A DNA stretch of 64,000 nt, taken from Chloroflexota bacterium. Lineage in GTDB: Bacteria > Chloroflexota > Dehalococcoidia > Lucifugimonadales > Australimonadaceae. Of the stretch, positions 1 to 64,000 are shown one piece after another. Numbering within the stretch: position 1 is the stretch's first letter; every line of letters begins with the position of its first letter. The stretch covers positions 1 to 64,000 of the forward strand of contig JAPPHT010000008.1 in assembly GCA_028874795.1 (NCBI GenBank), in the 5' to 3' direction. The translations under genes and the position numbers were made by a program. The notes below the pieces were generated by a model, which did not search any database, was not told the origin of the DNA, and saw nothing but the letters and a program-made list of their open reading frames with translations.

Positions 1-629
1 TAGTCTGGTGTTGCACTTCGTTTGTGAACTTAGGGAATCCAGCGTGCGCGGGCAGGGCACGCGGCGAGGCGTAGGGAGTGGGAGGCCTGTCATTCCGAGC
101 GCGGCGGAGTCGAGGAATCTCTCGGAGGGTGTGTTGGTGTAGGGGCGTCCCTTGTGGGCGCCCTGTTCGGTCCCCTCTCCCTTGAGGGGAGAGGTCGTCG
201 CGTAGCGCCGGTGAGCAGCAGCCCCCGTCATCTCCGCCGTCAGATGTGTGACACCTGCCCGTTGCGCGAACGAGCCACCCCTCCCTACCCTGTTCTGGAC
301 GGCTTAGAGTTCTCCCGCTTGATGCCTCAGCAGGCCCCTGTCGGAAACTGTCGGATTGTGTCGGATTGCTGTCGGATGTTGGTGGGTGCGCCGTAGGGTA
401 AGCGGGGAGGAAATGGCGGGTGCGGAAACCAGGAACAGGAGTGAATGGCATGGAAAACCAGCAGAATCCGACAGATTCGACGGCGACATCGGACCTCCCC
501 GCTCGTTTGACCCTCCCCAGGTCGTATGGTAGCGTGGCCCAAAGTCGGACGGGACGCTCTGCAGGAGTCCCCGCCGTCCTGCGAGGCGGCGTTCTCGGGC
601 GCGTGTGGCGCGGGGAGGAGAGGCGACCG
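1..629. other. Repeat-rich spacer before otsA-like gene
   Basis: No convincing gene is visible in these 629 bases. The spacer holds a copy of a dispersed repeat (about 91-127, reading GTCATTCCGAGCG...), a palindromic copy of the GTAGGGGCGTCCCTTGTGGG type (about 138-165), a CCCTCTCCCTTGAGGGG hairpin, a 43-bp promoter-like block at 247-289 that recurs at 34610-34652, and a direct-repeat cluster at 339-376. The reading frame upstream of position 630 stays open but lacks family homology, so I treat it as non-coding. Confidence 0.6.
339..376 (+). repeat. Four phased TGTCGGA direct repeats
   Basis: TGTCGGA occurs starting at 339, 349, 359 and 370, so the copies are 10, 10 and 11 bp apart, close to one helical turn. 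An inverted copy (TCCGACA) sits at 467-473. Such phased arrays are typical of iterons or cooperative regulator sites. What binds here is unknown. A promoter-like block shared with the AAA ATPase gene at 34.6 kb lies just upstream. Confidence 0.55.
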
Positions 630-2159
630 ATGCAAAGCCCCACCGACGCACGCGGTTCCCTCAGAGACCTCGTCGACGACCTCCTCCGGGACCAGCGCCT
701 CATCCTCGTCTCCAATCGTGGCCCCATGGAGTACCACGTTGCCCCCGGCGGCGATTTGCAGGCCCGTCGCGGCAGTGGAGGCGTCGTCACCGCCCTCAGC
801 GGCCTTACCAACCACGTCGACTTCACCTGGATCGCTTCCGCCATGAGTGACGGCGACCGCCGTGCCGCACGAGCGAACGAGGGCATGGCGGTGCCCTCTC
901 CGCTCCCCGGACAGCAGGTCTCCGTCAGGTTCATCAATACGCCGCGCCGCGCCTACCACAAGCACTACAACATCATCTGCAACCCCCTGCTCTGGTTCAT
1001 CCAGCACTACATGTGGAGCTCTCCCTATACCCCCCGCGTGGATGCCACCGTGTACGACGCCTGGGAGAACGGTTACGTGTACGTCAACCGCGAGTTCGCC
1101 GACGCCGTCGTTGAGGAAGCGGGTCGCACCGACGCCCGCCCCCTCGTCATGGTGCACGACTATCAGCTCTACCTCGTGCCGGGCATGGTCCGGGAGCAGC
1201 TGCCCCACGCCCGCATCCACGAGTTCGTCCACATCCCCTGGCCCACCTCGAGCTACTGGGAGCTCCTCCCCGCCATGATCCGCACTGCCATCTGCGACAG
1301 CCTCTGTCAGGCTGACATCGTCGGCTTCCAGGCCCCGCGCGACGTCCGCTCGTTCCTTGGCAGCTGCGACGCCTTCCTCGAGGACGCCGTTGTCGACTAC
1401 GGGGGCTCCCGCATCCACTACAAGGGACGCACCACGCTCGCCCGCTGCTATCCCATCTCCATCGATGTGGACGAGGTGCGAGCGATCGCCAACTCGGCCC
1501 GCGCCGATGAGTATGAGCAACAGCTCACCCCGCACCTCGGCAAACAGACCATCGTCCGCGTCGACCGCGCCGAGCCCAGCAAGAACATCGTCCGCGGCTT
1601 CGCAGCCTACGAAACGCTGTTGGACAGGCGTCCCGAGTTGCGGGGGAACGTGCGCTTCCTCGCGTTTCTCGTCCCGTCCCGCACCCACATCCGCCAGTAC
1701 CAGCGCTACACGGAGGAGGTGGACGCCATCATCCGGCGGATCAATGAGCGGTTCGGCACCGACGACTGGATCCCCATCAAGGTCTTCTTCGAGAACAACT
1801 ACACCCAGGCCATGGCGGGGATGCGCCTCTACGACATCCTGCTCGTCAACTCGGTGATAGATGGAATGAACCTCGTCGCCAAGGAAGGCCCTGTCGTGAA
1901 CCGGAAGGACGGCGTCCTGGTCCTGTCGGAGTCCGCGGGGGCCTATGAGCAGCTCCGTGTCGGCGCCCTCCCCGTCGCTCCGGCGGACGTCGAGGGGGCG
2001 GCCCGCGCCCTCGACGAGGCGCTCTCCATGTCGTCGGAGGAGCGCAAGCGCAGGGCCGACCGCATGCGGGAGTGTATCGAGCGTGAGGACATCACAGACT
2101 GGCTGCGCCGCCAACTCGTCGACCTCGATTCCCTCAACGACCGGCCCCCTCTCCCTTGA
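630..2159 (+). CDS. otsA: Trehalose-6-phosphate synthase-like glycosyltransferase (GT20)
   Basis: A cytoplasmic GT20 enzyme of 509 residues, expected to join glucose from a nucleotide sugar to glucose-6-phosphate. The ATG at 630 is chosen because GGGGAGGAGAGG lies 7 bases upstream; an ATG at 420 in the same frame adds 70 residues that look like spacer. Visible motifs are VSNRGP (about residue 27), the glycine-rich GSGGVV loop, HDYQLYLVPG (about 175), RVDRAEPSKN (about 310) and DGMNLVAKEG (about 411), which are the sugar-phosphate and nucleotide-sugar sites of the family. The RVDRAEPSKN form differs from the RLDYxKG of E. coli OtsA and points to a divergent clade, so a related acceptor is possible. 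A trehalose-phosphatase gene lies 3 kb downstream on the other strand. Confidence 0.85.
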   Translation: MQSPTDARGSLRDLVDDLLRDQRLILVSNRGPMEYHVAPGGDLQARRGSGGVVTALSGLTNHVDFTWIASAMSDGDRRAARANEGMAVPSPLPGQQVSVRFINTPRRAYHKHYNIICNPLLWFIQHYMWSSPYTPRVDATVYDAWENGYVYVNREFADAVVEEAGRTDARPLVMVHDYQLYLVPGMVREQLPHARIHEFVHIPWPTSSYWELLPAMIRTAICDSLCQADIVGFQAPRDVRSFLGSCDAFLEDAVVDYGGSRIHYKGRTTLARCYPISIDVDEVRAIANSARADEYEQQLTPHLGKQTIVRVDRAEPSKNIVRGFAAYETLLDRRPELRGNVRFLAFLVPSRTHIRQYQRYTEEVDAIIRRINERFGTDDWIPIKVFFENNYTQAMAGMRLYDILLVNSVIDGMNLVAKEGPVVNRKDGVLVLSESAGAYEQLRVGALPVAPADVEGAARALDEALSMSSEERKRRADRMRECIEREDITDWLRRQLVDLDSLNDRPPLP

Positions 2160-2208
2160 GGGAACATGTGCGTAAAGGGGCGGAGAAGCGATGGGCGGAA
2201 CTGTTGAT

Positions 2209-2230
2209 ACCCTCTCCTGAGGGAGAGGGT
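2209..2230. repeat. Palindromic hairpin in spacer
   Basis: ACCCTCTCC and GGAGAGGGT form a perfect 9-bp inverted repeat around a TGAG loop. It is one of many CCCTCTCC-type palindromes scattered in spacers of this window. It lies 50 bp after the otsA stop and could end transcription, but there is no T-run. Confidence 0.55.
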
Positions 2231-2317
2231 ACCGCTCGGGGGGCCTGCGGCGAGGGCGCTCCGATGGAACGGAGTGAGAGACTTGCGCGTGCTTGCGCAG
2301 ATGCACGGAGGTAGATA

Positions 2318-3550
2318 GTGACCCATCCCGGTTCCTCCTCGAACGGACAACAGGTCCTGCGGTTCGGCGTCATCGGCGTTGGCAACGCGGGCGGCGGAGT
2401 GCTCCATATGATGCGCGAGGAGCCCAACGTCGAGGTCGTCGCTGCGGCGGACGTCCGTCCGGAAGCCCTTAAGGCGTTCCGGCGGGACTTCGGCGGAAAG
2501 GCGTACGACAGCGTCGAAGGGATATGCCGGGACCCTGACCTCGACGTGGTCTGGATCGCGACGCCCAACCACTTTCACTGCCCGCACACGGTGCTCGCCG
2601 CCGAGCACGGCAAACATGTCGTCCTCGAGAAGCCGATGGCCCTGTCCCTTGGCGAGGCGTCTCTCATGGTCGAGACGGCCGAGAAGCATGGCGTCAAGCT
2701 CCTCTCCGGCCACACGCGCGCGTTCGACCCTCCCGTCCAGACCATGTGGCGCATCATCCGCTCCGGTGAGGTCGGCGCGATTAAGGCGATGAACGTGATG
2801 TCCTTCACCGACTGGATGCTCCGGCCTCGTATGCCCGAGGAGGTTGACGTGGAGCGCGGCGGTGGCGTCGCGTTCCGCCAGGCCCCGCACCAGATCGACT
2901 CGCTCCGGTTCCTGGGCGGGGGCCTCATCAGGAGCGTGCGGGGGACAACGGGCATCTGGATGGAGGGGCGCCAGGGCGCGCCCGGATACTACTCCGCCTA
3001 CCTCGAATTCGAAGACGGCACGCCGGCCACCATCGTCTACAACGCCTACGGCTACTTCCTCGCCTCGGAGCTGCTGCCCTGGGAGATGGAGGCGGGCGCC
3101 CAGGCCGGGGATCGCGCTCGCATGCGGATGGGCATCAACACCGGCACGTGGGACCAGTCTCAGGCCAAGGACGAGATGCGGGTCGCCAGCATGCGCGGGC
3201 AGCGCATCGACGGCGTCGTCGACTCTGGCCCCCCGCGCATGCGCTTCCAGAGCGACCTCGGTCTCCTTCTCGTCACCTGCGAGCGCGGACTGCTGCGCCA
3301 GTCGCCGAACGGGATCTACGTCTACAACGACGACGGCCTCCGGGAGGAGCCGATTAACGTGCGGAAGGGCGGCGACCCGACCATCGAGGAAGCGTACAAC
3401 GGCATCGTGCGCGGTACGCCCATATTCCACGACGGCCGCTGGGGCATGGCCACCCTCGAGGTGCAGCTGGCGCTGATGCAATCGGCCCGGGAGCGGCGCG
3501 AGGTCCTGATGGAGCACCAGGTGCCGGTGCCTGCGGACATCGCCCACTGA
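2318..3550 (+). CDS. Gfo/Idh/MocA-family oxidoreductase, Pht4-like
   Basis: An NAD(P)-dependent dehydrogenase of 410 residues. The N-terminal Rossmann fold begins with GVIGVGNAG (about residue 18), and the family lysine is in EKPMAL (about residue 105). The start is GTG, with ACGGAGGTAG 5 bases before it. The next gene, 39 bases downstream on the same strand, resembles 4,5-dihydroxyphthalate decarboxylase; in phthalate degraders the dehydrogenase before that step (Pht4) also belongs to the Gfo/Idh/MocA family. The context therefore suggests oxidation of an aromatic cis-dihydrodiol or a related ring acid. A sugar or inositol substrate cannot be excluded, because this superfamily is very broad. 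Confidence 0.85.
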   Translation: MTHPGSSSNGQQVLRFGVIGVGNAGGGVLHMMREEPNVEVVAAADVRPEALKAFRRDFGGKAYDSVEGICRDPDLDVVWIATPNHFHCPHTVLAAEHGKHVVLEKPMALSLGEASLMVETAEKHGVKLLSGHTRAFDPPVQTMWRIIRSGEVGAIKAMNVMSFTDWMLRPRMPEEVDVERGGGVAFRQAPHQIDSLRFLGGGLIRSVRGTTGIWMEGRQGAPGYYSAYLEFEDGTPATIVYNAYGYFLASELLPWEMEAGAQAGDRARMRMGINTGTWDQSQAKDEMRVASMRGQRIDGVVDSGPPRMRFQSDLGLLLVTCERGLLRQSPNGIYVYNDDGLREEPINVRKGGDPTIEEAYNGIVRGTPIFHDGRWGMATLEVQLALMQSARERREVLMEHQVPVPADIAH

Positions 3551-3589
3551 CTTGGAGACGTTGGGAATGCTCTTGACGGAGGTGCCTCG

Positions 3590-4603
3590 ATGCCGGACAT
3601 CCGGATGAGTCTGATTGGAAGTCCCGCCGATATCGTCAACCCACTGTTCGACGGCGAAGTGAAGCCGGAGGGCATAGAGCTGACCGCGACGCGCGCCGAC
3701 GGTTCAACGGGCTATTGGCGCCAGTTCACGTTCAACGAGTTCGATGTCTCCTCCTTGTCCGTCGCCTCGTACATCATCGCCCGGTCCAGGGGATACGACG
3801 CCGTGGCGCTGCCGGTATTCGCGTCCCGTCGCTTCATGCATGCTGAGCTTCGTCACCACGCCGACTCCGGCATAAGCGTTCCCGCCGACCTGAAGGGCAA
3901 GCGCGTGGGGGTCCCCGAGTACCAGATGACCGCGTCCGTCTGGCTGCGCGGCGTTCTCGAACACGACTTCGGCGTCTCCCAGTACGACATCCACTGGTTC
4001 ATGGAGCGCAGCGAGGAGTTCAGCCACGGCGGCGTGACCGGCTTCGAGCCGCCGCAGGGCATCTCGTTCACGCGCATCCCGGAGACTGAGAGCCTCGCCT
4101 CCATGGTCCTCGACAACCGGATCGACGCGGTCTCCGGCCTCGGGGCGGGGGCGGGCGTCCAGGGCAATGTCATAGACCGCTCGTCCCGGATACGCGGAAG
4201 CGGCGACTGGAGCAGGGTGAGACCCCTCTTCCCCAGCCTCATCGAAGAGGGCTCGCGGTTCTACGAGAAGTACGGCTTCATCCCCGCCACGCAGATGTAC
4301 ACCATCCGAAGGTCCACCTACGACACGTACCCGTGGGCTGCGTTCAACCTCTACGACGCCTTCGTGAGGGCGAAACGCCGGGCGGAGGAGACGCTCAACG
4401 AGCGCATCCCCTCTTTCATGGTGTTCGGCCGGGAGTACATGGCGCAGACCCGGAAACTGCTGGACCGCGACCCGTTCGTCTACGGTGTGGAGGCCAACCG
4501 GCCCATGCTCACCACCGTCATCGACTTCCTCCACGAGCAACACCTGATCGAGGAGAAGCCGAGAGTCGAGGACCTCTTTGCGCCGAGCGTGCTCAGCCTC
4601 TAG
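3590..4603 (+). CDS. 4,5-dihydroxyphthalate decarboxylase-like protein (Pht5 family)
   Basis: A 337-residue protein with a periplasmic-binding-protein-like fold but no signal peptide. The N-terminus (LIGSPADIVNPLFDGEVKPE), the block with FNEFDVSSLSVASYIIARS, and VALPVFASRRF are hallmarks of the 4,5-dihydroxyphthalate decarboxylase family, which removes one carboxylate to give protocatechuate. GGAGGTGCCTCG lies just before the ATG. The partner upstream is a Gfo/Idh/MocA dehydrogenase, repeating the Pht4-Pht5 pairing. Members of this family are also annotated as ABC solute-binding proteins, but here there is no lipobox and no transporter nearby, so an enzyme is more likely. The true substrate is unproven. 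Confidence 0.75.
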   Translation: MPDIRMSLIGSPADIVNPLFDGEVKPEGIELTATRADGSTGYWRQFTFNEFDVSSLSVASYIIARSRGYDAVALPVFASRRFMHAELRHHADSGISVPADLKGKRVGVPEYQMTASVWLRGVLEHDFGVSQYDIHWFMERSEEFSHGGVTGFEPPQGISFTRIPETESLASMVLDNRIDAVSGLGAGAGVQGNVIDRSSRIRGSGDWSRVRPLFPSLIEEGSRFYEKYGFIPATQMYTIRRSTYDTYPWAAFNLYDAFVRAKRRAEETLNERIPSFMVFGREYMAQTRKLLDRDPFVYGVEANRPMLTTVIDFLHEQHLIEEKPRVEDLFAPSVLSL

Positions 4604-4655
4604 GGTCGCGGGGCGGTCGACGAAGCGTGCCCACTATCGAGGCGCGCCCGGTCGG

Positions 4656-5261
4656 CTACGATGAGCGTTGCCAGCTCGTGAAGGCGTTGAGCATCATCAG
4701 GCCGTCTGCCGCCATCCGGTTGCAGTTCCCCCGCTCGAGCAGGAAGTACTCCACGATGCCGCAGTAGCCTTCCTGCGCCTCCAGCCAATCGCGCAGCCGC
4801 CTGTTCCAGGCGGTCACTTCCTCTGACGACGGCTGCCGGGAGAAGTCTGGCATGTTGTCCAGCAGCCAGTTCCTCTCGTTGAGGAGCTCCGCGAGCTTGA
4901 CCGTGTGCGGCCTGGACGGGTCGGGCACGACGAGGGGTCGGGGCGTAGGAGTCGCAGTGGCCCGGGGACGGGGCGTCGGCGTCACTGTCGGCGTTGGGGT
5001 TGGCTCCGGGGTTGCCGTGGGGGTCGGAGCGGCTGTGGGAGGAGGCTTTGGAGTGGGTGTCGCCGTGGGCGTGGGTGAGGGACGCGGTGTCGGAGCCGCC
5101 GCAGTCAGCGTCGCCGCTATGTCCTCGCGCTCCTGTCCCGCCTCGATGGTGGCCTCAGCTGCTGCTTCCGCGCTGGCTGTCGCGTCGAGGTCGGGTCCTT
5201 CGCTCTCCGAGCAGGCGGCCAGGGCGGCGACCACCAGAGACAGCAGGACGAGGTATTTCAT
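4656..5261 (-). CDS. Proline/threonine-rich lipoprotein, unknown function
   Basis: A 201-residue secreted lipoprotein. The ATG at 5261 gives an N-terminus with one hydrophobic stretch ending in the lipobox LAAC (about residues 13-16). After an Ala/Glu-rich segment there is a low-complexity linker of P-T-x-T-P-T type, about 50 residues long, typical of a surface spacer. The C-terminal 80 residues form a small domain with WLLDNMPDF, WNRRLRDWLEAQEGYCG and a second cysteine near ERGNC, perhaps disulphide-bonded. I do not recognise this domain. Upstream is otsB (62 bases away, same strand), but an A/T-richer gap suggests its own promoter. Confidence 0.7.
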   Translation of the reverse strand: MKYLVLLSLVVAALAACSESEGPDLDATASAEAAAEATIEAGQEREDIAATLTAAAPTPRPSPTPTATPTPKPPPTAAPTPTATPEPTPTPTVTPTPRPRATATPTPRPLVVPDPSRPHTVKLAELLNERNWLLDNMPDFSRQPSSEEVTAWNRRLRDWLEAQEGYCGIVEYFLLERGNCNRMAADGLMMLNAFTSWQRSS

Positions 5262-5322
5262 GAGCACCTGGACAGGGGCAGGCTGATGCTCGTCGGATGA
5301 TACGCACACTCGCTCCCCGTTG

Positions 5323-6120
5323 CTATAACTCCAGGGCCAACTCCGCAAGGAACCGTCCGACCGCATCGGTATCCGCCAGCGCATAGTCAGCTGCCGCCAG
5401 TAACTCCGATGGAGCGTCCGCTGTTGCGACCGCTGCGCACAAGCCGCGGACCTCGCCGGCCTCGCGCATCTCCCGGATGACCACGAACGCCTCCGCGTCC
5501 GTCCGGTCGTCTCCCAGCACCAGTGCCGACGCCAGCCCTTTTTGCTTGATGAAAGAGCGGACTGCTTCTCCCTTGGAGAGTGGGACCGGCGAGCGCACCT
5601 CAACGACCATCTTCCCCTCGCGGATGGCCATGCCTTCAGCGTGGACGGCCAGGAAGCCGAGAACTTCCCTTCGCGCAGCTTCGGGATCGTTCGCGTTGCG
5701 GTAGTGCACGGAGAGGCTTACCCCCTTCACCTCGAGCAGCACACCGGGCGTTGCGATGCCGTTCCTCACCGCCTCCGCGATCTCCCGCACCCGTGGAGCG
5801 TACGGCGCGGCTGCAGGTTCGATGCTCGCGACGCCGGCCTCCCACCACTCCGCACCGTGGTTGCCGGAGTAGACCAGCGATTCGAGGCCGACGATCTTCC
5901 GGGCGTCCGCAACGCCTCGCCCGGTGAGAGCTACTACTGGGATGCGCTCCACGAGTGTCCGCAACGCCTCGCGGGTCGTGTCGGGCAAGGTGGCGGCGGC
6001 CGGGTCGGCGACGATGGGAGAGAGCGTGCCGTCGATGTCGGTGAAGACGCAGGATGGCTGGTGCGCCAGCAGCGCGAGCGCTTCCTCGCGGTGGACGAGC
6101 AGGTCCGGCAGGTCGCTCAC
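5323..6120 (-). CDS. otsB: Trehalose-6-phosphate phosphatase (HAD family)
   Basis: A 265-residue HAD phosphatase that would remove phosphate from trehalose-6-phosphate. The nucleophile motif FTDIDGTLSPI (about residue 24), the threonine motif VVALTGR (about 63), SGNHGAEWW (about 85), and the lysine and acid motifs GKMVVEVR and LVLGDDRTDAEAF match OtsB proteins. The start is the GTG at 6120, whose GTGA overlaps the TGA stop of the upstream mscS gene, indicating coupled translation. The frame extends 107 codons further into mscS in another register and was rejected. Linking trehalose synthesis to a mechanosensitive channel fits osmotic-shock adaptation, with otsA a few genes away. Confidence 0.9.
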   Translation of the reverse strand: MSDLPDLLVHREEALALLAHQPSCVFTDIDGTLSPIVADPAAATLPDTTREALRTLVERIPVVALTGRGVADARKIVGLESLVYSGNHGAEWWEAGVASIEPAAAPYAPRVREIAEAVRNGIATPGVLLEVKGVSLSVHYRNANDPEAARREVLGFLAVHAEGMAIREGKMVVEVRSPVPLSKGEAVRSFIKQKGLASALVLGDDRTDAEAFVVIREMREAGEVRGLCAAVATADAPSELLAAADYALADTDAVGRFLAELALEL

Positions 6121-7220
6121 GGACCCGCCGACCCCGGCGGTGCGCTGGGTGGGGGAGGGGAGTCGAACACCACCTTGCGCACGGGGTAGTTGATCTCTAT
6201 GCCTTCCTGCTTGAAGCGCGCGTGGAGCCGCTTGATGAGGTCGTTCGTGACGATGAACGAGCCGACCCTGTCTCTGGCCTGCAGGAATACCCAGAAGTCG
6301 ATGTTGGAGTCGCCGAACCGCTCGAAGCCGAACCACGGCTCCTCGCGCTCCGCCTCGGGGTTCGCGGCGATGGCCTCGCGGGCGACCTCCAGCGCGATAT
6401 CGTTGACACGCTGCAGGTCGCTGTCGTAGCTCACGCCGCACGTGACGAGGATGTTCATCCGCGGGTCCGGCCGGCTGTAGTTGACCATGATGGAGCTGGA
6501 CAGAACGGAGTTGGGAATGATGACGTCGTTGTTCAGCCAGGTGCGTATCCTCGTGCTGCGGAATCCGACCGATTGCACGTACCCCGCGGGGCCTCCCTGT
6601 AACTCGATGTAGTCGCCGTTTGAGAATGCGCCCTCGGAGAGGACGTTCGTTCCGGCAAAGAAGTTGCTCAGCGTCGGCTGCAATGCAAGCGCGACCGCCA
6701 GGCCGGTTATGCCGAGACCGCCGAGCAGTGGGCTGATGCTGATGCCCAGCATATCCAGGACAATGAGCCCGCCGATGGCGTAGACGGATAGCGGGATCAC
6801 GCGCCGTACTACCGGGAGCATCCGGTCGTCGAGGTTGGTCCTGGTGGAAATCGCAATCGTGAGGCTGTACCAGTTCGCAACCGCCATGAACACGTTGGAG
6901 ACCGCGACTGCCCCGACGATCACGAGTGCAGCGCCGCCGATGGTCGTGATCTCGTCGTGCCAGGGTTCCGCATCCGGCCAGAGGAGCAAGGCGATCATCG
7001 CTCCCAGGATAAGGAGGAAGAGCGCTCCGGGTCTGGAGGTGGCGCGCATGATGGAGTGCGCCAGGCGGTAGCTACGACCGCTCGCCCCGGTAAGGTACTT
7101 GCGGGTGATGAATCGCGTCACGAGGTAGAAGGTGAACGCGGCGAGAAGAGAGCCGACCAGAACGCCGCCGGCGACGAACCGTTGGAGGTGGGGGTCTGTT
7201 GTCAGCGGATCGAGAGGCAC
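6117..7220 (-). CDS. mscS: MscS-family mechanosensitive channel
   Basis: A 367-residue small-conductance mechanosensitive channel of the inner membrane, opening under hypo-osmotic stress. Hydrophobic segments appear at about residues 15-35, 58-75, 90-110 and 130-150, followed by the pore helix region GGLGITGLAVALALQPTLSN, rich in Gly and Ala as in MscS TM3, and the beta-domain with GDYIELQGGPAGYVQSVGFRSTRIRTW. The C-terminal alpha/beta domain ends in a proline-rich tail. The start is GTG at 7220. Its stop overlaps the otsB start by four bases, so the two genes are co-translated. Confidence 0.9.
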   Translation of the reverse strand: MPLDPLTTDPHLQRFVAGGVLVGSLLAAFTFYLVTRFITRKYLTGASGRSYRLAHSIMRATSRPGALFLLILGAMIALLLWPDAEPWHDEITTIGGAALVIVGAVAVSNVFMAVANWYSLTIAISTRTNLDDRMLPVVRRVIPLSVYAIGGLIVLDMLGISISPLLGGLGITGLAVALALQPTLSNFFAGTNVLSEGAFSNGDYIELQGGPAGYVQSVGFRSTRIRTWLNNDVIIPNSVLSSSIMVNYSRPDPRMNILVTCGVSYDSDLQRVNDIALEVAREAIAANPEAEREEPWFGFERFGDSNIDFWVFLQARDRVGSFIVTNDLIKRLHARFKQEGIEINYPVRKVVFDSPPPPSAPPGSAGP

Positions 7221-7417
7221 GTCTCACCCGGACCGGACTATCTCCAGTAACGATAACTTCCTGGTCGCGCCGCGTGCAGATGGTAGCGATGCGCCCTTCA
7301 GCGGAACCTGCGCCGCACGTCAGGTACGCGACTCCTTGCAGGCTACGGCACTCCTATAGTAGCGTTATCGGGACGGTTCCATACGATACCGATGCTCCGC
7401 CGGAGGCCCAACCGCCC

Positions 7418-7630
7418 ATGTCCGTAGCAAGCGCCGCGCCGCGCAACGCTCGCATCGTCTACCTGACGCTCATCATCCTCGGAGTAGTGGCCGCCATTGT
7501 GGCGTCGACCGTCATCGGCGTCATCTCCTACAACTACGTCACCCGCGACGAATTGCGGAACCCGGTCCCGCAGGAGAAGGATCATGGCGGAGGCCACGCC
7601 TCGCTCCCGGCCGGGTTCACCTACCTGTAG
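7418..7630 (+). CDS. Small single-pass membrane protein
   Basis: A 70-residue protein starting at ATG 7418, with CGGAGG 11 bases upstream. A single long hydrophobic segment (about residues 15-37, IVYLTLIILGVVAAIVASTVIG) is followed by a polar tail with a Gly-Gly-His patch and the ending PAGFTYL. The frame is open further upstream, but the hydrophobic segment and ribosome binding site support the internal start. No family recognised. It could be a small subunit or regulator of a membrane complex. It is followed after 32 bases by an SDR gene that has its own -10 box. Confidence 0.55.
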   Translation: MSVASAAPRNARIVYLTLIILGVVAAIVASTVIGVISYNYVTRDELRNPVPQEKDHGGGHASLPAGFTYL

Positions 7631-7650
7631 GATGCGCCGCACCCTGCGCC

Positions 7651-7656
7651 TATAAT
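7651..7656 (+). promoter_or_regulatory. Consensus -10 box, leaderless start of SDR gene
   Basis: TATAAT lies exactly 6 bases before the ATG at 7663, and no Shine-Dalgarno is present. Transcription would start at or next to the A of the start codon, giving a leaderless mRNA. The same layout occurs before selD. Confidence 0.6.
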
Positions 7657-7662
7657 CCGCCT

Positions 7663-8430
7663 ATGACAACGGGGCCTTTCAGACTGGATGGCATGGTGGC
7701 CGTCGTTACCGGCGGCAGCCAGGGCATCGGCGGGGCCGTGAGCACCGCGCTTGCGCAGGCCGGGGCTACCCTTGCAGTGACCAACCTTCCGTCCAAGCGT
7801 TCCGATGTGGACGCGTTCGTGCGCGGGATAGAGGCCGCGGGCGGAACGGCCCGGGGCTACTCTCTGGACGTGACCGTTGCCTCCGACATAGGCCCGGCCT
7901 TCGACGCCATAGCTTCCGACCTCGGCGGCCTGCACATCCTCGTGAACAACGCGGGTGTCAGTTCCCGGATGAGCGCCCTCGATGTTTCGGAGGAGCACTG
8001 GAACGCGGTACACGGCGTGAACCTGAAGGGCGTGTTCTTCGCGGCACAGGCGGCGGCGCGGCACATGCTGGATGCCGGCTACGGGCGCATCGTCAACATC
8101 GCGTCGCAGTTGGCCGTCACCGCGGGCCCCAACCGTGCCGTCTACGTGTCGGCGAAAGGGGGCGTCGTCGCGCTCACGAAGGCCCTGGCCACCGAGTGGG
8201 CCATGCAGGGCATCACTGTGAATGCCGTCGGGCCGGGTCCCACCGATACGCCCATGACCCGCAACCCGGACTCCGCCCGTGGCGATACCGACTTCCTGCG
8301 CCATTCGCCCATCGGAAGGAGGCTGCAACCGGAGGAGATCGCGGGGGCGGTGGTCTTTCTCGCAAGCAGGGAGGCAGGTGCGGTCAACGGCCATCACCTG
8401 TTGGTGGACGCCGGCTGGAGCGTCAGCTAG
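7663..8430 (+). CDS. Short-chain dehydrogenase/reductase (SDR)
   Basis: A classical SDR of 255 residues. The NAD(P) loop TGGSQGIGG (about residues 18-26), NNAG (about 93-96) and the catalytic Ser...YVSAK (Tyr/Lys about 157-161) are intact, followed by the PGPTDTPM segment that covers the substrate. It is closest in style to glucose/3-oxoacyl-ACP reductase-like SDRs; the substrate cannot be read from sequence. It converges with the DUF3179 gene, overlapping it by 8 bases at the 3' ends. Translation probably begins on a leaderless transcript, because TATAAT sits 6 bases upstream. Confidence 0.85.
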   Translation: MTTGPFRLDGMVAVVTGGSQGIGGAVSTALAQAGATLAVTNLPSKRSDVDAFVRGIEAAGGTARGYSLDVTVASDIGPAFDAIASDLGGLHILVNNAGVSSRMSALDVSEEHWNAVHGVNLKGVFFAAQAAARHMLDAGYGRIVNIASQLAVTAGPNRAVYVSAKGGVVALTKALATEWAMQGITVNAVGPGPTDTPMTRNPDSARGDTDFLRHSPIGRRLQPEEIAGAVVFLASREAGAVNGHHLLVDAGWSVS

Positions 8431-10522
8431 GCGCGTACACCGAGGTCTCCGGGCGGAACGCCGCCCAGCACGACCAGAAGCTGTTGACGTGCGGCAGCAC
8501 GTCCAGGCGGCTGTCAACAAGCGGCCCGCTCGTCGCCTCTCCAGTGATGCTCCACGTTGAGCCGGTCTGCTCGTCGACGAATGAGCCTCTCTCTGCTCTG
8601 AACGTGAGTGTCCTGCCCTCCAGCCGGGCATCGAATGCGACCGCCGCGCCCACGTCCCGGCCCTGCGCAACATGCGCACTGCTGAGCGCGGACGTCGTGC
8701 CTCGCTGCCAGAACACCGCCGCCGGCTGCCCACCGATCATCAGGTTCACTGCGCGAGAGAAACCAAGTGCCGAGAACGGTACCGCGAGTCCGTCGCCTTC
8801 GTTCCGCAACCCGAGGACTCTCGCTCGCGCGGGCAGCCTCGGGTCAGTCTCCCCGGCAGAGGGGGGCGGCTGGGTGAGATCGGCGTTGAAGTATGGGTTG
8901 AAACCGTAGTCGATATCGAAGCCCGACGCCTGCGACAGCACGGTCCCGGAAGGGTAGGCGCGCTTGAAGTCGTCCCAGGAGATGACTGCGCTGGCCGCGG
9001 GCGGAAGCCTGAGACCTGCGAGCCCGCCCGCGATGGATGCGCCGTTCGACTGCTGCCACCAGGACTCCGTTGCCTCGTCGAACAGGACGCGGTTCTCAGA
9101 GCGCGTAACGCTCGCCGCGCGGAACTGTAGCGTGAGCGTACCCGCGGTGCGCTCGTACACTGCCGCGCTGTTGCAGCGCGGGCAGTACGTGGCCAGGAGC
9201 GGCAAGCCGCCCAGCCAGTCATTCACCGCCTCGTGCCAGAGGAGGAGGCGCAGCGGGTACGCCCGCGCTTCGCCCCCGGCGAACGCGGCAAGCACCGGTT
9301 CCCTCCCAATCAACCATCCGTCCGCCTGGTTGATAGTCTCGTACCGCGGCTGCGTGATGACCGGGATGCCACTGCGCCCGTCCGAGACCACCACCGCATC
9401 GCTCAGGTCACTCGCCACACGAGAGAAATCGGTGCTCCACGCGTCGGATGGGATCGCGGCTGCCTCCAGCACGCGCGCCGTCTCCTCGGGTGTCAGGTCG
9501 TGCACTGCAGTGGCGCCGTCTCGCTCTGTCGTGGGGAGCCGCCACCATGCGAGTGCGACGGTGCGCTCACCTGGTTGTGTGAGTGTCCAGGCGAGCCGTG
9601 GAGAGGGGTCGTCGCTCTTAACGAGGTAGTAGCCGCTGATCAGCTGGCACGTTACGCCGGTGTGCTCCGTCCCGGGACAGACCTCGGTGCCAACCGGGCC
9701 CGACTCTCGCAGGAACCACCCGTCGAACGATGCGGCGTTGAACCTCAGCGGAAGGCCCAGCTGCGAGCCGTCTGCGGATTCCACCCGTACCTCCGCAAAG
9801 ACGTGTTCGTATCCGGGCTGCGGTGGTTCCGGGCTCACGCCGCGTTCCGCCTCGACGAGCGCTACGGTCAGTGCATGTCCTTCAGGCGATACTGCCCTTA
9901 TCGATGTTCCTGGTGCTTGGGGACGCTCGAATGAGCCGCCTTCTTCCGACACGTAGCCGGGGCCTGAGACGTTCTCCTCCCGCACTTCGCTGCCGCACCC
10001 CGGCGCGACGCTCTCGGGGTCCAGCCACCAGGCGCCGTCCGCTATGGACCAGCGGTCTGCCTGCGTCAGCGGCGGCACGCTGGCCCGCCCCAGCGCGTGC
10101 GCGTGGCGCTGGACCGTAGCCTCGTCACCCTCCACGTCCATGCCGGCGATGCGCCACTCAACAGAGGGTAGGCGGACCAGTTGGACGCGCCCAGCGTCCT
10201 CACGGGCGATGGCGGCCTCGACCGCCTCGGCCGCTTCTCGCTGGGCATTCCCGGCGTGGATGGCGAGCGAATCAACCCCACACGTTTCCTCGCTGCCTGG
10301 TAGCAGCGAGAGCGCGAGTCCTCCCCAGTCCTCCTCGGCGAGGTCTGCGTATGCGAATCCGGCGAACTCGCGCAGCAGTTCGGACGAAACGAGCGCCGAC
10401 GCCTCCGGCGGCACGATGGGGAGACGCTCCGCTTGGGGTTCGTCCAGCACCGCATCCAACGTGGCGATGAGGCTCAGCACCAGCGCGGCAAGCAGGGCGG
10501 AAGCGAGCAGGCGGCGCTTCAT
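8423..10522 (-). CDS. DUF3179-domain exported protein
   Basis: A 699-residue protein with an N-terminal hydrophobic signal or anchor (about residues 3-24). The C-terminal 300 residues are a DUF3179 domain: GREPVLAAFAGGEARAYPLR, LLLWHEAVND, LATYCPRCNSAAVY with its Cys pair, then FRAASVTRSENRVLFDEATESWW and WSITGEATSGPL. The N-terminal 380 residues have no recognisable family and contain a beta-rich extracellular-looking segment. The start ATG at 10522 overlaps the TGA stop of the ETF gene; a GTG three bases upstream is an alternative. DUF3179 proteins are widespread in marine and halophilic bacteria with no known role. Its tight coupling to an electron transfer flavoprotein is notable but may be accidental. 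Confidence 0.8.
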   Translation of the reverse strand: MKRRLLASALLAALVLSLIATLDAVLDEPQAERLPIVPPEASALVSSELLREFAGFAYADLAEEDWGGLALSLLPGSEETCGVDSLAIHAGNAQREAAEAVEAAIAREDAGRVQLVRLPSVEWRIAGMDVEGDEATVQRHAHALGRASVPPLTQADRWSIADGAWWLDPESVAPGCGSEVREENVSGPGYVSEEGGSFERPQAPGTSIRAVSPEGHALTVALVEAERGVSPEPPQPGYEHVFAEVRVESADGSQLGLPLRFNAASFDGWFLRESGPVGTEVCPGTEHTGVTCQLISGYYLVKSDDPSPRLAWTLTQPGERTVALAWWRLPTTERDGATAVHDLTPEETARVLEAAAIPSDAWSTDFSRVASDLSDAVVVSDGRSGIPVITQPRYETINQADGWLIGREPVLAAFAGGEARAYPLRLLLWHEAVNDWLGGLPLLATYCPRCNSAAVYERTAGTLTLQFRAASVTRSENRVLFDEATESWWQQSNGASIAGGLAGLRLPPAASAVISWDDFKRAYPSGTVLSQASGFDIDYGFNPYFNADLTQPPPSAGETDPRLPARARVLGLRNEGDGLAVPFSALGFSRAVNLMIGGQPAAVFWQRGTTSALSSAHVAQGRDVGAAVAFDARLEGRTLTFRAERGSFVDEQTGSTWSITGEATSGPLVDSRLDVLPHVNSFWSCWAAFRPETSVYAPS

Positions 10523-12360
10523 CACCTGCTGTTGCCGCGGCGTCGCAACTCCTCGACGAGCGCGGGGACGAACTCCTGCCAGTCGGCCATCACTCCCACG
10601 TCCGCCTGGCCCCTGAAGAACGCGGCTCGGCGGTCGTTGTTGACCACGAGCACCGTGCCTGCGCGCTGTATCCCCACTGCGTGATTGAAGTCGCCGCGCA
10701 CGCCGATACCGATGTACAGCCGCGGTGCGATGGAACGCCCGGTCAGCCCCACCTGCCGCTGCCTAGGCATCCAGCCTGCCTCTACCACGTCCCTCGTACA
10801 GATGAAGTCCGCATCCAGCAGCGTACGCAGGTCGTCCAGCTCCTGGATACGCTCCGGTCCGCCGACTCCCATGCCGATGCACACGACGGCACGGGCCTTG
10901 TCCAACGAGGCCGCATCGTCCTCCGGCGCCGCGCGGAACTCGACCCGCATCGGACCCTCGCTCGGCGTGGAACCAACGTTGACCTCCGCCACGGGAACGC
11001 TCCTGGCGTGATTGGGGCGCAGCGCGCTGAACACGCCGGGACGCACCGTCGCCATGTTCGGCAGGGTCCGCGAGTAGATAGGCGCGACGATGTTTCCTCC
11101 GAACGCCGGCTTGAGCTGCGCCAGTCCCGAGTCGTCCACGTCCAGCCCGATGCAATCTCCGGTCAGGCCCAGGTCCAGTCGCGCGGACGCTCGGGCCGCC
11201 AGGTCACGCCCGTTCGGTGTGGACGGCAGCAGCACGGCGAACGGTTGCCGCTCGGTGATCGCCTCTGCAAGCACTGCCGTGTGAGCCGCCGTGGAGTACA
11301 CCGAAAGCTCGCTGGCTGCCGCGACCATGACTGCGTCGGCGCCTGCCTCGCCCAGCGCGGCCGCGTAGCCTGCGGTCTCCTGTCCTCCCATGATGAACGC
11401 AACGACACGGCCGCCGAGCGCGTCCGCCACCGGTTGTCCTGCCGCTAGCATCTCCAACGTCACGGGTCGCAGTCCGCCCTCGTCCGCCTCGGCGACAACC
11501 CACACTTCTGGACCGCCTGCGGGGCGGGGAGTATCCCCTGCTGCATCCGAGCTGTCCGCGCCATCGGAGTTGGAGTCGAGGGCACCCCGCTCGGTTAGAG
11601 CCGCGACCGCCTCCCGCGCCATCTCCACCGCGCTGCCTTCCTCGATGATCCTGCCCTCGCGGGACGGCTCGATCTGCCGCACCTCCGCCACCCATGTAGG
11701 CGATCCCGCAGCCCCGAACCGGGAAACGTCGTCGGCCAACATCGCCGCCGTCAACTCGGTTATCTCCCGTTCCTCAGCGGCGCGCACCGCATCGCGAGGG
11801 GCCTGCGCATCATGTGAGACACCCTCCGTGACCGAGACGAGCAGGGGGAGCGCGCCCTCCACCACCTCGGTCCCATTCTCCAGCGCCCGCTCGGCACGCA
11901 CTGTGCCGTCGTCGGTCACGTCCAGCCTGCTCACGCTGGTGATCTGCGGGACGCCCAGCAACTCCGCGACCTCCGGCCCGACCTGTCCCGTCTCAGCATC
12001 GACGCTGTTGTTGCCGAACAGCACAAGGTCGTAGCCGTCGCGGGAGAGTGCGAGCGCAAGAGCGCGGGACGTAGCGAGCGTGTCCGCTCCAGCGAAAGCA
12101 AAGTCGTTCAAGTGGAACGCGTCGTCGGCCCCCATCGCGAGGCAACGCACGAGGCCACGCCTCGCTTCGGGCGGTCCCATCGTGTACACCGCGACGCTGC
12201 CACCGAGCGCCTGTTTCAGCTCGACGGCCCGGTTGACCGCGAGTACGTCGTAGGCATTCAACTCGCTCGGGACGCCCTCCCGGACGAGGCGCTTCGTCTC
12301 CGGGTCGAGGCGAATGCGGGATATCGCGGGCACCCACTTCACGCAGACGGCTATCCTCAC
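10522..12360 (-). CDS. Electron transfer flavoprotein, EtfB-EtfA single-chain fusion
   Basis: A 612-residue protein carrying both ETF subunits. Residues 1-265 are EtfB-like (VRIAVCVKWVP at the start, LFGNNSVDAETGQVGPEVAE about residue 120). An acidic/serine-rich linker near 270-288 leads into an EtfA-like half (VWVVAEADEGGLRPVTLEML, then VGLTGRSIAPRLYIGIGV near the end). ETF carries electrons from acyl-CoA and other dehydrogenases to the quinone pool. The usual FAD loop of EtfA, GxSGAxQH, reads GVRGDFNH here, so flavin contacts or potential may differ. The start is GTG 12360 with AGGAGG 4 bases upstream; an earlier in-frame ATG at 12396 lacks such a site. The stop overlaps the DUF3179 gene start. 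Confidence 0.88.
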   Translation of the reverse strand: MRIAVCVKWVPAISRIRLDPETKRLVREGVPSELNAYDVLAVNRAVELKQALGGSVAVYTMGPPEARRGLVRCLAMGADDAFHLNDFAFAGADTLATSRALALALSRDGYDLVLFGNNSVDAETGQVGPEVAELLGVPQITSVSRLDVTDDGTVRAERALENGTEVVEGALPLLVSVTEGVSHDAQAPRDAVRAAEEREITELTAAMLADDVSRFGAAGSPTWVAEVRQIEPSREGRIIEEGSAVEMAREAVAALTERGALDSNSDGADSSDAAGDTPRPAGGPEVWVVAEADEGGLRPVTLEMLAAGQPVADALGGRVVAFIMGGQETAGYAAALGEAGADAVMVAAASELSVYSTAAHTAVLAEAITERQPFAVLLPSTPNGRDLAARASARLDLGLTGDCIGLDVDDSGLAQLKPAFGGNIVAPIYSRTLPNMATVRPGVFSALRPNHARSVPVAEVNVGSTPSEGPMRVEFRAAPEDDAASLDKARAVVCIGMGVGGPERIQELDDLRTLLDADFICTRDVVEAGWMPRQRQVGLTGRSIAPRLYIGIGVRGDFNHAVGIQRAGTVLVVNNDRRAAFFRGQADVGVMADWQEFVPALVEELRRRGNSR

Positions 12361-12438
12361 GCTTCCTCCTGTCGGCGACCATGGCCTGTGCGCCACACAG
12401 TTTAGCGTCGCGCGTTCCTTGTCGCCCGGCCCCCGCGT

Positions 12439-13959
12439 CTACTCCGCCCCACGCTGTCGGTACTGAACAGCCTCCGCCAGTTGCGGCATCCCGATGACGT
12501 CCTCGCCGCTGAGGTCCGCTATCGTCCGCGCGAGCTTGAGCGTACGGTGGAACGCTCGAGCGGAGAAGTGCATGCGCTCCATCACGGCGCGAGCCAGACC
12601 CTCGGCCTCGTCGTCCAGGCGACAGTACTTCCAGACGTCCGACGGCCCCATGTCCGCATTGGCCTGTACGCACGACTCGCGGAAACGGGCCTGCTGCACC
12701 TGCCGCGCCTGGCAGACGCGCTCCCGGATGCGTGCCGACGGCTCGCCTGTCGCGTCTCCCGTCAGCTTGTCGTATTCAACGCGCGGTACGTCTATGAAGA
12801 TGTCCATCCTGTCCAGCAGCGGGCCCGAGATGCGCTTCTGATACCGGCTGAGGAGTTGCACAGAGCACGTGCACGCCTTCCGAGGGTCGCCGTAGTTTCC
12901 GCAGAAGCAGGGGTTCATGGCGGCGACCAGCATGAAGCTGGCCGGGTAAGTGGTAGAGCCATTCGCCCGGCTGATGGTGACCACCTTGTCCTCTATCGGC
13001 TGTCGCAACACCTCCAGGACGCTGTGCCCGAACTCCGGCAGCTCGTCGAGGAAGAGCACGCCGCGATGACTGAGCGACACCTCTCCCGGCTTGGGGATCC
13101 GGCCGCCGCCGACCAGCCCTGCGTGGGAGATGGTGTGGTGGGGCGAGCGGAACGGGCGAGTCGAGACGAGCGGAGTGTCGTCACGCAGCATCCCCGCGAT
13201 GCTGTACACCTTCGTCGTCTCGAGCGCCTCGGTGGGGGTGAGCGGGGGGAGGATCGAGGCCATCGCTCGAGCAAGGAGCGTCTTGCCGCTTCCTGGTGGA
13301 CCGGTCATCAGCAGGTTGTGTCCGCCTGCGGCGGCAATCTCCAACGCACGCTTCGCCTGGTCCTGCCCGCGAATGTCCGCCATGTTGATGGCGTACTCCT
13401 CAGGCGCGATTCGGGACAACTCCACGGTGGGCGTGTGCGTGAGGATGGGCGCGTCGCCCCTGATATGGTCCACCAGTTCGCGGAGCGTGCGAGCTCCGAG
13501 CACTTCCACCTCTTCCACGAGCGAGGCCTCGTCCGCGTTCGTCTGCGGCACGACCGCCGTCCGCATGCCCCGGTCCCGGGCGACCCCGACCATCGGGAGG
13601 ATGCCGTCGGTGTGCCGGAGGTGGCCTTCCAGCGACAGCTCGCCGATAAGCACCGTCTCGCCCAGCATGATGTCGACCTGGCCGCTGCTGGCGAGGATGC
13701 CCACCGCGATGGGCAGGTCGTAGGAAGGTCCTTCCTTTTTGATGTCGGCGGGGGCGAGGCTTACCGTGATGCGGCGCATCGGGAACTCGAACCCGGAGTT
13801 CCGTATCGCCGCGCGTACGCGCTCACGCGACTCCTGTACCGCGGCGTCCGGCAGCCCCACCACCACGAAGTGCGGCAGGCCGGGCGCAACGTCCACCTCC
13901 ACCTCAATGATCTGTCCGTCGAGTCCGGTCAGCGCGCACGTATTCACTTTGGTCAGCAT
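12439..13959 (-). CDS. comM: ComM/YifB-type magnesium-chelatase-like AAA+ ATPase
   Basis: A 506-residue AAA+ protein of the YifB/ComM family, a hexameric helicase that promotes branch migration during natural transformation. The N-terminal ChlI-fold domain begins with LTKVNTCALTGLDG and carries GLPDAAVQESRERVRAA. The ATPase core has Walker A GPPGSGKTLLA (about residue 217), Walker B VLFLDELPEF and the RPFRSPHHTISHAGL segment. The C-terminal Mg-chelatase domain contains two CxC/C motifs (MNPCFCGNYG...CTC) and SARAFHRTLKLARTIADL. The ATG at 13959 has AGGTGAAGGA upstream. Length is typical. It is divergent from glmS and has no DNA-uptake genes nearby in the window. Confidence 0.93.
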   Translation of the reverse strand: MLTKVNTCALTGLDGQIIEVEVDVAPGLPHFVVVGLPDAAVQESRERVRAAIRNSGFEFPMRRITVSLAPADIKKEGPSYDLPIAVGILASSGQVDIMLGETVLIGELSLEGHLRHTDGILPMVGVARDRGMRTAVVPQTNADEASLVEEVEVLGARTLRELVDHIRGDAPILTHTPTVELSRIAPEEYAINMADIRGQDQAKRALEIAAAGGHNLLMTGPPGSGKTLLARAMASILPPLTPTEALETTKVYSIAGMLRDDTPLVSTRPFRSPHHTISHAGLVGGGRIPKPGEVSLSHRGVLFLDELPEFGHSVLEVLRQPIEDKVVTISRANGSTTYPASFMLVAAMNPCFCGNYGDPRKACTCSVQLLSRYQKRISGPLLDRMDIFIDVPRVEYDKLTGDATGEPSARIRERVCQARQVQQARFRESCVQANADMGPSDVWKYCRLDDEAEGLARAVMERMHFSARAFHRTLKLARTIADLSGEDVIGMPQLAEAVQYRQRGAE

Positions 13960-14106
13960 TCCTTCACCTCTTCGTCGCTCGCAATGGTGCTGCGGGCAGT
14001 CGCAACAGAGGTTAGGAAGCCACCCACCGACCGCGAAAGGAGCGGATGTCACATCGGTGTATCAGGGGATCATTTTTGACACTGAACGTTGGCCGCACGC
14101 GACGGA

Positions 14107-14125
14107 GCGGAGTGCTACACTCCGC
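14107..14125 (+). promoter_or_regulatory. Perfect inverted repeat ahead of glmS
   Basis: GCGGAGTG and CACTCCGC form a perfect 8-bp inverted repeat with a CTA loop, ending 7 bases before the glmS ATG. The element contains TACACT, a possible -10 hexamer, so it may be a regulator operator overlapping the promoter. No glmS ribozyme fold is apparent in the short leader. Confidence 0.4.
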
Positions 14126-14132
14126 ACTGTCC

Positions 14133-15986
<1,854 letters not shown>

Positions 15987-16011
15987 CGCGGAGCATGGCG
16001 GTGGCGCTCGC

Positions 16012-16956
16012 ATGAAACTGGGTGTCACCTATCTCGGCAACCGGTTCGTCCGGCACTACGCGGACAGGGACCTTCCCGAGATCGTCCAGGCCGGGTGCGA
16101 CTACGTCGTGCACACTTTCAGTGAGTATGACCTGGCATTCCATCCTGGCGAGATCGGCGCCCTTGTGGATGCGACTCACCGGAGCGGCCTCGAGGCCTGG
16201 TTGGACTGCTGGGGGCTGGGCGGGCTCTTTGCGGGCGAGGCCTTCAGCGACTTCCTGCTTCGGCACCCTGAGTCCTGGCAGGTCCGGCCCACTGGAGAGC
16301 GTGTCCCGGTGGCCTGTCCGAACGCGTCTGCGTTCCGCGAACTCGTCCAGGACTGGATTGAGGCAGCGGCCGGGGCAGGCGCTGACGTGGTGTTCTTTGA
16401 TGACCCGCTGGCCCCTGAAGAGGCCGCTTGCGTCTGCGACGGTTGCCGGCAGGCGAGGCCGACCTTCCCGGAAGCGCAGGATGGCCGGACGTTTCAGCAG
16501 TGGAGCCTCGCTCGCCTGATCGAGGCCGCGTGCGACGGTGCTCGGAGGCAGGGACTGCGCACCGCGGTTGGCGTGCTTCCGGGTCCGAGCCTCCCGGAAC
16601 AGCTGGCGGCTGCCCGCGCGGCCGACGTGATAGCGGTGTCGCCCTTGTGGCGGGCGCACGGGCAACCCGTCTCCCCTTACGTGTACGACGCTTGCACGGC
16701 AGTCGCGAACGCATGCGGCGACTCGGGGCAGGAGCCCATGGCCTGGCTGCAGGCCTTCTCGATACCGGCGGGCCGGGAACAGGAGATAACTCAGGCTGCC
16801 GGGGCGATGGCCGCAGCCGGGATAGCCAACGTCTCCACGTGGTGCTACCGCGCGGGCGAACAGATGACGGCGGTCCGTGCGGGGCAGCCGCAACTTGCGT
16901 GGGAAACGGTGGTGGCCGTCTACCGCTCGTTCAGGGCGGCGTCCAGCGGCGCGTGA
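16012..16956 (+). CDS. TIM-barrel glycosidase-like protein, unknown function
   Basis: A 314-residue cytoplasmic-type protein starting at ATG 16012, 25 bases after glmS. The alternation of YVVHTFSEYDLAF, LEAWLDCWG, ADVVFFDDPLAP, and a three-cysteine CVCDGCRQARPTF segment, followed by FQQWSLARLIEAAC, resembles the fold of uncharacterised TIM-barrel glycoside-hydrolase-like families in which a CxCxxC patch follows a catalytic-looking acidic strand (here FFDD). No signal peptide. Co-directional with glmS, so an amino-sugar role is possible but not shown. I cannot assign a reaction. Confidence 0.55.
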   Translation: MKLGVTYLGNRFVRHYADRDLPEIVQAGCDYVVHTFSEYDLAFHPGEIGALVDATHRSGLEAWLDCWGLGGLFAGEAFSDFLLRHPESWQVRPTGERVPVACPNASAFRELVQDWIEAAAGAGADVVFFDDPLAPEEAACVCDGCRQARPTFPEAQDGRTFQQWSLARLIEAACDGARRQGLRTAVGVLPGPSLPEQLAAARAADVIAVSPLWRAHGQPVSPYVYDACTAVANACGDSGQEPMAWLQAFSIPAGREQEITQAAGAMAAAGIANVSTWCYRAGEQMTAVRAGQPQLAWETVVAVYRSFRAASSGA

Positions 16957-16963
16957 CGAAGGC

Positions 16964-17944
16964 TCAGGGGCGCGCCAGCACCAGCGCGAACATCTCCTCC
17001 GGGTCGGTGAACCAGCGGACGTTTCTGAATCCGGTTTCGTTGAGCGCTTCCCCTAAACCGTCCTTCGTGAACTTGTAGGAGCTTTCGGTCCAGATCGTCT
17101 CTCCCGCTCGGATGCGCACCGTGTTGCCGCTCGCGGGCAGCGTGAACGCTACGTCAGTTTGGGCCTCGAGGTGCATCTCGATGCGCGAGTGCTCGGCGTT
17201 GAAGAACGCCCGGTGTCTGAACAGGTCTATATCGATGTCGATGCCCAGAAGGTCGTTCACCGCCTTCAGGGAGTTGAGATTGAACAGGGCGGTTATGCCC
17301 CTGGCGTCGTTGTAGGCCGCCTCGATGATGCTGGTCTCTTTGATGAGGTCTGCGCCTAGGAGCAGGGCATCTTCGCTCCGGGCCATCAGCCCCCGGACCT
17401 CTGCCAGGAAGCGTTTCCGCTCATCCGGGTGAAGATTGCCTATCGTCGAACCGAGGAACGCTATGAGCCGTGTCCCTTCCGGGCGGGGAATGGCGGAGAG
17501 GTGGCGCTCGAAGTCGCCGACGACAGCGACAACCTCGCCGAGGTCCGGGTACGCATCGAACAGCGCCTGCGCGCCTTCACGCACCGCCGGCTCGCTGATG
17601 TCGAAGGGGATGTAACGCTTGAGGGTTCCGGCTCGGAGGGCGGGACCGATGAGCGTCCCGCTCTTGGCGCTGTTGCCGGGCCCCAGCTCGACGATCTCCT
17701 GGGGACGCACGTCGTCGATGATCTCTGCGCCGAAGCACTCAAGCAGCGAACGTTCGATGCGGGTGGGGTAGTACTCCTCCAACCGCGTGATCTCGTCGAA
17801 CAGCTCGGAGCCATCTTCGTGGTAGAGGAACTTGGGGCTCAACGTCTTCGGCTCGGCGGTCAGCCCTCGGACGATCTCCTCCGCCGCGGACGCACGCTCT
17901 TCGTCTGCAGACGTTCGGACAGTGACGGCAAACGTTCCGGTCAT
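16964..17944 (-). CDS. egtD: L-histidine N-alpha-methyltransferase (hercynine synthase)
   Basis: EgtD transfers three methyl groups from S-adenosylmethionine to histidine, giving hercynine, the betaine backbone of ergothioneine and of selenoneine. The 326-residue length and the motifs LSPKFLYHEDGSELFDEIT, EEYYPTRIE, the SAM loop VELGPGNSAKS (about residue 83), FLGSTIGNLHP and YNDARGITALFNLN are diagnostic. The ATG overlaps the stop of the upstream LysR gene (ATGA), so the two are co-translated. No egtA, egtC or egtE is visible; the only EgtB-like gene in the window is the senA homologue 5.4 kb away, which makes selenoneine the likeliest use of hercynine here. Confidence 0.93.
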   Translation of the reverse strand: MTGTFAVTVRTSADEERASAAEEIVRGLTAEPKTLSPKFLYHEDGSELFDEITRLEEYYPTRIERSLLECFGAEIIDDVRPQEIVELGPGNSAKSGTLIGPALRAGTLKRYIPFDISEPAVREGAQALFDAYPDLGEVVAVVGDFERHLSAIPRPEGTRLIAFLGSTIGNLHPDERKRFLAEVRGLMARSEDALLLGADLIKETSIIEAAYNDARGITALFNLNSLKAVNDLLGIDIDIDLFRHRAFFNAEHSRIEMHLEAQTDVAFTLPASGNTVRIRAGETIWTESSYKFTKDGLGEALNETGFRNVRWFTDPEEMFALVLARP

Positions 17945-18864
17945 CTCAGTAGCCTCTCCTCGGTCGTCTTGCTCCCCCCGGCCAGCCGGGCCAGCACCCA
18001 GTCCCCGAAGGCCTCGGCGACGGAAGAGTCCATCGACGTTCGCCGCACCATGTACAGGCTCCGAACGGTGTCCAGGCCGGTCAGCCGCGCAGGGTACACC
18101 TGGTCGAACTCGTGCTCGTGGACGGCGAGCGACGACACGATGCTGAAGCCGAAACCGTTGTTGACCGCTGCCAGCGTCGCATGTGTCGAGTTGACGACCA
18201 TGACCGGGGTGTAACCCGGGTCCTTGATACCTGCTCTGTCCAAAGCCCGGTGGAGACCGGTCCACGTGCCGGACCCGGGTTCCCGCTCGATGAAGGGCAA
18301 GCCCTTCAGTTCCGTCACGTCGACCGATGCCCTGCCTGCGAAAGGGTGCCGTCCGGGCACCGCGAGCACCAATTCGTCTTCGGCAACCACCGTCCACTGC
18401 AGGGAGGGGGCCGCCGCTCGCATTCCGACAAATCCCAGGGCCGCGTCGCCCTCGGCCACCTGCGCCGTCGCCGACGCCGAATCGGTAACGGCAACGCGTG
18501 GCCGCACCCGAGGATATATCTCGGTGAACTGAGACAACAGGCGCGGGAGCAGGTACTCCCCCGGCGCGGTGCTGGCCGCGATGCGGAGCTCGCCTTCCAC
18601 CGTGGCATCGTCGCGCGCCAGCGACTCCACGATGCGGTCGTGCGCGGCAAGCGTGTCCACGGCGTAGGCGAACAGTCTGCTGCCGGCGGCGGTCGGCATA
18701 ATGCGCTTCCGGTGACGGACGAGCAGATCCACGCCAAGCTCTGTTTCGAGCCGCTGCACGTGCCGGCTCACCCCCGGCTGGCTGACGTGCCGCTCACGTG
18801 CTGCCTCCCGGAAACTGCCGGAGCGGCAGACGGCAACGAAGCTTCGCAGGGCGCCCACGTCCAT
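17941..18864 (-). CDS. LysR-family transcriptional regulator
   Basis: A 307-residue LysR regulator. The winged helix-turn-helix occupies residues 1-60 (LRSFVAVCRSGSFREAARERHVSQPGVSRHVQRLE) and the effector domain about 90-295 (ELRIAASTAPGEYLLPRLL is typical). The general style is that of CysL-like regulators of sulphur metabolism, a group that also contains LysR proteins found beside selenium genes. It is co-translated with egtD (4-base overlap) and faces the PhnD-like transporter gene across 89 bases, the classical LysR arrangement in which the regulator controls the divergent operon. An effector related to selenium or sulphur is an inference from context. Confidence 0.85.
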   Translation of the reverse strand: MDVGALRSFVAVCRSGSFREAARERHVSQPGVSRHVQRLETELGVDLLVRHRKRIMPTAAGSRLFAYAVDTLAAHDRIVESLARDDATVEGELRIAASTAPGEYLLPRLLSQFTEIYPRVRPRVAVTDSASATAQVAEGDAALGFVGMRAAAPSLQWTVVAEDELVLAVPGRHPFAGRASVDVTELKGLPFIEREPGSGTWTGLHRALDRAGIKDPGYTPVMVVNSTHATLAAVNNGFGFSIVSSLAVHEHEFDQVYPARLTGLDTVRSLYMVRRTSMDSSVAEAFGDWVLARLAGGSKTTEERLLR

Positions 18865-18953
18865 AGTTCGATGATAGTTTGTAATCGATGCGGCTGTCAG
18901 CCATCACGAGACGGTATCATGGCCGCATCCCACTACGAGACTGACGGAGGGTC
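18865..18953. promoter_or_regulatory. Divergent control region between LysR and ABC transporter operons
   Basis: The 89-bp gap carries the perfect palindrome GGCTGTCAGCC at 18892-18902, flanked by GATG and CATC, as expected for a LysR operator of dyad type. A TATCAT hexamer at 18914-18919 could serve as -10 box for the rightward operon, and GGAGGG precedes its ATG. Confidence 0.45.
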
Positions 18954-19826
18954 ATGCGAAAGATCGCGACACTGATGGCCGCTGCCGCTCTGCTGGTAGC
19001 GATTGTTGCATGTGGCAGTGAAGAAGAGCAGGAGCTGCTCATCGCCGGGATCCCGGACCAGGACGTGAGCGTGTTGGAAGAGCGCTTTAACAACCTCGCC
19101 GAGTACCTCTCGGAAGAGACAGGGTTGAACGTGCGCTACGTGCCCCAGGCGGACTACGCCGCCGTCGTCACCTCTTTCAAGCAGGGCGACCTCCATCTCG
19201 TGTGGTACGGCGCACTCACCGGCGTGCAGGCACGGATCGCCGTCCCCGAAGCCGACGCCATCGCGCACCGCGCGCGCGACGGCGAGTTCCATTCCGTCTT
19301 CGTCGCCGCGCCCGGCTCGGGCATCAGCGGCCTCGATGACCTGCGCGGCAAGGCGGTGACGTTCGGCTCCGAAAGCTCGACCTCCGGGCACCTGATGCCC
19401 CGCTACTACCTGAGCCAGGCGGGAGTCGACACGGAGACGGAGCTCGGCGACATCAGCTTCAGCGGTTCACACGACCTTACATGGAAGCTCGTGGAGGGCG
19501 GGTCGTTCGACGCAGGCGCGCTCAGCGAGGCCGTCTGGGAGAGACGCGTCGCGAACGGCGAGGTCGACACGTCCAAGGTCGACGTGTTCTACCGAACACC
19601 GGCGTACGTCAACTACCACTGGGTGGCGCACCCCTCGATCGGCGACGTGTTCGGCGAGGACGCGTTGGACAACATCACCGACGCGTTGCTCACCATCGAC
19701 GTTGACCGGGGCGGGCAGGCGAAGGGGATCGCGGAGTCTTTCAACGGCGAACGGTTCGTTCGCACGAGCAACGACAGGTACCAGGCGATTGAGGATGCTG
19801 CGCGTGAATTCGGCATTATCGAGTAG
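18954..19826 (+). CDS. PhnD-type solute-binding lipoprotein, putative selenium oxyanion carrier
   Basis: A 290-residue membrane-anchored binding protein. The signal peptide ends in the lipobox VAIVAC (Cys20). The mature part shows LLIAGIPDQDVSVLEERFNN, the anion-binding YVPQADYAAVV and GSESSTSGHLMPRYYL, FSGSHDLTWKLVEGG and DTSKVDVFYRTPAYVNYHW. This pattern fits the PhnD superfamily and, as I recall it, the subgroup annotated as putative selenate ABC transporter binding protein, which tends to sit near selD. ABC ATPase and two permease genes follow with overlaps. Its position between egtD-LysR and the selD-senA-senB operon supports selenium uptake. Phosphonate or phosphite remain alternatives, though no C-P lyase or phosphite dehydrogenase genes are present. 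Confidence 0.8.
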   Translation: MRKIATLMAAAALLVAIVACGSEEEQELLIAGIPDQDVSVLEERFNNLAEYLSEETGLNVRYVPQADYAAVVTSFKQGDLHLVWYGALTGVQARIAVPEADAIAHRARDGEFHSVFVAAPGSGISGLDDLRGKAVTFGSESSTSGHLMPRYYLSQAGVDTETELGDISFSGSHDLTWKLVEGGSFDAGALSEAVWERRVANGEVDTSKVDVFYRTPAYVNYHWVAHPSIGDVFGEDALDNITDALLTIDVDRGGQAKGIAESFNGERFVRTSNDRYQAIEDAAREFGIIE

Positions 19827-20604
19827 CGAGGCCTCCGTCACAGCGACGGCGGTCCCCGCCGTCCGGTTCGACGGCGCCTCGCTGCGCTACGGCCCAACGA
19901 CAGTGCTGGCGCCGCTGGAGTTCGCCGTCGAGCGCGGCACCCGGGTGGCCGTGATCGGGCCGAGCGGCGCGGGTAAGACGACGCTCCTGCGCCTCATAGC
20001 GGGGGCGGCGGCCCCGTCGACCGGTAGCGTAGAGCTGCTTGGAAGGGACGTCGCGAGCCTGCGGCCCGGCCGCGAACTCGCCCGCCTCGTTGGCATGATC
20101 GCGCAGCAGTTCGACCTCGTCCCGAACCTGTCGGTGCTCCACAACGTGCTTGCCGGAAGGCTTGGAGAATGGGGTTTCGGCAGGTCGTTGCTCTCCCTCG
20201 TCTGGCCCAGCGACCAGCGCTTGGCGTTCGACGCGCTCGAACGGGTCGGCGTCACGCACCTCGCGCACCAGCGCGCCGCGCGGCTCTCCGGGGGCGAACA
20301 GCAGCGGGTCGCGATAGCGCGCGTCCTCGTTCAGCGCCCCACTGTCGTCCTGGCGGACGAGCCCGTCGCCTCGCTCGACCCTGCGCGTGCCAGGGAAGTG
20401 GTGCGTCTCCTCACCGACGTGACCGAGGAGCAGGGCGAAACGCTCGTCGCCAGCATCCACTCGATCGATCTCGCCCGCGAGTTCTTCGACCGCATCGTAG
20501 GCTTGCGGAACGGCGTCGTGCAGTTCGACGTGCCCGCGTTCAGCATCCGCGACCGTATGCTCGAGGAGCTGTACGAGATCGAAGGACTGCGGAGTGAGGT
20601 CTGA
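19804..20604 (+). CDS. PhnC-type ABC transporter ATPase
   Basis: A 266-residue ATP-binding subunit that would energise import with the two permeases downstream. Walker A is GPSGAGKTTLLRL (about residue 48), the signature is LSGGEQQRVAIARVL and Walker B VVLADEPVASLD. IRDRMLEELYEIEG closes the C-terminus. I chose GTG 19804 because GAGG lies 9 bases upstream; ATG 19795 is also possible. Either start overlaps the binding-protein gene by 23-32 bases, and the 3' end overlaps the first permease by 11 bases, so the operon is translationally coupled. Confidence 0.88.
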   Translation: MNSALSSSEASVTATAVPAVRFDGASLRYGPTTVLAPLEFAVERGTRVAVIGPSGAGKTTLLRLIAGAAAPSTGSVELLGRDVASLRPGRELARLVGMIAQQFDLVPNLSVLHNVLAGRLGEWGFGRSLLSLVWPSDQRLAFDALERVGVTHLAHQRAARLSGGEQQRVAIARVLVQRPTVVLADEPVASLDPARAREVVRLLTDVTEEQGETLVASIHSIDLAREFFDRIVGLRNGVVQFDVPAFSIRDRMLEELYEIEGLRSEV

Positions 20605-21406
20605 GCCTGCATCCGTGGCGCGTCCCCGCGCGATCGAGAGCCGGCGGGCCATCACGCTCATCCTCTTCGCCGCCTTTGCGCTCAGCCTCGCCGGGGTCGA
20701 TTGGAGCGATGGCGTTTTCCGACCGCGCGGCGTGGGCGCGATCGCCGACACGCTGGGTGCGCTCTTCCGGCCTGACCTGTCGCCGGACCTGCTCCGTACT
20801 GCGGCCGCCGCCGCGTGGCAGACACTGGTCTACGCGGTCGCCGGGCTGACGGTTGCCCTGCTCATCGCCATCCCGCTGGGCGTCGTCGCATCGGGGACCA
20901 TCGCGCGCTCGCGTCTCGGCGCCGTCACGCAGATAGGCTCAGCGCGGGCTGTTCTTGCCTTCTTCAGGGCCATTCATGAGCTCGTTTGGGCCCTCCTCCT
21001 CGTTGCCGCGATCGGCCTCTCACCGATGGCGGCGGTGCTGGCTCTGGGCATCCCCTATGGGGGCATCCTGGGCCGCATCTACTCGGAGCTGTTGCAGGAC
21101 GTGCCGCAGGCCCCGCTGGACGCGCTGCGGCGCTCCGGGGCGTCGGAGTGGCGCGTGTTCCTGTTCGGGCGCCTGCCGATGGCGCTCCCGGACATGGTCT
21201 CCTACACCTTCTACCGGCTGGAGTGCGGGATCCGGTCGGCAGCCGTGCTGGGCTGGGTCGGGCTTGGTGGGCTGGGTTTCCAGGTCCAGATAGCGCTTGA
21301 GGACCTCGCCTACTCCCGCGTCTGGACGTTCCTCTGGGTCCTGGTGGTCATGGTCGTGCTCGTGGACCTCTGGAGTTCCCAGGTACGGCGGAGGCTTGCG
21401 CCATGA
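20594..21406 (+). CDS. PhnE-type ABC transporter permease 1
   Basis: A 270-residue inner-membrane permease with about six hydrophobic segments. The cytoplasmic coupling motif typical of binding-protein-dependent permeases appears as EALRRSGAS-like DALRRSGASEWRVFLFGRLPMALP (about residue 178 on), followed by YTFYRLECGIRSAAVLGWVGLGGLG. The start is taken as GTG 20594 inside the end of the ATPase gene; GTG 20615 is an alternative. It ends in an ATGA overlap with permease 2. Two non-identical permeases are usual in PhnE1/PhnE2 systems. Confidence 0.85.
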   Translation: MRSEPASVARPRAIESRRAITLILFAAFALSLAGVDWSDGVFRPRGVGAIADTLGALFRPDLSPDLLRTAAAAAWQTLVYAVAGLTVALLIAIPLGVVASGTIARSRLGAVTQIGSARAVLAFFRAIHELVWALLLVAAIGLSPMAAVLALGIPYGGILGRIYSELLQDVPQAPLDALRRSGASEWRVFLFGRLPMALPDMVSYTFYRLECGIRSAAVLGWVGLGGLGFQVQIALEDLAYSRVWTFLWVLVVMVVLVDLWSSQVRRRLAP

Positions 21407-22278
21407 ACCCGGCTCCAACCGCCGCTTACGTGTCAGGGAGCGGGCGTCCGAGGCTGACGTTCGTGTCGGGCTCCGTGCTGGCGATGGCCGTCCTAATGCT
21501 CGCCGCCTGGACGTATATCGCCTTCGGCCAGTCGTGGCCGAGCCACGGCTTCTTCTCCGGCGAGACCGCTTCACGGGCGTGGTCGTTCCTCCGCGACCTC
21601 GCGGGCGTGGGACGCGAGAGTACGCCGGCGTACCTGGAAGGCGCAGAGTGGGCGGCGGCCGGGCGGCTCGCGCTGACCACTCTCGCCATGAGCGTCCTCG
21701 CGGCAGGCATCGCCGCCGTCGGGGCCCTGCTCACCTTCATGTTCGCGGCGCGCAACGTGATGGTGGGCGAGTTGGCCCCCTACCGCAGCCCGCTCTGGAC
21801 GGCGTGGTTCGGGGTGGTGCGGCTTGCGTATGCGCTCAGCCGCTCCGTGCCCGAGCTGATATGGGCGATGCTCCTGGTCTTCATCTTCTCACCCGGCATC
21901 CTTCCGGGCGCGCTTGCGCTCGCGGTCCACAACTTCGGCATCCTCGGCAAGCTCACCGCGGAAGTCGTGGAAGGCCTCGACACCCGCCCGGCCCGGGCCC
22001 TCAGGACCTCAGGCGCGGGCTGGTTCCAGGTCATCGTTTACGCCATCCTCCCCGCCGCCTTGCCCCGCTTCATCACTTACCTGTTCTACCGCTGGGAAGT
22101 CATCATCCGGACAACCATTGTCGTGGGGCTGGTGGCGGCCGGCGGCCTCGGCATGGAGTTCCGGATATCCCTGAGCCACTTCCACTACACCACCGTGACC
22201 CTGCTCCTTATCTGGTACCTGCTGCTCGTGCTGAGCGTCGACATCGCCTCGGCGGCGATGCGCCGCCTAGCGCGCTAA
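21403..22278 (+). CDS. PhnE-type ABC transporter permease 2
   Basis: A 291-residue partner permease. Hydrophobic segments flank LRDLAGVGRESTPAYLEGAEW, and the coupling segment reads RALRTSGAGWFQVIVYAILPAALPRFITY, then YRWEVIIRTTIVVGLVAAGGLG, parallel to permease 1. The ATG overlaps the previous stop (ATGA). It is the last gene of the rightward operon and converges on senB, with 74 bases between them that hold a dispersed GTCATGCTGAGCG-type repeat. Confidence 0.87.
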   Translation: MNPAPTAAYVSGSGRPRLTFVSGSVLAMAVLMLAAWTYIAFGQSWPSHGFFSGETASRAWSFLRDLAGVGRESTPAYLEGAEWAAAGRLALTTLAMSVLAAGIAAVGALLTFMFAARNVMVGELAPYRSPLWTAWFGVVRLAYALSRSVPELIWAMLLVFIFSPGILPGALALAVHNFGILGKLTAEVVEGLDTRPARALRTSGAGWFQVIVYAILPAALPRFITYLFYRWEVIIRTTIVVGLVAAGGLGMEFRISLSHFHYTTVTLLLIWYLLLVLSVDIASAAMRRLAR

Positions 22279-22352
22279 GGGTACGCTGCAGTGGGCTGTG
22301 AGGCGGGTGGAGTTGTCATGCTGAGCGGAGCGCGGCGGAGTCGAACTATCTC

Positions 22353-23348
22353 TCAGGAGACGTCCGCTTTTGCAGACCTCGCGCTAGCCCCTGCGCCTGG
22401 CGCGACCTCGTCGAGCAGCGCAGCCCAGTCGGCGTACTCGCGCTGCGGATCGAGGAGCGAGCGGAGCGGCCCCTCAGCCTCTCTGAGGCAGGCGAGGAAG
22501 GCGGGGTCGCTCTCGCAGCAGAGCAGCAGGCGCCGAAGTTCGGAACTGTCCCCAACCGGAAAGTATCCCGGATAGTCGTCGCCAAGCAGCCCCACGTTGC
22601 CCGGCATCCGCGACGCCAGTATCGGGACGCCGTCGACCGCCGCCTCTGAGACGACGTTGGCCCCGCCCTCCGAGAGCGACGAGATCACCATCACCCGGGA
22701 CCGCTTCAGCAACCGGCGAGCGCGCCACGAAGGCAGCCCGCGCAGCCAGGCGTACCGCGGATGGTTCGCCGCGAGTGCGTTGGCCCGACGCGTCATCGCC
22801 GGGCCCATCGAGTCACCCATCTGCAGCACGCGGATGCGCGACTCCCGCGGGAGGCGGCGCGTGGCGTCCGCTGTCAGGAACGGGTCCTTGACCGGCCTCA
22901 GGTGCCCCACGACGCTCACGTCGAAATGGCGCGCGCGGGGCGATGGGCCGGACGCGGGCGTGGGTCTCGCGGACTGCACGATCGTCCGCACCTTCCCTTT
23001 GTGCTCCTCCCTCAGTTCGTCGACGGCGAGGCGCTGGAGCGTGACCAAGCGCTCTGCAGCGTCGAGGACCGGGCCGCCGCCCTCCCCGTACAGCGGCCCG
23101 TAGACGTCCGTCCCCGCGAGGAGCACGACGACGGGGCTGTCCGGTCGGCGCGCCTTGAACGCCGCGACGGACTTCGCGCTCCGCAGTGCGTGGATGGCGA
23201 CGAGCAGGTCGAAGCCCTGCCCTTCGTATTCCTGGCTGATCGTGACGCGGTGCCCCAGGCTGCGCAGGATGCCGGCCCAGCGGTTCGCCGTGACGCGGTT
23301 GCCGTTCCGGCTGTACGGCGGGGCGGGCGTCACGAGGCCGATGTACAA
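22353..23348 (-). CDS. senB: Selenosugar synthase (TIGR04348-type glycosyltransferase)
   Basis: A 331-residue GT-B glycosyltransferase matching the family now known as SenB, which combines a UDP-sugar with selenophosphate to make a selenosugar. Diagnostic features are the N-terminus IGLVTPAPPYSRNGNRVTA (with NGNRVTA nearly invariant in the family), LLVAIHALRSA, VVLLAGTDVYG, VRTIVQSA, and the donor-site SEGGANVVSEAAVDGVP. The start codon is TTG at 23348, with GGAGGT 8 bases upstream; no ATG fits as well. It follows senA by 16 bases in the operon selD-senA-senB. The gene order and partners, rather than the fold alone, make this assignment strong. Start codon TTG may lower its expression relative to senA. 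Confidence 0.87.
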   Translation of the reverse strand: MYIGLVTPAPPYSRNGNRVTANRWAGILRSLGHRVTISQEYEGQGFDLLVAIHALRSAKSVAAFKARRPDSPVVVLLAGTDVYGPLYGEGGGPVLDAAERLVTLQRLAVDELREEHKGKVRTIVQSARPTPASGPSPRARHFDVSVVGHLRPVKDPFLTADATRRLPRESRIRVLQMGDSMGPAMTRRANALAANHPRYAWLRGLPSWRARRLLKRSRVMVISSLSEGGANVVSEAAVDGVPILASRMPGNVGLLGDDYPGYFPVGDSSELRRLLLCCESDPAFLACLREAEGPLRSLLDPQREYADWAALLDEVAPGAGASARSAKADVS

Positions 23349-23364
23349 GGGCGTTACCTCCGGA

Positions 23365-24675
23365 TCAGGCCGCGCAGGTGCGGAAACCGCACATCACGTC
23401 GCGCCGGTCGGGTGTGTAGAAGTTGCGCCAGGTGTTACGGATCAGGCGGCTGCGCGTACTCCACGCCCCGCCGCGGAGCACCTTGTGCCCGCTGAACCAC
23501 GGCTCGGAGTACTCCTTGTACGGGTCAGCCACGAACCCCGGGTACGGGCCAAACTCCGTTGCCGTCCACTCCCAGGCATTACCCAGCATCTGCCTGCAAC
23601 CCAGCGGCGTGTCGCCCTCGGGGAGTGCGCGCACGTCCACGGTGCCCCGGCCCCGGAAGTCGAGGTTCGCGCGCTCGGGAGTCGGCCGTTCGTCGCCCCA
23701 TGGGTACAGCCGCTTCGGAGCGCCGTCGGCGCCGCCCGCCGCTGCGAGTTCCCACTCGGCCTCCGTGGGCAGACGTCTCCCGGCCCAGGCGCAGTAGGCG
23801 GTCGCCTCGTGCCAGTTGACGTGGATGATCGCGGCGTGCGGGTCGATCGGCAGCCAGGCGTCGTAGCGCCGCGCCAGCCATGTGCCGTCGCTCTCCCGGT
23901 GCCAGTAGACGGGATGCTCCGCTCCGAGCGCCTGTTTCCACCACCAGCCTTCGTCCGTCCAGCACGAGCGGTCGCGGTAGCCGCCTGCCTCGACGAAGCG
24001 CAGGAACTCGCCGTTGCTCACCGCGGTGGCCGCCATCGCGAACGGCTCGACGCGCACCTCGTGTCCCCACTTCTCGTTGTCGAAGACGAATGGCAGCTCG
24101 CCTTCGGCCGCGCCCATCGTGAACGTCCCGCCGGGAACGGCGATGTCGTGCGGCTCGAAACCGGGCTGCGGTGAGGGCAATGCTGTCGACCCCAGCACCG
24201 GCTCGGGGAATCCCAGCGTCTGTCGCGTGTATGTGAACGCCTCCGCGTGCATGTCGGTGTGGATCGTGGCAAGTTGGATGAAGTACTGCTCGAGTGCATC
24301 TGGTTCGCCGTTTCCGAGCCGGCCCGTCGCTTCGCGGGCGATCTTGCGCGCAAACGCCCGGGTCTCTTCCCACGATGGGAAGCTCAGCCGCCAACGGGTG
24401 TCGTGCGCGATGGCCGCTGAGTCGTAGAGAGCGTCCGAGTGCGGGACCATGCTCTGCGCCTCGTACAGGTTACGCAGCGTCCACTTCTCGAAGAACCACC
24501 CCACGTGACCGACCTCCCACAGCGCCGGGTTCACGATGGGAATCATGGGGCCCTGCTGCTGGCGGGCGTCGAGGTCGGCGGTCAGTGCGAGCACCGTCTC
24601 GACCGAGTCCAGGGCCTCCTCGACGAGTTCGTCGGTTCTTCGCGGCGGCGCGGGCGGCAGGTCGTACGCGCTCAT
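23365..24675 (-). CDS. senA: Selenoneine synthase (EgtB-like non-haem iron enzyme)
   Basis: A 436-residue protein with an N-terminal DinB-like domain and a C-terminal formylglycine-generating-type sulfatase-modifying domain, the EgtB/SenA architecture. The three iron ligands appear as His57 (WEVGHVGWFFEKW) and His139/His143 (IHTDMHAEAF), in the same spacing as EgtB. The C-terminal part has VPGGTFTMGA, NWHEATAYCAWAGRRLPTEA, MLGNAWEWTATEF and the ending TPDRRDVMCGFRTCA. Ergothioneine EgtB and SenA are homologous; SenA is preferred because the flanking genes are a selenophosphate synthase and a SenB-type glycosyltransferase, and no egtA or egtE is present. It would join hercynine to a selenosugar oxidatively. 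GGGGAGG precedes the ATG by 8 bases. Confidence 0.85.
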   Translation of the reverse strand: MSAYDLPPAPPRRTDELVEEALDSVETVLALTADLDARQQQGPMIPIVNPALWEVGHVGWFFEKWTLRNLYEAQSMVPHSDALYDSAAIAHDTRWRLSFPSWEETRAFARKIAREATGRLGNGEPDALEQYFIQLATIHTDMHAEAFTYTRQTLGFPEPVLGSTALPSPQPGFEPHDIAVPGGTFTMGAAEGELPFVFDNEKWGHEVRVEPFAMAATAVSNGEFLRFVEAGGYRDRSCWTDEGWWWKQALGAEHPVYWHRESDGTWLARRYDAWLPIDPHAAIIHVNWHEATAYCAWAGRRLPTEAEWELAAAGGADGAPKRLYPWGDERPTPERANLDFRGRGTVDVRALPEGDTPLGCRQMLGNAWEWTATEFGPYPGFVADPYKEYSEPWFSGHKVLRGGAWSTRSRLIRNTWRNFYTPDRRDVMCGFRTCAA

Positions 24676-24694
24676 GGCGATGACCTCCCCACCG

Positions 24695-25744
24695 TCAGGC
24701 AGAGACCTCGATCGTGTTGGCCGCGTCTTCCTCGGCGACGACCCGTCCGATAACCGCTCCGGTAACTCCGCGCTGCGCGAGCCCGTCCACCACCGTTTGC
24801 GTCGACGCGTGCGGCACCGCGATGAGCAGGCCGCCCGACGTCTGTGCGTCGCAGAAGATGAGCTTCTCTTCGTCGGTGATGTCGGGGTCCCAGGCGATCT
24901 GCGCGTCGAACGCATCGAGGTTGTTCCGCGTCCCGCCCGGAACGACGCCGCGCTCGGCGAGCTCCCGCACGCCGGGCAGCAGCGGCAAGTCGGAGAAGCG
25001 GAGCTTGGCGGCTGTGCGGCTCGCTTTCAGCATGCCGAGCAGGTGGCCCGCCAGCCCGAAGCCCGTGATGTCGGTCGCGGACTTCACGCCTGCGTCCGCC
25101 ATCGCCTCGGCCCCGGCCCGGTTCAGCTGGCGCATCGTCGCAACGGCGCCCGCGAGCGTCGCTTCGTCGGTGACGCCGGCCTTCGCCGCGGTCGTGATGA
25201 TCCCCGAGCCGAGCGGCTTCGTCAGCACGAGGTCGTCGCCGGCCGCTGCCGCTGCGTTGGTGACGATGCTGTCCGGCCGCACGATGCCGGTGACCGACAG
25301 CCCGTATTTCGGCTCGCGGTCCTTCACCGTGTGTCCGCCGGCGATGACGATGCCCGCTTCCTTCGCCACGTCCATCCCGCCGAGCAGCATCCGCCCGAGC
25401 ACCTCCTTCGGCAGGTCCTCGGGGAAGCAGACGATGTTGAGCGCAAGGAGCGGGACGCCCCCCATGGCGTAGACGTCGCTCAGCGCGTTCACCGCCGCGA
25501 TGGCGCCGAAGTCGTACGGGTCGTCGACGATTGGCGGGAAGAAATCGATCGTCTGCACGACCGCAAGGTCGTCCGTCAGGCGGTAGACCGCGGCGTCGTC
25601 GCTCGTGTCGAACCCCACGAGCAGGTCGTCGTGCTGCACATGGGGGAGATGGCTCAGGACCTCGCCGAGGTCCTCGGGGCTGAACTTGCCTGCTCAGCCC
25701 GCGCAGGTGGCCAGACTGGTGAGACGGACTTCTTTCTGTTGCAT
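24695..25744 (-). CDS. selD: Selenide, water dikinase, a UGA-encoded selenoprotein
   Basis: SelD makes selenophosphate from selenide and ATP, the selenium donor for selenocysteine and for SenB. A plain ORF begins only at 25639, but the real N-terminus starts at ATG 25744: TCAG-U-AGKFSPEDL, with an in-frame TGA at 25694-25696 as codon 17 and Lys at codon 20. E. coli SelD has its essential Cys17 and Lys20 in exactly these positions, so TGA is read as selenocysteine. The full product is 349 residues, close to the 347 of E. coli, while the truncated form would lack the catalytic loop. Later motifs include DDAAVYRL, AVNALSDVYAMGG, IVIAGGHTV and DITGFGLAGHL. It leads the operon selD-senA-senB, 19 bases before senA, on an apparently leaderless transcript. 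Confidence 0.93.
25656..25696 (-). promoter_or_regulatory. UGA selenocysteine codon and bacterial SECIS-like hairpin in selD
   Basis: On the coding strand the UGA (25696-25694) is followed after 19 bases by AGGACCTC-GGC-GAGGTCCT, a perfect 8-bp stem with a GGC loop (25674-25656). Bacterial SECIS elements lie within the coding region just after UGA, with an apical loop some 16-37 bases away that usually starts with G; both hold here (loop 27 bases away). The hairpin would recruit SelB with tRNA-Sec, whose genes are not in this window. Confidence 0.8.
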
Positions 25745-25750
25745 GGCGTG

Positions 25751-25756
25751 ATTATA
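25751..25756 (-). promoter_or_regulatory. Consensus -10 box for selD-senA-senB operon
   Basis: TATAAT on the minus strand lies 6 bases before the selD ATG, the same spacing as at 7651. There is no Shine-Dalgarno, so the transcript is probably leaderless. No good -35 match is visible at 16-18 bases. Confidence 0.6.
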
Positions 25757-25912
25757 GACCCTTGGCAACTCCTGGGCGCGCCCCCCTGCGCGGCGGGAGT
25801 GGTGCAGGCCCTTTTCCTTGCGCCAGGCTTGACCTGCCAAACCGTACGGGGCAGACTGCCACGGGGCGGCGGACTCCAGCGCGGCCCCGCCGGACCCCGG
25901 CCGAGCACTCCG

Positions 25913-27355
25913 TTGTTGAGGGGGTGGCCGATAGCAGCCAACGCCACAGGAGAGACCGTCGGTTCGAGGCGGGCGGTGCTCAGCGCTGGCGCCGTAAGTG
26001 TGCTGCTGGGCACGTCCGACTTCACGATAGTCGCGCTGGCGCTTCCTTCCTTCACTGAGCAGTTCGACGCTTCCACGTCGGCGGTCGTTTGGATCGCGCT
26101 CTCCTACCAGCTCGTGGTGCTTGGCCTCACGCTGCCAATGGGTCGCCTGGGGGACCAGTTCGGCCACAAGGCCATGTTCGCCGCCGGGGCTGTCGTCTAC
26201 TCGCTCGGCCTCATGAGCGCCGCCGTCGCCCCGGGCATACTGGCCCTCATCTTTCTCCGGGCGGTCCAGGGCGCGGGCGCGGCGATGATGGTCTCCGTCT
26301 CCTTCGGGCTCGTGGCGAGCGCCTTCCCGGCCAACCAGCGGGGCAGGGCGTTCGGGTTGATGGGCTCGGTCGCGGGTTTCGGGCTCATGTCGGGCCCGGC
26401 CCTCGGAGGGATTCTCCTTGAGACGCTGGGGTGGCGCTCCATCTTCTGGGCGCGGGCGCCGCTTGCGCTCGCCGGCTTCGCCATCGCCGTGATCTATCTC
26501 CGGAACATACAGGTAACGTCGGACAGAAAGATCGATTTCGCCGGCGCGGCGCTGCTCTCCGGGGCGCTGGTCCTGATGGCCGTGGGACTGAATCGAGGCT
26601 CCGCCGAGGGCTGGACGTCGCCGCTCGTTGTCCTGATGTTCCCGCTGAGTGCGGCTGCGGCCACGGTCTTTGCGCTCCGCTCCGTCCGCATCGAGAGCCC
26701 CATCCTGGACATACGGCTCTTCCGGGACCCGGTGCTTTCGGTTGCCGTCGTCCTGATGATCGTGGCGGGTGGTGCGATGGTCGCGGTGCTCTTCGTGATG
26801 CCCTTCTACCTCCTCATCGCGCGCGGGCTTCCCCCGGCGACCGCCGGCCTCGTGATGCTGGCACATCCTGCGGCGGTCATCGTGTTCTCCCCGGTCGCCG
26901 GACGTATCTCCGACTGGATCGGCGCAAGGGCGCCTACTGCGGCGGGGCTGGGTCTGGTGGCGGTCGCGATCTTCCTCTTCTCGGGCCTGCACCCCGCCAC
27001 GCCGGTCCTGCTTATCGTGGCCATCCTGGTCATGAGCGGCCTCGGCGACACGCACTTCCAGACACCCAACCAGGCCGTGCTCATGGGCGCGGCCCCGCGG
27101 GACCGTGTCGGCACCGTCTCCGCTCTGGTCCCGACCCTTCGCTACATCGGGATCATCACCGGGATCGCGTCCTGCGAGGCGATCTTCACCTCCGGTCTGG
27201 GGCCCTCGGGGCTGGAGGGAGCGGATGCGGAAACGGTGACCTCTGCGGCGCGAACGGCCTTCCTGGTCATCGGCGGAGTGGCTGTCCTCTGCGCGCTGAT
27301 AGCGCTCTTCCGCCCGAGTGTCCGCGCCTCAGCCGCGGGCGGCTCCCAGCGTTGA
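25913..27355 (+). CDS. MFS drug/solute exporter, 14-TM DHA2 type
   Basis: A membrane transporter of about 480 residues with roughly 14 hydrophobic segments, resembling EmrB/QacA-type proton antiporters. Motif A is GRLGDQFGHKAMF after TM2 and motif C-like glycine-rich LMGSVAGFGLMSGPALGG lies in TM5. The start is uncertain: TTG 25913 keeps the whole first helix with its basic flank, while GTG 25976 has GAGGCGGGCG upstream. The frame is open for 1.4 kb further upstream, antisense to selD and senA, and that part is an artefact. It diverges from selD; its 3' end overlaps the next gene (opposite strand) by 27 bases. Substrate unknown. Confidence 0.82.
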   Translation: MLRGWPIAANATGETVGSRRAVLSAGAVSVLLGTSDFTIVALALPSFTEQFDASTSAVVWIALSYQLVVLGLTLPMGRLGDQFGHKAMFAAGAVVYSLGLMSAAVAPGILALIFLRAVQGAGAAMMVSVSFGLVASAFPANQRGRAFGLMGSVAGFGLMSGPALGGILLETLGWRSIFWARAPLALAGFAIAVIYLRNIQVTSDRKIDFAGAALLSGALVLMAVGLNRGSAEGWTSPLVVLMFPLSAAAATVFALRSVRIESPILDIRLFRDPVLSVAVVLMIVAGGAMVAVLFVMPFYLLIARGLPPATAGLVMLAHPAAVIVFSPVAGRISDWIGARAPTAAGLGLVAVAIFLFSGLHPATPVLLIVAILVMSGLGDTHFQTPNQAVLMGAAPRDRVGTVSALVPTLRYIGIITGIASCEAIFTSGLGPSGLEGADAETVTSAARTAFLVIGGVAVLCALIALFRPSVRASAAGGSQR

Positions 27356-28345
27356 CCGCAGCCGGGGGTATGCCTCCAGCGCGTTCTCCTCGAAGATCCG
27401 GCGCTTCTCCGCCTCAGTGATGCCGGGGACTGCGTCGACGTACGGTTTCGTATCGTCGAAGTAGCGCCCGGTCCGCTCGTCGACTCCGCGCACCGCGCCG
27501 ATCATCTCCGACGCGAACATCACATTGGACGCGCCCACCACGCGCACGAGGAGATCGATGCCGGCCTGGTGGTAGACGCACGTGTCGAAGTACACGTTGC
27601 CGAGCAGCAGCTCGTCGAGGGGCGGTCGGCCCATGTCCTGCGCGATGCCCCGGTAGCGGCCCCAGTGGAACGGGACGGCCCCGCCGCCGTGCGGGAGCAC
27701 GAACTTCAGTGCCGGGAAGTCCGAGAACAGGTCCGACGTGAGGAACTGCATGAAGGCCGTCGTGTCGCCGTTCAGGTAGTGGGCGCCCGTCCCGTGGAAG
27801 TTCGGGTTGCACGACATGCTGACGTGGACCATCGCCGGCACTTCCAGCTCCACCATCCGCTCGTACAGCCCGTACCACCAGCGATCGGTCAGCGGCGGAT
27901 CGGTCCAGTAGCCGTCCGACGGGTCGGGGTTGAGGTTGCAGCCGACGAAACCCAGCTCGTTGACGCACCGGTCGAGCTCCGCGATGCACTCCGACGGCGA
28001 AACGCCCGGCGACTGCGGCAGCTGGCAGATGCCGATGAAGTTGTCCGGGAACATCGTGCAGACCCGGTGGACGAGGTCGTTGACCGTGCGGGTCCACTCC
28101 ATGCTTGTCCGGGCGTCGCCGTAGTGGTGCGCCATCCCGCCTGCCGTCGGGGAGAAGAGCGCCACGTCGGTTCCCCGCTCGCGCTGCAGCTTGAGCTGCC
28201 CGTTCTCGATCGTCTCGCGGATCTCGTCGTCGGTGATCGTGAGCGGCTCGGTGAATGGACGTCCTGCGCTCTCGATCTGGCGGGCGCGCCATTCGCGAAG
28301 CTGGCGGGGCGCGGTCGTGTAGTGGCCGTGGACGTCGATGATCAT
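27329..28345 (-). CDS. Amidohydrolase, 4-oxalomesaconate hydratase-like
   Basis: A 338-residue metal-dependent amidohydrolase of the ACMSD group. The N-terminus IDVHGHYTTAPRQLREWR, with its HxH metal motif, closely recalls LigJ, the 4-oxalomesaconate hydratase of the protocatechuate 4,5-cleavage pathway. Other metal and active-site blocks are MVHVSMSCNPNFH, FVLPHGGGAVPFHWGR and NVMFASEMIGAVRG, where the last carries Glu instead of the usual Asp. If correct, it fits a protocatechuate route downstream of the Pht5-like decarboxylase at 3.6 kb, although the ring-cleavage dioxygenase is not in the window. Other ACMSD-family decarboxylase roles remain possible. Confidence 0.75.
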   Translation of the reverse strand: MIIDVHGHYTTAPRQLREWRARQIESAGRPFTEPLTITDDEIRETIENGQLKLQRERGTDVALFSPTAGGMAHHYGDARTSMEWTRTVNDLVHRVCTMFPDNFIGICQLPQSPGVSPSECIAELDRCVNELGFVGCNLNPDPSDGYWTDPPLTDRWWYGLYERMVELEVPAMVHVSMSCNPNFHGTGAHYLNGDTTAFMQFLTSDLFSDFPALKFVLPHGGGAVPFHWGRYRGIAQDMGRPPLDELLLGNVYFDTCVYHQAGIDLLVRVVGASNVMFASEMIGAVRGVDERTGRYFDDTKPYVDAVPGITEAEKRRIFEENALEAYPRLRSTLGAARG

Positions 28346-28458
28346 GCGCGGATTCTACCCCCATCGGCAGGCGTCCGCCTCGCTCGTCCGCGTTGACTGC
28401 CATGGACGCGTCGGGTAGTTTCACGCGGAGCCTTCGACACGCAGGTCAGCCCCACGCC

Positions 28459-30036
28459 ATGAGTCGCCCATCCCTCGCCCCCTACAGCCCGGAGCCCCTG
28501 CAGCGCCTGCTGCAGCGGGCGGCCGCGCGGTGGCCGGGCGAGACCGCCATCGTGGACGGTGAGCGCCGCTTCACGTTCGCCGAGCTGGACGCGTACTCCG
28601 GCAGGTTCGCGTCCGCCCTCACGGCGATGGGCCTCGGCAGGGGCGACATCGTCGGCATCCTCGCGCCGAACTGCGCCGAGTTCGAGATCGCCTTCTTCGG
28701 CATCCTGAAGGCCGGCGCGACCGTCACCACCGTCAACTCCGGCTACCGTGAGCGCGAGATCGCATACCAGCTGGAGGCGTCCGGTGCGCAGGCGCTCATC
28801 GTCCACCACACGCTCGCCGGCGCCGCGGATCTCGCGCTCTCCGGCGCCGAGGGGGTGAAGGACCGCATCCTCATCGCGGAGACGGCGGACGACGCGGCGT
28901 CCTTCTGGACACTTATCGAAGCCCAGGGCGGCCCGCCGCCCGAGCCCGTGCTCGACCCCTACGAGGACGTCGCCGCGCTGCCTTTCTCCTCCGGCACCAC
29001 CGGCCTGCAGAAGGGTGTCATGCTCACCCACGCCAACCTCCACACGAACGTGCGCCAGAACCTCGGACGCACCGGCGAGGAGGGCGTCGTCCGCCGCGGC
29101 GACGTGATGCTCGTCCACCTGCCGCTCTTCCACATCTACGGCATGACCATCCTCCAGCTGAGCGCCATCGCCGCCGGGGCGACGCAGGTGATGATGGGCC
29201 GGTTCGACATGCGGGAGATGCTGTCGCTCATCGCCGAGCACCGCGTCACCGTGCTCTACACCGCCCCGCCGGTCTGCCTCGGCCTCTCGCTGACGCCCCT
29301 GCTCGACGGGTTCGACGTCTCGTCGCTCCGCTTCCTGCTCAGCGGCGCGGCCCCGCTCTCCGGCGAGCTGCAGACGCGGCTCGCGGAGCGGCTCGGGTGC
29401 GCCGTTATCCAGGGCTACGGCCTCACCGAGACGTCGCCCATGACCAACGCCGACTTCACGGACGAGCGCGGCAGGCCCGGCACCATCGGCCCCGCGATAC
29501 CCGACACCGAGGAGCGCGTCGTCGACCTCGAGACGGGCGAGCGCGACCTGCCGCCCGGTGAGCTCGGCGAACTGCTCATCCGGGGTCCGCAGGTGATGAA
29601 GGGCTACTACCGCCAGCCGGAGGCGACCGCGGAGGCCATCACCCCGGACGGATGGTTCCACACCGGCGACATCGCCAGCATGGACGAGGACGGCTACGTC
29701 CGCATCGTCGACCGCAAGAAGGAGCTCATCAAGTACAAGGGCTTCCAGGTCGCGCCTGCCGAGTTGGAGGGCCTGCTGCTGGAGCACCCCGGCGTCGCCG
29801 ACGCCGCCGTCATCCCGAAGGCCGACGAAGAGGCCGGCGAGGTGCCCAAGGCCTTCGTCGTGCGCCAGGAGGACGAGGGCCCGTCCGCCGACGAGCTGAT
29901 GGCGTTCGTCGCTGAGCGCGTCGCGACGTTCAAGCAGCTGGGCGAGGTCGAGTTCATCGACGCCATCCCCAAGAACGCCTCCGGTAAACTGCTGCGGCGC
30001 GTCCTCATCGAGCAGGAGCGGGCGCGCCAACCGTGA
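28459..30036 (+). CDS. AMP-forming acyl-CoA synthetase (4-coumarate-CoA ligase-like)
   Basis: A 525-residue adenylate-forming ligase that would activate a carboxylic acid with ATP and CoA. The P-loop FSSGTTGLQKGVMLTH (about residue 177), the QGYGLTETSP motif (about 318), GWFHTGDIASMDEDGYVRIVDRKKELIKYKG and the C-terminal lysine in PKNASGKLLRR are all intact. The pattern is closest to the 4CL/aromatic and medium-chain acid group. ATG 28459 is chosen by homology; two in-frame ATGs lie 57-66 bases upstream and no clear Shine-Dalgarno precedes any of them. TfoX follows after 12 bases. Confidence 0.88.
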   Translation: MSRPSLAPYSPEPLQRLLQRAAARWPGETAIVDGERRFTFAELDAYSGRFASALTAMGLGRGDIVGILAPNCAEFEIAFFGILKAGATVTTVNSGYREREIAYQLEASGAQALIVHHTLAGAADLALSGAEGVKDRILIAETADDAASFWTLIEAQGGPPPEPVLDPYEDVAALPFSSGTTGLQKGVMLTHANLHTNVRQNLGRTGEEGVVRRGDVMLVHLPLFHIYGMTILQLSAIAAGATQVMMGRFDMREMLSLIAEHRVTVLYTAPPVCLGLSLTPLLDGFDVSSLRFLLSGAAPLSGELQTRLAERLGCAVIQGYGLTETSPMTNADFTDERGRPGTIGPAIPDTEERVVDLETGERDLPPGELGELLIRGPQVMKGYYRQPEATAEAITPDGWFHTGDIASMDEDGYVRIVDRKKELIKYKGFQVAPAELEGLLLEHPGVADAAVIPKADEEAGEVPKAFVVRQEDEGPSADELMAFVAERVATFKQLGEVEFIDAIPKNASGKLLRRVLIEQERARQP

Positions 30037-30048
30037 GGAGGACTGCCC

Positions 30049-30378
30049 GTGGCCTACGATGAACGCCTGACCGAGCGCGTGCTCGACATCCTCGGCGCGG
30101 AGCCGTCGCTCGTGCAGAAGAAGATGTTCGGCGGCGTCGCCGTCATGCTGCAGGGCAACCTCGCCTGCGGCGTCATCAGGAGCGACCTCATCGTCCGCGT
30201 CCCGAAGGACGAGTACGAGGCCGCGCTGGCGAAGCCCCACGTCCGCGAGATGGACTTCACCGGCAGGCCGATGCGCGGCTGGGTCGTCGTCGGCCCCGAG
30301 GCCACGGACGACGACGCATCGCTGGAGGACTGGGTCGCCACCGGTGCCGCCTACGCCCTCAGCCTCCCGCCCAAGTAG
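30049..30378 (+). CDS. TfoX N-terminal domain protein
   Basis: A 109-residue protein starting at GTG 30049 with GAGGAGG ahead. The sequence consists of the TfoX_N fold alone: KKMFGGVAVMLQGNLACGV, DLIVRV, and MDFTGRPMRGWVVV. In Haemophilus the full TfoX/Sxy is a competence regulator, but short single-domain versions like this one are common and their role is unknown. Twelve bases after the acyl-CoA ligase, so probably co-transcribed. Confidence 0.82.
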   Translation: MAYDERLTERVLDILGAEPSLVQKKMFGGVAVMLQGNLACGVIRSDLIVRVPKDEYEAALAKPHVREMDFTGRPMRGWVVVGPEATDDDASLEDWVATGAAYALSLPPK

Positions 30379-30381
30379 CAT

Positions 30382-30888
30382 CTACGCACCCAGCGACCGG
30401 CGTATGTCCCACTCGTGATGCGCGGTGTCGTGCGCCACCGTGAGGATCAGTTCCGCCAGCGATTGCTGCCCGCGCGTGGGGTGAGAGAACATGAAGTCCC
30501 GTCCGGCACAGGCTGCCATCGCGTCCGCCCAGATGTTGGCCGAGTGCCCGAGCGACCATAGCGCGGTTGCGAGCGGCATGCTCTCGTAGGCGCGGGCCGC
30601 CGCGACGACGTCCTGATCGGTGGGGCGCAGCGTTGTCTGCCCCGCAGCGACCGCGCTCACGATGCGCTCGGCCCAGTTGCGGATGTTGTCCGCGACGTGC
30701 TCGACGTACGCCGTAACCGACCACGTCAGGTCGGGGTGCCGCGCGCTCCCGTCTGCGCCGTCCAGCAGCTCCGCGTACCGCCGCGGCGTGTCGAGGATCA
30801 GCGCCGTCGCCTCCTCCGGTGTGATAGACCACGAGTACCCGCACTCGCGGCACGGGTCTCCGTAGAAACCGGCTCCCCACATGGTCAT
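30382..30888 (-). CDS. DinB-family protein
   Basis: A 168-residue four-helix-bundle protein of the DinB/YfiT type. Histidines in HVADNIRNWAERI, LGHSANIWAD and VAHDTAHHEWDIRR are placed as in metal-binding DinB proteins. An N-terminal CRECG pair is an addition that could bind zinc. GAGGAG lies before the ATG at 30888. Many DinB proteins are bacillithiol- or other thiol-dependent transferases; the present one is unassigned. It converges with the TfoX gene, with a 3-base gap. Confidence 0.75.
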   Translation of the reverse strand: MTMWGAGFYGDPCRECGYSWSITPEEATALILDTPRRYAELLDGADGSARHPDLTWSVTAYVEHVADNIRNWAERIVSAVAAGQTTLRPTDQDVVAAARAYESMPLATALWSLGHSANIWADAMAACAGRDFMFSHPTRGQQSLAELILTVAHDTAHHEWDIRRSLGA

Positions 30889-31252
30889 CGTTGCTCCTCT
30901 TGCGTTGTCATCGTCGCTCCGTCACCCCGGCCTTCGTCGTTCCCGCACAGGCGGGAACCCAGGGTGCGCGGGCAGCGCACGCGGGGCGGGGCTCGGGGAG
31001 GTGGCGTCTCACTCTGCGCCGTTCACCCCCATCCCCGCATCAAGTGCGGGGCAGGCTCTAGCCTTCCCCCATCGAGGGGGAAGGGACCGAAACACCCTCA
31101 CCCCCAGCCCCTCTCCCAGAGGGCGAGGGGAGCCGGGCAGGACGCCATTCCCGCTCTCCTCCGTCATTCCTGCGGAGGCAGGAACCTCGTCCCCCACCTC
31201 GCCCTCTGGGAGAGGTGGACGCGCGACAGCGCGGCGGGTGAGGGTTGGAGCG
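30889..31252. repeat. Spacer built of dispersed palindromic repeats
   Basis: This 364-bp gap contains no gene. Visible elements are GTTCCCGCACAGGCGGGAAC (about 30943-30962), a TTCACCCCCATCC lead followed by CCTTCCCCC-ATCGA-GGGGGAAGG (31062-31084, perfect 9-bp stem), a CCCTCACCCCCAGCCCCTCTCCC block, and CATTCCTGCGGAGGCAGGAAC (about 31164). All recur elsewhere in the window. Confidence 0.75.
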
Positions 31253-32404
31253 CTACCCTCCCCACGCGCGGCGCGCCGTCTCCACCACCAACTCCAGCTT
31301 CCGCAGCTGGTCCTCCCAGGTGATGGGGTTGCCCTGCAGCGTCGACGAGAAGCCGCATTGGGGGCTGAGCGCGAGGTCGTCGGCATCCACGTACTGCGAC
31401 GCCTCGTCGATGCGACGGAGCAGCGTGTCCTGCGATTCGAGCTCACCCGCCTTCGTCGTCACGAGGCCCAGCACCACCGTCTTCCCCTTCGGCATGAACC
31501 GCAGCGGCGCGAACGTCCCCGCGCGCTCGCTGTCGTACTCCAGCAGGAAGGCGTCGACCTCCAGTTGGCTGAAGAGTTGCTCCGCGATGCGGTCGTAGCC
31601 GCCGGACGTGTGCCACGCGCCGTAGGCCCCGTTCCCCCTGCAGACGTGCATGGCCAGGAGCGTGTTGCTGCGGTCGAACCCGCGCAGGCACGAGTTGTCC
31701 GCGTCGATGTCCTCCTGCAGCGCCCGGTCCTGGTCGACCCCCTGAGCGGCCCACTGCCGGCGGCGCTCCTCCGGGATGTAGTCCGGGTAGTGCGGGTTGT
31801 CCAACTGCACGTATGGGCAGCCCTCGCCGATGAGCGCCACGACCTCGTCGCGGATGATGGACGCCACGTCGGCCAGCACCGCCGCGCGCGACTCGTACAC
31901 CGTGTCCGTCACGCCCGGCTTGTAGCCGCGCGCCACCACGTAGCTGGCGGCGGGCATCGTCACCTTGTACGGCCCCGGCGCGTGCTCCTTGATGAACGAC
32001 GACTCGTGACCGGTGAGCCGCCGAACCTGCCGCAGAGGCTCGCCGATGATGCGTCCGCCCGCCGTGCCCGGCATGCCCATCGGGTTCTCCGGCGTGATGC
32101 CGGGACCCTCCCAGTCACCCTTGCCGCCCTGGAACGGCATGCGGACGGGCGGCTCGCCGACGATGAACCCCTCGACCGCCTCGCCGAAGTCGCCGGCCCA
32201 CCCGCTGCGCCGCAGTTCGCCGTCCGAATAGATGCCTATGCCGGACTGCTTCTGCAGGTCGATCACGCGCAGGATGTGCTCGTTCTCAATCTCGCGCAGC
32301 GCCTCCTCGGAGATGCTGCCGTCCTCGAACGCCTGCCGCGCCTCCTTCACCTCCGGCGGCCGCAGGAAACTCCCAACGTGGTCCGCTCGGAACCGGGTTG
32401 CCAT
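31253..32404 (-). CDS. MetE C-terminal-like methyltransferase
   Basis: A 383-residue single-domain relative of the cobalamin-independent methionine synthase catalytic half. It opens with RADHVGSFLRPPEV, the typical start, and has the zinc site residues in AMHVCRGN (His, Cys) and SPQCGF (Cys), with the barrel strand YVQLDNPHY. ATG 32404 has GGAGG upstream; the frame beyond is repeat sequence. Stand-alone members use varied methyl or alkyl donors and acceptors and include coenzyme M-linked enzymes, so methionine synthesis should not be assumed. Confidence 0.8.
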   Translation of the reverse strand: MATRFRADHVGSFLRPPEVKEARQAFEDGSISEEALREIENEHILRVIDLQKQSGIGIYSDGELRRSGWAGDFGEAVEGFIVGEPPVRMPFQGGKGDWEGPGITPENPMGMPGTAGGRIIGEPLRQVRRLTGHESSFIKEHAPGPYKVTMPAASYVVARGYKPGVTDTVYESRAAVLADVASIIRDEVVALIGEGCPYVQLDNPHYPDYIPEERRRQWAAQGVDQDRALQEDIDADNSCLRGFDRSNTLLAMHVCRGNGAYGAWHTSGGYDRIAEQLFSQLEVDAFLLEYDSERAGTFAPLRFMPKGKTVVLGLVTTKAGELESQDTLLRRIDEASQYVDADDLALSPQCGFSSTLQGNPITWEDQLRKLELVVETARRAWGG

Positions 32405-32659
32405 CGCTGTCCTCCTTCTTGTCTCGTCGTTCCTGCGCTTCAGCGCCCGCGGAGAGCAGGAACCTCGCAGCCCTGACCCACCGCCCCGCCAGTCAACCCT
32501 CACCCACGCGCTGAAGCGCGTTGCCCTCTCCCAGGGGGCGAGGGGATCAGACACCCCTCACCCCGCCGGTTCGCCCCCGTCCCCTCTTCCTCGGGCACCC
32601 AGGAGGGATGCCCCTACACCGGTCTGGATTCCCGCCTTCGCGGGAATGACAGGCGAAAT
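32405..32659. repeat. Repeat-rich spacer
   Basis: 255 bases with no gene. It contains GTTCCTGCGCTTCAGCGC...GAGCAGGAAC, an ACGCGCTGAAGCGCGTT palindrome (about 32507-32523) and ATTCCCGCCTTCGCGGGAATGACAGG (about 32627-32652), all members of families repeated in other spacers. Confidence 0.7.
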
Positions 32660-33526
32660 CTACCGCAGCGAGAACCCGCTCACCGGGTGGTCGTCGTCGA
32701 TGCCGGGGCCGCTGCCGCCGTCGGCCCAGCCGAACTCCCGCAGCAGCTGCTGGCTGTAGCAGACGCGCCCACTGACGGCGTCCAGGGGCTCCGTTGCCAG
32801 CAGCAGCACGGCCTGCGCGAGCACGTTCGGGTGCTCGCCCCGCGGGTCGTCGTACCCCGTCACGAGGTTGTGGAACACGGTGCCCGGCGTCGGCACGATG
32901 AGCGACGGCGCGACCGCCGCGACGCCAACGCCGTCCACGTACACCTCCGACGCGAGCCCCTGGGTGAAGCGCTCCAATGCCGCCTTCTGCGCGCCGTAGC
33001 CCGTGCCTCCCTTCAGCCGGAACTCCTCCGCGCCCTCGCCGACGTACGGCCCGTGCCCCGGCCCTATCGCCGCGACCGACGAGATGTTGACGATGCGGCC
33101 GCTCTTGCGCGGGACCATGTCCTCCAGTACGAGGCGGCTCAGGATGAACGGCGCGTGCAGGTTCACCGCCCACGAGCGCATCCAGCGGTTGACGGCGTAG
33201 TCGGTCACCGGCACGAAGTAGGAGAGCGCTGCGTTGTTCACCAGCACGTCCACCGGCCCGTAGAGCGACCGCGCTTCCAGCACGAGCCGCTCGCACTCTT
33301 CGGCCTCCGAGATGTTGACCGCGACCGCCGACGCCTCATGCCCCGCGCCGCGGATGCCGGCGACCGTCTGCTCGAGCGAGCCTTCCAGCGGGTGGTCGCC
33401 CTCGCGCAGCGTGCGCGCCGCGCACACCACGCGGCCGCCCTCCGCCGCGAGCACCCGCGCGATCTCCGCCCCGATGCCCCGGCTCGCCCCGGTCACGATC
33501 ACCGTCCGCCCGTCCAGCTTCCCCAA
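32660..33526 (-). CDS. Short-chain dehydrogenase/reductase (SDR)
   Basis: A 288-residue SDR with TGASRGIG (about residue 12), NNAA in place of the usual NNAG (about 102), and an active site of Ser (NISSVAAIGPG) and GYGAQKAAL (Tyr/Lys). The segment between Ser and Tyr is about 15 residues longer than normal, and the C-terminus has a long non-canonical tail ending GIDDDHPVSGFSLR. The start is TTG 33526, preceded by GGAGGTGAGCG. Substrate unknown. Confidence 0.82.
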   Translation of the reverse strand: MGKLDGRTVIVTGASRGIGAEIARVLAAEGGRVVCAARTLREGDHPLEGSLEQTVAGIRGAGHEASAVAVNISEAEECERLVLEARSLYGPVDVLVNNAALSYFVPVTDYAVNRWMRSWAVNLHAPFILSRLVLEDMVPRKSGRIVNISSVAAIGPGHGPYVGEGAEEFRLKGGTGYGAQKAALERFTQGLASEVYVDGVGVAAVAPSLIVPTPGTVFHNLVTGYDDPRGEHPNVLAQAVLLLATEPLDAVSGRVCYSQQLLREFGWADGGSGPGIDDDHPVSGFSLR

Positions 33527-34027
33527 CGCTCACCTCCATGTAGGCGATGTATTGTAGTGGGCTTGCGCCCCTGCTTGTCATGTTGAGCGGAGCCGGAGGC
33601 GTAGTCGAAACATCTCTCGGGGATGGCCTGCTCATGTTGGGTAAGGTGTCCGCTCATGGTGAGCCTGTCGAACCGTCCTGCGGAGCCCCGCGCTTTAGCG
33701 CGTAACCTCGCAGCCCAACGGGGGGCGAAGCCACCGTCATTCCCGCACCGGCGGGAATCCAGGGTGACCGGGCAGGTCACATGGTGGGGCTGGGTATGGG
33801 AGGCGGCTGGTTCCTTCCCCCTCGATGGGAAGGCCAGGATAGGGGTGAACGGGTGGCGGGAGGTGCTTGGTGTAGGGGCACCCCTTGTGGGTGCCCTTCG
33901 CTTACCTCGCCCTCTGGAAGAGGTCGACGCGCTTGCGCGGCGGGTGAGGGTACTTGGTTGGTGTAGGGGCGTCCCTTGTGGGCGCCCTCGCCCTCTCCCT
34001 GCTAGGGGAGAGGGTTAGGCTGACCGC
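33527..34027. repeat. Repeat-rich spacer (501 bp)
   Basis: No gene seen. Copies of several dispersed families are stacked here: TGTCATGTTGAGCGGAGCC...CATCTCTCGGGG (about 33577-33620), CATTCCCGCACCGGCGGGAATCC (about 33739-33761), CTTCCCCCTCGATGGGAAGG (about 33815), and two copies of GTGTAGGGGC(A/G)(C/T)CCCTTGTGGG (about 33869 and 33961) separated by a CTCGCCCTCTGGAAGAGG block. The two last copies are a local direct repeat about 92 bp apart. Confidence 0.7.
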
Positions 34028-34120
34028 TCAGGGAAGGGCAACGGCCATAACGCCCGCAGCTATGCTGCATAAGTTGACTGCGGTGCCCAGGATGTAGTGG
34101 ACGCTTCGAACCTTGTGCAT
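34028..34120 (-). CDS. Small membrane peptide, sibling of the peptide at 34229
   Basis: A 30-codon reading frame, ATG 34120 to TGA 34028, with AAAGGGGAG 5 bases upstream. It begins MHKVRSVHYILG and continues with a hydrophobic stretch ending MAVALP, enough for one membrane helix. The start MxKVRxxxY(V/I)(I/L)G is shared with the neighbouring 24-residue peptide, and shared coding plus separate ribosome sites argue for real genes rather than chance. A terminator separates the two. Function unknown; toxin-like or membrane-regulatory peptides look similar. Confidence 0.5.
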   Translation of the reverse strand: MHKVRSVHYILGTAVNLCSIAAGVMAVALP

Positions 34121-34180
34121 GCTGCTCCCCTTTCCGCGGCCGTAGCCGCAACGTGTTGCTGCTGTCGGACTTGACCTATG

Positions 34181-34205
34181 AAAAACCTCCCGACTGGGGG
34201 AGGTT
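34181..34205 (-). terminator. Intrinsic terminator after 24-residue peptide gene
   Basis: Minus strand AACCTCCC-CCAGTC-GGGAGGTT is a perfect 8-bp stem running into TTTTT. It ends the transcript of the peptide gene at 34229-34303. Confidence 0.8.
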
Positions 34206-34228
34206 GTTAGGCATGGTGCTCTATCAGC

Positions 34229-34303
34229 CTAGAAGTAGGTGATGAACGTAACCATGCTGGCCACAATGCCTATTACGTAATAGGCGTTACGTACCTTGTC
34301 CAT
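34229..34303 (-). CDS. Small membrane peptide (24 residues)
   Basis: A 24-codon frame from ATG 34303 to TAG 34229 with an excellent ribosome binding site, AAGGAGGC, 4 bases upstream. It begins MDKVRNAYYVIG and is hydrophobic to its end (TFITYF). It aligns at the N-terminus with the 30-residue peptide next door and is followed by a strong terminator. No known family; the length is below usual gene-calling limits. Confidence 0.55.
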   Translation of the reverse strand: MDKVRNAYYVIGIVASMVTFITYF

Positions 34304-34375
34304 CGTGCCTCCTTTCTGCAGCCCGCGACTGCCAAGCTATGTCTACGAACCGAGGCTAGACCCCACAGCCGTAGA

Positions 34376-34411
34376 CAAAAAAATAACCCCCCAGACATAC
34401 CTGTGGGAGGT
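34376..34411 (-). terminator. Intrinsic terminator, upstream transcript unknown
   Basis: On the minus strand ACCTCCC, a 13-base loop and GGGGGGT form a stem with one G-U pair, followed by TATTTTTTT. It resembles the terminator at 34181. No convincing gene precedes it on this strand between 34412 and 34660, so it may end a small RNA or a read-through transcript. Confidence 0.6.
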
Positions 34412-34558
34412 CTCTTTGCCAAAGCGATGGCTTCGTCCTGCAGAGGGCAGGGGGGCAAAGCGCCTTGTTGTTTCTTGGCTCGGTGAGGCGCTGTCTTCGC
34501 TTCTGTCCTCTTGCCCAATCCTGCCACATCCGGACGGTTCGTGTCCAACCTTCGCGCG

Positions 34559-34578
34559 CTCGCGCGCGTGCGCGCGAG
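34559..34578. repeat. GC-alternating palindrome
   Basis: CTCGCGCGC-GT-GCGCGCGAG is a perfect 9-bp inverted repeat inside a longer alternating CG tract (about 34552-34577). Such tracts can adopt Z-DNA or cruciform shape. It lies 82 bp before the AAA ATPase gene. Confidence 0.6.
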
Positions 34579-34609
34579 AACCTCACATTCTTCTCCATCC
34601 TATCGCCTA

Positions 34610-34654
34610 TGTGACACGCGCCCGTTGCGCCCCCAACGCACCCCTCCCTACCAT
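34610..34654 (+). promoter_or_regulatory. Promoter of the AAA ATPase gene, duplicated at 247-291
   Basis: TTGCGC (34625-34630), an 18-base spacer and TACCAT (34649-34654) are followed after 6 bases by the ATG, without a Shine-Dalgarno, so the message is probably leaderless. The blocks TGTGACAC, CCCGTTGCGC and CACCCCTCCCTACC occur with identical spacing (3 and 8 bases) at 247-289 near the window start. Confidence 0.6.
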
Positions 34655-34660
34655 GGGTGC

Positions 34661-36196
34661 ATGACTACACAACCCGCTCCCGCGCCCTACAACCACATAC
34701 TGCCCGACGTCCTCTCGCCGCAGGATGTCGCCTACCTCAACCGGCTCGACCGCGCCCTTCGCTGCGGCGTCCCCGGCTGCGAATGCGCAACCGGCTCCAC
34801 CCTCCACTGCCCTTCCCACGGCCACGCCGAGGCCCCCACTCTTACCGTCGTCTGGGACGAACGCCGCGAGATCCTGGCGTTCCACTGTCCCTCCTGTCCC
34901 CCGCCCCGCATCTACGACGCCCTTGCGAAGCGCGGCCTCGCCCCCGCATCGGAGATCTACAACGCCTTCGGCGCGCAGGGAGCCGGACTCCAGCCCTTCT
35001 ACTTCTTCATTCAACAGCCGCCCGACTGGCTCTGGCCCAACCGCATCCCTCTCGGCAAACTCACCCTCATCGCCGGATACCCCTCCTCCGGCAAGACCTC
35101 CATCGCCCTCGACATCGCCGCCCGCGTCTCGCGCGGCGCAGCCGCCCCCGACCAGCCGGACGCTCTGTTCCCCTCCGCCCCTGTCGTTCTCGCCCTCCTC
35201 GACGACAACCCCAAGGCCGACGTCCTCCCCACTCTCCGCCTGTTCGGGGCCGATCTGCAACGCGTCTACCTCGCCGACCTCCTCTCCCCCACGCACCCCG
35301 TCGACTACTACCCCGACGACCCACCCAACGACGAGGACGACGGGTACTTCTACCAGGAGGACGACGACGAGGATGAGGATGACGAAGAATACGTCTTCGA
35401 TAACGACGGCAATGAAGTGCGCGTTCCCCGTCGCAAGCCGGTCGGCATACGGGCGCCTGCGCGGGACCCGTTCTGGTCGTCCCCGGCCCCTGGCTCTAGG
35501 CTCGTCGCGCCATGGCCCAGCCTCGACAAGGTCATGGCACGACTCGCCAACTACATCGCCGAGGGGAAGGCTGTCCTCCTGATCGTAGACCAGGTGGAAG
35601 ACCTCGCCTCGATGCACCGTGCCCGCCTCTCCACCATCCTCGGCATGCTCAAGGCCCTCGCGGCGCGTACCGGCGCGGCCGTCGTCGCCCTCACCCACAA
35701 CCCCGCCCTCAACTATCCGCGCGCCGTCACCGCCATGCAGAACCGCCTGGCGCAGGCCTCCGTCGTCTTCACTACCGCCGTCGTCGGGCCCGGTGAGCGC
35801 CGCTTCCTCGTCCCCCTCCGCCCCGCCATGAGCGACGACACCCCCGCCATCCCCTTCGTCCTGCCGCCTTCCGACGCCTTCACCGTTGCCTGGCGCAAGC
35901 CCGTCTTCCCCGCCCACATGAACGCCCTCGCCGGACCCCGCCCCGACGACGGCGCGAGGACCCGTGCGGCGCAAACCTTCCTCACCCGTGCCCTCGCCGA
36001 CGGCCCCCGCCCCGCCTCCGAGATCGAGCGCGAAGCCGCGATGCATGGCATATCTCGCCGTACCCTCTTCCGCGCCCGCGCCCTTGCCGGCATCAGGTCC
36101 ACCCGCATCGGGGCCTCAGAGGGGCCTGGCGCGGGCGCATGGTATTGGTCACTCCCGTCGCGCAGCACTCCGCAACAGGATGAGACACCCCGATGA
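34661..36196 (+). CDS. Zn-finger and RecA-like AAA ATPase of plasmid/phage type
   Basis: A 511-residue protein. The N-terminal 100 residues carry paired cysteines and histidines (RCGVPGCECATG, CPSHGHAE, FHCPSCPPP), like the zinc-binding primase-type heads of replication proteins. A RecA/RepA-like ATPase follows with Walker A GYPSSGKTS (about residue 140) and Walker B-like AVLLIVDQVEDL (about 308). Between them is an acidic low-complexity insert with a run of Asp and Glu (about 224-250). The C-terminus looks like a winged helix (SRRTLFRARALAGIRSTRIG). Such proteins sit on integrated plasmids and prophages and act in replication or as element regulators. No integrase or capsid gene is visible. 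Leaderless start. Confidence 0.72.
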   Translation: MTTQPAPAPYNHILPDVLSPQDVAYLNRLDRALRCGVPGCECATGSTLHCPSHGHAEAPTLTVVWDERREILAFHCPSCPPPRIYDALAKRGLAPASEIYNAFGAQGAGLQPFYFFIQQPPDWLWPNRIPLGKLTLIAGYPSSGKTSIALDIAARVSRGAAAPDQPDALFPSAPVVLALLDDNPKADVLPTLRLFGADLQRVYLADLLSPTHPVDYYPDDPPNDEDDGYFYQEDDDEDEDDEEYVFDNDGNEVRVPRRKPVGIRAPARDPFWSSPAPGSRLVAPWPSLDKVMARLANYIAEGKAVLLIVDQVEDLASMHRARLSTILGMLKALAARTGAAVVALTHNPALNYPRAVTAMQNRLAQASVVFTTAVVGPGERRFLVPLRPAMSDDTPAIPFVLPPSDAFTVAWRKPVFPAHMNALAGPRPDDGARTRAAQTFLTRALADGPRPASEIEREAAMHGISRRTLFRARALAGIRSTRIGASEGPGAGAWYWSLPSRSTPQQDETPR

Positions 36197-36218
36197 CCGC
36201 TCAGAACTTCGAAAACAC

Positions 36219-36370
36219 TGGCACTCTTGCGTCCTTAATGCCGGGAAGCAGGCCGTGGCCTTGGAAACACCCCCGATTAAGAGTGCCAAGAGTGCCAGAT
36301 TGCCATCCCGCTTCACTCCTGAAGTCGGCCTTAAGAGTGCCAACTGCGATGCCCCCTGGCACCCTTAATC
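36219..36370. repeat. AAGAGTGCCA repeat cluster after the AAA ATPase gene
   Basis: TTAAGAGTGCCA occurs at 36277-36288 and 36331-36342, AGAGTGCCA at 36289-36297, the inverted form TGGCACTCTT at 36219-36228, and a variant TGGCACCCTTAAT at 36358-36370. Clustered direct and inverted copies directly after a replication-type ATPase look like iterons or a regulator-binding array. The remainder of 36197-36549 holds a CTCGCCCACTGGGAGAGG-type dispersed repeat and the hairpin at 36497. Confidence 0.55.
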
Positions 36371-36496
36371 CCAACGTGCTCCAACCCCATCACGCCAGCG
36401 AAGCCCGGAACCAGCCGACACGTCACTCGCAACCGGGTTGCCCCCCTCGCCCACTGGGAGAGGGGCTGGGGGTGTGGGTTGCCGCCATTGGAGCAG

Positions 36497-36530
36497 GGGG
36501 GTGCGCCGTGGAGGACCTCGACGCACCCCC
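36497..36530 (-). terminator. Zinc-locus hairpin after 61-residue protein gene (36550)
   Basis: GGGGGTGCG and CGCACCCCC make a perfect 9-bp stem. Related hairpins follow both znuA-type genes (37595, 39009). There is no T-run, so it may stabilise the RNA 3' end instead of terminating. Confidence 0.45.
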
Positions 36531-36549
36531 TACTCGGAGCCGGTGTCGG

Positions 36550-36735
36550 TCAGCGGAGCGTTCCCGCGATCTCCTCCGCCTGCCTGGCACTCAGAATCTT
36601 GAAGACCTTGCTGGACGGGTCCTCCGCCGCTACGCCGCGGACCGCCTTCGCTCCGTTCTTAAGAGTCACCACCTCGGGGTCCTTGATGACCACTACCTTC
36701 CTCAGTTTCACCGAATAGGCCGTCAACTCTGCCAT
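36550..36735 (-). CDS. Cysteine-less zinc-ribbon-like small protein A
   Basis: A 61-residue protein, ATG 36735 with AGGAGG 7 bases upstream. The sequence AELTAYSVKLRKVVVIKDPEV...LKNGAKAVRGVAAEDPSSKVFKI follows the plan of DUF5679-like zinc-ribbon proteins (AYCVKCRxK...KDP..VTLKNGRPA..G.CPxCGTK.FRI), but every ligand cysteine is replaced: SxxL for CxxC and DPSS in place of CPxC. A paralogue lies at 37366. Cys-less versions of zinc proteins are classic members of zinc-starvation regulons, and Zur and ZnuA genes are next door. The family call is from memory of the motif and should be tested. Confidence 0.65.
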   Translation of the reverse strand: MAELTAYSVKLRKVVVIKDPEVVTLKNGAKAVRGVAAEDPSSKVFKILSARQAEEIAGTLR

Positions 36736-36789
36736 TTCCCGCCTCCTTACTGTTGTGTTTTCCCGGCGCACCCCCCAAGAGGGGACCAG

Positions 36790-37113
36790 TCAGTGGTAGA
36801 ACATCAGATCCACCATGAAGCTGGCATCGTCCGGGTCCATGTCGACAAGCACTGCGTTGAACTCAGCGTCCGCCTCTTCCGGGTCGAGCTGGTGCTCTGC
36901 CGCGTTGGCCACGATAGTCGCGAAGGTGAGCAACTCATGCAGTTCGAACTCGCGCGACTCCGGGTAAGGCGGCGTCACGAAGTCGCCGTCGACCGCTCGC
37001 TTCCAGCAGTCCGCGCACTGACCGGTCCCAGTTGCCATGCACTTCCCGCCGCGTACTTCGCAGTTCGGCATCTGATCCGCATCGATCCGCCCTGGTCCGC
37101 CGTACCACTTCAT
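36790..37113 (-). CDS. Hypothetical protein with Cys-rich N-terminus
   Basis: A 107-residue protein, ATG 37113 with GGAGG upstream. The first 40 residues contain NCEVRGGKCMATGTGQCADCWKRA, four cysteines that could bind one metal ion; the rest is acidic and helical (ELHELLTFATIVANAAEHQLDPEEADAEF, DMDPDDASFMVDLMFY). No family recognised. It lies between the two Cys-less small proteins in the same orientation, so it probably belongs to the zinc locus. A half copy of the locus hairpin (GCGCACCCCCC) follows its stop. Confidence 0.55.
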   Translation of the reverse strand: MKWYGGPGRIDADQMPNCEVRGGKCMATGTGQCADCWKRAVDGDFVTPPYPESREFELHELLTFATIVANAAEHQLDPEEADAEFNAVLVDMDPDDASFMVDLMFYH

Positions 37114-37186
37114 CGCACGCCTCCGTTTCCGTCACAGCAGCCCCATTCAGATCCGCGGCCGCCGTATCGCCGTCACTCCCTGGCCG

Positions 37187-37255
37187 ACGAGCACTCCATC
37201 GCGGGCACCAGGCCCTTCAGGTTGTCGCGCATCAGGCCGAAGCAGGCGCCGTGTG
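37187..37255 (-). pseudogene. Relic of a third znuA 3' end
   Basis: Read on the minus strand this stretch gives HGACFGLMRDNLKGLVPAMECS, matching the C-termini of both intact ZnuA proteins in the window (HGDYFGLMRDNLKSLSAAMECS and a near-identical one). The original stop TGA has become TCG and no upstream coding sequence remains. It is all that is left of a tandem znuA copy after deletion. The remaining spacer 37256-37365 shows nothing recognisable. Confidence 0.75.
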
Positions 37256-37365
37256 GATGTCTGCGCCGCTCCGGCCGATCTCACGGCAGGCAGCGCAGCG
37301 GCGGCACCGCTCCGGCCGACGCCCGACGAGTCCGTTCCCGATGGCGCTATCGGAGTCTGCGCCGG

Positions 37366-37551
37366 TCAGCCGAGCATCCCCCGCACCTCTTCGGCGTCCT
37401 TGTCACTCACGATCCTGATGACCCTGCTGGACGGGTCCTCCTCCGCTACACCGCGGACCGCCTTCCGCCCGTTCTTCAAGGTCACGAGCTCCGGGTCCTT
37501 GATGGCCACCATCTTCCTCAGCTTCACCGAATAAGCCGTCAGATCTACCAT
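37366..37551 (-). CDS. Cysteine-less zinc-ribbon-like small protein B
   Basis: A 61-residue paralogue of the protein at 36550, about two-thirds identical, ATG 37551 with AAGGAGGC upstream. VDLTAYSVKLRKMVAIKDPELVTLKNGRKAVRGVAEEDPSSRVIRI again shows the zinc-ribbon layout with Ser, Leu and Ser where cysteines are expected, and the C-terminus adds a short helical tail (SDKDAEEVRGMLG). It follows znuA1 after 99 bases in the same direction. Two copies with the same substitutions mean the cysteine loss predates the duplication and is maintained. Confidence 0.65.
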   Translation of the reverse strand: MVDLTAYSVKLRKMVAIKDPELVTLKNGRKAVRGVAEEDPSSRVIRIVSDKDAEEVRGMLG

Positions 37552-37594
37552 TCCTGCCTCCTTACTCTGGGTTTTCCTTCGAACGCCTAAGGGA

Positions 37595-37626
37595 GGGGTG
37601 CGCCCGGAGGAAATGCGGCGCACCCC
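37595..37626 (-). terminator. Zinc-locus hairpin after znuA1
   Basis: GGGGTGCGCC-(12 bases)-GGCGCACCCC is a perfect 10-bp stem, 24 bases after the znuA1 stop on the minus strand. It is the second member of the hairpin set found at 36497 and 39009. Confidence 0.55.
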
Positions 37627-37650
37627 CCCTCAGGGTGGGAGCCTGTCCGG

Positions 37651-38757
37651 TCACGAGCACTCCATGGCGGCGCTGAGGCTCTTCAGGTTGTCGCGCATCA
37701 GGCCGAAGTAGTCTCCATGCTCGTCCAGTTCCGCCTGAGTGACGCTCTCTATCGAGTGAATCCTGTAGATGCCGGCCCCTGTCTCGTCGGCGAGCGCCCG
37801 TTCGTTCTCACCGGAGAGCACGGGTTCGAGCAGCACCGCCGTGATGCCGAGCTCCTTGATACGGTCGGCGATGGCGGCGAGGCGCTGCGGCGACGGCTCT
37901 GCTTCCGGGGAGAGGCCGGCGATGCCGACCTGTTCCAGGCTGTACGCCTGCGCGAGGTAGCCGTACGCAGAGTGCGACGTGACGAACTCTTGGTGGACGC
38001 AGGAGCTGAGGCCCGCCTCGAACTCGGCGTGCAGTGCCCCGAGCTCGGAGGAGAGCGTAGCGAGGTTCGCCCGGTAGACGTCAGCGCCCTCGGGGTCCGC
38101 TTCGATCAACGCTCCGGCTATGCGCTCCGCCTGGGTGACGGCGAGCAGCGGGTCGAGCCAGAAGTGGGGGTCGAACTCACCGTGTCCGTGGTCGTCCTCA
38201 CCCTCATGTCCATGATCGTCCCCTTCCATATGGCCGTGCTCGTCCTCGTCTTCGTGCCCATGCTCGTCTTCATCCTCATGGCCGTGTTCGTCCCCTTCCA
38301 TGTGCCCATGCTCATCCTCGTGCCCGTCTTCCACGAACGGCAGTGCCGCCTCGGCGTACGCAGCCTCGACCACGATGCCGGAGACGTCGTTGCCCAGGGA
38401 CTCGAGCGCGCGATGCAGCCAGGGCAACAGGGTGAGGCCATTTATCGCTACGACATCGGCCTCGGCGATCATGAGGAGCTGGCTGGCCGTGAGTTCGAAC
38501 GCGTGGGCCTCGACGCCGGGTGGCACGAGGGTCACGACTTCCACGCGGTCGCCGCCGATACGCTCGGCGAAGTACTGCATCGGGTAGATGCTCGCGACCA
38601 CGCTCAGCGGTTCCGGGGCACTGACCGGCGTGTCTGTGGGCGGAGGGCTGGTTGGCGTGTTCGTGGGCTCGGGGGCCTCCGAGCAGGCCACGATCGCCAT
38701 TGCCAGCACTCCGGCAATGAGCAGCTTGCGCATGTTAGTGAGATGCAGTCTCGTCAT
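37651..38757 (-). CDS. znuA: Zinc ABC transporter substrate-binding lipoprotein ZnuA
   Basis: A 368-residue lipoprotein that captures zinc (or manganese) outside the membrane. The lipobox is AMAIVAC (Cys25), then a Pro/Thr linker, VVASIYPMQYFAERIGGDR, the metal ligand His in PPGVEAHAFELT, a His/Asp/Glu-rich loop of about 55 residues with repeated DEHGH units, then DPHFWLDPL, TSHSAYGYLA and LLEPVLSGE, the remaining cluster A-I ligand sites. GGAGGG lies 5 bases before ATG 38757. The ATPase and permease partners are not in this window. Upstream is a palindromic operator shared with zur and a structured leader. Confidence 0.93.
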   Translation of the reverse strand: MTRLHLTNMRKLLIAGVLAMAIVACSEAPEPTNTPTSPPPTDTPVSAPEPLSVVASIYPMQYFAERIGGDRVEVVTLVPPGVEAHAFELTASQLLMIAEADVVAINGLTLLPWLHRALESLGNDVSGIVVEAAYAEAALPFVEDGHEDEHGHMEGDEHGHEDEDEHGHEDEDEHGHMEGDDHGHEGEDDHGHGEFDPHFWLDPLLAVTQAERIAGALIEADPEGADVYRANLATLSSELGALHAEFEAGLSSCVHQEFVTSHSAYGYLAQAYSLEQVGIAGLSPEAEPSPQRLAAIADRIKELGITAVLLEPVLSGENERALADETGAGIYRIHSIESVTQAELDEHGDYFGLMRDNLKSLSAAMECS

Positions 38758-38819
38758 TTAACCCTCCGTAACCATTCCTTGGACCCAGTGCGAGGCGAAC
38801 GTGCGTTTCCATGCATATG

Positions 38820-38852
38820 GGTAAGCGGGAACCTGCCGGCGCTTACCGCAGG
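38820..38852 (-). promoter_or_regulatory. Competing hairpins in the znuA1 leader
   Basis: GGTAAGCG (38820-38827) and CGCTTACC (38840-38847) can form a perfect 8-bp stem. CCTGC (38832-38836) and GCAGG (38848-38852) can form another that excludes the first. They lie in a leader of roughly 125 bases before the znuA1 start. Alternative pairing is what an RNA switch or attenuator would need, but no known riboswitch class is recognisable. Confidence 0.35.
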
Positions 38853-38914
38853 CAGCGCCCGACCGTTGTCACGGCTCGTACCGTAGCGGGGCTTCTACAC
38901 ACTGGCAATACGTT

Positions 38915-38939
38915 GTATCAATAATATCCAAGATGATAC
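38915..38939. promoter_or_regulatory. Zur-type operator and promoter of znuA1
   Basis: GTATCA-(13 bases)-TGATAC is an inverted repeat whose arms are identical to those in front of zur (41974-41999). On the minus strand the same bases include TTGATA, a likely -35 hexamer, so bound repressor would block transcription. The spacer 38758-39062 otherwise holds the leader of znuA1 and the hairpin of znuA2. Confidence 0.65.
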
Positions 38940-39008
38940 TGAGCTCCAGGCCTTGCGGGAACAACGCAGCGGGGTGACTGGCGGGCAGTCACCGCCCCGG
39001 TGGGGTAT

Positions 39009-39044
39009 GGGGGGCGCGCCGGGGAGGACATCGGCGCACCCCCC
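39009..39044 (-). terminator. Zinc-locus hairpin after znuA2
   Basis: GGGGGGCGCGCC and GGCGCACCCCCC pair over 12 bases with one mismatch, 18 bases after the znuA2 stop. An overlapping CCCCCAAGAGGGGG hairpin follows the stop more closely. It matches the elements at 36497 and 37595. Confidence 0.5.
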
Positions 39045-39062
39045 AAGAGGGGGCCAGCTGAG

Positions 39063-41399
39063 CTACGAGCACTCCATCGCGGTGCGGAGGCTGCTCAGGT
39101 TGTCGCGCATCAGACCGAAGTAATCTCCGTGTTCGTCCAACTCGGCCTGGGTTATGCCGTCCATGGGGTGGATCGTGTGTATGTTTGCGCCGGTCTCGGC
39201 GGCGAGCACCTGCTCGTGCGAACCGGCAAGCACAGGCTCCACGAGTATGGCCCCCAGGCCGAGGTCGTTGATGCGGTCGGCGATGGCGGCAAGGCGCTGC
39301 GGTGACGGCTCCGCGTCAGGAGAGAGCCCAGCCACGGACACCTGCTCCAGGTCGTAGGCGAGGGCGAGATAGCCGTATGCGGCGTGCGACGTGACGAACT
39401 CGCGGTGTGCGCACGAGCTGAGGCCCGCCTCGAACTCGGCGTGCAGCGCCCGGAGCTCGGAGGAGAGCGCGGCGAGGTTCGCCCGGTAGACGTCGGCGCC
39501 CTCGGGGTCCGCCTCGATCAAGGCCCCGGCGATGCGCTCCGCCTGGGTGATGGCGCGCAGCGGGTCGAGCCAGAAGTGGGGGTCGAACTCGCCGTGGGCG
39601 TGCGCATGCTCGTCCTCATCCTCGTGTCCATGCTCGTCCTCATCCTCGTGTCCATGCTCGTCCTCATCCTCGTGTCCGTGGTCGTCCTCTTCGCCGAGGA
39701 CGCCAACGAAGGCGATGCCGGTGGGCGAACCACCAACGTCCCAGACCTCTTCGACCTCGAGGTGTTCGAGATCGACCGAGATGACCTCACCGTGGGCCGG
39801 GTCCGTGAGGAACATCGTCTCCCCGACGATGATCAAGCGGGGCCGCGCGTCCTCACCCGGCTCCATGACGTGGAGGTGCGCGATCTCATCGCCGTCGTGG
39901 GCATCGAGCACGTGAAGCTCGCCTTCGGCGGTGAGCAGGTAGAGGCGCTCGGCGTGCGCGCCGACGGCGCCGGCCGCGACCGGTTCGCTGAAGACCTGCC
40001 GGAACTCGCCTCCCTCGGGGTCGATCAGCCAGATGCCGTCGTCGGCGAATCCCTGGCCGTCGAAGTAGGAGGCGCGGCCGAAGAAGTGGTGCAGGTCGTG
40101 GTGCGAGAAGAAGGAGCCGATGCGCGACTCTTCCCGCATCTCCGGCGGGTTCTCGATGAAGTCGTGCTCGTACCCCCCGTCGTGCGGGTGCAGGAAGAGC
40201 ACGCCGCCAACGCACCCGAGGATCACGCCTTCCTCGTTGTGCGTCTCGCCGTGCATGCCCGGGCAGGAGCGGTTGCTCGCATCGTAGACAACTTCCCCGT
40301 CCAGGTCCCAGACCTCGATCCCGACGGGCAGGCTGCTGTCGGTGTTCTCGGGATAGTCGGGGTTCCTGGTCGTCACCGCGATGTGGTCCGGTGTGATCGC
40401 AACAGCGGCGCCGTGCTGGGGGCCGGCCTCGAAAGCGATCGGCTGGTAGTCGCCCTGCGTGTTGGTTATCTCTTCCTCGTTGTAGAGGTAGACGTGGCCC
40501 TCAGCGTCGGCGAAGACCGCCGTCCAGCCGTAGCTGTTGACGAAGTGGACCGGCCGTTCATCCGTCACCACGGTGGGGTGACGCGAGACAGGCTCACGCA
40601 CGAGGTCGAAGTGGTCGCCGTGCTCGACGAGGAAGACGCCGCCGTCGAAGAGGTGGATGCCGTCGTCGTCGTCTCCGGGTCCACGTGCGAGTACGAAGGC
40701 GTAGCGGTGGGTGGGGCTGGGGTAGATGGCGGCCGGCGGCGCGCTGATCTGGAATGCGCCGGAGTCGAGCTCCTCTGTGGAGAGGTCGAGGACCGAGAGG
40801 TGTTGCGCCTCGAGGTCCGCGATCAGCAGGCGTCCGTCGAAGGCCGACTCTTCTTCATGGCCGTGCTCATCCTCTTCCATGTGCCCATGCTCGTCCTCGT
40901 CCTCGTGGCCGTGTTCGTCCTCTTCCATGTGCCCATGCTCATCCTCTTCTTCATGGCCGTGTTCGTCCCCGCCTTCTTTGAAGGGCAGCGCGGTCTCCGC
41001 GTCGGCAGCCTCGACGACGATCGCGGTGACGTCGCTGCCGAGGGACGCGAGCGCGCGCTCCAGCCAGGGCTCCAGCTCGAGGCCGTTCATCGCTATGACG
41101 TCGGCGTCGCCGATCGTGATCAGGTCACGCGCCGTGAGCTCGAACGTATGGCCCTCGGCGCCGGGGGGCACAAGGCTGACGACTTCCACGCGGTCGCCGC
41201 CGATGCGCTCGGCGAAGTATTGCATCGGGTAGATGCTCGCGACCACGCTGAGCGGCTCGTGGGTAGTAACCGGTGTATCCGCAGGCGGAGGGTTCGGGGG
41301 CGTGTCCGTGGGCGCGGTATCCCCTGCGCAGGCGACGACCGCCAGGGTCAGCGCCCCGACGACTAACAACTTGTACCAACTAATGAGAGCGTATCTCAT
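39063..41399 (-). CDS. ZnuA-type binding protein with inserted AztD-like beta-propeller
   Basis: A 778-residue lipoprotein (lipobox ALTLAVVAC). Residues 1-144 are the ZnuA N-lobe, 145-183 a His-rich loop, about 186-570 a beta-propeller, 573-602 a second His-rich run and 604-778 the ZnuA C-lobe (DPHFWLDPL, TSHAAYGYLA, LVEPVLAGS). The propeller resembles AztD, the periplasmic zinc chaperone that loads the ZnuA-like AztC: GIHLFDGGVFLVEHGDHFD, ERPVHFVNSYG, PQHGAAVAI, LPVGIEVWDLDG, GMHGETHNEEGVILGCVGGVL, and a histidine patch SHHDLHHFFG. Chaperone and acceptor are thus one chain. The outer halves are close to znuA1, so the insertion followed a duplication. The ATG at 41399 has GGAGGT 6 bases upstream, 31 bases after zur; an upstream in-frame TTG is less likely. 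Confidence 0.88.
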   Translation of the reverse strand: MRYALISWYKLLVVGALTLAVVACAGDTAPTDTPPNPPPADTPVTTHEPLSVVASIYPMQYFAERIGGDRVEVVSLVPPGAEGHTFELTARDLITIGDADVIAMNGLELEPWLERALASLGSDVTAIVVEAADAETALPFKEGGDEHGHEEEDEHGHMEEDEHGHEDEDEHGHMEEDEHGHEEESAFDGRLLIADLEAQHLSVLDLSTEELDSGAFQISAPPAAIYPSPTHRYAFVLARGPGDDDDGIHLFDGGVFLVEHGDHFDLVREPVSRHPTVVTDERPVHFVNSYGWTAVFADAEGHVYLYNEEEITNTQGDYQPIAFEAGPQHGAAVAITPDHIAVTTRNPDYPENTDSSLPVGIEVWDLDGEVVYDASNRSCPGMHGETHNEEGVILGCVGGVLFLHPHDGGYEHDFIENPPEMREESRIGSFFSHHDLHHFFGRASYFDGQGFADDGIWLIDPEGGEFRQVFSEPVAAGAVGAHAERLYLLTAEGELHVLDAHDGDEIAHLHVMEPGEDARPRLIIVGETMFLTDPAHGEVISVDLEHLEVEEVWDVGGSPTGIAFVGVLGEEDDHGHEDEDEHGHEDEDEHGHEDEDEHAHAHGEFDPHFWLDPLRAITQAERIAGALIEADPEGADVYRANLAALSSELRALHAEFEAGLSSCAHREFVTSHAAYGYLALAYDLEQVSVAGLSPDAEPSPQRLAAIADRINDLGLGAILVEPVLAGSHEQVLAAETGANIHTIHPMDGITQAELDEHGDYFGLMRDNLSSLRTAMECS

Positions 41400-41430
41400 C
41401 AATTAACCTCCGCCAACTATCCGTTGAGGT

Positions 41431-41931
41431 TCAGTCTGTATGCACGTGAGCCCCGTGCACGTGGATGTCTTCACCGCCCTGACCGCTCTCTCGACAGCCG
41501 GCGCAGCGGTGATACAGCTCCAGGCGGTGCCCGATGAGTTCGCTCCCGACGGGGGCCTTCATGGCGCGGAGCATCCGTTCGATAGAAGGATGGCGAAACT
41601 CCTCGATGCGTTCGCAGCCGACACAGACGAGGTGATGGTGATGGTGTGCGTCGTCCAGCGAGTAGCGGGGCGAGCCGTCCGGCAGGTTGGTCTTGCAGAG
41701 GACACCGGCGTTCCCGAGCAGGCGCAGCGTGCGATAGACGGTCGCCCGGCCCAGAGTCGGCAACTCGGCTACGATCTCCTCAGCGCTGAACGAGTCGGTC
41801 CGTCGAGCGAGCATCCTCGCCATCTGACGACGTGGCCAGGTCATGCGGCTGCCGTGCTCCTCCAACGCCGCAAGGATGTTGGACTCGGCCTGCATGACCG
41901 CGCTGGCCGATTTCGTGGGGCCCTTCACCAT
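41431..41931 (-). CDS. zur: Fur-family zinc uptake regulator Zur
   Basis: A 166-residue Fur-family repressor. The winged helix (MTWPRRQMARMLARRTDSFSAEEIVAELPTLGRATVYRTLRLL) is followed by the metal sites HHHHHLVCVGCERIEEF and CAGCRESG, which hold the structural zinc, and a His-rich C-terminal tail (HVHGAHVH). Linkage to two ZnuA genes identifies zinc as the likely signal. The start is ATG 41931, because a full promoter ends 7 bases before it; the frame continues 12 codons upstream across that promoter. It probably represses itself and the znuA2 gene behind it. Confidence 0.9.
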   Translation of the reverse strand: MVKGPTKSASAVMQAESNILAALEEHGSRMTWPRRQMARMLARRTDSFSAEEIVAELPTLGRATVYRTLRLLGNAGVLCKTNLPDGSPRYSLDDAHHHHHLVCVGCERIEEFRHPSIERMLRAMKAPVGSELIGHRLELYHRCAGCRESGQGGEDIHVHGAHVHTD

Positions 41932-41938
41932 GGTCTGA

Positions 41939-41999
41939 ACGGTATTGCCGCACTGGCATACTGTCAATACGGAGTATCAATAAGATACAAGAGTGATAC
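41939..41999 (-). promoter_or_regulatory. zur promoter with overlapping operator
   Basis: On the minus strand TTGACA (41967-41962), a 17-base spacer and TACCGT (41944-41939) make a good promoter, 7 bases before the ATG, implying a leaderless message. Just upstream lies GTATCA-(14 bases)-TGATAC (41974-41999), the palindrome shared with znuA1. Confidence 0.7.
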
Positions 42000-42644
42000 C
42001 GCTGCAAACCCTCACCCCCAGCCCCTCTCCCAGAGGGCGAGGGGAGCCAAAACAGGGGGAGGCGAGGTTGCGCGCTAAAGCGCGGGCCTCCGCAGGAACG
42101 ACGGGGAACCCCCGAGAGATGTTTCGACTACGCCCTCGGCTTCGCTCAACATGACAGCCCGTCGCCCTGCTCCGCTCCATTCACCCCCATCCTGACCTTC
42201 CCCCATCGAGGGGGAAGGGACCGGAACAAGGCTGCGCGGTTCCTGCCTCCGCAGGAACGACAGGACCCGAGAGGATTTCGCGCGCTAAAGCGCGGACTTC
42301 GCTGCGCTTCGCTCGAAATGACAATGCGCCCTCTACCTCCCAACCCGCAGTACCCTCTCCCTAACCCTCTCCCCTTGTAGGGCGAGGGGAGCCAAACAGG
42401 GGCAGGCGAGGTTGCGCGCTAAAGCGCGGGCCTTCGCAGGAACGACGGGGAACCCCCCGAGAGATGTTCGACTACGCCCTCGGCTTCGCTCAACATGACA
42501 AGGCTGTCGGCTCCATCCACCCCCATCCCTGACCTTCTCCCATCGAGGGGGAAGGGACCGGAAAAAGGCTGCGCGGTTCCTGCCTCCGCAGGAACGACGA
42601 GGCGGGTGTGGCGCGCGGGGTGGTTTCGCGCTAACGTTGGCTCC
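42000..42644. repeat. Repeat-rich spacer between zur and CoA-transferase genes
   Basis: About 640 bases without a gene. The order is: CCCTCACCCCCAGCCCCTCTCCC block; CGCGCTAAAGCGCG palindrome; a CGAGAGATGTTTCGACTACGCC...CAACATGACA element (42112-42161); CCTTCCCCCATCGAGGGGGAAGG (about 42196); TTCCTGCCTCCGCAGGAA; then a second run of the same set (about 42350-42600), so the spacer contains a roughly 300-bp near-tandem duplication of repeat modules. TAACGT at 42632-42637, 7 bases before the next ATG, may be a leaderless -10 box. Confidence 0.7.
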
Positions 42645-43361
42645 ATGCGCGACAAGGTCTACCCCGACTTCGACGCCGCCGTCGCCGACATCCCTGACGG
42701 GGCGTCCATCATGCTCTCCGGCTTCGCCGGGCCCGGCACGGCGCGCAACCTCATCGCCGCCCTCCACCGGCAGGGCGCGAAGGACCTCACGCTCATCTCC
42801 AACACGCCCGGACGCTGGCAGGACGACCGTATCGACTCCGGCGTGCTCGTGAAGGACGGGCGCGTAGCGAAGATCCACGCCGCTTTCACGGCGTCGCCGC
42901 ACCCGTCCGTGCCGTCGCCGTTCACAGACCTGTACGAGGCGGGGAAGATCGAGGCGGAGCTGATGCCACAGGGCACGCTCGCGGAGCGCATCCGCGCGGC
43001 CGGGGCCGGCATCGCGGCCTTCTTCACACCCACCGGCGTCGGCACGGAGATGGCGGACGGCAAGGAGACGCGGGTCTTCGACGGCAGGGAGTACGTGCTG
43101 GAGACCGCGCTGCACGCCGACTACGCGTTCGTGCGCGCGCGCCGCGCCGACCGGTCCGGCAACCTGCAGTACCACCGCACTCAGCGGAACTTCGGCCCCG
43201 TCATGGCGCGCGCCGCGAAGGTGACGATCGTCGAGGTCGACGGGCCTGTCGTCGAGGAGGGGGACATCGACCCTGACCACGTCCACACGCCGGGGCTGTT
43301 CGTGGACCGCATCGTCGTCGTCCCGCCGGACGGCATACAGGAGGAGCCGCCCGAGCGATGA
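42645..43361 (+). CDS. 3-oxoacid CoA-transferase subunit A
   Basis: A 238-residue alpha subunit of a class I CoA-transferase, which moves CoA between succinyl-CoA and a 3-oxoacid. VADIPDGASIMLSGFAGPGTARNLI, the glycine loop, LMPQGTLAERIRAAGAGIAAFFTPTGVGT, and the tail HTPGLFVDRIVV are family blocks. The ATG at 42645 has no Shine-Dalgarno but a TANNNT box 7 bases upstream. The beta subunit follows after a 204-base repeat-filled gap, which is unusual because the pair normally overlaps or abuts. The substrate may be acetoacetate or 3-oxoadipate; the latter would fit aromatic catabolism. Confidence 0.9.
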   Translation: MRDKVYPDFDAAVADIPDGASIMLSGFAGPGTARNLIAALHRQGAKDLTLISNTPGRWQDDRIDSGVLVKDGRVAKIHAAFTASPHPSVPSPFTDLYEAGKIEAELMPQGTLAERIRAAGAGIAAFFTPTGVGTEMADGKETRVFDGREYVLETALHADYAFVRARRADRSGNLQYHRTQRNFGPVMARAAKVTIVEVDGPVVEEGDIDPDHVHTPGLFVDRIVVVPPDGIQEEPPER

Positions 43362-43565
43362 GGACGCTGCGCATGCCTCCCCACCGGTTCACCCTCACCC
43401 CAGCCTTCCCCCATCGAGGGGGAAGGGGCCAGGCGCCCCGCACGCCGCCCAGCCCGAGGGCCCTCACCCGCCGCTGCGCGCCGACCTCTCCCCCAGGAGA
43501 GGTGGGGATACGAGGTCCCTGCCTTCGCAGGAACGACGAGGCTGTGCTCCGTCTAAGGGGTTGCG

Positions 43566-44276
43566 ATGACTGAACACCCTCACCCCAACCCTCTCCCAGC
43601 GGGAGAGGGGGCCAGACAGCCTCTCGACCGGCAGACGATGGCCAACCGCCTCGCGATGGAGTTTCACGACGGCTGGGTGGTCAACCTCGGCATCGGCATC
43701 CCGACGCTCTGCTCCAACTTCGTGCACCCCGACCGGCAGGTCATCTTCCAATCCGAGAACGGGCTGGTGAACTACGGCCCGCTCGCCGAGCGTGGCGAGG
43801 AGGACCCGAACCTGGTGAACGCGGGCGGGCAGTACGTGGTGGAGATGGCGGGGATGGCCATCCTGGACCACGCGGACTCGTTCGCGCTGATCCGGGCAGG
43901 CTACGTGGACGTGACCGTGCTGGGCGCGTACGAGGTCGCCGCGAACGGCGACTTCGCGAACTGGAAGGTGGCGGGCGCGAAGGGAGGGGGCATCGGCGGG
44001 GCGATGGACCTGGCCGTTGGGGCGAAGAACGTCTTCCTCGCGCTGGAGCACACGACGCGCGACGGCAAGCCGCGGCTGGTCGAGCGCTGCTCGCTGCCGG
44101 TGACCGCGGTCGGCGTGGTCAAGCTCGTGGCGACGAACCTGGGCCTGTTCGAGATCACGGAACAGGGCTTCCTGCTCACCGAGATCGCGCCCGGCTACAC
44201 GCCGGAAGACGTGCAGGCTGTCACGGGCGCGCAACTCAGCATCGCGCCAGATCTGCGCGAATTTCGCCGTCGTTAA
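43566..44276 (+). CDS. 3-oxoacid CoA-transferase subunit B
   Basis: The beta subunit, 236 residues from ATG 43566 or 212 from ATG 43638. The catalytic glutamate is in FQSENGLVNYG, with GIGIPTLCSNFVH before and GGGIGGAMDLAVGAKNVF after it. The first about 19 residues (EHPHPNPLPAGEGARQ) are the translation of a dispersed palindromic repeat, which has invaded the 5' end of the gene; AAGGGG lies before the first ATG, none before the second. The gap 43362-43565 contains more repeats, including CCTTCCCCCATCGAGGGGGAAGG near 43405. Confidence 0.9.
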   Translation: MTEHPHPNPLPAGEGARQPLDRQTMANRLAMEFHDGWVVNLGIGIPTLCSNFVHPDRQVIFQSENGLVNYGPLAERGEEDPNLVNAGGQYVVEMAGMAILDHADSFALIRAGYVDVTVLGAYEVAANGDFANWKVAGAKGGGIGGAMDLAVGAKNVFLALEHTTRDGKPRLVERCSLPVTAVGVVKLVATNLGLFEITEQGFLLTEIAPGYTPEDVQAVTGAQLSIAPDLREFRRR

Positions 44277-44346
44277 TGATTCGAGAACCCCGTGTTAAAC
44301 CTGCTATGCTTTACTTGTCGTAGGAAGTATCGCGTCGGAGAACTGG

Positions 44347-45837
44347 ATGGATCCGGTCGGTTGGATGGAACGGCTGGCCTCGCACTACGAGGTGATGCGC
44401 AGCCGGTACCCGGAAGAGAAGCTGATCATCCTGTTCGACATCGACGGCACGATACTCGATACGCGCTACCTCGTCATCACTGTTCTTCAGTCCTACGATA
44501 CGACCCACGGAACGTCCCATTTCCGGAACCTTCGCATATCGGAAATAACGACACACGAGGACAACATCCGGGAGCTGTTGGTACGGTTCGGGCTGTCCAC
44601 GACTGAACGCGAGCAGATCGCGGCGTGGTATGAGCGCGCCTACTGGTCTCCGGATGCGGTGCTGTGGGCGCATCGACCGTTCTCCGGGGTCATGGAGGTC
44701 ATGCGGTGGTTCCAGATGCAGCCCGATACGTTCGTGGGGCTGAATACCGGCAGGTCAGAGGCGATCCGCGCGGAGACGCTCGATTGTCTGAATGAGCTGG
44801 GCAAGGAGTACAAGGTCCGGTTCACCAGCGACCTGTTGCACATGAATCCAGGCCCCCGGGACCGGAACGTCCCGCGGGTGAAGGCTGCCGGGGTCCTGCA
44901 GTTCCAGCGGGCGGGATACCGGGTGTTCGCCGCAGTGGACAACGAGCCGGCCAACCTGGCGGCGATCGCCGAGGTGGACCCCTCCCACCAGATCATGCTG
45001 CTTCACGCCGACACGATCTTCGAGTCCCAACGGAAGGCGCTGCCGCCGCGCTCCGTCAGCGGGGACGTGTACGACCTCACGCAACTGGCCCAGGAGACGG
45101 ACCTGCCGCGGCACGTCCAGCTCGTGTGGCACGGGACCAACGACGCGCGCAACCTGCGCCTGTTCCTGGCGTCCAACGTGACATGGGGTGAGGCGGACGT
45201 GCGATTGGCCCCGGCGTCCGAGCAGCTGGTGCTCCGGCACGATCCGCTGGACGGCGCTCATCCCTGCCGGCAGGAGGACCTGCTGCTGCTGGAAGACGTG
45301 CTGGAGTCCGTGGGAGCCTCGGGGAAGTCCATCAAGCTGGACCTGAAGGAAGGCGGCCCGGTGGTGCACGAGAGCCTGGCGGCGCTGCGGGCGGCCGGTT
45401 TCGACGATTCCCGGGTCTGGTTCAACGCCAACGCCAACCTCTTGGGAAGGGAGGGGTTCGCTGTCCTGCAGGACGCCTACCCCTCCGCCATCATGCAGTG
45501 CCCCATCGACGCCATGGTCCCTATCCTGCTGAGCAGGCCCGAGGAGGGACTGGAGTGTCTGGAAGAGCTGCGCTCCTGGGGCATCAACCGATTGTCAGTA
45601 AAGTGGAACACACCGCAGATGAGCAGGCTGGTGGAGCAGTTGACCTCGTGGGGGTTCGAGACCAACGTCTACAACGTGCCGGACCTGAAGGCCTTTCTGA
45701 AGACGGCACTTCTGCTGCCCAGATCCATCACGTCCGACTTCAACTTCCCGCAGTGGCACTACTTCGGCAGGGGCTCAGGCCAGGAAGGCAAGTACCACGA
45801 GTACTCCATCAAGACCGAGGCGCCCCTGACCCAGTGA
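44347..45837 (+). CDS. HAD phosphatase fused to menorin (FAM151/DUF2181)-like domain
   Basis: A 496-residue two-domain protein. The N-terminal 240 residues are a HAD hydrolase (ILFDIDGTILDTR about residue 29, LNTGRSEAIR about 139, VDNEPANL about 200). The C-terminal half (QLVWHGTNDARNLRLFLASNVTWGEADVRL, LRHDPLDGAHPC, KSIKLDLKEGGPVVHESL, VWFNANANLLG) resembles the FAM151/menorin domain, a phosphodiesterase-like barrel of mostly animal fame. GGAG is 6 bases before the ATG, and TATGCT at 44313-44318 could be its promoter. No neighbour explains the pairing. A lipid or nucleotide phosphoester substrate is plausible, unproven. Confidence 0.65.
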   Translation: MDPVGWMERLASHYEVMRSRYPEEKLIILFDIDGTILDTRYLVITVLQSYDTTHGTSHFRNLRISEITTHEDNIRELLVRFGLSTTEREQIAAWYERAYWSPDAVLWAHRPFSGVMEVMRWFQMQPDTFVGLNTGRSEAIRAETLDCLNELGKEYKVRFTSDLLHMNPGPRDRNVPRVKAAGVLQFQRAGYRVFAAVDNEPANLAAIAEVDPSHQIMLLHADTIFESQRKALPPRSVSGDVYDLTQLAQETDLPRHVQLVWHGTNDARNLRLFLASNVTWGEADVRLAPASEQLVLRHDPLDGAHPCRQEDLLLLEDVLESVGASGKSIKLDLKEGGPVVHESLAALRAAGFDDSRVWFNANANLLGREGFAVLQDAYPSAIMQCPIDAMVPILLSRPEEGLECLEELRSWGINRLSVKWNTPQMSRLVEQLTSWGFETNVYNVPDLKAFLKTALLLPRSITSDFNFPQWHYFGRGSGQEGKYHEYSIKTEAPLTQ

Positions 45838-46086
45838 GCGGCACGGAACAGGCGGGGGTTCTTCCACGGCAACCCCGATTGTCCTCACCCCGCATCAAGT
45901 GCGGGCAGGCTCTAACCTTCCCCCATCGAGGGGGAAGGGACCTGACACTCCACCCTACTCCGCAGTACCCTCTCCCCAGCCCTCTCCCCTAGCAGAGAGA
46001 GGGGATCAGGCCGGGCAAGCAGGCGTTTGCACACTGAGCGTGCAGGGCGCATCATGCACGCATCCAATCATCCAGGAGGGTGAGAT
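45838..46086. repeat. Repeat-rich spacer
   Basis: 249 bases without a gene. It contains CCCCGCATCAAGTGCGGG (about 45890), CCTTCCCCCATCGAGGGGGAAGG (45917-45939) and CCCTCTCCCCTAGCAGAGAGAGGGG. A GGAGGGTGAG ribosome site for the next gene lies at the end. Confidence 0.65.
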
Positions 46087-47037
46087 ATGGCGTTGAACTC
46101 GGAAGACCTGATCACGATCCCGGGGGCAGTGAGCCGCTACGTGCGGCTGGAGAACGGAGCGCGGGCGCACTACATGACGGCGGGGGACGTTGGACCCGCG
46201 GTCGTCCTGCTGCACGGCGGCCTTGCCGGCTCGTCCGGCGCTGCGGGGTGGCGGATGCTCATGCCGTTCCTGGCGGAGAACGGGTTCCGCGTATACGCGC
46301 CCGACCGCCCCGGCTACGGCTTCGCCGACACGCGGGAAGAGTACTGGCCCCGGCACGGCTGGAAGAGCCACACGGACTTCGTCAGGATGTTCGCCGATGC
46401 CCTCTGCCTGGACCGGTTCCACATCGGCGGGAACTCGAACGGCTGCCAGAACTCGGTCTACTTCATGCTCAACAACCCGGAGCGCGTGATCAGCGCGCCC
46501 CTGATCGCGACCGGCGGCATCGGCAACTTCGCCGGCGTCCCGGCCGACCAGCAGAAGCGGAGCACCGCGCTGCGAGACGCCGGCCCGTTCGACGGCACCA
46601 AGGACTCGATGTACCGGATGCTGGACGCGATCACGTTCCGCAAGGAAGCCCTTGTCGACGACGTGCTGGAGATGCGGACGCGCGCCGCGCGGAAGCAGGT
46701 CGACTCGCTGGCATCATCGAACCTCAACCGTCCGCCAGACGACCCCAACGAATACCAGTGGTGGAACGTCGCCGGCCGCCTCAACCAACTGACCATCCCG
46801 ATGATCTACCTGCACGGCCTGCAGGATGCGTCGGCGCCGGTCGAGAACGCGTTCCTGGCCGAGCCCCTGCTCCCGAACATCCAGTTCTTCTACATCGACC
46901 AGTGCGGGCACCAGTGCCAGACCGACCAGCCCGACATCGTTAACAACGTCTTCCTGGAGTTCCTCCGGGACGGCAAGGTGAGCTCCGAAACCGCGGAGCG
47001 CGCCGGGATCTCGAAGAACCGGCCAGCCCTGGTGTAG
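46087..47037 (+). CDS. Alpha/beta hydrolase, meta-cleavage-product hydrolase-like
   Basis: A 316-residue alpha/beta hydrolase. LLHGGLAGSSGAAGW forms the oxyanion hole, GGNSNGCQNS holds the serine nucleophile (about residue 121), the acid is in YLHGLQDASAPVENA and the histidine in QCGHQCQTDQ. The layout resembles BphD/MhpC carbon-carbon hydrolases that split ring-cleavage products. The following gene is an amidohydrolase, a combination seen in aromatic catabolic clusters. An esterase role is also possible. GGAGGGTGAG precedes the ATG. Confidence 0.78.
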   Translation: MALNSEDLITIPGAVSRYVRLENGARAHYMTAGDVGPAVVLLHGGLAGSSGAAGWRMLMPFLAENGFRVYAPDRPGYGFADTREEYWPRHGWKSHTDFVRMFADALCLDRFHIGGNSNGCQNSVYFMLNNPERVISAPLIATGGIGNFAGVPADQQKRSTALRDAGPFDGTKDSMYRMLDAITFRKEALVDDVLEMRTRAARKQVDSLASSNLNRPPDDPNEYQWWNVAGRLNQLTIPMIYLHGLQDASAPVENAFLAEPLLPNIQFFYIDQCGHQCQTDQPDIVNNVFLEFLRDGKVSSETAERAGISKNRPALV

Positions 47038-47135
47038 CCATGGCGCCGGCCACCGGCTGAACTGACCGGGTTACGAAGGACCGGCGCTGTCCTGCGCAGC
47101 GCCGGCCCGCCTGTCCGGAGAGCGAGGTTCAGGCC

Positions 47136-48275
47136 ATGAGCGACTACAAGATCTTCTCCAGCGATTCTCACGTCAGCGAGCCCCCGGACCTGTGGACCGA
47201 ACGCGTGGACAAGGCGTTCCGCTTCCGCGCTCCACGAGTCGTGCCCCTGGAGCGGAACGGAAAGCCCGAGGACTTCCTGGTCTACGAGGGTTTTCCCCCG
47301 CACCCGGTGTCGGTCGGCCTCGCCGCCGCCGCGGGGCAGGGGGACAAGGTCGCGTACCGCGAAACGGGGCGCGGCTACAACGAGGCATTGCCAGGGGGTT
47401 GGGACCCGGCCGCGCGCCTCCTGGACCAGGACGTCGACGGGGTCGAGGGGGAAGTCCTGCACACGACGCTGGGGTTCCGCCTGTTCTGGCTGAAGGACGC
47501 GGCCCTGCAACGGGAGTGCTTCCGCGTCTACAACGACTGGCTGTCCGAGTTCTGCAGCTACGACCGCCGCCGGTTCGCTGGCGTGGCCCTGATCTCGCTA
47601 TACGACATCGAGGCGGCCTGCGAGGAGTTGCGCCGCGCCCGGAGCATAGGCCTGCTGGGCGGCATGATAGGACTCTCGCCGCCGCCGGACAGCCCGCCTT
47701 ACAGCTCCCCTCTCTATGACCGCTTCTGGGCGACGGCCGAGGAGTTGGAGATGCCGCTCGTCCTGCACGAGATCACCGGTGGAGCGGAGAGCCGCTTGAT
47801 CATCGCGTACTGGGACGAGCACGCAAGCCTGGGGACCGTCATCAATCACCACGAGGCACAACGCACCCTCGGGATGCTCATCCTCTCGGGCGTGCTGGAG
47901 CGTTTCCCGCGACTGAAGATCATCTCAGCGGAGAACCACGCTGATTGGATACCGGTGTTCCTGAAGCGGCTGGGCAACGCCTTCCGGAACCGGCCTTCGT
48001 CCTACCCGACGAAGCTTTCGATGCCGCCGGTGGACTACTTCCATCGCCAGGTCTACGTCACCTACATGAACGAAGCGGATGCCATCGAGAACCGCGAGCT
48101 GATAGGTGTGGAGAACCTGGCCTTCGCTACGGACTACCCGCACGGCGCTTCCACCTGGCCCAACTCGCAGCAGATCGTGGAACGGGACTTCGCCGGCCTC
48201 CCGGAGGAGGACCGCAGGCGGATGGTCCACGACAACATCCTGCAGGTGTATGGCCTGACGGCAGCCCTGGTCTGA
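47136..48275 (+). CDS. Amidohydrolase of the ACMSD family
   Basis: A 379-residue metal-dependent amidohydrolase with SSDSHVSEPPDLW at the start (Asp-x-His ligand), PLVLHEITGG, LKIISAENHADWIP and the terminal acid in FATDYPHGASTWPNS. This clade (amidohydrolase_2) includes decarboxylases and hydrolases acting on ring-cleavage products and phenolic acids. A similar gene lies at 61721 (shared DSHV, FRIYNDWL/FRVYNDWL, FERFPRLK/LERFPRLK and TDYPH). It follows the hydrolase at 46087 by 98 bases. Substrate unknown. Confidence 0.83.
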   Translation: MSDYKIFSSDSHVSEPPDLWTERVDKAFRFRAPRVVPLERNGKPEDFLVYEGFPPHPVSVGLAAAAGQGDKVAYRETGRGYNEALPGGWDPAARLLDQDVDGVEGEVLHTTLGFRLFWLKDAALQRECFRVYNDWLSEFCSYDRRRFAGVALISLYDIEAACEELRRARSIGLLGGMIGLSPPPDSPPYSSPLYDRFWATAEELEMPLVLHEITGGAESRLIIAYWDEHASLGTVINHHEAQRTLGMLILSGVLERFPRLKIISAENHADWIPVFLKRLGNAFRNRPSSYPTKLSMPPVDYFHRQVYVTYMNEADAIENRELIGVENLAFATDYPHGASTWPNSQQIVERDFAGLPEEDRRRMVHDNILQVYGLTAALV

Positions 48276-48334
48276 GCCATCTCTTTCACCCCCATCCCAA
48301 CCTTCCCCCGTCAAGGAGGAAGGGGATCAGGGAC

Positions 48335-49414
48335 CTACCGCAGGGCGGTGAAGGCGCGCTGGGGGTTGACGGTCAGGATCTTGTCAATGGTGGCGGCGCT
48401 GAGGTCGCCGCGGCGGTCCAACTCCTCGGCGAGATGGTCCTCGCGGAACGCGTCACCGTGGGGGAAGTCGCTCGCGGTGACGAGGAAGTCGTCGCCGAGC
48501 CGGTCCACGACGTACGAGAGGTCGTCGCCGACGGCACAGGAGACGAAGATGCGGTCGCCCAGCCAGTCGTCGATGCGGGTGTGCTTGCGCTCGCGCAGGC
48601 CCTTCACGATCCAGGGGGTCCAGTCGCAGCCGATCTCCAGGATGACGACGCGGAGGTCCGGGAAGCGGTCCATCGCGCCGGAGTCCATGAGCTGCCAGAA
48701 GCCGTAGATGACCTGGTTGAGGCCGCCGCTGTAGGGATTCGTCTGCGGGAACTGCTGGCGGTCCGGCCGGGGGTATGGCTCGGCCATGTGCCGCAGCGTC
48801 GGGGACGTGCTCCCGGTGTGGATGAGGATGGGCAGACCAAGGCGGGCGGCCTCCTCGTAGATGGGCATGAAGGCGGGGTTGCTCAGCGGCATGTCCCACG
48901 GGATGCCGTGCGTGTAGATGCCGGCCGCGCCGCCGCGCTCCTTCACGCGCCTGAGCTCAGCAACGGCGAGGTCGGGCCGCCGGTAGGGGACCACGGCGGC
49001 GAAGAAGAGCCGCCCGTCCGACTTGGCGCACTGGGTGGCCATGAAGGTGTTCCAACTGCTGGCCAGCGCAGCCTCCAGTTCCGGGTTCTCGGCCACGGGT
49101 CCCTGCCAGATGGTGGGGAAGACGACCTGCTTGTCGATGCCGGCCTCGGCCATGGCGGCGATGCGGCCCTCGATGTCGGTCAGCTCCTGGACTCCGATGT
49201 CGGCGCCTTTCTGGAGGGCGCGCTTCATGATCGTTGGCGTGCCGCCGTAGAGGCGTATCTTGTAGTCGATGACCCATGCGGCGTTGTGCGCGCCGAACAC
49301 GGTGTCGTCCGGGAACTGGACCGGGAACGGACGCTGCCGCTCGAACCCCGGGGGCAGGTAGTCCCAAGTCTCGAGCCCTTCTTCGACGTGAGCGTCGCAA
49401 TCGATGACGGCCAT
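48335..49414 (-). CDS. Amidohydrolase of the ACMSD family
   Basis: A 359-residue amidohydrolase. The start ATG 49414 has GAGGAGGGG upstream and gives VIDCDAHVEEGLETWDYLPPGF. Metal-site blocks are LPILIHTGSTSPTLRH, LRVVILEIGCDWTPWIVKGL, and VTASDFPHGDAF with the catalytic Asp. The VIDCDAHVEE start differs from the DSHV group at 47136 and 61721. It converges with the gene at 47136, the 59-base gap holding a degenerate CCTTCCCCCGTCAAGGAGGAAGG repeat. Confidence 0.83.
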   Translation of the reverse strand: MAVIDCDAHVEEGLETWDYLPPGFERQRPFPVQFPDDTVFGAHNAAWVIDYKIRLYGGTPTIMKRALQKGADIGVQELTDIEGRIAAMAEAGIDKQVVFPTIWQGPVAENPELEAALASSWNTFMATQCAKSDGRLFFAAVVPYRRPDLAVAELRRVKERGGAAGIYTHGIPWDMPLSNPAFMPIYEEAARLGLPILIHTGSTSPTLRHMAEPYPRPDRQQFPQTNPYSGGLNQVIYGFWQLMDSGAMDRFPDLRVVILEIGCDWTPWIVKGLRERKHTRIDDWLGDRIFVSCAVGDDLSYVVDRLGDDFLVTASDFPHGDAFREDHLAEELDRRGDLSAATIDKILTVNPQRAFTALR

Positions 49415-49575
49415 GTTCCCCTCCTCGCGGGCATCGGATCTCGTGACAGGCGTGAGGATACGGCGGGCACGCGCCCGCGCCAAGTGGTGGCGTCCGGAGG
49501 GCCCTCACTGCTACGCCGATTCACCCCCATCCTAACCTTCCCCCATCCAGGGGGAAGGGAGCAGACAGCCCCCTC

Positions 49576-50244
49576 TCAGGCTCCCCCGGCATCTGCCGGC
49601 TGGCCGAGGACGCGCTCGATGAACTGCGATGCTATCTCCAGCCCGCGCGGGTCGATGCTGTGGCCGAGGCCCGGCAGCAGGTACGCCTCGACCGGGAAGC
49701 CGAGGTCCGCGAGCGTCTGCGCCGCCGTCGCGGTCGATTCGGGGGGCACCACGGGGTCCTGCTCGCCGTGTACGAGGACGATGGGCGGCTTCTGCCGGAC
49801 CTCGTCGGCGAGCCATTCCGGAAAGAGCAGCCTCCCGCTCAGACCGACGACGCCGGCGACGGGGCGCTCCATGCGGGGCGCGGTGTAGAGCGAGGTCATG
49901 CACCCCTGCGAGAACCCGATGAGCACGCAACGGTCGTGCGTCAGGCCGTACTCGTCCAGCAGTTCACCGACGTAGGTCTCCACGACCTCGCCCGCCTTCC
50001 GCAGCCCGGCGACGCGCTCCTCCGGCGGCTCCAGCGGGAACCAGCGGCGCCCGAAGCCGGCCTCCACGTAGGGATTGGGGGCGTCCGGAGAGTGGAAGGC
50101 CATGTGCGGGAAGCGCGGGCCGAGGGCGATCGTCAGGCCGATGAGGTCGTTGCCGTCGGCTCCCAGGCCGTGCAGCAGTATGGCGAGCGAGTCGGGCGCT
50201 CCGCCAGCGTGCGGTCGGCGGGATGGGCCATTAAGTGTGGGCAT
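49576..50244 (-). CDS. Phospholipase/carboxylesterase-type serine hydrolase
   Basis: A 222-residue cytosolic alpha/beta hydrolase of the YpfH/carboxylesterase group. LLHGLGADGNDL is the oxyanion loop, IGFSQGCMTSLY contains the nucleophile Ser (about residue 118), VLVHGEQDPVVP the Asp, and LPGLGHSIDP the His. AAGGAG lies before the ATG. The spacer between it and the amidohydrolase at 48335 holds a CCTTCCCCCATCCAGGGGGAAGG repeat (about 49536-49558). Substrate specificity cannot be read. Confidence 0.85.
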   Translation of the reverse strand: MPTLNGPSRRPHAGGAPDSLAILLHGLGADGNDLIGLTIALGPRFPHMAFHSPDAPNPYVEAGFGRRWFPLEPPEERVAGLRKAGEVVETYVGELLDEYGLTHDRCVLIGFSQGCMTSLYTAPRMERPVAGVVGLSGRLLFPEWLADEVRQKPPIVLVHGEQDPVVPPESTATAAQTLADLGFPVEAYLLPGLGHSIDPRGLEIASQFIERVLGQPADAGGA

Positions 50245-50348
50245 CGAATCTCCTTCGTAGCGAACGTTCCCCGAGAGATGTTTCGGCTACGCTCAACATG
50301 ACAAACGCCGCCACGCACTTCCCTTCAGGAGCGCAGCGGGCGTTGTGA

Positions 50349-50354
50349 GATAAT
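50349..50354 (+). promoter_or_regulatory. -10 box for leaderless DtxR-family gene
   Basis: GATAAT, one base from consensus, ends 6 bases before the ATG at 50361, without a Shine-Dalgarno. Same layout as at 7651 and 25751. Just upstream (50268-50302) is a copy of the CGAGAGATGTTTCGGCTACG...ATGACA repeat. Confidence 0.5.
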
Positions 50355-50360
50355 ACGCGC

Positions 50361-51089
50361 ATGACGACACGGACACGAACCCGCCCCCCGGGCTCCCAGC
50401 GGATCTCCCATACGGCGGAGAACTACCTCCTCTCGCTCGCCATCCTCCAGGAGGACGGCCTGAAGCCGCACATGAGCGAGCTTGCCTCCTACCTGCGGCG
50501 CATCCCGGAGGGGGAGGAGGTCGGCACGACGCTGGCTTCGGTTTCTGGCATGGTGCAGCGCATGGCGAAGGAGGGGCTGGTCCACGTTACAAAGGAGAAG
50601 CGCATCGACCTCACGCAGGCCGGGTTCGCCCGCGCCCGCGACGTGGTCCGCCGCCACCGTCTCGCCGAGCGGCTGCTCGTGGACGTGCTCGGCGTCCCGC
50701 TGGAACTGGCGGAGGCGGAGGCGCACAGCCTGGAGCACGGCATCTCGCCCGACCTCGTCGCGCGCATCGAGGAGCGGCTGGGTCATCCGGATACGTGCCC
50801 CTACGGCCGCCCGATCTACAAGGCGGACGACACCGAGCTCCGCACGTCCGACCCCGGGGCGTTCCGACTGAGCGAGGCGAGGAAGGGCCCCGCCTACTTG
50901 GTTACGCGGATCCCGGACGAGGACTTCCCGCTGCTCTCCTACCTCGTCAAGAGCGACGTGCTCCCAGGCAGGCGCATCGTCATCGAAGAGGTCGCTGACT
51001 ACCGCGGCGTCGTCGACGTGAGCCGCGACGGCCAGCAGGTGTCGCTCGGCATGGACGTCGCGGCGCGCATCTGGGTGCGGCCGGCCTAG
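50361..51089 (+). CDS. DtxR/MntR-family metal-dependent regulator
   Basis: A 242-residue regulator with all three DtxR parts: winged helix (ISHTAENYLLSLAILQED, ASVSGMVQRMAKEGLV), dimerisation and metal-binding domain (RHRLAERLLVDVLGVPLELAEAEAHSLEHGIS, with Glu/His ligands, then HPDTCPYGRPI) and a C-terminal FeoA-like SH3 domain (LPGRRIVIEEVADYRG...VSLGMDVAARIWV). It should repress iron- or manganese-uptake genes when metal is bound. No uptake genes lie adjacent, and it stands alone in orientation between repeats, so its targets are elsewhere. Confidence 0.87.
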   Translation: MTTRTRTRPPGSQRISHTAENYLLSLAILQEDGLKPHMSELASYLRRIPEGEEVGTTLASVSGMVQRMAKEGLVHVTKEKRIDLTQAGFARARDVVRRHRLAERLLVDVLGVPLELAEAEAHSLEHGISPDLVARIEERLGHPDTCPYGRPIYKADDTELRTSDPGAFRLSEARKGPAYLVTRIPDEDFPLLSYLVKSDVLPGRRIVIEEVADYRGVVDVSRDGQQVSLGMDVAARIWVRPA

Positions 51090-51096
51090 CGGGAGT

Positions 51097-51206
51097 CCTT
51101 GCGCAACTGCGCTCGGCGCAGCGTAGTTCTTCCCACCCTCCCGCCCGTACGCTTGTGGGGGACACCCCCACGCCCCCGGCAGAGGGGAACACCCCTCTGC
51201 GCTCCC
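51097..51206. repeat. 110-bp compound palindromic repeat, copy 1
   Basis: It begins CCTTGCGCAACTGCGCTC, contains the perfect hairpin GTGGGGG-ACA-CCCCCAC (51155-51171) and CAGAGGGG-AACA-CCCCTCTG (about 51179-51198). A near-identical copy lies at 54746-54853. The spacer 51090-51461 also holds an ACGCGCTGAAGCGCGTT palindrome (about 51260), a CCGAGAGATACTTCGACTCC...CATGACAGG element (51333-51380) and part of a CATCGAGGGGGAAGG repeat, but no gene. Confidence 0.8.
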
Positions 51207-51461
51207 CGTTGGGCACCCACACCCCGCCGGTTCACCCCCATCCCCGGAGGGCCCTCACCCACGCGCTGAAGCGCGTTGCCCCGTTCGGCAAGCTCAGGGC
51301 AGGCTCTCTCCCTCAAGAGAGGGGAGCAGGCCCCCGAGAGATACTTCGACTCCGCTGCGCTCCGCTCAGCATGACAGGCCTCCACCCCACCCCGCCGGTC
51401 CGCCTACATCCCCGCATCTAGGGTGGGGCAGGACCTGTCCTACCTCATCGAGGGGGAAGGA

Positions 51462-53240
51462 TCAGCGGGGCTGGGTGAGCACGTCGACGACGGCGGGTTT
51501 GCCGGAGCGGACGATGGCTATCGCCTCGTCGAGCGCCGGCCCGAGCGCGTCCGGCTCCGACACCGGCCCGAACCCGGCGACGTCGAATGCGCGGGCGAGC
51601 GTTGCGAAATCGGGCGCGGGGTCGGTGATCTGGATGCCGATGCCCTTGTTCTCGACGGGGCGGTCGCGCCAGCGGGCCATCCGTTCCTGGTGCTCCTCGT
51701 CGTTGTAGTACGAGCGGTTGTTGAAGACGACGACAAGCAGAGGGATGCCGCAGTGGGCAGCTGTCCACAGTGCGTTCGAGGTCATGAGGAAGTCGCCGTC
51801 GCCGACGACGCTCACGCAGAGGCGACCGGTGCCCTTGTAAGCGAGCGCCGCGCCGACCGACGACGGCAAGCCGTAGCCGACGCCAGCGCCGCGTCCGCCG
51901 CCCAGTTCGTGGGCGTGCTCCGTGATCTCGAGCACGTCGCGGACACGCCGTCCGTGCGAGTTGACCATCGCCCACTCCGTGCCATGCACGCGCGCCCCGA
52001 TCTCGCCGTAGAGCCGGGCGGCGGAGATGGGCGCGGCGTTCCAGTTGTCGCTCACCCACTTCGCCGCCGCCGCGCGCATCTCGTCGTGCATCGCGGTCAC
52101 CCGCGCGCGGCGCTCCTCCACGGCTGAACTGCCCGCGAGCCGCTCGCGCAGCGCGGACACCAGCAGTGGGACGGTCTGCGCGGTGTCGGCCGCGATGGGG
52201 ACCTCCACCGGCAGCAGCCACTGGTTGTCGGTCACCCAGTTCTGCCGCTCCTGGTCCAGCAGCGTGACGTGGATGAGGCGCGTTCCCTGCGGCACGGCGA
52301 GCTGGAGCGCTCCGCGCTCGCGCACCGACGGCCCGAGCGGCACGCCGAGGCTCGGCACGTCCAGCGCGAGCACGACGTCTGCCTCGGCCAGTGCGCGCTC
52401 ACGGACGCCAGTGAGGTCGAGCGGGTGCGTGTTCGGGAAGCCGAAGCGCCCCTCGGCGTCGACCACGGCACAGGCGAGCGTCTCCGCCAGTTCGACGACG
52501 GCAGGCAGCGCCGATGGGTTGCGCCCGACCTCGCCGACGACCATGACCGGCCACGACGCACCGGCGAGCGCGTCGACGGCCTTTGCCAGCGCGTCGGGGT
52601 TCGGGGCGGGCGGGGCAGGGGGGCGGAAGAGCGATACGTCCGGCACGGGCAGCGCCTCGTCCATACGCTGCTCCTGGATCGTGCTGTCGAGGCAGATATA
52701 CACAGGCCCTTTCGGGTCGGTCATGGCGGTGCGCACGGCGCGCAGCAGGGACTCGGGCATCGCCTCGATGCTCGCGGGCTGGTCGTCGAACTTGACGTAG
52801 TCGCGGACGGCGTTGCCCTGCACGAGCGCGGTGTGGACCCAGTCGGTGGAGCGACGCTGGTTGGCGTCCTGCGGCCCGCCGCCGCCGAGGTTGATGATGG
52901 CGGAGCGGTCGCACCAGGCGTTGAAGATGGCCATGGAGGCGTGCTGCAGGCCGACGACGTTGTGCAGGCCCGTGGCGATGGGCTCGCCGGTGACGCGGAA
53001 GTAGCCGTTGGCGACGGCGACGGCGATCTCCTCGTGGGTGCAGAGGACCATCTCCGGGCCGCCGGAGCTGAAGTTGACGATGGAGTCGTGCAGGCCGCGG
53101 TAGCTTGCGCCGGGGTTGAGGGCGATGTACTTCACGCCAAGCGCGCGCAGCACCTCGACCATGTAGTCGGAGCCGTAGACGGCGGCGCTGGGGGTGCTGC
53201 CGCCGCTCATGGGGGTGTTCTTCCGGGTGGTCGTTGACAT
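51462..53240 (-). CDS. Thiamine-diphosphate-dependent enzyme (acetolactate synthase-like)
   Basis: A 592-residue ThDP enzyme with the three-domain layout of acetohydroxyacid synthase and benzoylformate decarboxylase. The catalytic glutamate is in LCTHEEIAVAVANGYFRVTG (about residue 77). The ThDP motif runs from GDGDFLMTSNALWTAAHCGIP to NNRSYYN. The central domain has PVMVVGEVGRNPSALPAVVELAETL. GGAGG is 7 bases before ATG 53240. A decarboxylase or carboligase acting on a 2-oxoacid is expected; the partner regulatory subunit of acetolactate synthase is absent, which favours a catabolic decarboxylase. Downstream genes are repeats. Confidence 0.85.
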   Translation of the reverse strand: MSTTTRKNTPMSGGSTPSAAVYGSDYMVEVLRALGVKYIALNPGASYRGLHDSIVNFSSGGPEMVLCTHEEIAVAVANGYFRVTGEPIATGLHNVVGLQHASMAIFNAWCDRSAIINLGGGGPQDANQRRSTDWVHTALVQGNAVRDYVKFDDQPASIEAMPESLLRAVRTAMTDPKGPVYICLDSTIQEQRMDEALPVPDVSLFRPPAPPAPNPDALAKAVDALAGASWPVMVVGEVGRNPSALPAVVELAETLACAVVDAEGRFGFPNTHPLDLTGVRERALAEADVVLALDVPSLGVPLGPSVRERGALQLAVPQGTRLIHVTLLDQERQNWVTDNQWLLPVEVPIAADTAQTVPLLVSALRERLAGSSAVEERRARVTAMHDEMRAAAAKWVSDNWNAAPISAARLYGEIGARVHGTEWAMVNSHGRRVRDVLEITEHAHELGGGRGAGVGYGLPSSVGAALAYKGTGRLCVSVVGDGDFLMTSNALWTAAHCGIPLLVVVFNNRSYYNDEEHQERMARWRDRPVENKGIGIQITDPAPDFATLARAFDVAGFGPVSEPDALGPALDEAIAIVRSGKPAVVDVLTQPR

Positions 53241-53358
53241 GGGGCGTCCTCCTTCTGGCGCTATTGCATAGCCTATTTCGCCCCGCTCTGCCAACCCTCA
53301 CGCCTCGCCCCGGAGGGCCCTCACCCTAACCCTCTCCCCCAGGAGAGGGGACCACACA

Positions 53359-54303
53359 CTACAGACGGAGGAGGCGTTCGGCGTTGCCATGGTAGATGGC
53401 CTCGCGTTCATCGTCGGTGCAGTCGAGTCGGTCGACCATGCCGATGTGGTGGCCGTCGCCGAAGGGGTGGTCGGTGCCGAGGAGCATCCGGTCAGCGCCG
53501 ACGACGCGGTAGCAGTGCGCGAGGGCTGCGTCGTCGTGGGCGACGGTGTCGACGTAGATGCGCGGGAAGTAGTCGCTCGCGGGACGCACAGCGCCCTTGA
53601 CGTTCGCGCGGATGCGCCCGCCGAGGTAGGGCAGCACGCCGCCGACGTGGGGCACGATCAGCTCGAAGCCGGGCTCGTCGTCGAAGATGCCGGACTGGAT
53701 GAGGCGGACGGTGGCGAGCGTGGTGTCGTAGATGAAGCCCATGCCGGGCATGAGTGCGCCGTCGAGCGCGGTGGTATTGAGGGGTGAGGTGGGGTGCATG
53801 TTGAGCGGAGCGCCGAGGCCGGCGATGCGGCGGTAGACCGGCATGAACTCCGGGGCGTCGAGCGGCTTGCCGAAGGTGTTGGAGAAGACCTGGAAACCCT
53901 TGAAGCCGAGGTCGATCACGCAGCGCTCGGCCTCCGCGATGGTCCGGTCCGGGTCGCCGAAGCCAAGGCTGCCCCACGCCGCGAACTTTCCGGGGTACTG
54001 CTCCACGACGCGGGCGAGGAAGTCGTTGATGCGGATGGCCCAGTCGTCCGCCTCGGCGCCGCCGAGGAGCTCAGGACCTGGGATGCCGTGGCTGAGCACG
54101 GAGAAATCGACGCCCATGGCTTCCATCGCCGCGAGCTTGGCCTCGACCTCGCGGTGCCCGGGCGGGGAGACGACGCTGAACGCCGGCGAGCATGCGGTGA
54201 TGACCTGGCCGTCCCTGATGACGACGTTCGGGAACTCGTTTCGCGTCGCCAGATAGTCGGCGAAGTCCTGGAAGTAGGTGTGGGTATGGACGTCGATCTT
54301 CAT
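53359..54303 (-). CDS. Amidohydrolase of the ACMSD family
   Basis: A 314-residue ACMSD-type enzyme. IDVHTHTYFQDFADYL carries the HxH metal pair, then LNMHPTSPLNTTALDG, FELIVPHVGGVLPYLGGRI, and LLGTDHPFGDGHH with the catalytic Asp. The sequence is distinct from the three other large-window members and closest in plan to the LigJ-like one at 27329. The upstream ThDP enzyme is on the same strand but lies downstream in transcription, with 118 bases between. Decarboxylation of a small aromatic or semialdehyde acid is the family norm. Confidence 0.83.
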   Translation of the reverse strand: MKIDVHTHTYFQDFADYLATRNEFPNVVIRDGQVITACSPAFSVVSPPGHREVEAKLAAMEAMGVDFSVLSHGIPGPELLGGAEADDWAIRINDFLARVVEQYPGKFAAWGSLGFGDPDRTIAEAERCVIDLGFKGFQVFSNTFGKPLDAPEFMPVYRRIAGLGAPLNMHPTSPLNTTALDGALMPGMGFIYDTTLATVRLIQSGIFDDEPGFELIVPHVGGVLPYLGGRIRANVKGAVRPASDYFPRIYVDTVAHDDAALAHCYRVVGADRMLLGTDHPFGDGHHIGMVDRLDCTDDEREAIYHGNAERLLRL

Positions 54304-54354
54304 AGGGCTCCTCGGAGGCGAGGTTCCTGCCTTCGCAGGAACGACGCGGGGAGA

Positions 54355-54717
54355 TTATGTTGCCGGGACGAACCGCATCGAGAGCGAGTTTACGCAGTGG
54401 CGGGTGTTGGTGGGGGTGAAGCCCTCGCCCATGAAGACGTGGCCGAGGTGTCCGCCGCAGCCGGCGCACTCAATCTCGATGCGGAAGCCGTCCGGGTCGG
54501 GCAGGCGGTTGACGGCTCCCTCGACCTCCTTGTCGAACGCGGGCCAGCCGCAGTGCGCGTCGAACTTGTCGACGGAGCGATAGAGCTCGGCGTCGCAGCG
54601 GCGGCAGACGTAGGTTCCCGGCTCGTAGAAGTTGTCGTACTCGCCGGAGAAGGGGTACTCGGTGCCCTTCCGCTCGATCACCCAGCTTTCCATCGGGGTC
54701 AGTTCGTTCCAGGCCAT
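54355..54717 (-). CDS. msrB: Peptide-methionine (R)-S-oxide reductase
   Basis: A 120-residue MsrB, repairing oxidised methionine. It has both zinc-binding pairs (VCRRCDAELY and ECAGCGGHLGHVF), the substrate block DAHCGWPAFD and the catalytic cysteine in TRHCVNSLSMRF. The catalytic residue is an ordinary Cys codon, so this is not a selenoprotein, unlike many MsrBs. GGGAGA precedes ATG 54717. No MsrA gene is nearby. Confidence 0.93.
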   Translation of the reverse strand: MAWNELTPMESWVIERKGTEYPFSGEYDNFYEPGTYVCRRCDAELYRSVDKFDAHCGWPAFDKEVEGAVNRLPDPDGFRIEIECAGCGGHLGHVFMGEGFTPTNTRHCVNSLSMRFVPAT

Positions 54718-54745
54718 CTGATCGTCTCCCTTGGCTTCACGCGGC

Positions 54746-54853
54746 CCTTGCGCAACTGCGTTCAGCGCAGCTTGGTTCTTCCCACCCACCCGCCCGGCAC
54801 GCTTGTGGGGGACACCCCCACGCCCCCGGCAGAGGGAATCCCTCTGCACTCCC
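54746..54853. repeat. 110-bp compound palindromic repeat, copy 2
   Basis: It starts CCTTGCGCAACTGCGTTC and includes GTGGGGG-ACA-CCCCCAC (54805-54821) and a CAGAGGGAATCCCTCTG palindrome (about 54831-54847). It matches the copy at 51097-51206 in the same orientation. The rest of the gap to 54976 has a CCTTCCCCCGTCAAGGGGGAAGG repeat (about 54936-54958). Confidence 0.8.
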
Positions 54854-54976
54854 GACAAGCTCACCTCGAACAGTCAGGCGACCACGCCAGAGGGCCCTCA
54901 CCCCCCGCTAATTCCCCGGTTCACCCCCATCCTAGCCTTCCCCCGTCAAGGGGGAAGGGATCAGACAGGTCGGATA

Positions 54977-55945
54977 CTACGCGAACGCGGGCCAGACGTC
55001 CTGCTCGAAGCGCTCCCACTGTCCGGCCTGGTCCCACGAGGCGAAGCGAACGATGACGGTGTCGGCGCCAGCGTCGGCGAACTCCTGAACGCGCTCCGCG
55101 ACCTCGCCGGGCGTTCCCCAAGGACCCCAAGAGCTTCCCCAGTGTGCGACCTTGTAGTAGTTGATGAGGAAATCGTGGGCCTCGGCCTCAGAGGCCTGCC
55201 GGTCAGCGCCGAGGTTGACGGTGAGGTAGTAGGCTCGCTGGAAGGGCTCGGCATCTCGTCCCATCTCGGCACGAACAAGGTCCACCCTGCCGACGGTCTC
55301 GGCGTACTGCTGGGGCGAATCGGTGATGCCGATGATGCCGTCGCCGTGGCGTGCAGCGCGGCGCACCTGCGCCTCGGAGCCGGTCCTGTAGTGGGTCGCG
55401 AGCAACAGCGGCACGCCGCCGGGCTGCGCCGGCTTCGGGTCGAGCGTGAGGTCCTCGAACGCGAAGTGCGAGCCCTCGAACGCGATATCGTCCTCCGTCC
55501 AGAGGCGCTTCATCAGCCGGACAGTCTCGGTGAAGCGTCCGGCGCGGGTCTCCGGCGCGACGCCGGCGGCGATCCAGTCCGACCGCTGGTCGTCGTTGAA
55601 GGCGCCGCCGACGCCCGCACCGATGACGATGCGCCCGCCGGAGACGATGTCGGCGGTGGCGATACTGTGCGCCAGCGGCACGGGGTTGCGTATCGCAGGC
55701 AGCAGCACGGCGGTGCCGATGCGGACGCGCGAGGTGCGGGCGGCGATGGCCGACATCGCGGTCACGGGCTCGAGCCGGGGTTTCGAGACGAGGCTGTCAC
55801 CGACCCAGACCGAGTCGAGTCCCGCAGCCTCAGCCCGCTCCGCCAGCGTCAGCATGCCCTCCGCGGAGTACGGCGTACCCTCGCGCTGCGCGCGCATCAC
55901 CATGCCCCTCGTGCCCAGCAGCAGGCCTATCTTCGGTTTCGTCAT
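54977..55945 (-). CDS. LLM-class flavin/F420-dependent oxidoreductase
   Basis: A 322-residue luciferase-like monooxygenase-fold enzyme. Blocks typical of the F420-using group are LAERAEAAGLDSVWVGDS, VRIGTAVLLPAIRNPVPLAHSIATADIVSGGRIVIGAGVGG, RFTETVRLMKRLW and WGTPGEVAERVQEFADAGADTVIVRF. It is the last gene of the operon cofG-cofH-cofD-cofC, two bases after cofC, which strongly supports F420 as cofactor. GGAGATAG precedes the ATG. Substrate unknown. Confidence 0.87.
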   Translation of the reverse strand: MTKPKIGLLLGTRGMVMRAQREGTPYSAEGMLTLAERAEAAGLDSVWVGDSLVSKPRLEPVTAMSAIAARTSRVRIGTAVLLPAIRNPVPLAHSIATADIVSGGRIVIGAGVGGAFNDDQRSDWIAAGVAPETRAGRFTETVRLMKRLWTEDDIAFEGSHFAFEDLTLDPKPAQPGGVPLLLATHYRTGSEAQVRRAARHGDGIIGITDSPQQYAETVGRVDLVRAEMGRDAEPFQRAYYLTVNLGADRQASEAEAHDFLINYYKVAHWGSSWGPWGTPGEVAERVQEFADAGADTVIVRFASWDQAGQWERFEQDVWPAFA

Positions 55946-55947
55946 CG

Positions 55948-56682
55948 CTATCTCCGTTCGACGGCGTCGGATTGGGAATCATCGGTCTCGCCTCGCGCTG
56001 GCAGCGGGGGCGGGGCGAATCGCCGGAAGTAATGCAGCCACTCCATCCAGTCCAGCAACAGGGGTGCGAAGTTGGGGAGGCCCCATTTGAGGCGCTGGTA
56101 GTGCGTGTATTCGTCCACGTCGGTTGCCACCGTTGGCAGATTGAGCGTGCGTATGGTAGTTCCCGCTCGCTTGGCGGCTGCGCGATGCCTCGCGTAGCTG
56201 CGTGGGCCCAGTTCGATGTCCATCTCCAGGCCTGCGGGAATCAACAGCGCATTTGTGCCGCCACCCGTAGCCGCAGGAACACCGACCGGACGGGTCAACG
56301 CTCGTCCCACAAAGAGGATCTCGATCACATCGTCGGGTGTCAGCAGTGGGATGTCACCGGGGAGATAGAGAGCGGCGTCCATGCCGTCGTCGTAGGCGTC
56401 CTTCATCGCCAGGCGAACAGTGTCGTTGAGATTCTCCGCCGGGTCATGCGTCCATTCTGCTCCCGCCGAGGTAGCTATGCGCCTCACGGCCGAATCCCCT
56501 CCCACTACCAGACACTGACACACATCTGCTCGAACGACGGCGGAAACGACCCTCTCCAGCATCATCAGCACGAGCCCGCTGCATAGCACGTCGGGCAGGA
56601 GCATCTGCAGCCGGGTTTTGGAGTCCATCAGGTCCTTCATCGGGATGACTACCCGGCATTGCGGCAGTTTCTCTGTGGTCAC
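55948..56682 (-). CDS. cofC: 2-phospho-L-lactate/phosphoenolpyruvate guanylyltransferase
   Basis: A 244-residue CofC/FbiD nucleotidyltransferase, which activates 2-phospholactate or phosphoenolpyruvate with GTP for F420 synthesis. VVIPMKDLMDSKTRL at the N-terminus, LVVGGDSAVRRIA, AALYLPGDIPLLTPDDV and the GGGTNALLIPAG loop are typical. It starts at GTG 56682 with GGAGGAG upstream, 13 bases after cofD. The C-terminal 45 residues with LPNFAPLLLDWMEWLHYF extend beyond the usual length. Confidence 0.88.
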   Translation of the reverse strand: MTTEKLPQCRVVIPMKDLMDSKTRLQMLLPDVLCSGLVLMMLERVVSAVVRADVCQCLVVGGDSAVRRIATSAGAEWTHDPAENLNDTVRLAMKDAYDDGMDAALYLPGDIPLLTPDDVIEILFVGRALTRPVGVPAATGGGTNALLIPAGLEMDIELGPRSYARHRAAAKRAGTTIRTLNLPTVATDVDEYTHYQRLKWGLPNFAPLLLDWMEWLHYFRRFAPPPLPARGETDDSQSDAVERR

Positions 56683-56695
56683 GCTCTCCTCCGCT

Positions 56696-57643
56696 CTAGC
56701 CCTGACTATTGTGTCCCGACACGAGCGCCAGCACCTCGCGGGCCAGGGCCGTCTTGTCGGCGTCCGTCGTCATGACGGTCGGGGTGACGTGCGCGGCGAT
56801 GCCGAGCGCCTCGACCGCGGAAGCCTCGGGTGCGTCGCCTTCGTCGATGACGAGCGTGTCCACGAGCCCGGCGTAGCGTCGCGCGACGCCGACGTTGCTG
56901 ACCTCCTCACCGAGCTCGGCCATCATCTTGGCGGCGGGCCCTTTCAGCGCTCGCCCGCCGACGATGGGGCTGACGGCGATGCGCGGCCCCGCGAAACGCT
57001 CGATGGCGTCGCGGATGCCCGGGACTGCAAGCACCGGTCCGATGCTCACGAGCGGGTTGGACGGGCAGAAGACGATGGCGTCCGCGTTGGTCAGCGCCAC
57101 GCTCAGGGCAGGGGAGCCTGGCGCGTCGTCGGCCCCTGCGAACCGTACACCGGTGATGGGCGGCTCGCAGGCGTGGCGCACGAAGTACTCCTGGAAGGCC
57201 ATCTCGCCGTGCTCCGTCAGCGCGATCGTGCGGACAGGGGCGTCCGACATCGGCACGACGGGGTGGCGGACGCCGAGGGCCTCGCATATCGCGCGGGTGG
57301 CCTCGGTCAGCGTGCACCCGTCCGCGAGGAGTTCCGTGCGCCGCAGATGCATGGCGAGGTCGAGGTCGCCGAGCTTGAACCAGGTCTCGCCGCCCAGCCT
57401 GCCGAGGGCATCCAGGGCGCGGAAGGAGTCGCCAGCGACGCCCCAGCCGGTCTCGGGGTTCGTTAGCCCGGCGAGCGCGTAGACGACCGTGTCCACGTCC
57501 GGCGAGACGTGCAAGCCGTGGAACGTCTCGTCGTCGCCGGTGTTGACGGCGACGGTCAGTTCCTCAGGCGCAAGGAGGCGCGACAGGCCGAGGGCGAGTT
57601 TCGCGCCGCCGACACCGCCCGAGATGGCGAGGACTCGTGGCAT
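56696..57643 (-). CDS. cofD: 2-phospho-L-lactate transferase
   Basis: A 315-residue CofD/FbiA that joins the activated phospholactate or PEP moiety to the deazaflavin Fo. LAISGGVGGAKLALGL is the glycine loop at the N-terminus, followed by VNTGDDETFHGLHVSPDVDTVVYALAG, TWFKLGDLDLAMHLRRTE, and FCPSNPLVSIGPVLAVPGIRDAI. It starts at ATG 57643, 4 bases after the cofH stop. The gamma-glutamyl ligase CofE/FbiB that finishes F420 is not in this window. Confidence 0.93.
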   Translation of the reverse strand: MPRVLAISGGVGGAKLALGLSRLLAPEELTVAVNTGDDETFHGLHVSPDVDTVVYALAGLTNPETGWGVAGDSFRALDALGRLGGETWFKLGDLDLAMHLRRTELLADGCTLTEATRAICEALGVRHPVVPMSDAPVRTIALTEHGEMAFQEYFVRHACEPPITGVRFAGADDAPGSPALSVALTNADAIVFCPSNPLVSIGPVLAVPGIRDAIERFAGPRIAVSPIVGGRALKGPAAKMMAELGEEVSNVGVARRYAGLVDTLVIDEGDAPEASAVEALGIAAHVTPTVMTTDADKTALAREVLALVSGHNSQG

Positions 57644-57647
57644 GGCG

Positions 57648-58988
57648 CTATCCCTGCGCGGCGGCAAGCGCCTCGGGCAGTGTCGGGCCTTCCAGGGCCG
57701 GGGCGCGCTGTCCCTCGTAGCGGAAGGCCTCCAGCTTGATGAGTTCGCGGTAGGAGCCGAAGCGCTCCGGGTGCTCGGCTGCGACGTCCAGGGGCTCCGG
57801 CTCGTCCGGTTCCACCTCGTAGACCCGGCGGGTCTCGTAGAGCGTCGTGCGCTCGACGGGGAGGCGTCCGGCGTCACGTATCCAGCGGCGCAACCCGGAC
57901 GGCGGGACGAGCTGGCCGTAGGAGGCGCCCGCGGCAGTGGAGATGCTCTCGTTGATGAGGGTGCCGCCCACGTCGTTGCAGCCCGCCGCCAGGAGCAGTT
58001 GCGCTAGCTTCGGTCCCTCCTTCACCCAGGAGCACTGGATGTTGTCTATCCAGCCGTGGAGCATGATGCGGGCGATCGCGTGCATCCGCACGACCTCCGC
58101 GCCGGTCGCGCCGGGACGCATCTCCTCGGACATCTGCTTCACGAACATGGGCGCTTCCGCGTGCACGAAGCTGAGCGGCACGAACTCGGTGAAGCCGCCC
58201 GTGGCCTTCTGGATGTCGCGCAGGTAGGCGAGATGCGCGGCGCGGTGTTCGTTCGTCTCGACGTGGCCGAACATGATCGTTGACGTCGTGGGGATGCCGA
58301 GCCGGTGTGCGGTGGTGATGACCTCCGTCCACTGGTCGACGGTGATGCGTCCGGGAGCGATGCGGTCCCGAACGCGCTGGTCGAGTATCTCGGCCGACGT
58401 GCCAGGGAGCGAGCCGACACCGGCGTCGCGGAGCCCGCGCAGGTAGTCCTCGATCGTGCCGCGCGAGCGCACCGCGCCGTAAAGCACCTCCTCCGGAGAG
58501 AAGCCGTGGATGTGCACGTCCGGGAGTTCCGCTTTCAGCTCGCGGGTCAGGTCGATGTAGAGGGAGCCTTCCATCTTGGGAGGCAGCCCAGCCTGGATGC
58601 AGACCTCCGTTGCGCCGAGGTCCGACGCCTCCTGCGCGCGACGGATGATCTCGTTGAGCGGGAGGAAGTAGCCCTCCTCCTCGCGAAAGTCACGGCTGAA
58701 CGCGCAGAAGCCGCATCGCTTGATGCAGACGTTGGTGAAGTTGATGTTGCGGTTCACGACGTAGGTGACGCGGTCGCCGTTGACCTGCCGCCGCAGCTCG
58801 TCCGCCGTGACCATCAGCGCCAGGAGCGCCGGGCCATCCGCCTCGAAGAGGCGCGTTCCCTCCGTTACCGTGATCTCGCGGCCTTCGAGGGACTTCGCGA
58901 GGATGTGGCCTATATCCGCGGGGACGCCGCTCAGCAGCGACTCCAGCCCTCGCCAGCCGGGTTCAGTCTGTCCGTTCAGTTCACTCAC
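57648..58988 (-). CDS. cofH: FO synthase subunit 2, radical SAM
   Basis: CofH, 446 residues, starts the Fo-forming radical reaction between tyrosine and the ribityl pyrimidine. The radical SAM cluster is CIKRCGFCAFSR (about residue 88). EVCIQAGLPPKMEGSLYIDL, HIHGFSPEEV, GLGSLPGTSAEILD-like DAGVGSLPGTSAEILDQ, and FVPLSFVHAEAP are family blocks. The GTG start overlaps the cofG stop (GTGA), so the two halves of Fo synthase are co-translated. The C-terminal about 80 residues are an extension of unknown role. Confidence 0.93.
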   Translation of the reverse strand: MSELNGQTEPGWRGLESLLSGVPADIGHILAKSLEGREITVTEGTRLFEADGPALLALMVTADELRRQVNGDRVTYVVNRNINFTNVCIKRCGFCAFSRDFREEEGYFLPLNEIIRRAQEASDLGATEVCIQAGLPPKMEGSLYIDLTRELKAELPDVHIHGFSPEEVLYGAVRSRGTIEDYLRGLRDAGVGSLPGTSAEILDQRVRDRIAPGRITVDQWTEVITTAHRLGIPTTSTIMFGHVETNEHRAAHLAYLRDIQKATGGFTEFVPLSFVHAEAPMFVKQMSEEMRPGATGAEVVRMHAIARIMLHGWIDNIQCSWVKEGPKLAQLLLAAGCNDVGGTLINESISTAAGASYGQLVPPSGLRRWIRDAGRLPVERTTLYETRRVYEVEPDEPEPLDVAAEHPERFGSYRELIKLEAFRYEGQRAPALEGPTLPEALAAAQG

Positions 58989-60202
58989 TGTTCACAACTC
59001 CATCGCTCCAGTTCCGGTTTCACATAGCCGTCATCGTCGGTCAACTCCGCGAGGCGGTGCGCCACCCGTGGCGAGCGCGCCCACATACCCGAGAGGACGT
59101 GCGAGGGGTAGAGTGCGGTGCGCTCGCGCAACTCGTAGCCTGCCTCCCGCGTCAGACTGCGCAAGCGCTCCGTGTCGGGCCACGCAGCCTCCGGGTTGAT
59201 GAAATCTTTCGTGAGGGGAGAGACCCCTCCCCAGTCGTTGATGCCGCAGAGCAGGTAGGTCTCGTAGCCGTCGGCCTGCAGGTTGGGCGGAGCCTGGATG
59301 TTCATCCCGGGGCCGAGCAGCAGCCTGGCGACGGCGAGCGTGCGCAGCATGTCCAGCGCCGAGGGTTCCGGCGCTCGGCGCATACGGGTCGCGGGTTTGG
59401 CGCGGAAGTTCTGAATGATGACCTCCTGGACGTTGCCGCAGCGCTCCTGCACGTCCCGTATCGCCAGCAGGGAGTCGACGCGCTCCTCCGGCGTTTCGCC
59501 TATGCCGATGAGGATGCCGGTCGTCATGGCAACACCCAGTTCCGCCGCCGTCTCCAGGGTGGCGACGCGCTGTTCGGGCCGCTTGGTGACCGTGCCGTGG
59601 TGAGGTCCGCCAGGCTCGTGCAGGCGGAGACTCGCGCTCTCCAGCATGATGCCCATGCTGGCGTTCCAGGGGGCGATCTCAGCCATCTCGGTGCGATCGA
59701 GCGTGCCGCAGTTGGTGTGCGGCAGCAGGCCGGTCTCCTCCAGCACGAGCCTGCTCATCGCGGCGGTGTACTCGGGCGTCGAATCGAAGCCGATCTCCAG
59801 CAGCGTTTCGCGCATCTCCGGGTGACGTTCCTCCGGGTGGTCGCCCAGGCTGAACAGCGCCTCCTTGCAGCCGAGCTCCGCTCCGCGGCGAGCGACGGCG
59901 AGCACCTCGTCCGGCGTCATGGTGTGCGCGCCGCGCTGGCGGGGACCCTTCACGAACGTGCAGTAGCCGCAGCGGTCGCGGCAGAGGTTGGTGAGGGGCA
60001 GGAAGACCTTTCGGGAGTAGGTGACGCGGCGGTGGGGGCGCGCGCTGTCGTTCAGTTCGCAGGCGGCGGCCATGAGCACGGTCAGGTCGACGGGGTCGCT
60101 CGAGGCGATCAGGCGATAGCCGTCGACGGCTGCGAGGCTTTCGCCAGCAAGCGCCTTCTCGATGACCGCCTGGGTGGAACTACGAATGGTCTGCGTTGCC
60201 AT
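58985..60202 (-). CDS. cofG: FO synthase subunit 1, radical SAM
   Basis: CofG, 405 residues, completes the deazaflavin Fo with a second radical SAM step. The cluster motif is LCRDRCGYCTFVKGP (about residue 73). CKEALFSLGDHPEERHPE, LPHTNCGTL, ESASLRLHEPGGPHHGTVTKRP, TTGILIGIGET and CGINDWGGVSPLTKDFINPEAAWP are diagnostic. GGGGAG precedes ATG 60202. It heads the five-gene operon cofG-cofH-cofD-cofC-LLM. Confidence 0.94.
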   Translation of the reverse strand: MATQTIRSSTQAVIEKALAGESLAAVDGYRLIASSDPVDLTVLMAAACELNDSARPHRRVTYSRKVFLPLTNLCRDRCGYCTFVKGPRQRGAHTMTPDEVLAVARRGAELGCKEALFSLGDHPEERHPEMRETLLEIGFDSTPEYTAAMSRLVLEETGLLPHTNCGTLDRTEMAEIAPWNASMGIMLESASLRLHEPGGPHHGTVTKRPEQRVATLETAAELGVAMTTGILIGIGETPEERVDSLLAIRDVQERCGNVQEVIIQNFRAKPATRMRRAPEPSALDMLRTLAVARLLLGPGMNIQAPPNLQADGYETYLLCGINDWGGVSPLTKDFINPEAAWPDTERLRSLTREAGYELRERTALYPSHVLSGMWARSPRVAHRLAELTDDDGYVKPELERWSCEQ

Positions 60203-60329
60203 CGCTCCCCGGAATGGAAGATGCGTAAATCACACCCGCGAATGGCACGTGACAGTGCTCTGCGGGCCGAGGCGCGATGGGCCTCCCACGGAACATGGAT
60301 GGTACCATGCACGCGGAGGCCGGCCAACC

Positions 60330-60725
60330 ATGGGAACGAAAACACTTGCCGTGCGGTCGCTCGCGATCGTCGTGCTCGGGATCGCCGCGCTCGTATCGCT
60401 CCGCGAGTTGCGCGACTGGCTGGGCGACTGGGCCGCGTTACTCTGGACGTGCGCCACGATGTTCTTCCCGTGGGTGGCGGGCATGGCCGCAGGCCACCGG
60501 ATCGGCGTGGACATGCCGGCCAAGCTGACGGGGGCAGCCATCGGCTTCATCGTCGTCATCGCGCCGCTGTATGCGTTCGCGGCGATGCCGCTGCGCGACG
60601 TCCCCACGAGCGAGGACTGGTGGATGCTTGCGGGCTTGTTCGCCGCGCTCGGGGCGGTGCTCGGCGGCATGGCGCTTCCGGTGGGCGTGCGGGTGCGGAG
60701 CGCGCGGCGCAACGCGGACGCGTAG
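60330..60725 (+). CDS. Small integral membrane protein, unknown function
   Basis: A 131-residue protein from ATG 60330, with GGAGG 10 bases upstream. Four hydrophobic segments are visible, at about residues 8-24, 36-56, 65-85 and 96-118, with short polar loops and a basic C-terminus. It diverges from the cof operon. I recognise no family. The earlier in-frame ATG at 60162 would put codons across the cofG start region and is less likely. Confidence 0.6.
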   Translation: MGTKTLAVRSLAIVVLGIAALVSLRELRDWLGDWAALLWTCATMFFPWVAGMAAGHRIGVDMPAKLTGAAIGFIVVIAPLYAFAAMPLRDVPTSEDWWMLAGLFAALGAVLGGMALPVGVRVRSARRNADA

Positions 60726-60813
60726 CGGGATCAACACAGACGCCTCCAATACCAGACAAGGGGCGAGATTCCCGCCTTCGCGGGAATGACGGTTGGGGAG
60801 GAGTGCCTCTGAC

Positions 60814-61578
60814 ATGGCAACGCTTGCAGGCAAGACTGCGCTCGTCACCGGCGGTGCGAGCGGCATCGGGAAGGCGATCGCCGAACGCTTCGCGACAGAG
60901 GGAGCGCACGTCGTCGTCAACAACGTCACGGAGTCCGGCAGCAAGGTGGCGGAGGCCATCGGCGGGACGTTCGTTCAAGCCGATCTCTCGGACCCGGAAC
61001 AGACGCGGTACCTCGCGGAGGAGGTGCTACGCGAACGCGGCGGCGTGGACATCCTCGTGAACAACGCGGGCGTCCAGCACGTCGCGCCCATCGAAGAGTT
61101 CCCGGAGGAGGAGTGGACGCGGATGCTCCAGATCATGCTCACGGCTCCCTTCCAACTGACGAAGCACCTGCTGCCCACGATGAAGGAGCGGGGCTGGGGG
61201 CGCATCATCAACATGTCGTCCGTGCACGGCCTCATCGCCAGCCCGAACAAGTCCGCCTACATCGCCGCGAAACACGGCATCATCGGGCTCACGAAGGCGA
61301 CAGCGGTGGAGGCCGGAGCGCACGGTGTAACGGCCAACGCGATCTGTCCTTCGTTCGTGCGGACGCCGCTCGTCGAGAACCAGCTGCCGGACCTCGCGCG
61401 GATGGCGGGCGTGAGCCTCGACGACGTGGTGGAGCAGGTGGTGCTCGCACAGGCGGTAGTCAAGCGGTTCATCGAGCCCGACGAGGTGGCAGGGCTTGCG
61501 CTCTTCCTCGCGTCGGACGCGGCGAGCGCGGTGACGGGCGCCGCCTACAACATAGACCTCGCGTGGACGGCGCGCTGA
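60814..61578 (+). CDS. 3-hydroxybutyrate dehydrogenase-type SDR
   Basis: A 254-residue SDR. TGGASGIGKAIAE (about residue 12), NNAG, and the active site SSVHGLIASPNKSAYIAAKHG are intact. The block NAICPSFVRTPLVENQLPDLAR and the ending FLASDAASAVTGAAYNIDLAWTA match bacterial D-3-hydroxybutyrate dehydrogenases, which interconvert hydroxybutyrate and acetoacetate. Together with the CoA-transferase genes at 42.6 kb it could feed acetoacetyl-CoA. GGGGAGGAG lies about 10 bases before ATG 60814. The spacer upstream holds an ATTCCCGCCTTCGCGGGAATGAC repeat (about 60769-60791). Confidence 0.85.
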   Translation: MATLAGKTALVTGGASGIGKAIAERFATEGAHVVVNNVTESGSKVAEAIGGTFVQADLSDPEQTRYLAEEVLRERGGVDILVNNAGVQHVAPIEEFPEEEWTRMLQIMLTAPFQLTKHLLPTMKERGWGRIINMSSVHGLIASPNKSAYIAAKHGIIGLTKATAVEAGAHGVTANAICPSFVRTPLVENQLPDLARMAGVSLDDVVEQVVLAQAVVKRFIEPDEVAGLALFLASDAASAVTGAAYNIDLAWTAR

Positions 61579-61720
61579 GTCCGTCCACGACCGGGCTGCG
61601 AGATTCCCGCTTTCGCGGGAATGACGGTGGGAGCGTTCTGGACGGCGCGCTGAAGGTTTGACGCCCGGCCCAGGCGGGCGTACGCTCGCGGCATCGTCCG
61701 ACTGTTGGAGGAGGTTTGCG

Positions 61721-62794
61721 ATGACGACGACACAGGACGCTCCGGCGGGTGTACTCGACCTCTCCGGCGAGGTGCTGATCTCCGCCGACTCCCACGTGAT
61801 GGAGGAGCCGGAGTTCTGGCACAGCAAGTTGCCGGATGCGCTGAAGAGCGAAGTGCCCGGCTTCCCGCCGCGACCTAAGACCGGCACCGAGATGGACGAC
61901 CAACGCCCCGGCGGCTACGACCCGAATGAGCGGATCAACGAGATGGAGACGGATGGCGTATCGGCCGAGGTACTTTATCCGACGCTGGGGCTGCGGCTCT
62001 TCAGTCTGGAGCACCCCGAGGCGCAGGAGGCGTGCTTCCGCATCTACAACGACTGGCTGATGGAGTACTGCTCGATCGCGCCGAAGCGGCTCGTCGGCAT
62101 CCCGTGCATCGCGACCTACGACATAGACAAGGCCGTCGCCGAGCTGTACCGCACGCATGAGGGCAGCCTGTACGGCGCGCTGGTCTGGCAGGTCCCGCAC
62201 CCCGACCTGCCGTTCACGGGCGACCACTACGACAAGCTGTGGGCCGCGATGCAGGAGCTGGACGTGCCGGTGCACCTGCACATCCTCACCGGGTTCGACT
62301 ACAGCGCACACACGAATTTCGGGGATCGGAGGGGCAACCACCTGCTCGCCCACCGGGGCTCCGTGAACCTCAAGCTGCAGAGCGTCACGAATTCGCTGTT
62401 CGACCTCATCTTCACGGGCGTGTTCGAGCGTTTCCCGCGCCTCAAGGTTGTCGTTGTGGAGAGCGAGATCGGGTGGATACCGTTCGTGCTGCAGCAGTGG
62501 GACTACTACTTCAAGCGGTTCAGGGAGTCCCGGCCGATGCCGATATCGATGCTCCCGAGCGAGTACTTCTACCGGAACTGCTACGCGACGTTCTTCAACG
62601 ACTACGTAGGCGGGCAGCTGCTCTCCTGGTGGGGGCAGGACAACTGCATGTGGTCCACGGACTACCCGCACCCGAACTCGCCCTGGCCCAACTCGCGGCG
62701 CGTGCTCGCGGAGAACCTCGGCCACCTGCCGGTGGAGACGATCCACAAGCTGGTGAACACGAACGTGCGGAAGCTGTATCCCATCGGCGGGTAG
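61721..62794 (+). CDS. Amidohydrolase of the ACMSD family
   Basis: A 357-residue amidohydrolase, paralogous to that at 47136 (shared DSHVMEEP/DSHVSEP start, YNDWL, VFERFPRLKVVVVESEIGWIPF, WSTDYPHPNSPWPNS). Metal-site residues are intact, including His in VPVHLHILTGFD. ATG 61721 has GGAGGAGG upstream. It follows the hydroxybutyrate dehydrogenase, from which it is separated by another ATTCCCGCTTTCGCGGGAATGAC repeat (about 61600-61624). Substrate unknown. Confidence 0.84.
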   Translation: MTTTQDAPAGVLDLSGEVLISADSHVMEEPEFWHSKLPDALKSEVPGFPPRPKTGTEMDDQRPGGYDPNERINEMETDGVSAEVLYPTLGLRLFSLEHPEAQEACFRIYNDWLMEYCSIAPKRLVGIPCIATYDIDKAVAELYRTHEGSLYGALVWQVPHPDLPFTGDHYDKLWAAMQELDVPVHLHILTGFDYSAHTNFGDRRGNHLLAHRGSVNLKLQSVTNSLFDLIFTGVFERFPRLKVVVVESEIGWIPFVLQQWDYYFKRFRESRPMPISMLPSEYFYRNCYATFFNDYVGGQLLSWWGQDNCMWSTDYPHPNSPWPNSRRVLAENLGHLPVETIHKLVNTNVRKLYPIGG

Positions 62795-63105
62795 GGCTGC
62801 TCAGCCGTCAACCCTCACCCCCAGCACTCTTCCAGCGGGAGAGGGGGGTTGGCAAGGGCACTCCTTGTGGGTGCCCTTCCGTCGTTTCCGCGGAGGCCCG
62901 CGCTTCAGCGCGAAACCTCGCATTCCACCTCTCCTGAGGGAGAGGTCGACACGCTTGCGCGGCGGGTGAGGGCCCTCAGGGTGGTGCCGGGTATGGCGTC
63001 TCCCTTCATACCCTTACACGACCCGACAGCTCGCCGAGAGATTCCTCGGCTCCGCCGCGCTTCCCTCGGAATGACGAGCCCAGGACGCATGCTAGACTCA
63101 CGCCC
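62795..63105. repeat. Repeat-rich spacer
   Basis: 311 bases without a gene. Elements seen are a CCTCACCCCCAGCACTCTTCCAGCGGGAGAGG block, GGCACTCCTTGTGGGTGCC, a CGCGCTTCAGCGCG palindrome (about 62900), a CACCTCTCCTGAGGGAGAGGT hairpin (about 62928-62948) and CGAGAGATTCCTCGGCTCC...GGAATGACGAG (63031-63080). TAGACT at 63093-63098, 7 bases before the next ATG, is a probable leaderless -10 box. Confidence 0.65.
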
Positions 63106-63843
63106 ATGACCACCCCTGACCTCACTGGACAGATCGCGCTCGTCACCGGCGGCAGCCGAGGCATCGGTCGACAGCTCGCCCTCACGATGGCCCGCCACGG
63201 CGCGACCGTCGTCATCACCGCGCGCAACCTCGACGCCTCTCCCGGAAGCCACACGCTGCGCGGGACCGTCGGAGAGATCGAGGCCGCGGGCGGGACGGCC
63301 CACGCCATCCCCGCAACGATCACCGACTCCGCAGATGCGAAGCGGCTCCTCAATGAGACCGTCGAGCGCGCCGGGCGGCTGGACGTCCTCGTGAACAATG
63401 CCGGCGTCTTCCCGTATGCGCTCATCGCTGAGATGTCCGACGAGGACTGGCACGACAACATGAACGTGAACCTGAACGCTGTATTCTTCGTGACGCGCGC
63501 GGCGCTGCCAGTCATGGCGCGGCAGGGCGGCGGGCGCATCTACAACGTGTCGAGCGACCTCGCGATACGCTTCGCCGTGGGACGCGTCGCCTACTCCGCC
63601 GCGAAGGGCGCGCTCGACGTCTTCTCGCAGGCGCTCGCCCGGGAAGTGCGCGAGCAGAACGTCGAGGTCGTCTCGTGGACGCCCGGCTTCGTGCGCACCG
63701 ACATGACCGGCCCCCGCGCAAGGGACGGCGTCGAGTCGGTCGAGCCGTCGTTCCTCTGGATGCTCGCCCAGCCCCCGATGGCCCTCACCGGCCTGGTCCT
63801 CCGCAAGGACGAGTTCGGCAAGACGTGGGGAGCGGGGGTGTGA
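63106..63843 (+). CDS. Short-chain dehydrogenase/reductase (SDR)
   Basis: A 245-residue SDR with TGGSRGIGRQLA (about residue 14), NNAG (about 96) and VAYSAAKGALD (Tyr/Lys about 163-167), the Ser being in NVSSDLAIRFAVG. The C-terminus PPMALTGLVLRKDEFGKTWG is not the standard GGW-type ending. No Shine-Dalgarno; TAGACT lies 7 bases before the ATG. The next gene starts 11 bases after its stop. Substrate unknown. Confidence 0.84.
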   Translation: MTTPDLTGQIALVTGGSRGIGRQLALTMARHGATVVITARNLDASPGSHTLRGTVGEIEAAGGTAHAIPATITDSADAKRLLNETVERAGRLDVLVNNAGVFPYALIAEMSDEDWHDNMNVNLNAVFFVTRAALPVMARQGGGRIYNVSSDLAIRFAVGRVAYSAAKGALDVFSQALAREVREQNVEVVSWTPGFVRTDMTGPRARDGVESVEPSFLWMLAQPPMALTGLVLRKDEFGKTWGAGV

Positions 63844-63854
63844 GGGACAGGGCA

Positions 63855-64000
63855 ATGAGCACGCCGGGAGAGATCGAAGAGCGGGTGCGCGTGGCGCTGG
63901 ACGGATTGGGCATCGCAGGCTGGGAGTGGATCGCGATCGACCCGCAGTACGCCGATACCGCGGACTTCTGCGAACGGTACGGCTACGACCTGCCCCATTC
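63855..64000 (+). CDS. YbaK/aminoacyl-tRNA deacylase-like protein, truncated by window end
   Basis: The first 48 codons of a gene that runs off the window. The ATG at 63855 has GAGGGACAGG upstream. The segment WIAIDPQYADTADFCERYGYDLPHS resembles the N-terminus of YbaK-like editing proteins, in which DPxxADTAAFCExYG precedes the SANAI block. Such proteins hydrolyse mischarged Cys- or Ala-tRNA. The call rests on this short match only. Confidence 0.5.
   Translation, partial: MSTPGEIEERVRVALDGLGIAGWEWIAIDPQYADTADFCERYGYDLPH

Follow-up and report, generated by a model that had tools for sequence, protein, structure and literature searches.

A gene in a Chloroflexota genome encodes what, by its sequence, is a zinc-binding protein of the ZnuA/AztC type with the chaperone AztD inserted in its His-rich loop. 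The gene (39063-41399, minus strand, 778 aa) was found in a stretch of 64,000 nucleotides, which we refer to as the window. The order of N-lobe, AztD and C-lobe was read in 29 chains from 28 Chloroflexota genomes, the window's included, and the metal ligands of both partners are retained in nearly all of them. The original prediction had known of no description of this architecture, and we likewise found no account of ZnuA-AztD-ZnuA in the open-access literature searched.

Domain architecture of the fused chain

The reading frame of the fusion runs uninterrupted on the minus strand from the ATG at 41399 to the stop at 39063, and a TTG one codon 5' of this ATG offers an alternative start. All features in this section lie on the same strand. 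A signal peptide was read from the sequence at residues 1-24 (41328-41399). It contains VVAC, which under the general lipobox rule we take to be a lipobox, and the protein would then be a lipoprotein. Pfam ZnuA (PF01297) matched the chain with an overall E-value of 2.6e-79 in two stretches with the insert between them, and NCBIfam AztC matched it with 2.8e-50. The N-lobe covers residues 48-138 (40986-41258; Pfam and phmmer) and includes the zinc ligand H84. The C-lobe covers residues 605-778 (39066-39587; Pfam, phmmer and alignment) and includes the ligands H608 in DPHFW and H672 in TSH. The His-rich flexible loop between the ZnuA lobes is present and is interrupted by the propeller, leaving an N-side linker at residues 139-186 (40842-40985; 48 aa with 10 His and 24 Asp/Glu) and a C-side linker at residues 569-604 (39588-39695; 36 aa with 9 His and 20 Asp/Glu).

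The predicted beta-propeller itself occupies residues 187-568 (39696-40841). NCBIfam AztD matched residues 194-565 with an E-value of 2.1e-40 across model positions 2-354 of 356, at a score of 138 bits that is under the 400-bit cut-off applied by NCBI for naming stand-alone AztD. When the propeller was compared with solved structures using phmmer, AztD alone rose above the noise (6cmk with 3.6e-23, 6ck1 with 3.8e-18). We also considered an unrelated propeller family and rejected it, as the matches to YncE and PQQ were at or near noise level. The reading of one chain as ZnuA N-lobe, His-rich loop, AztD-like propeller, second His-rich run and ZnuA C-lobe, made originally from the letters alone, is thus upheld by the profile searches, and the relationship of the propeller to AztD is further supported by its ligands and Cys pair (see below).

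Structure prediction of the 778-residue chain, which had been proposed as a check, was too poor in the propeller for any statement on geometry. The AlphaFold model had a mean pLDDT of 57, computed from an alignment limited to the window and related-locus sequences with two propeller rows. The lobes were mostly good, with much of the C-lobe modelled at high confidence, and the propeller and the linkers were poor. Foldseek listed both ZnuA and AztD structures for this model. Among solved relatives of the lobes, 7jj8, the ZnuA domain of AdcA, ranked first. The propeller region contained predicted strands and matched AztD by a sequence-aided score, with an rmsd of about 20 Å in a low-confidence part of the model. 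This superposition is meaningless and the fold is therefore argued from sequence.

Occurrence in other Chloroflexota

The search for further fusions covered the genomes of the genus, a sample of the phylum and a sample of the class, all within Chloroflexota. The genomes that carry the fusion belong to several families and to at least two classes. The count of 29 chains leaves out frames of about 800 aa in G448 and G699 and a second copy in G583. Two other genomes of the window's genus have the fusion (827 and 765 aa), and the named relatives are metagenome bins of Chloroflexota/SAR202. In every one of the 29 chains the propeller was inserted within the His-rich loop and never at the end of the chain.

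As at least 27 further Chloroflexota genomes have the fusion, the arrangement is real. The repetitive His-rich DNA at both joins could suggest an artefact, in which misassembly or a frameshift joined a znuA to an aztD gene, but the identical domain order in 27 other, diverged genomes, among them G675 with a single contig of 2.6 Mb, refutes this explanation. The original prediction had named such an artefact at the His-rich repeats, and a propeller unrelated to AztD, as grounds for dropping its reading, and neither applies. It had also proposed looking for the architecture in other Chloroflexota, where it was indeed present. When genome contigs were scanned with six short peptides as leads, the hits were a single Chloroflexota fusion plus ZnuAs that were plain or partial, and the four plasmid AztDs that we inspected were all separate genes. 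Apart from the fused one the window's genome has no AztD. In G551 and G584 the fusion is accompanied by an additional AztD frame that is shorter, at 466-475 aa.

Conservation of the metal ligands

In the AztD of Paracoccus denitrificans (PdAztD) the ligands are His124, His167 and His218 at site 1 and His99, His102 and Asp104 at site 2, and Cys214 and Cys231 form a disulfide (PMC6689063). Alignment to 6ck1 placed the site 1 ligands at H285, H329 and H383 of the fusion and the site 2 ligands at H260, H263 and D265 inside the motif HGDHFD (40605-40622, minus strand), with the disulfide corresponding to C379 and C396. The region of PdAztD His408, the fourth ligand of site 2, runs into the His-rich linker, where there are many candidate His residues.

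We checked 11 residues across the aligned chains: the three ZnuA His, the three site 1 His, three site 2 ligands and the Cys pair. The window protein has all 11, and each one is shared by at least 27 of the 29 fused chains. The three ZnuA His (H84, H608 and H672), His99, Asp104 and both Cys occur in 29 of 29; the remaining AztD ligands are absent only in G226, plus His218 in G162. Apart from these two fusions the ligands are still complete in propellers with identities to the window's down to 27%. The G226 fusion (L012, 871-3144, minus strand) lost all three site 1 His as well as His102 of site 2 and its ZnuA ligands stay, so it provides a natural loss-of-function contrast. As a candidate for the fourth ZnuA ligand, an Asp or Glu, the window protein has D747, in a column that is gapped in the wider alignment.

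Gene neighbourhood and candidate operator

The window cluster consists of fur, the fusion and znuA1, in this order and all on the minus strand. Its first gene (41431-41967) encodes a Fur-family regulator and candidate Zur (Pfam FUR with 3.2e-26), and znuA1 (37651-38757) encodes a plain ZnuA paralogue of 368 aa without a propeller (Pfam with 1.4e-77). The Fur encoded ahead of znuA-znuC-znuB on contig C31 of the same genome shares 73% identity with the window Fur. Because C31 has the order fur-znuA-znuC-znuB with the only ABC-3 permease found in this genome, which is not beside the fusion, the window cluster has the appearance of a duplicated fur-znuA portion of the C31 set. In six other genomes (G675, G501, G162, G661, G630 and G516) the fusion is directly 5' of znuC and then znuB, and its position there marks it as the importer's binding protein. 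The lobes of several of these znuCB-linked fusions match AztC with E-values of 1e-74 to 1e-80. Both Fur paralogues (41431-41967 in the window; L101, 10475-11008) have a short His-rich C-terminus, HVHGAHVHTD and HMHGTHMHVH, respectively.

Upstream of fur and the fusion we observed an operator-like palindrome, GTATCA-N14-TGATAC (41974-41999). A second copy is located upstream of znuA1 (38915-38939) and another upstream of the zinc operon on C31 (29011-29036). The pattern GTATCR-N13/14-TGATAC has five sites in the 3.33 Mb genome, three of them at zinc genes, and the reversed control pattern has zero sites in the same 3.33 Mb. In the sister genomes the palindrome was also found upstream of the fusion and of the plain ZnuA genes. 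Judging by its positions we consider it a candidate Zur operator. The other two matches are at C68:20396 and C74:15599. A further large ORF of the window (34511-36196, plus strand) contains the P-loop-like stretch GYPSSGKTS and a long acidic insert; it resembles an ATPase and may belong to a mobile element.

Proposed zinc transfer within the chain

On balance we think it likely that zinc goes from site 2 of AztD to the ZnuA cleft inside a single chain, AztD being built into the loop, and is passed on to a ZnuBC-type importer. For the two-protein system it was reported that AztC receives zinc from site 2 of AztD only, that site 2 consists of terminal strands, and that the rate is limited by association of the two proteins, at 575-1330 per M per s; docking placed the loop of AztC inside the channel of AztD, with site 2 in the AztC cleft (PMC6689063). 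In the docked pair the N-terminus of AztD is part of the interface, and transfer requires the AztC loop (PMC7463823). The published docking model makes single-chain transfer plausible.

In the proposed sequence of events the surface lipoprotein would be the zinc-binding component, of ZnuA/AztC type, of a ZnuBC-type importer. The propeller would load zinc at its two sites and site 2 would then pass it to the chain's own ZnuA cleft. As site 2 is made from the N- and C-terminal strands of the propeller and a hairpin, it should lie at the junctions between insert and loop, and as AztD is joined into the loop by its termini, site 2 should be near the cleft. The His-rich linkers, with 10 and 9 His, may act both as a tether and as low-affinity zinc collectors. 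Tethering would provide a high local concentration in place of the slow association of the two-protein system: if we assume ∼1 mM, as for such flexible linkers, the published rates would give roughly one transfer per second with no encounter step. The Fur/Zur-type repressor whose gene opens the cluster probably controls expression, and in the window's genome the fusion would serve the permease on C31. The analysis shows the architecture and its recurrence, the retained ligands, the linkage to znuCB in relatives and the discordant histories of propeller and lobes; zinc binding, intramolecular transfer, zinc regulation and the service to the C31 permease are all steps that we infer.

Several observations count against this model. 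The docking model has the free loop threading the propeller channel, and with the propeller inside the loop only the linkers could do so, if at all. Furthermore, znuBC is not adjacent to the fusion in the window's genome, and G226 keeps its insert despite the loss of the three site 1 His and one site 2 His.

We also weighed other roles for the propeller. It could be a zinc reservoir or scavenger, with the ZnuA site being filled by dissociation and rebinding via the His-rich linkers and no specific handover from site 2 to the cleft. Retention of both AztD sites and of the 19 linker His would suit such a role, and storage has been suggested for site 1 (PMC6689063). However, in 29 of 29 chains the insert is found not at a chain end but in the very loop that is essential for transfer from AztD to AztC, and the site 2 ligands are conserved to the same degree as those of site 1, which makes the reservoir unlikely. 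A smaller chance still is left for a propeller that serves other ZnuAs in trans, namely znuA1 or the ZnuA of C31, with its own lobes being secondary. The fusion does adjoin a plain znuA, away from znuCB, in the window's genome; on the other hand its own ZnuA ligands are intact and in the six genomes named above it is the binding protein encoded beside znuCB. Lastly, the propeller could be mainly structural or bind another surface partner, its metal sites being relics. The fusion of G226, which retains the insert without four metal ligands, would fit this, but elsewhere every checked AztD ligand is kept, bar one in G162, even where propeller identity is as low as 27%, and we consider relic sites very improbable.

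Relation to known zinc systems

Among the closest known systems is the AztC-AztD pair of the Paracoccus denitrificans AztABCD system, whose proteins are of the same two families and have in common with the fusion the two AztD zinc sites, the disulfide and, in the binding protein, the His-rich loop. In Paracoccus AztC and AztD are two proteins that associate slowly, whereas here AztD lies inside the loop of the binding protein in one chain. We propose the fusion as a new variant of AztCD. The AdcA of streptococci is likewise a zinc-binding lipoprotein whose single chain includes another zinc-recruiting domain. This extra domain is ZinT and follows the ZnuA domain, in contrast to a beta-propeller inside the ZnuA domain. 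Pfam gave no ZinT match in the fusion, and the chain ends with the ZnuA lobe. The ZnuA of ZnuABC has the lobes, the three-His site, the His-rich loop and an adjoining Fur-type regulator in common with the fusion but carries no inserted domain.

The complex in which AztC and AztD transfer zinc is transient, and in PMC6689063 and PMC7463823 it is known from docking only. In the fused chain the donor is tethered to its acceptor through the very loop that is thought to enter the donor channel, which would make the chain a naturally tethered complex. Solving its structure and following transfer kinetics in the single chain would put the docking model to a direct test, and the fusion would offer a natural means to study the handover of zinc from protein to protein.

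Separate histories of the lobes and the propeller

The original prediction had explained the fusion by one insertion, made locally in a duplicated ZnuA close to znuA1. This part did not stand: an origin in one event with this znuA duplicate is contradicted by the wide distribution of the architecture and by the conflict between the propeller and lobe trees. The outer lobes are indeed near znuA1, as had been noted, with 80% identity in the C-lobe, although the ZnuA of C31 is closer with 87%.

Across 406 pairs of fused chains the identities of the N- and C-lobes correlated at 0.78, compared to only 0.54 and 0.48 for the propeller and the lobes. The two lobes have a common history, from which that of the propeller often departs, and individual pairs diverge in both directions. 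For G501 and G162 we observed identities of 74%, 37% and 77% in N-lobe, propeller and C-lobe, respectively, whereas the values were 37%, 80% and 36% for G559 and G501, 34%, 64% and 29% for the window's genome (G000) and G559, and 40%, 79% and 46% for G460b and G551. The lobe data rejected a single clade of all fusions (AU p 1.7e-56) and the grouping of the propeller tree (AU p 2.2e-44); the propeller data rejected the lobe clade G162+G226+G501+G675 (p 0.00017) and the f19 lobe clade (p 1.5e-54). The tested clades were chosen after seeing the trees and these p-values are thus optimistic; the raw contrast in identities is independent of them. A single insertion would have given propeller and lobes one tree. 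As the trees conflict, the propeller was repeatedly inserted or exchanged, and both lobes stayed in place.

Within the window's genus the lobes fall among the plain ZnuAs of that genus and the propeller is 60-64% identical to propellers of several other families. The three fusions of this genus as one C-lobe clade gave a borderline result (AU p 0.059), and gene conversion or independent insertion may have occurred inside the genus. The G516 fusion (L117, 6972-9260, minus strand), set in the order fur ... fusion-znuC-znuB, has a propeller with only 24-29% identity to the other tabulated fusions and is probably an independent insertion.

The His-rich DNA at both borders of the insert belongs to one 24-nt repeat family, which is common to znuA1. 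These flanking repeats are an obvious place for recombination, a step that we infer. It is possible, at slightly worse than even chances, that the AztD propeller is an exchangeable module which was inserted or swapped among several ZnuA lineages by recombination at the His-rich repeats, giving self-loading proteins in which each chaperone supplies no chain but its own. With an entire domain exchanged repeatedly within a loop, flanking lobes that kept a history of their own and repeat DNA at either border, these proteins clearly exemplify the insertion and swapping of internal domains.

Unlike the fused propeller, the stand-alone AztDs of Chloroflexota are free proteins of about 370-530 aa; in the class we found them in G446, G488, G610, G714, G576, G521 and G677. 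Their propellers are 44-53% identical to the window's and some are nested among the fused ones in the tree. In G714 two stand-alone AztD genes form a tandem pair (L060, 1489-4169, minus strand).
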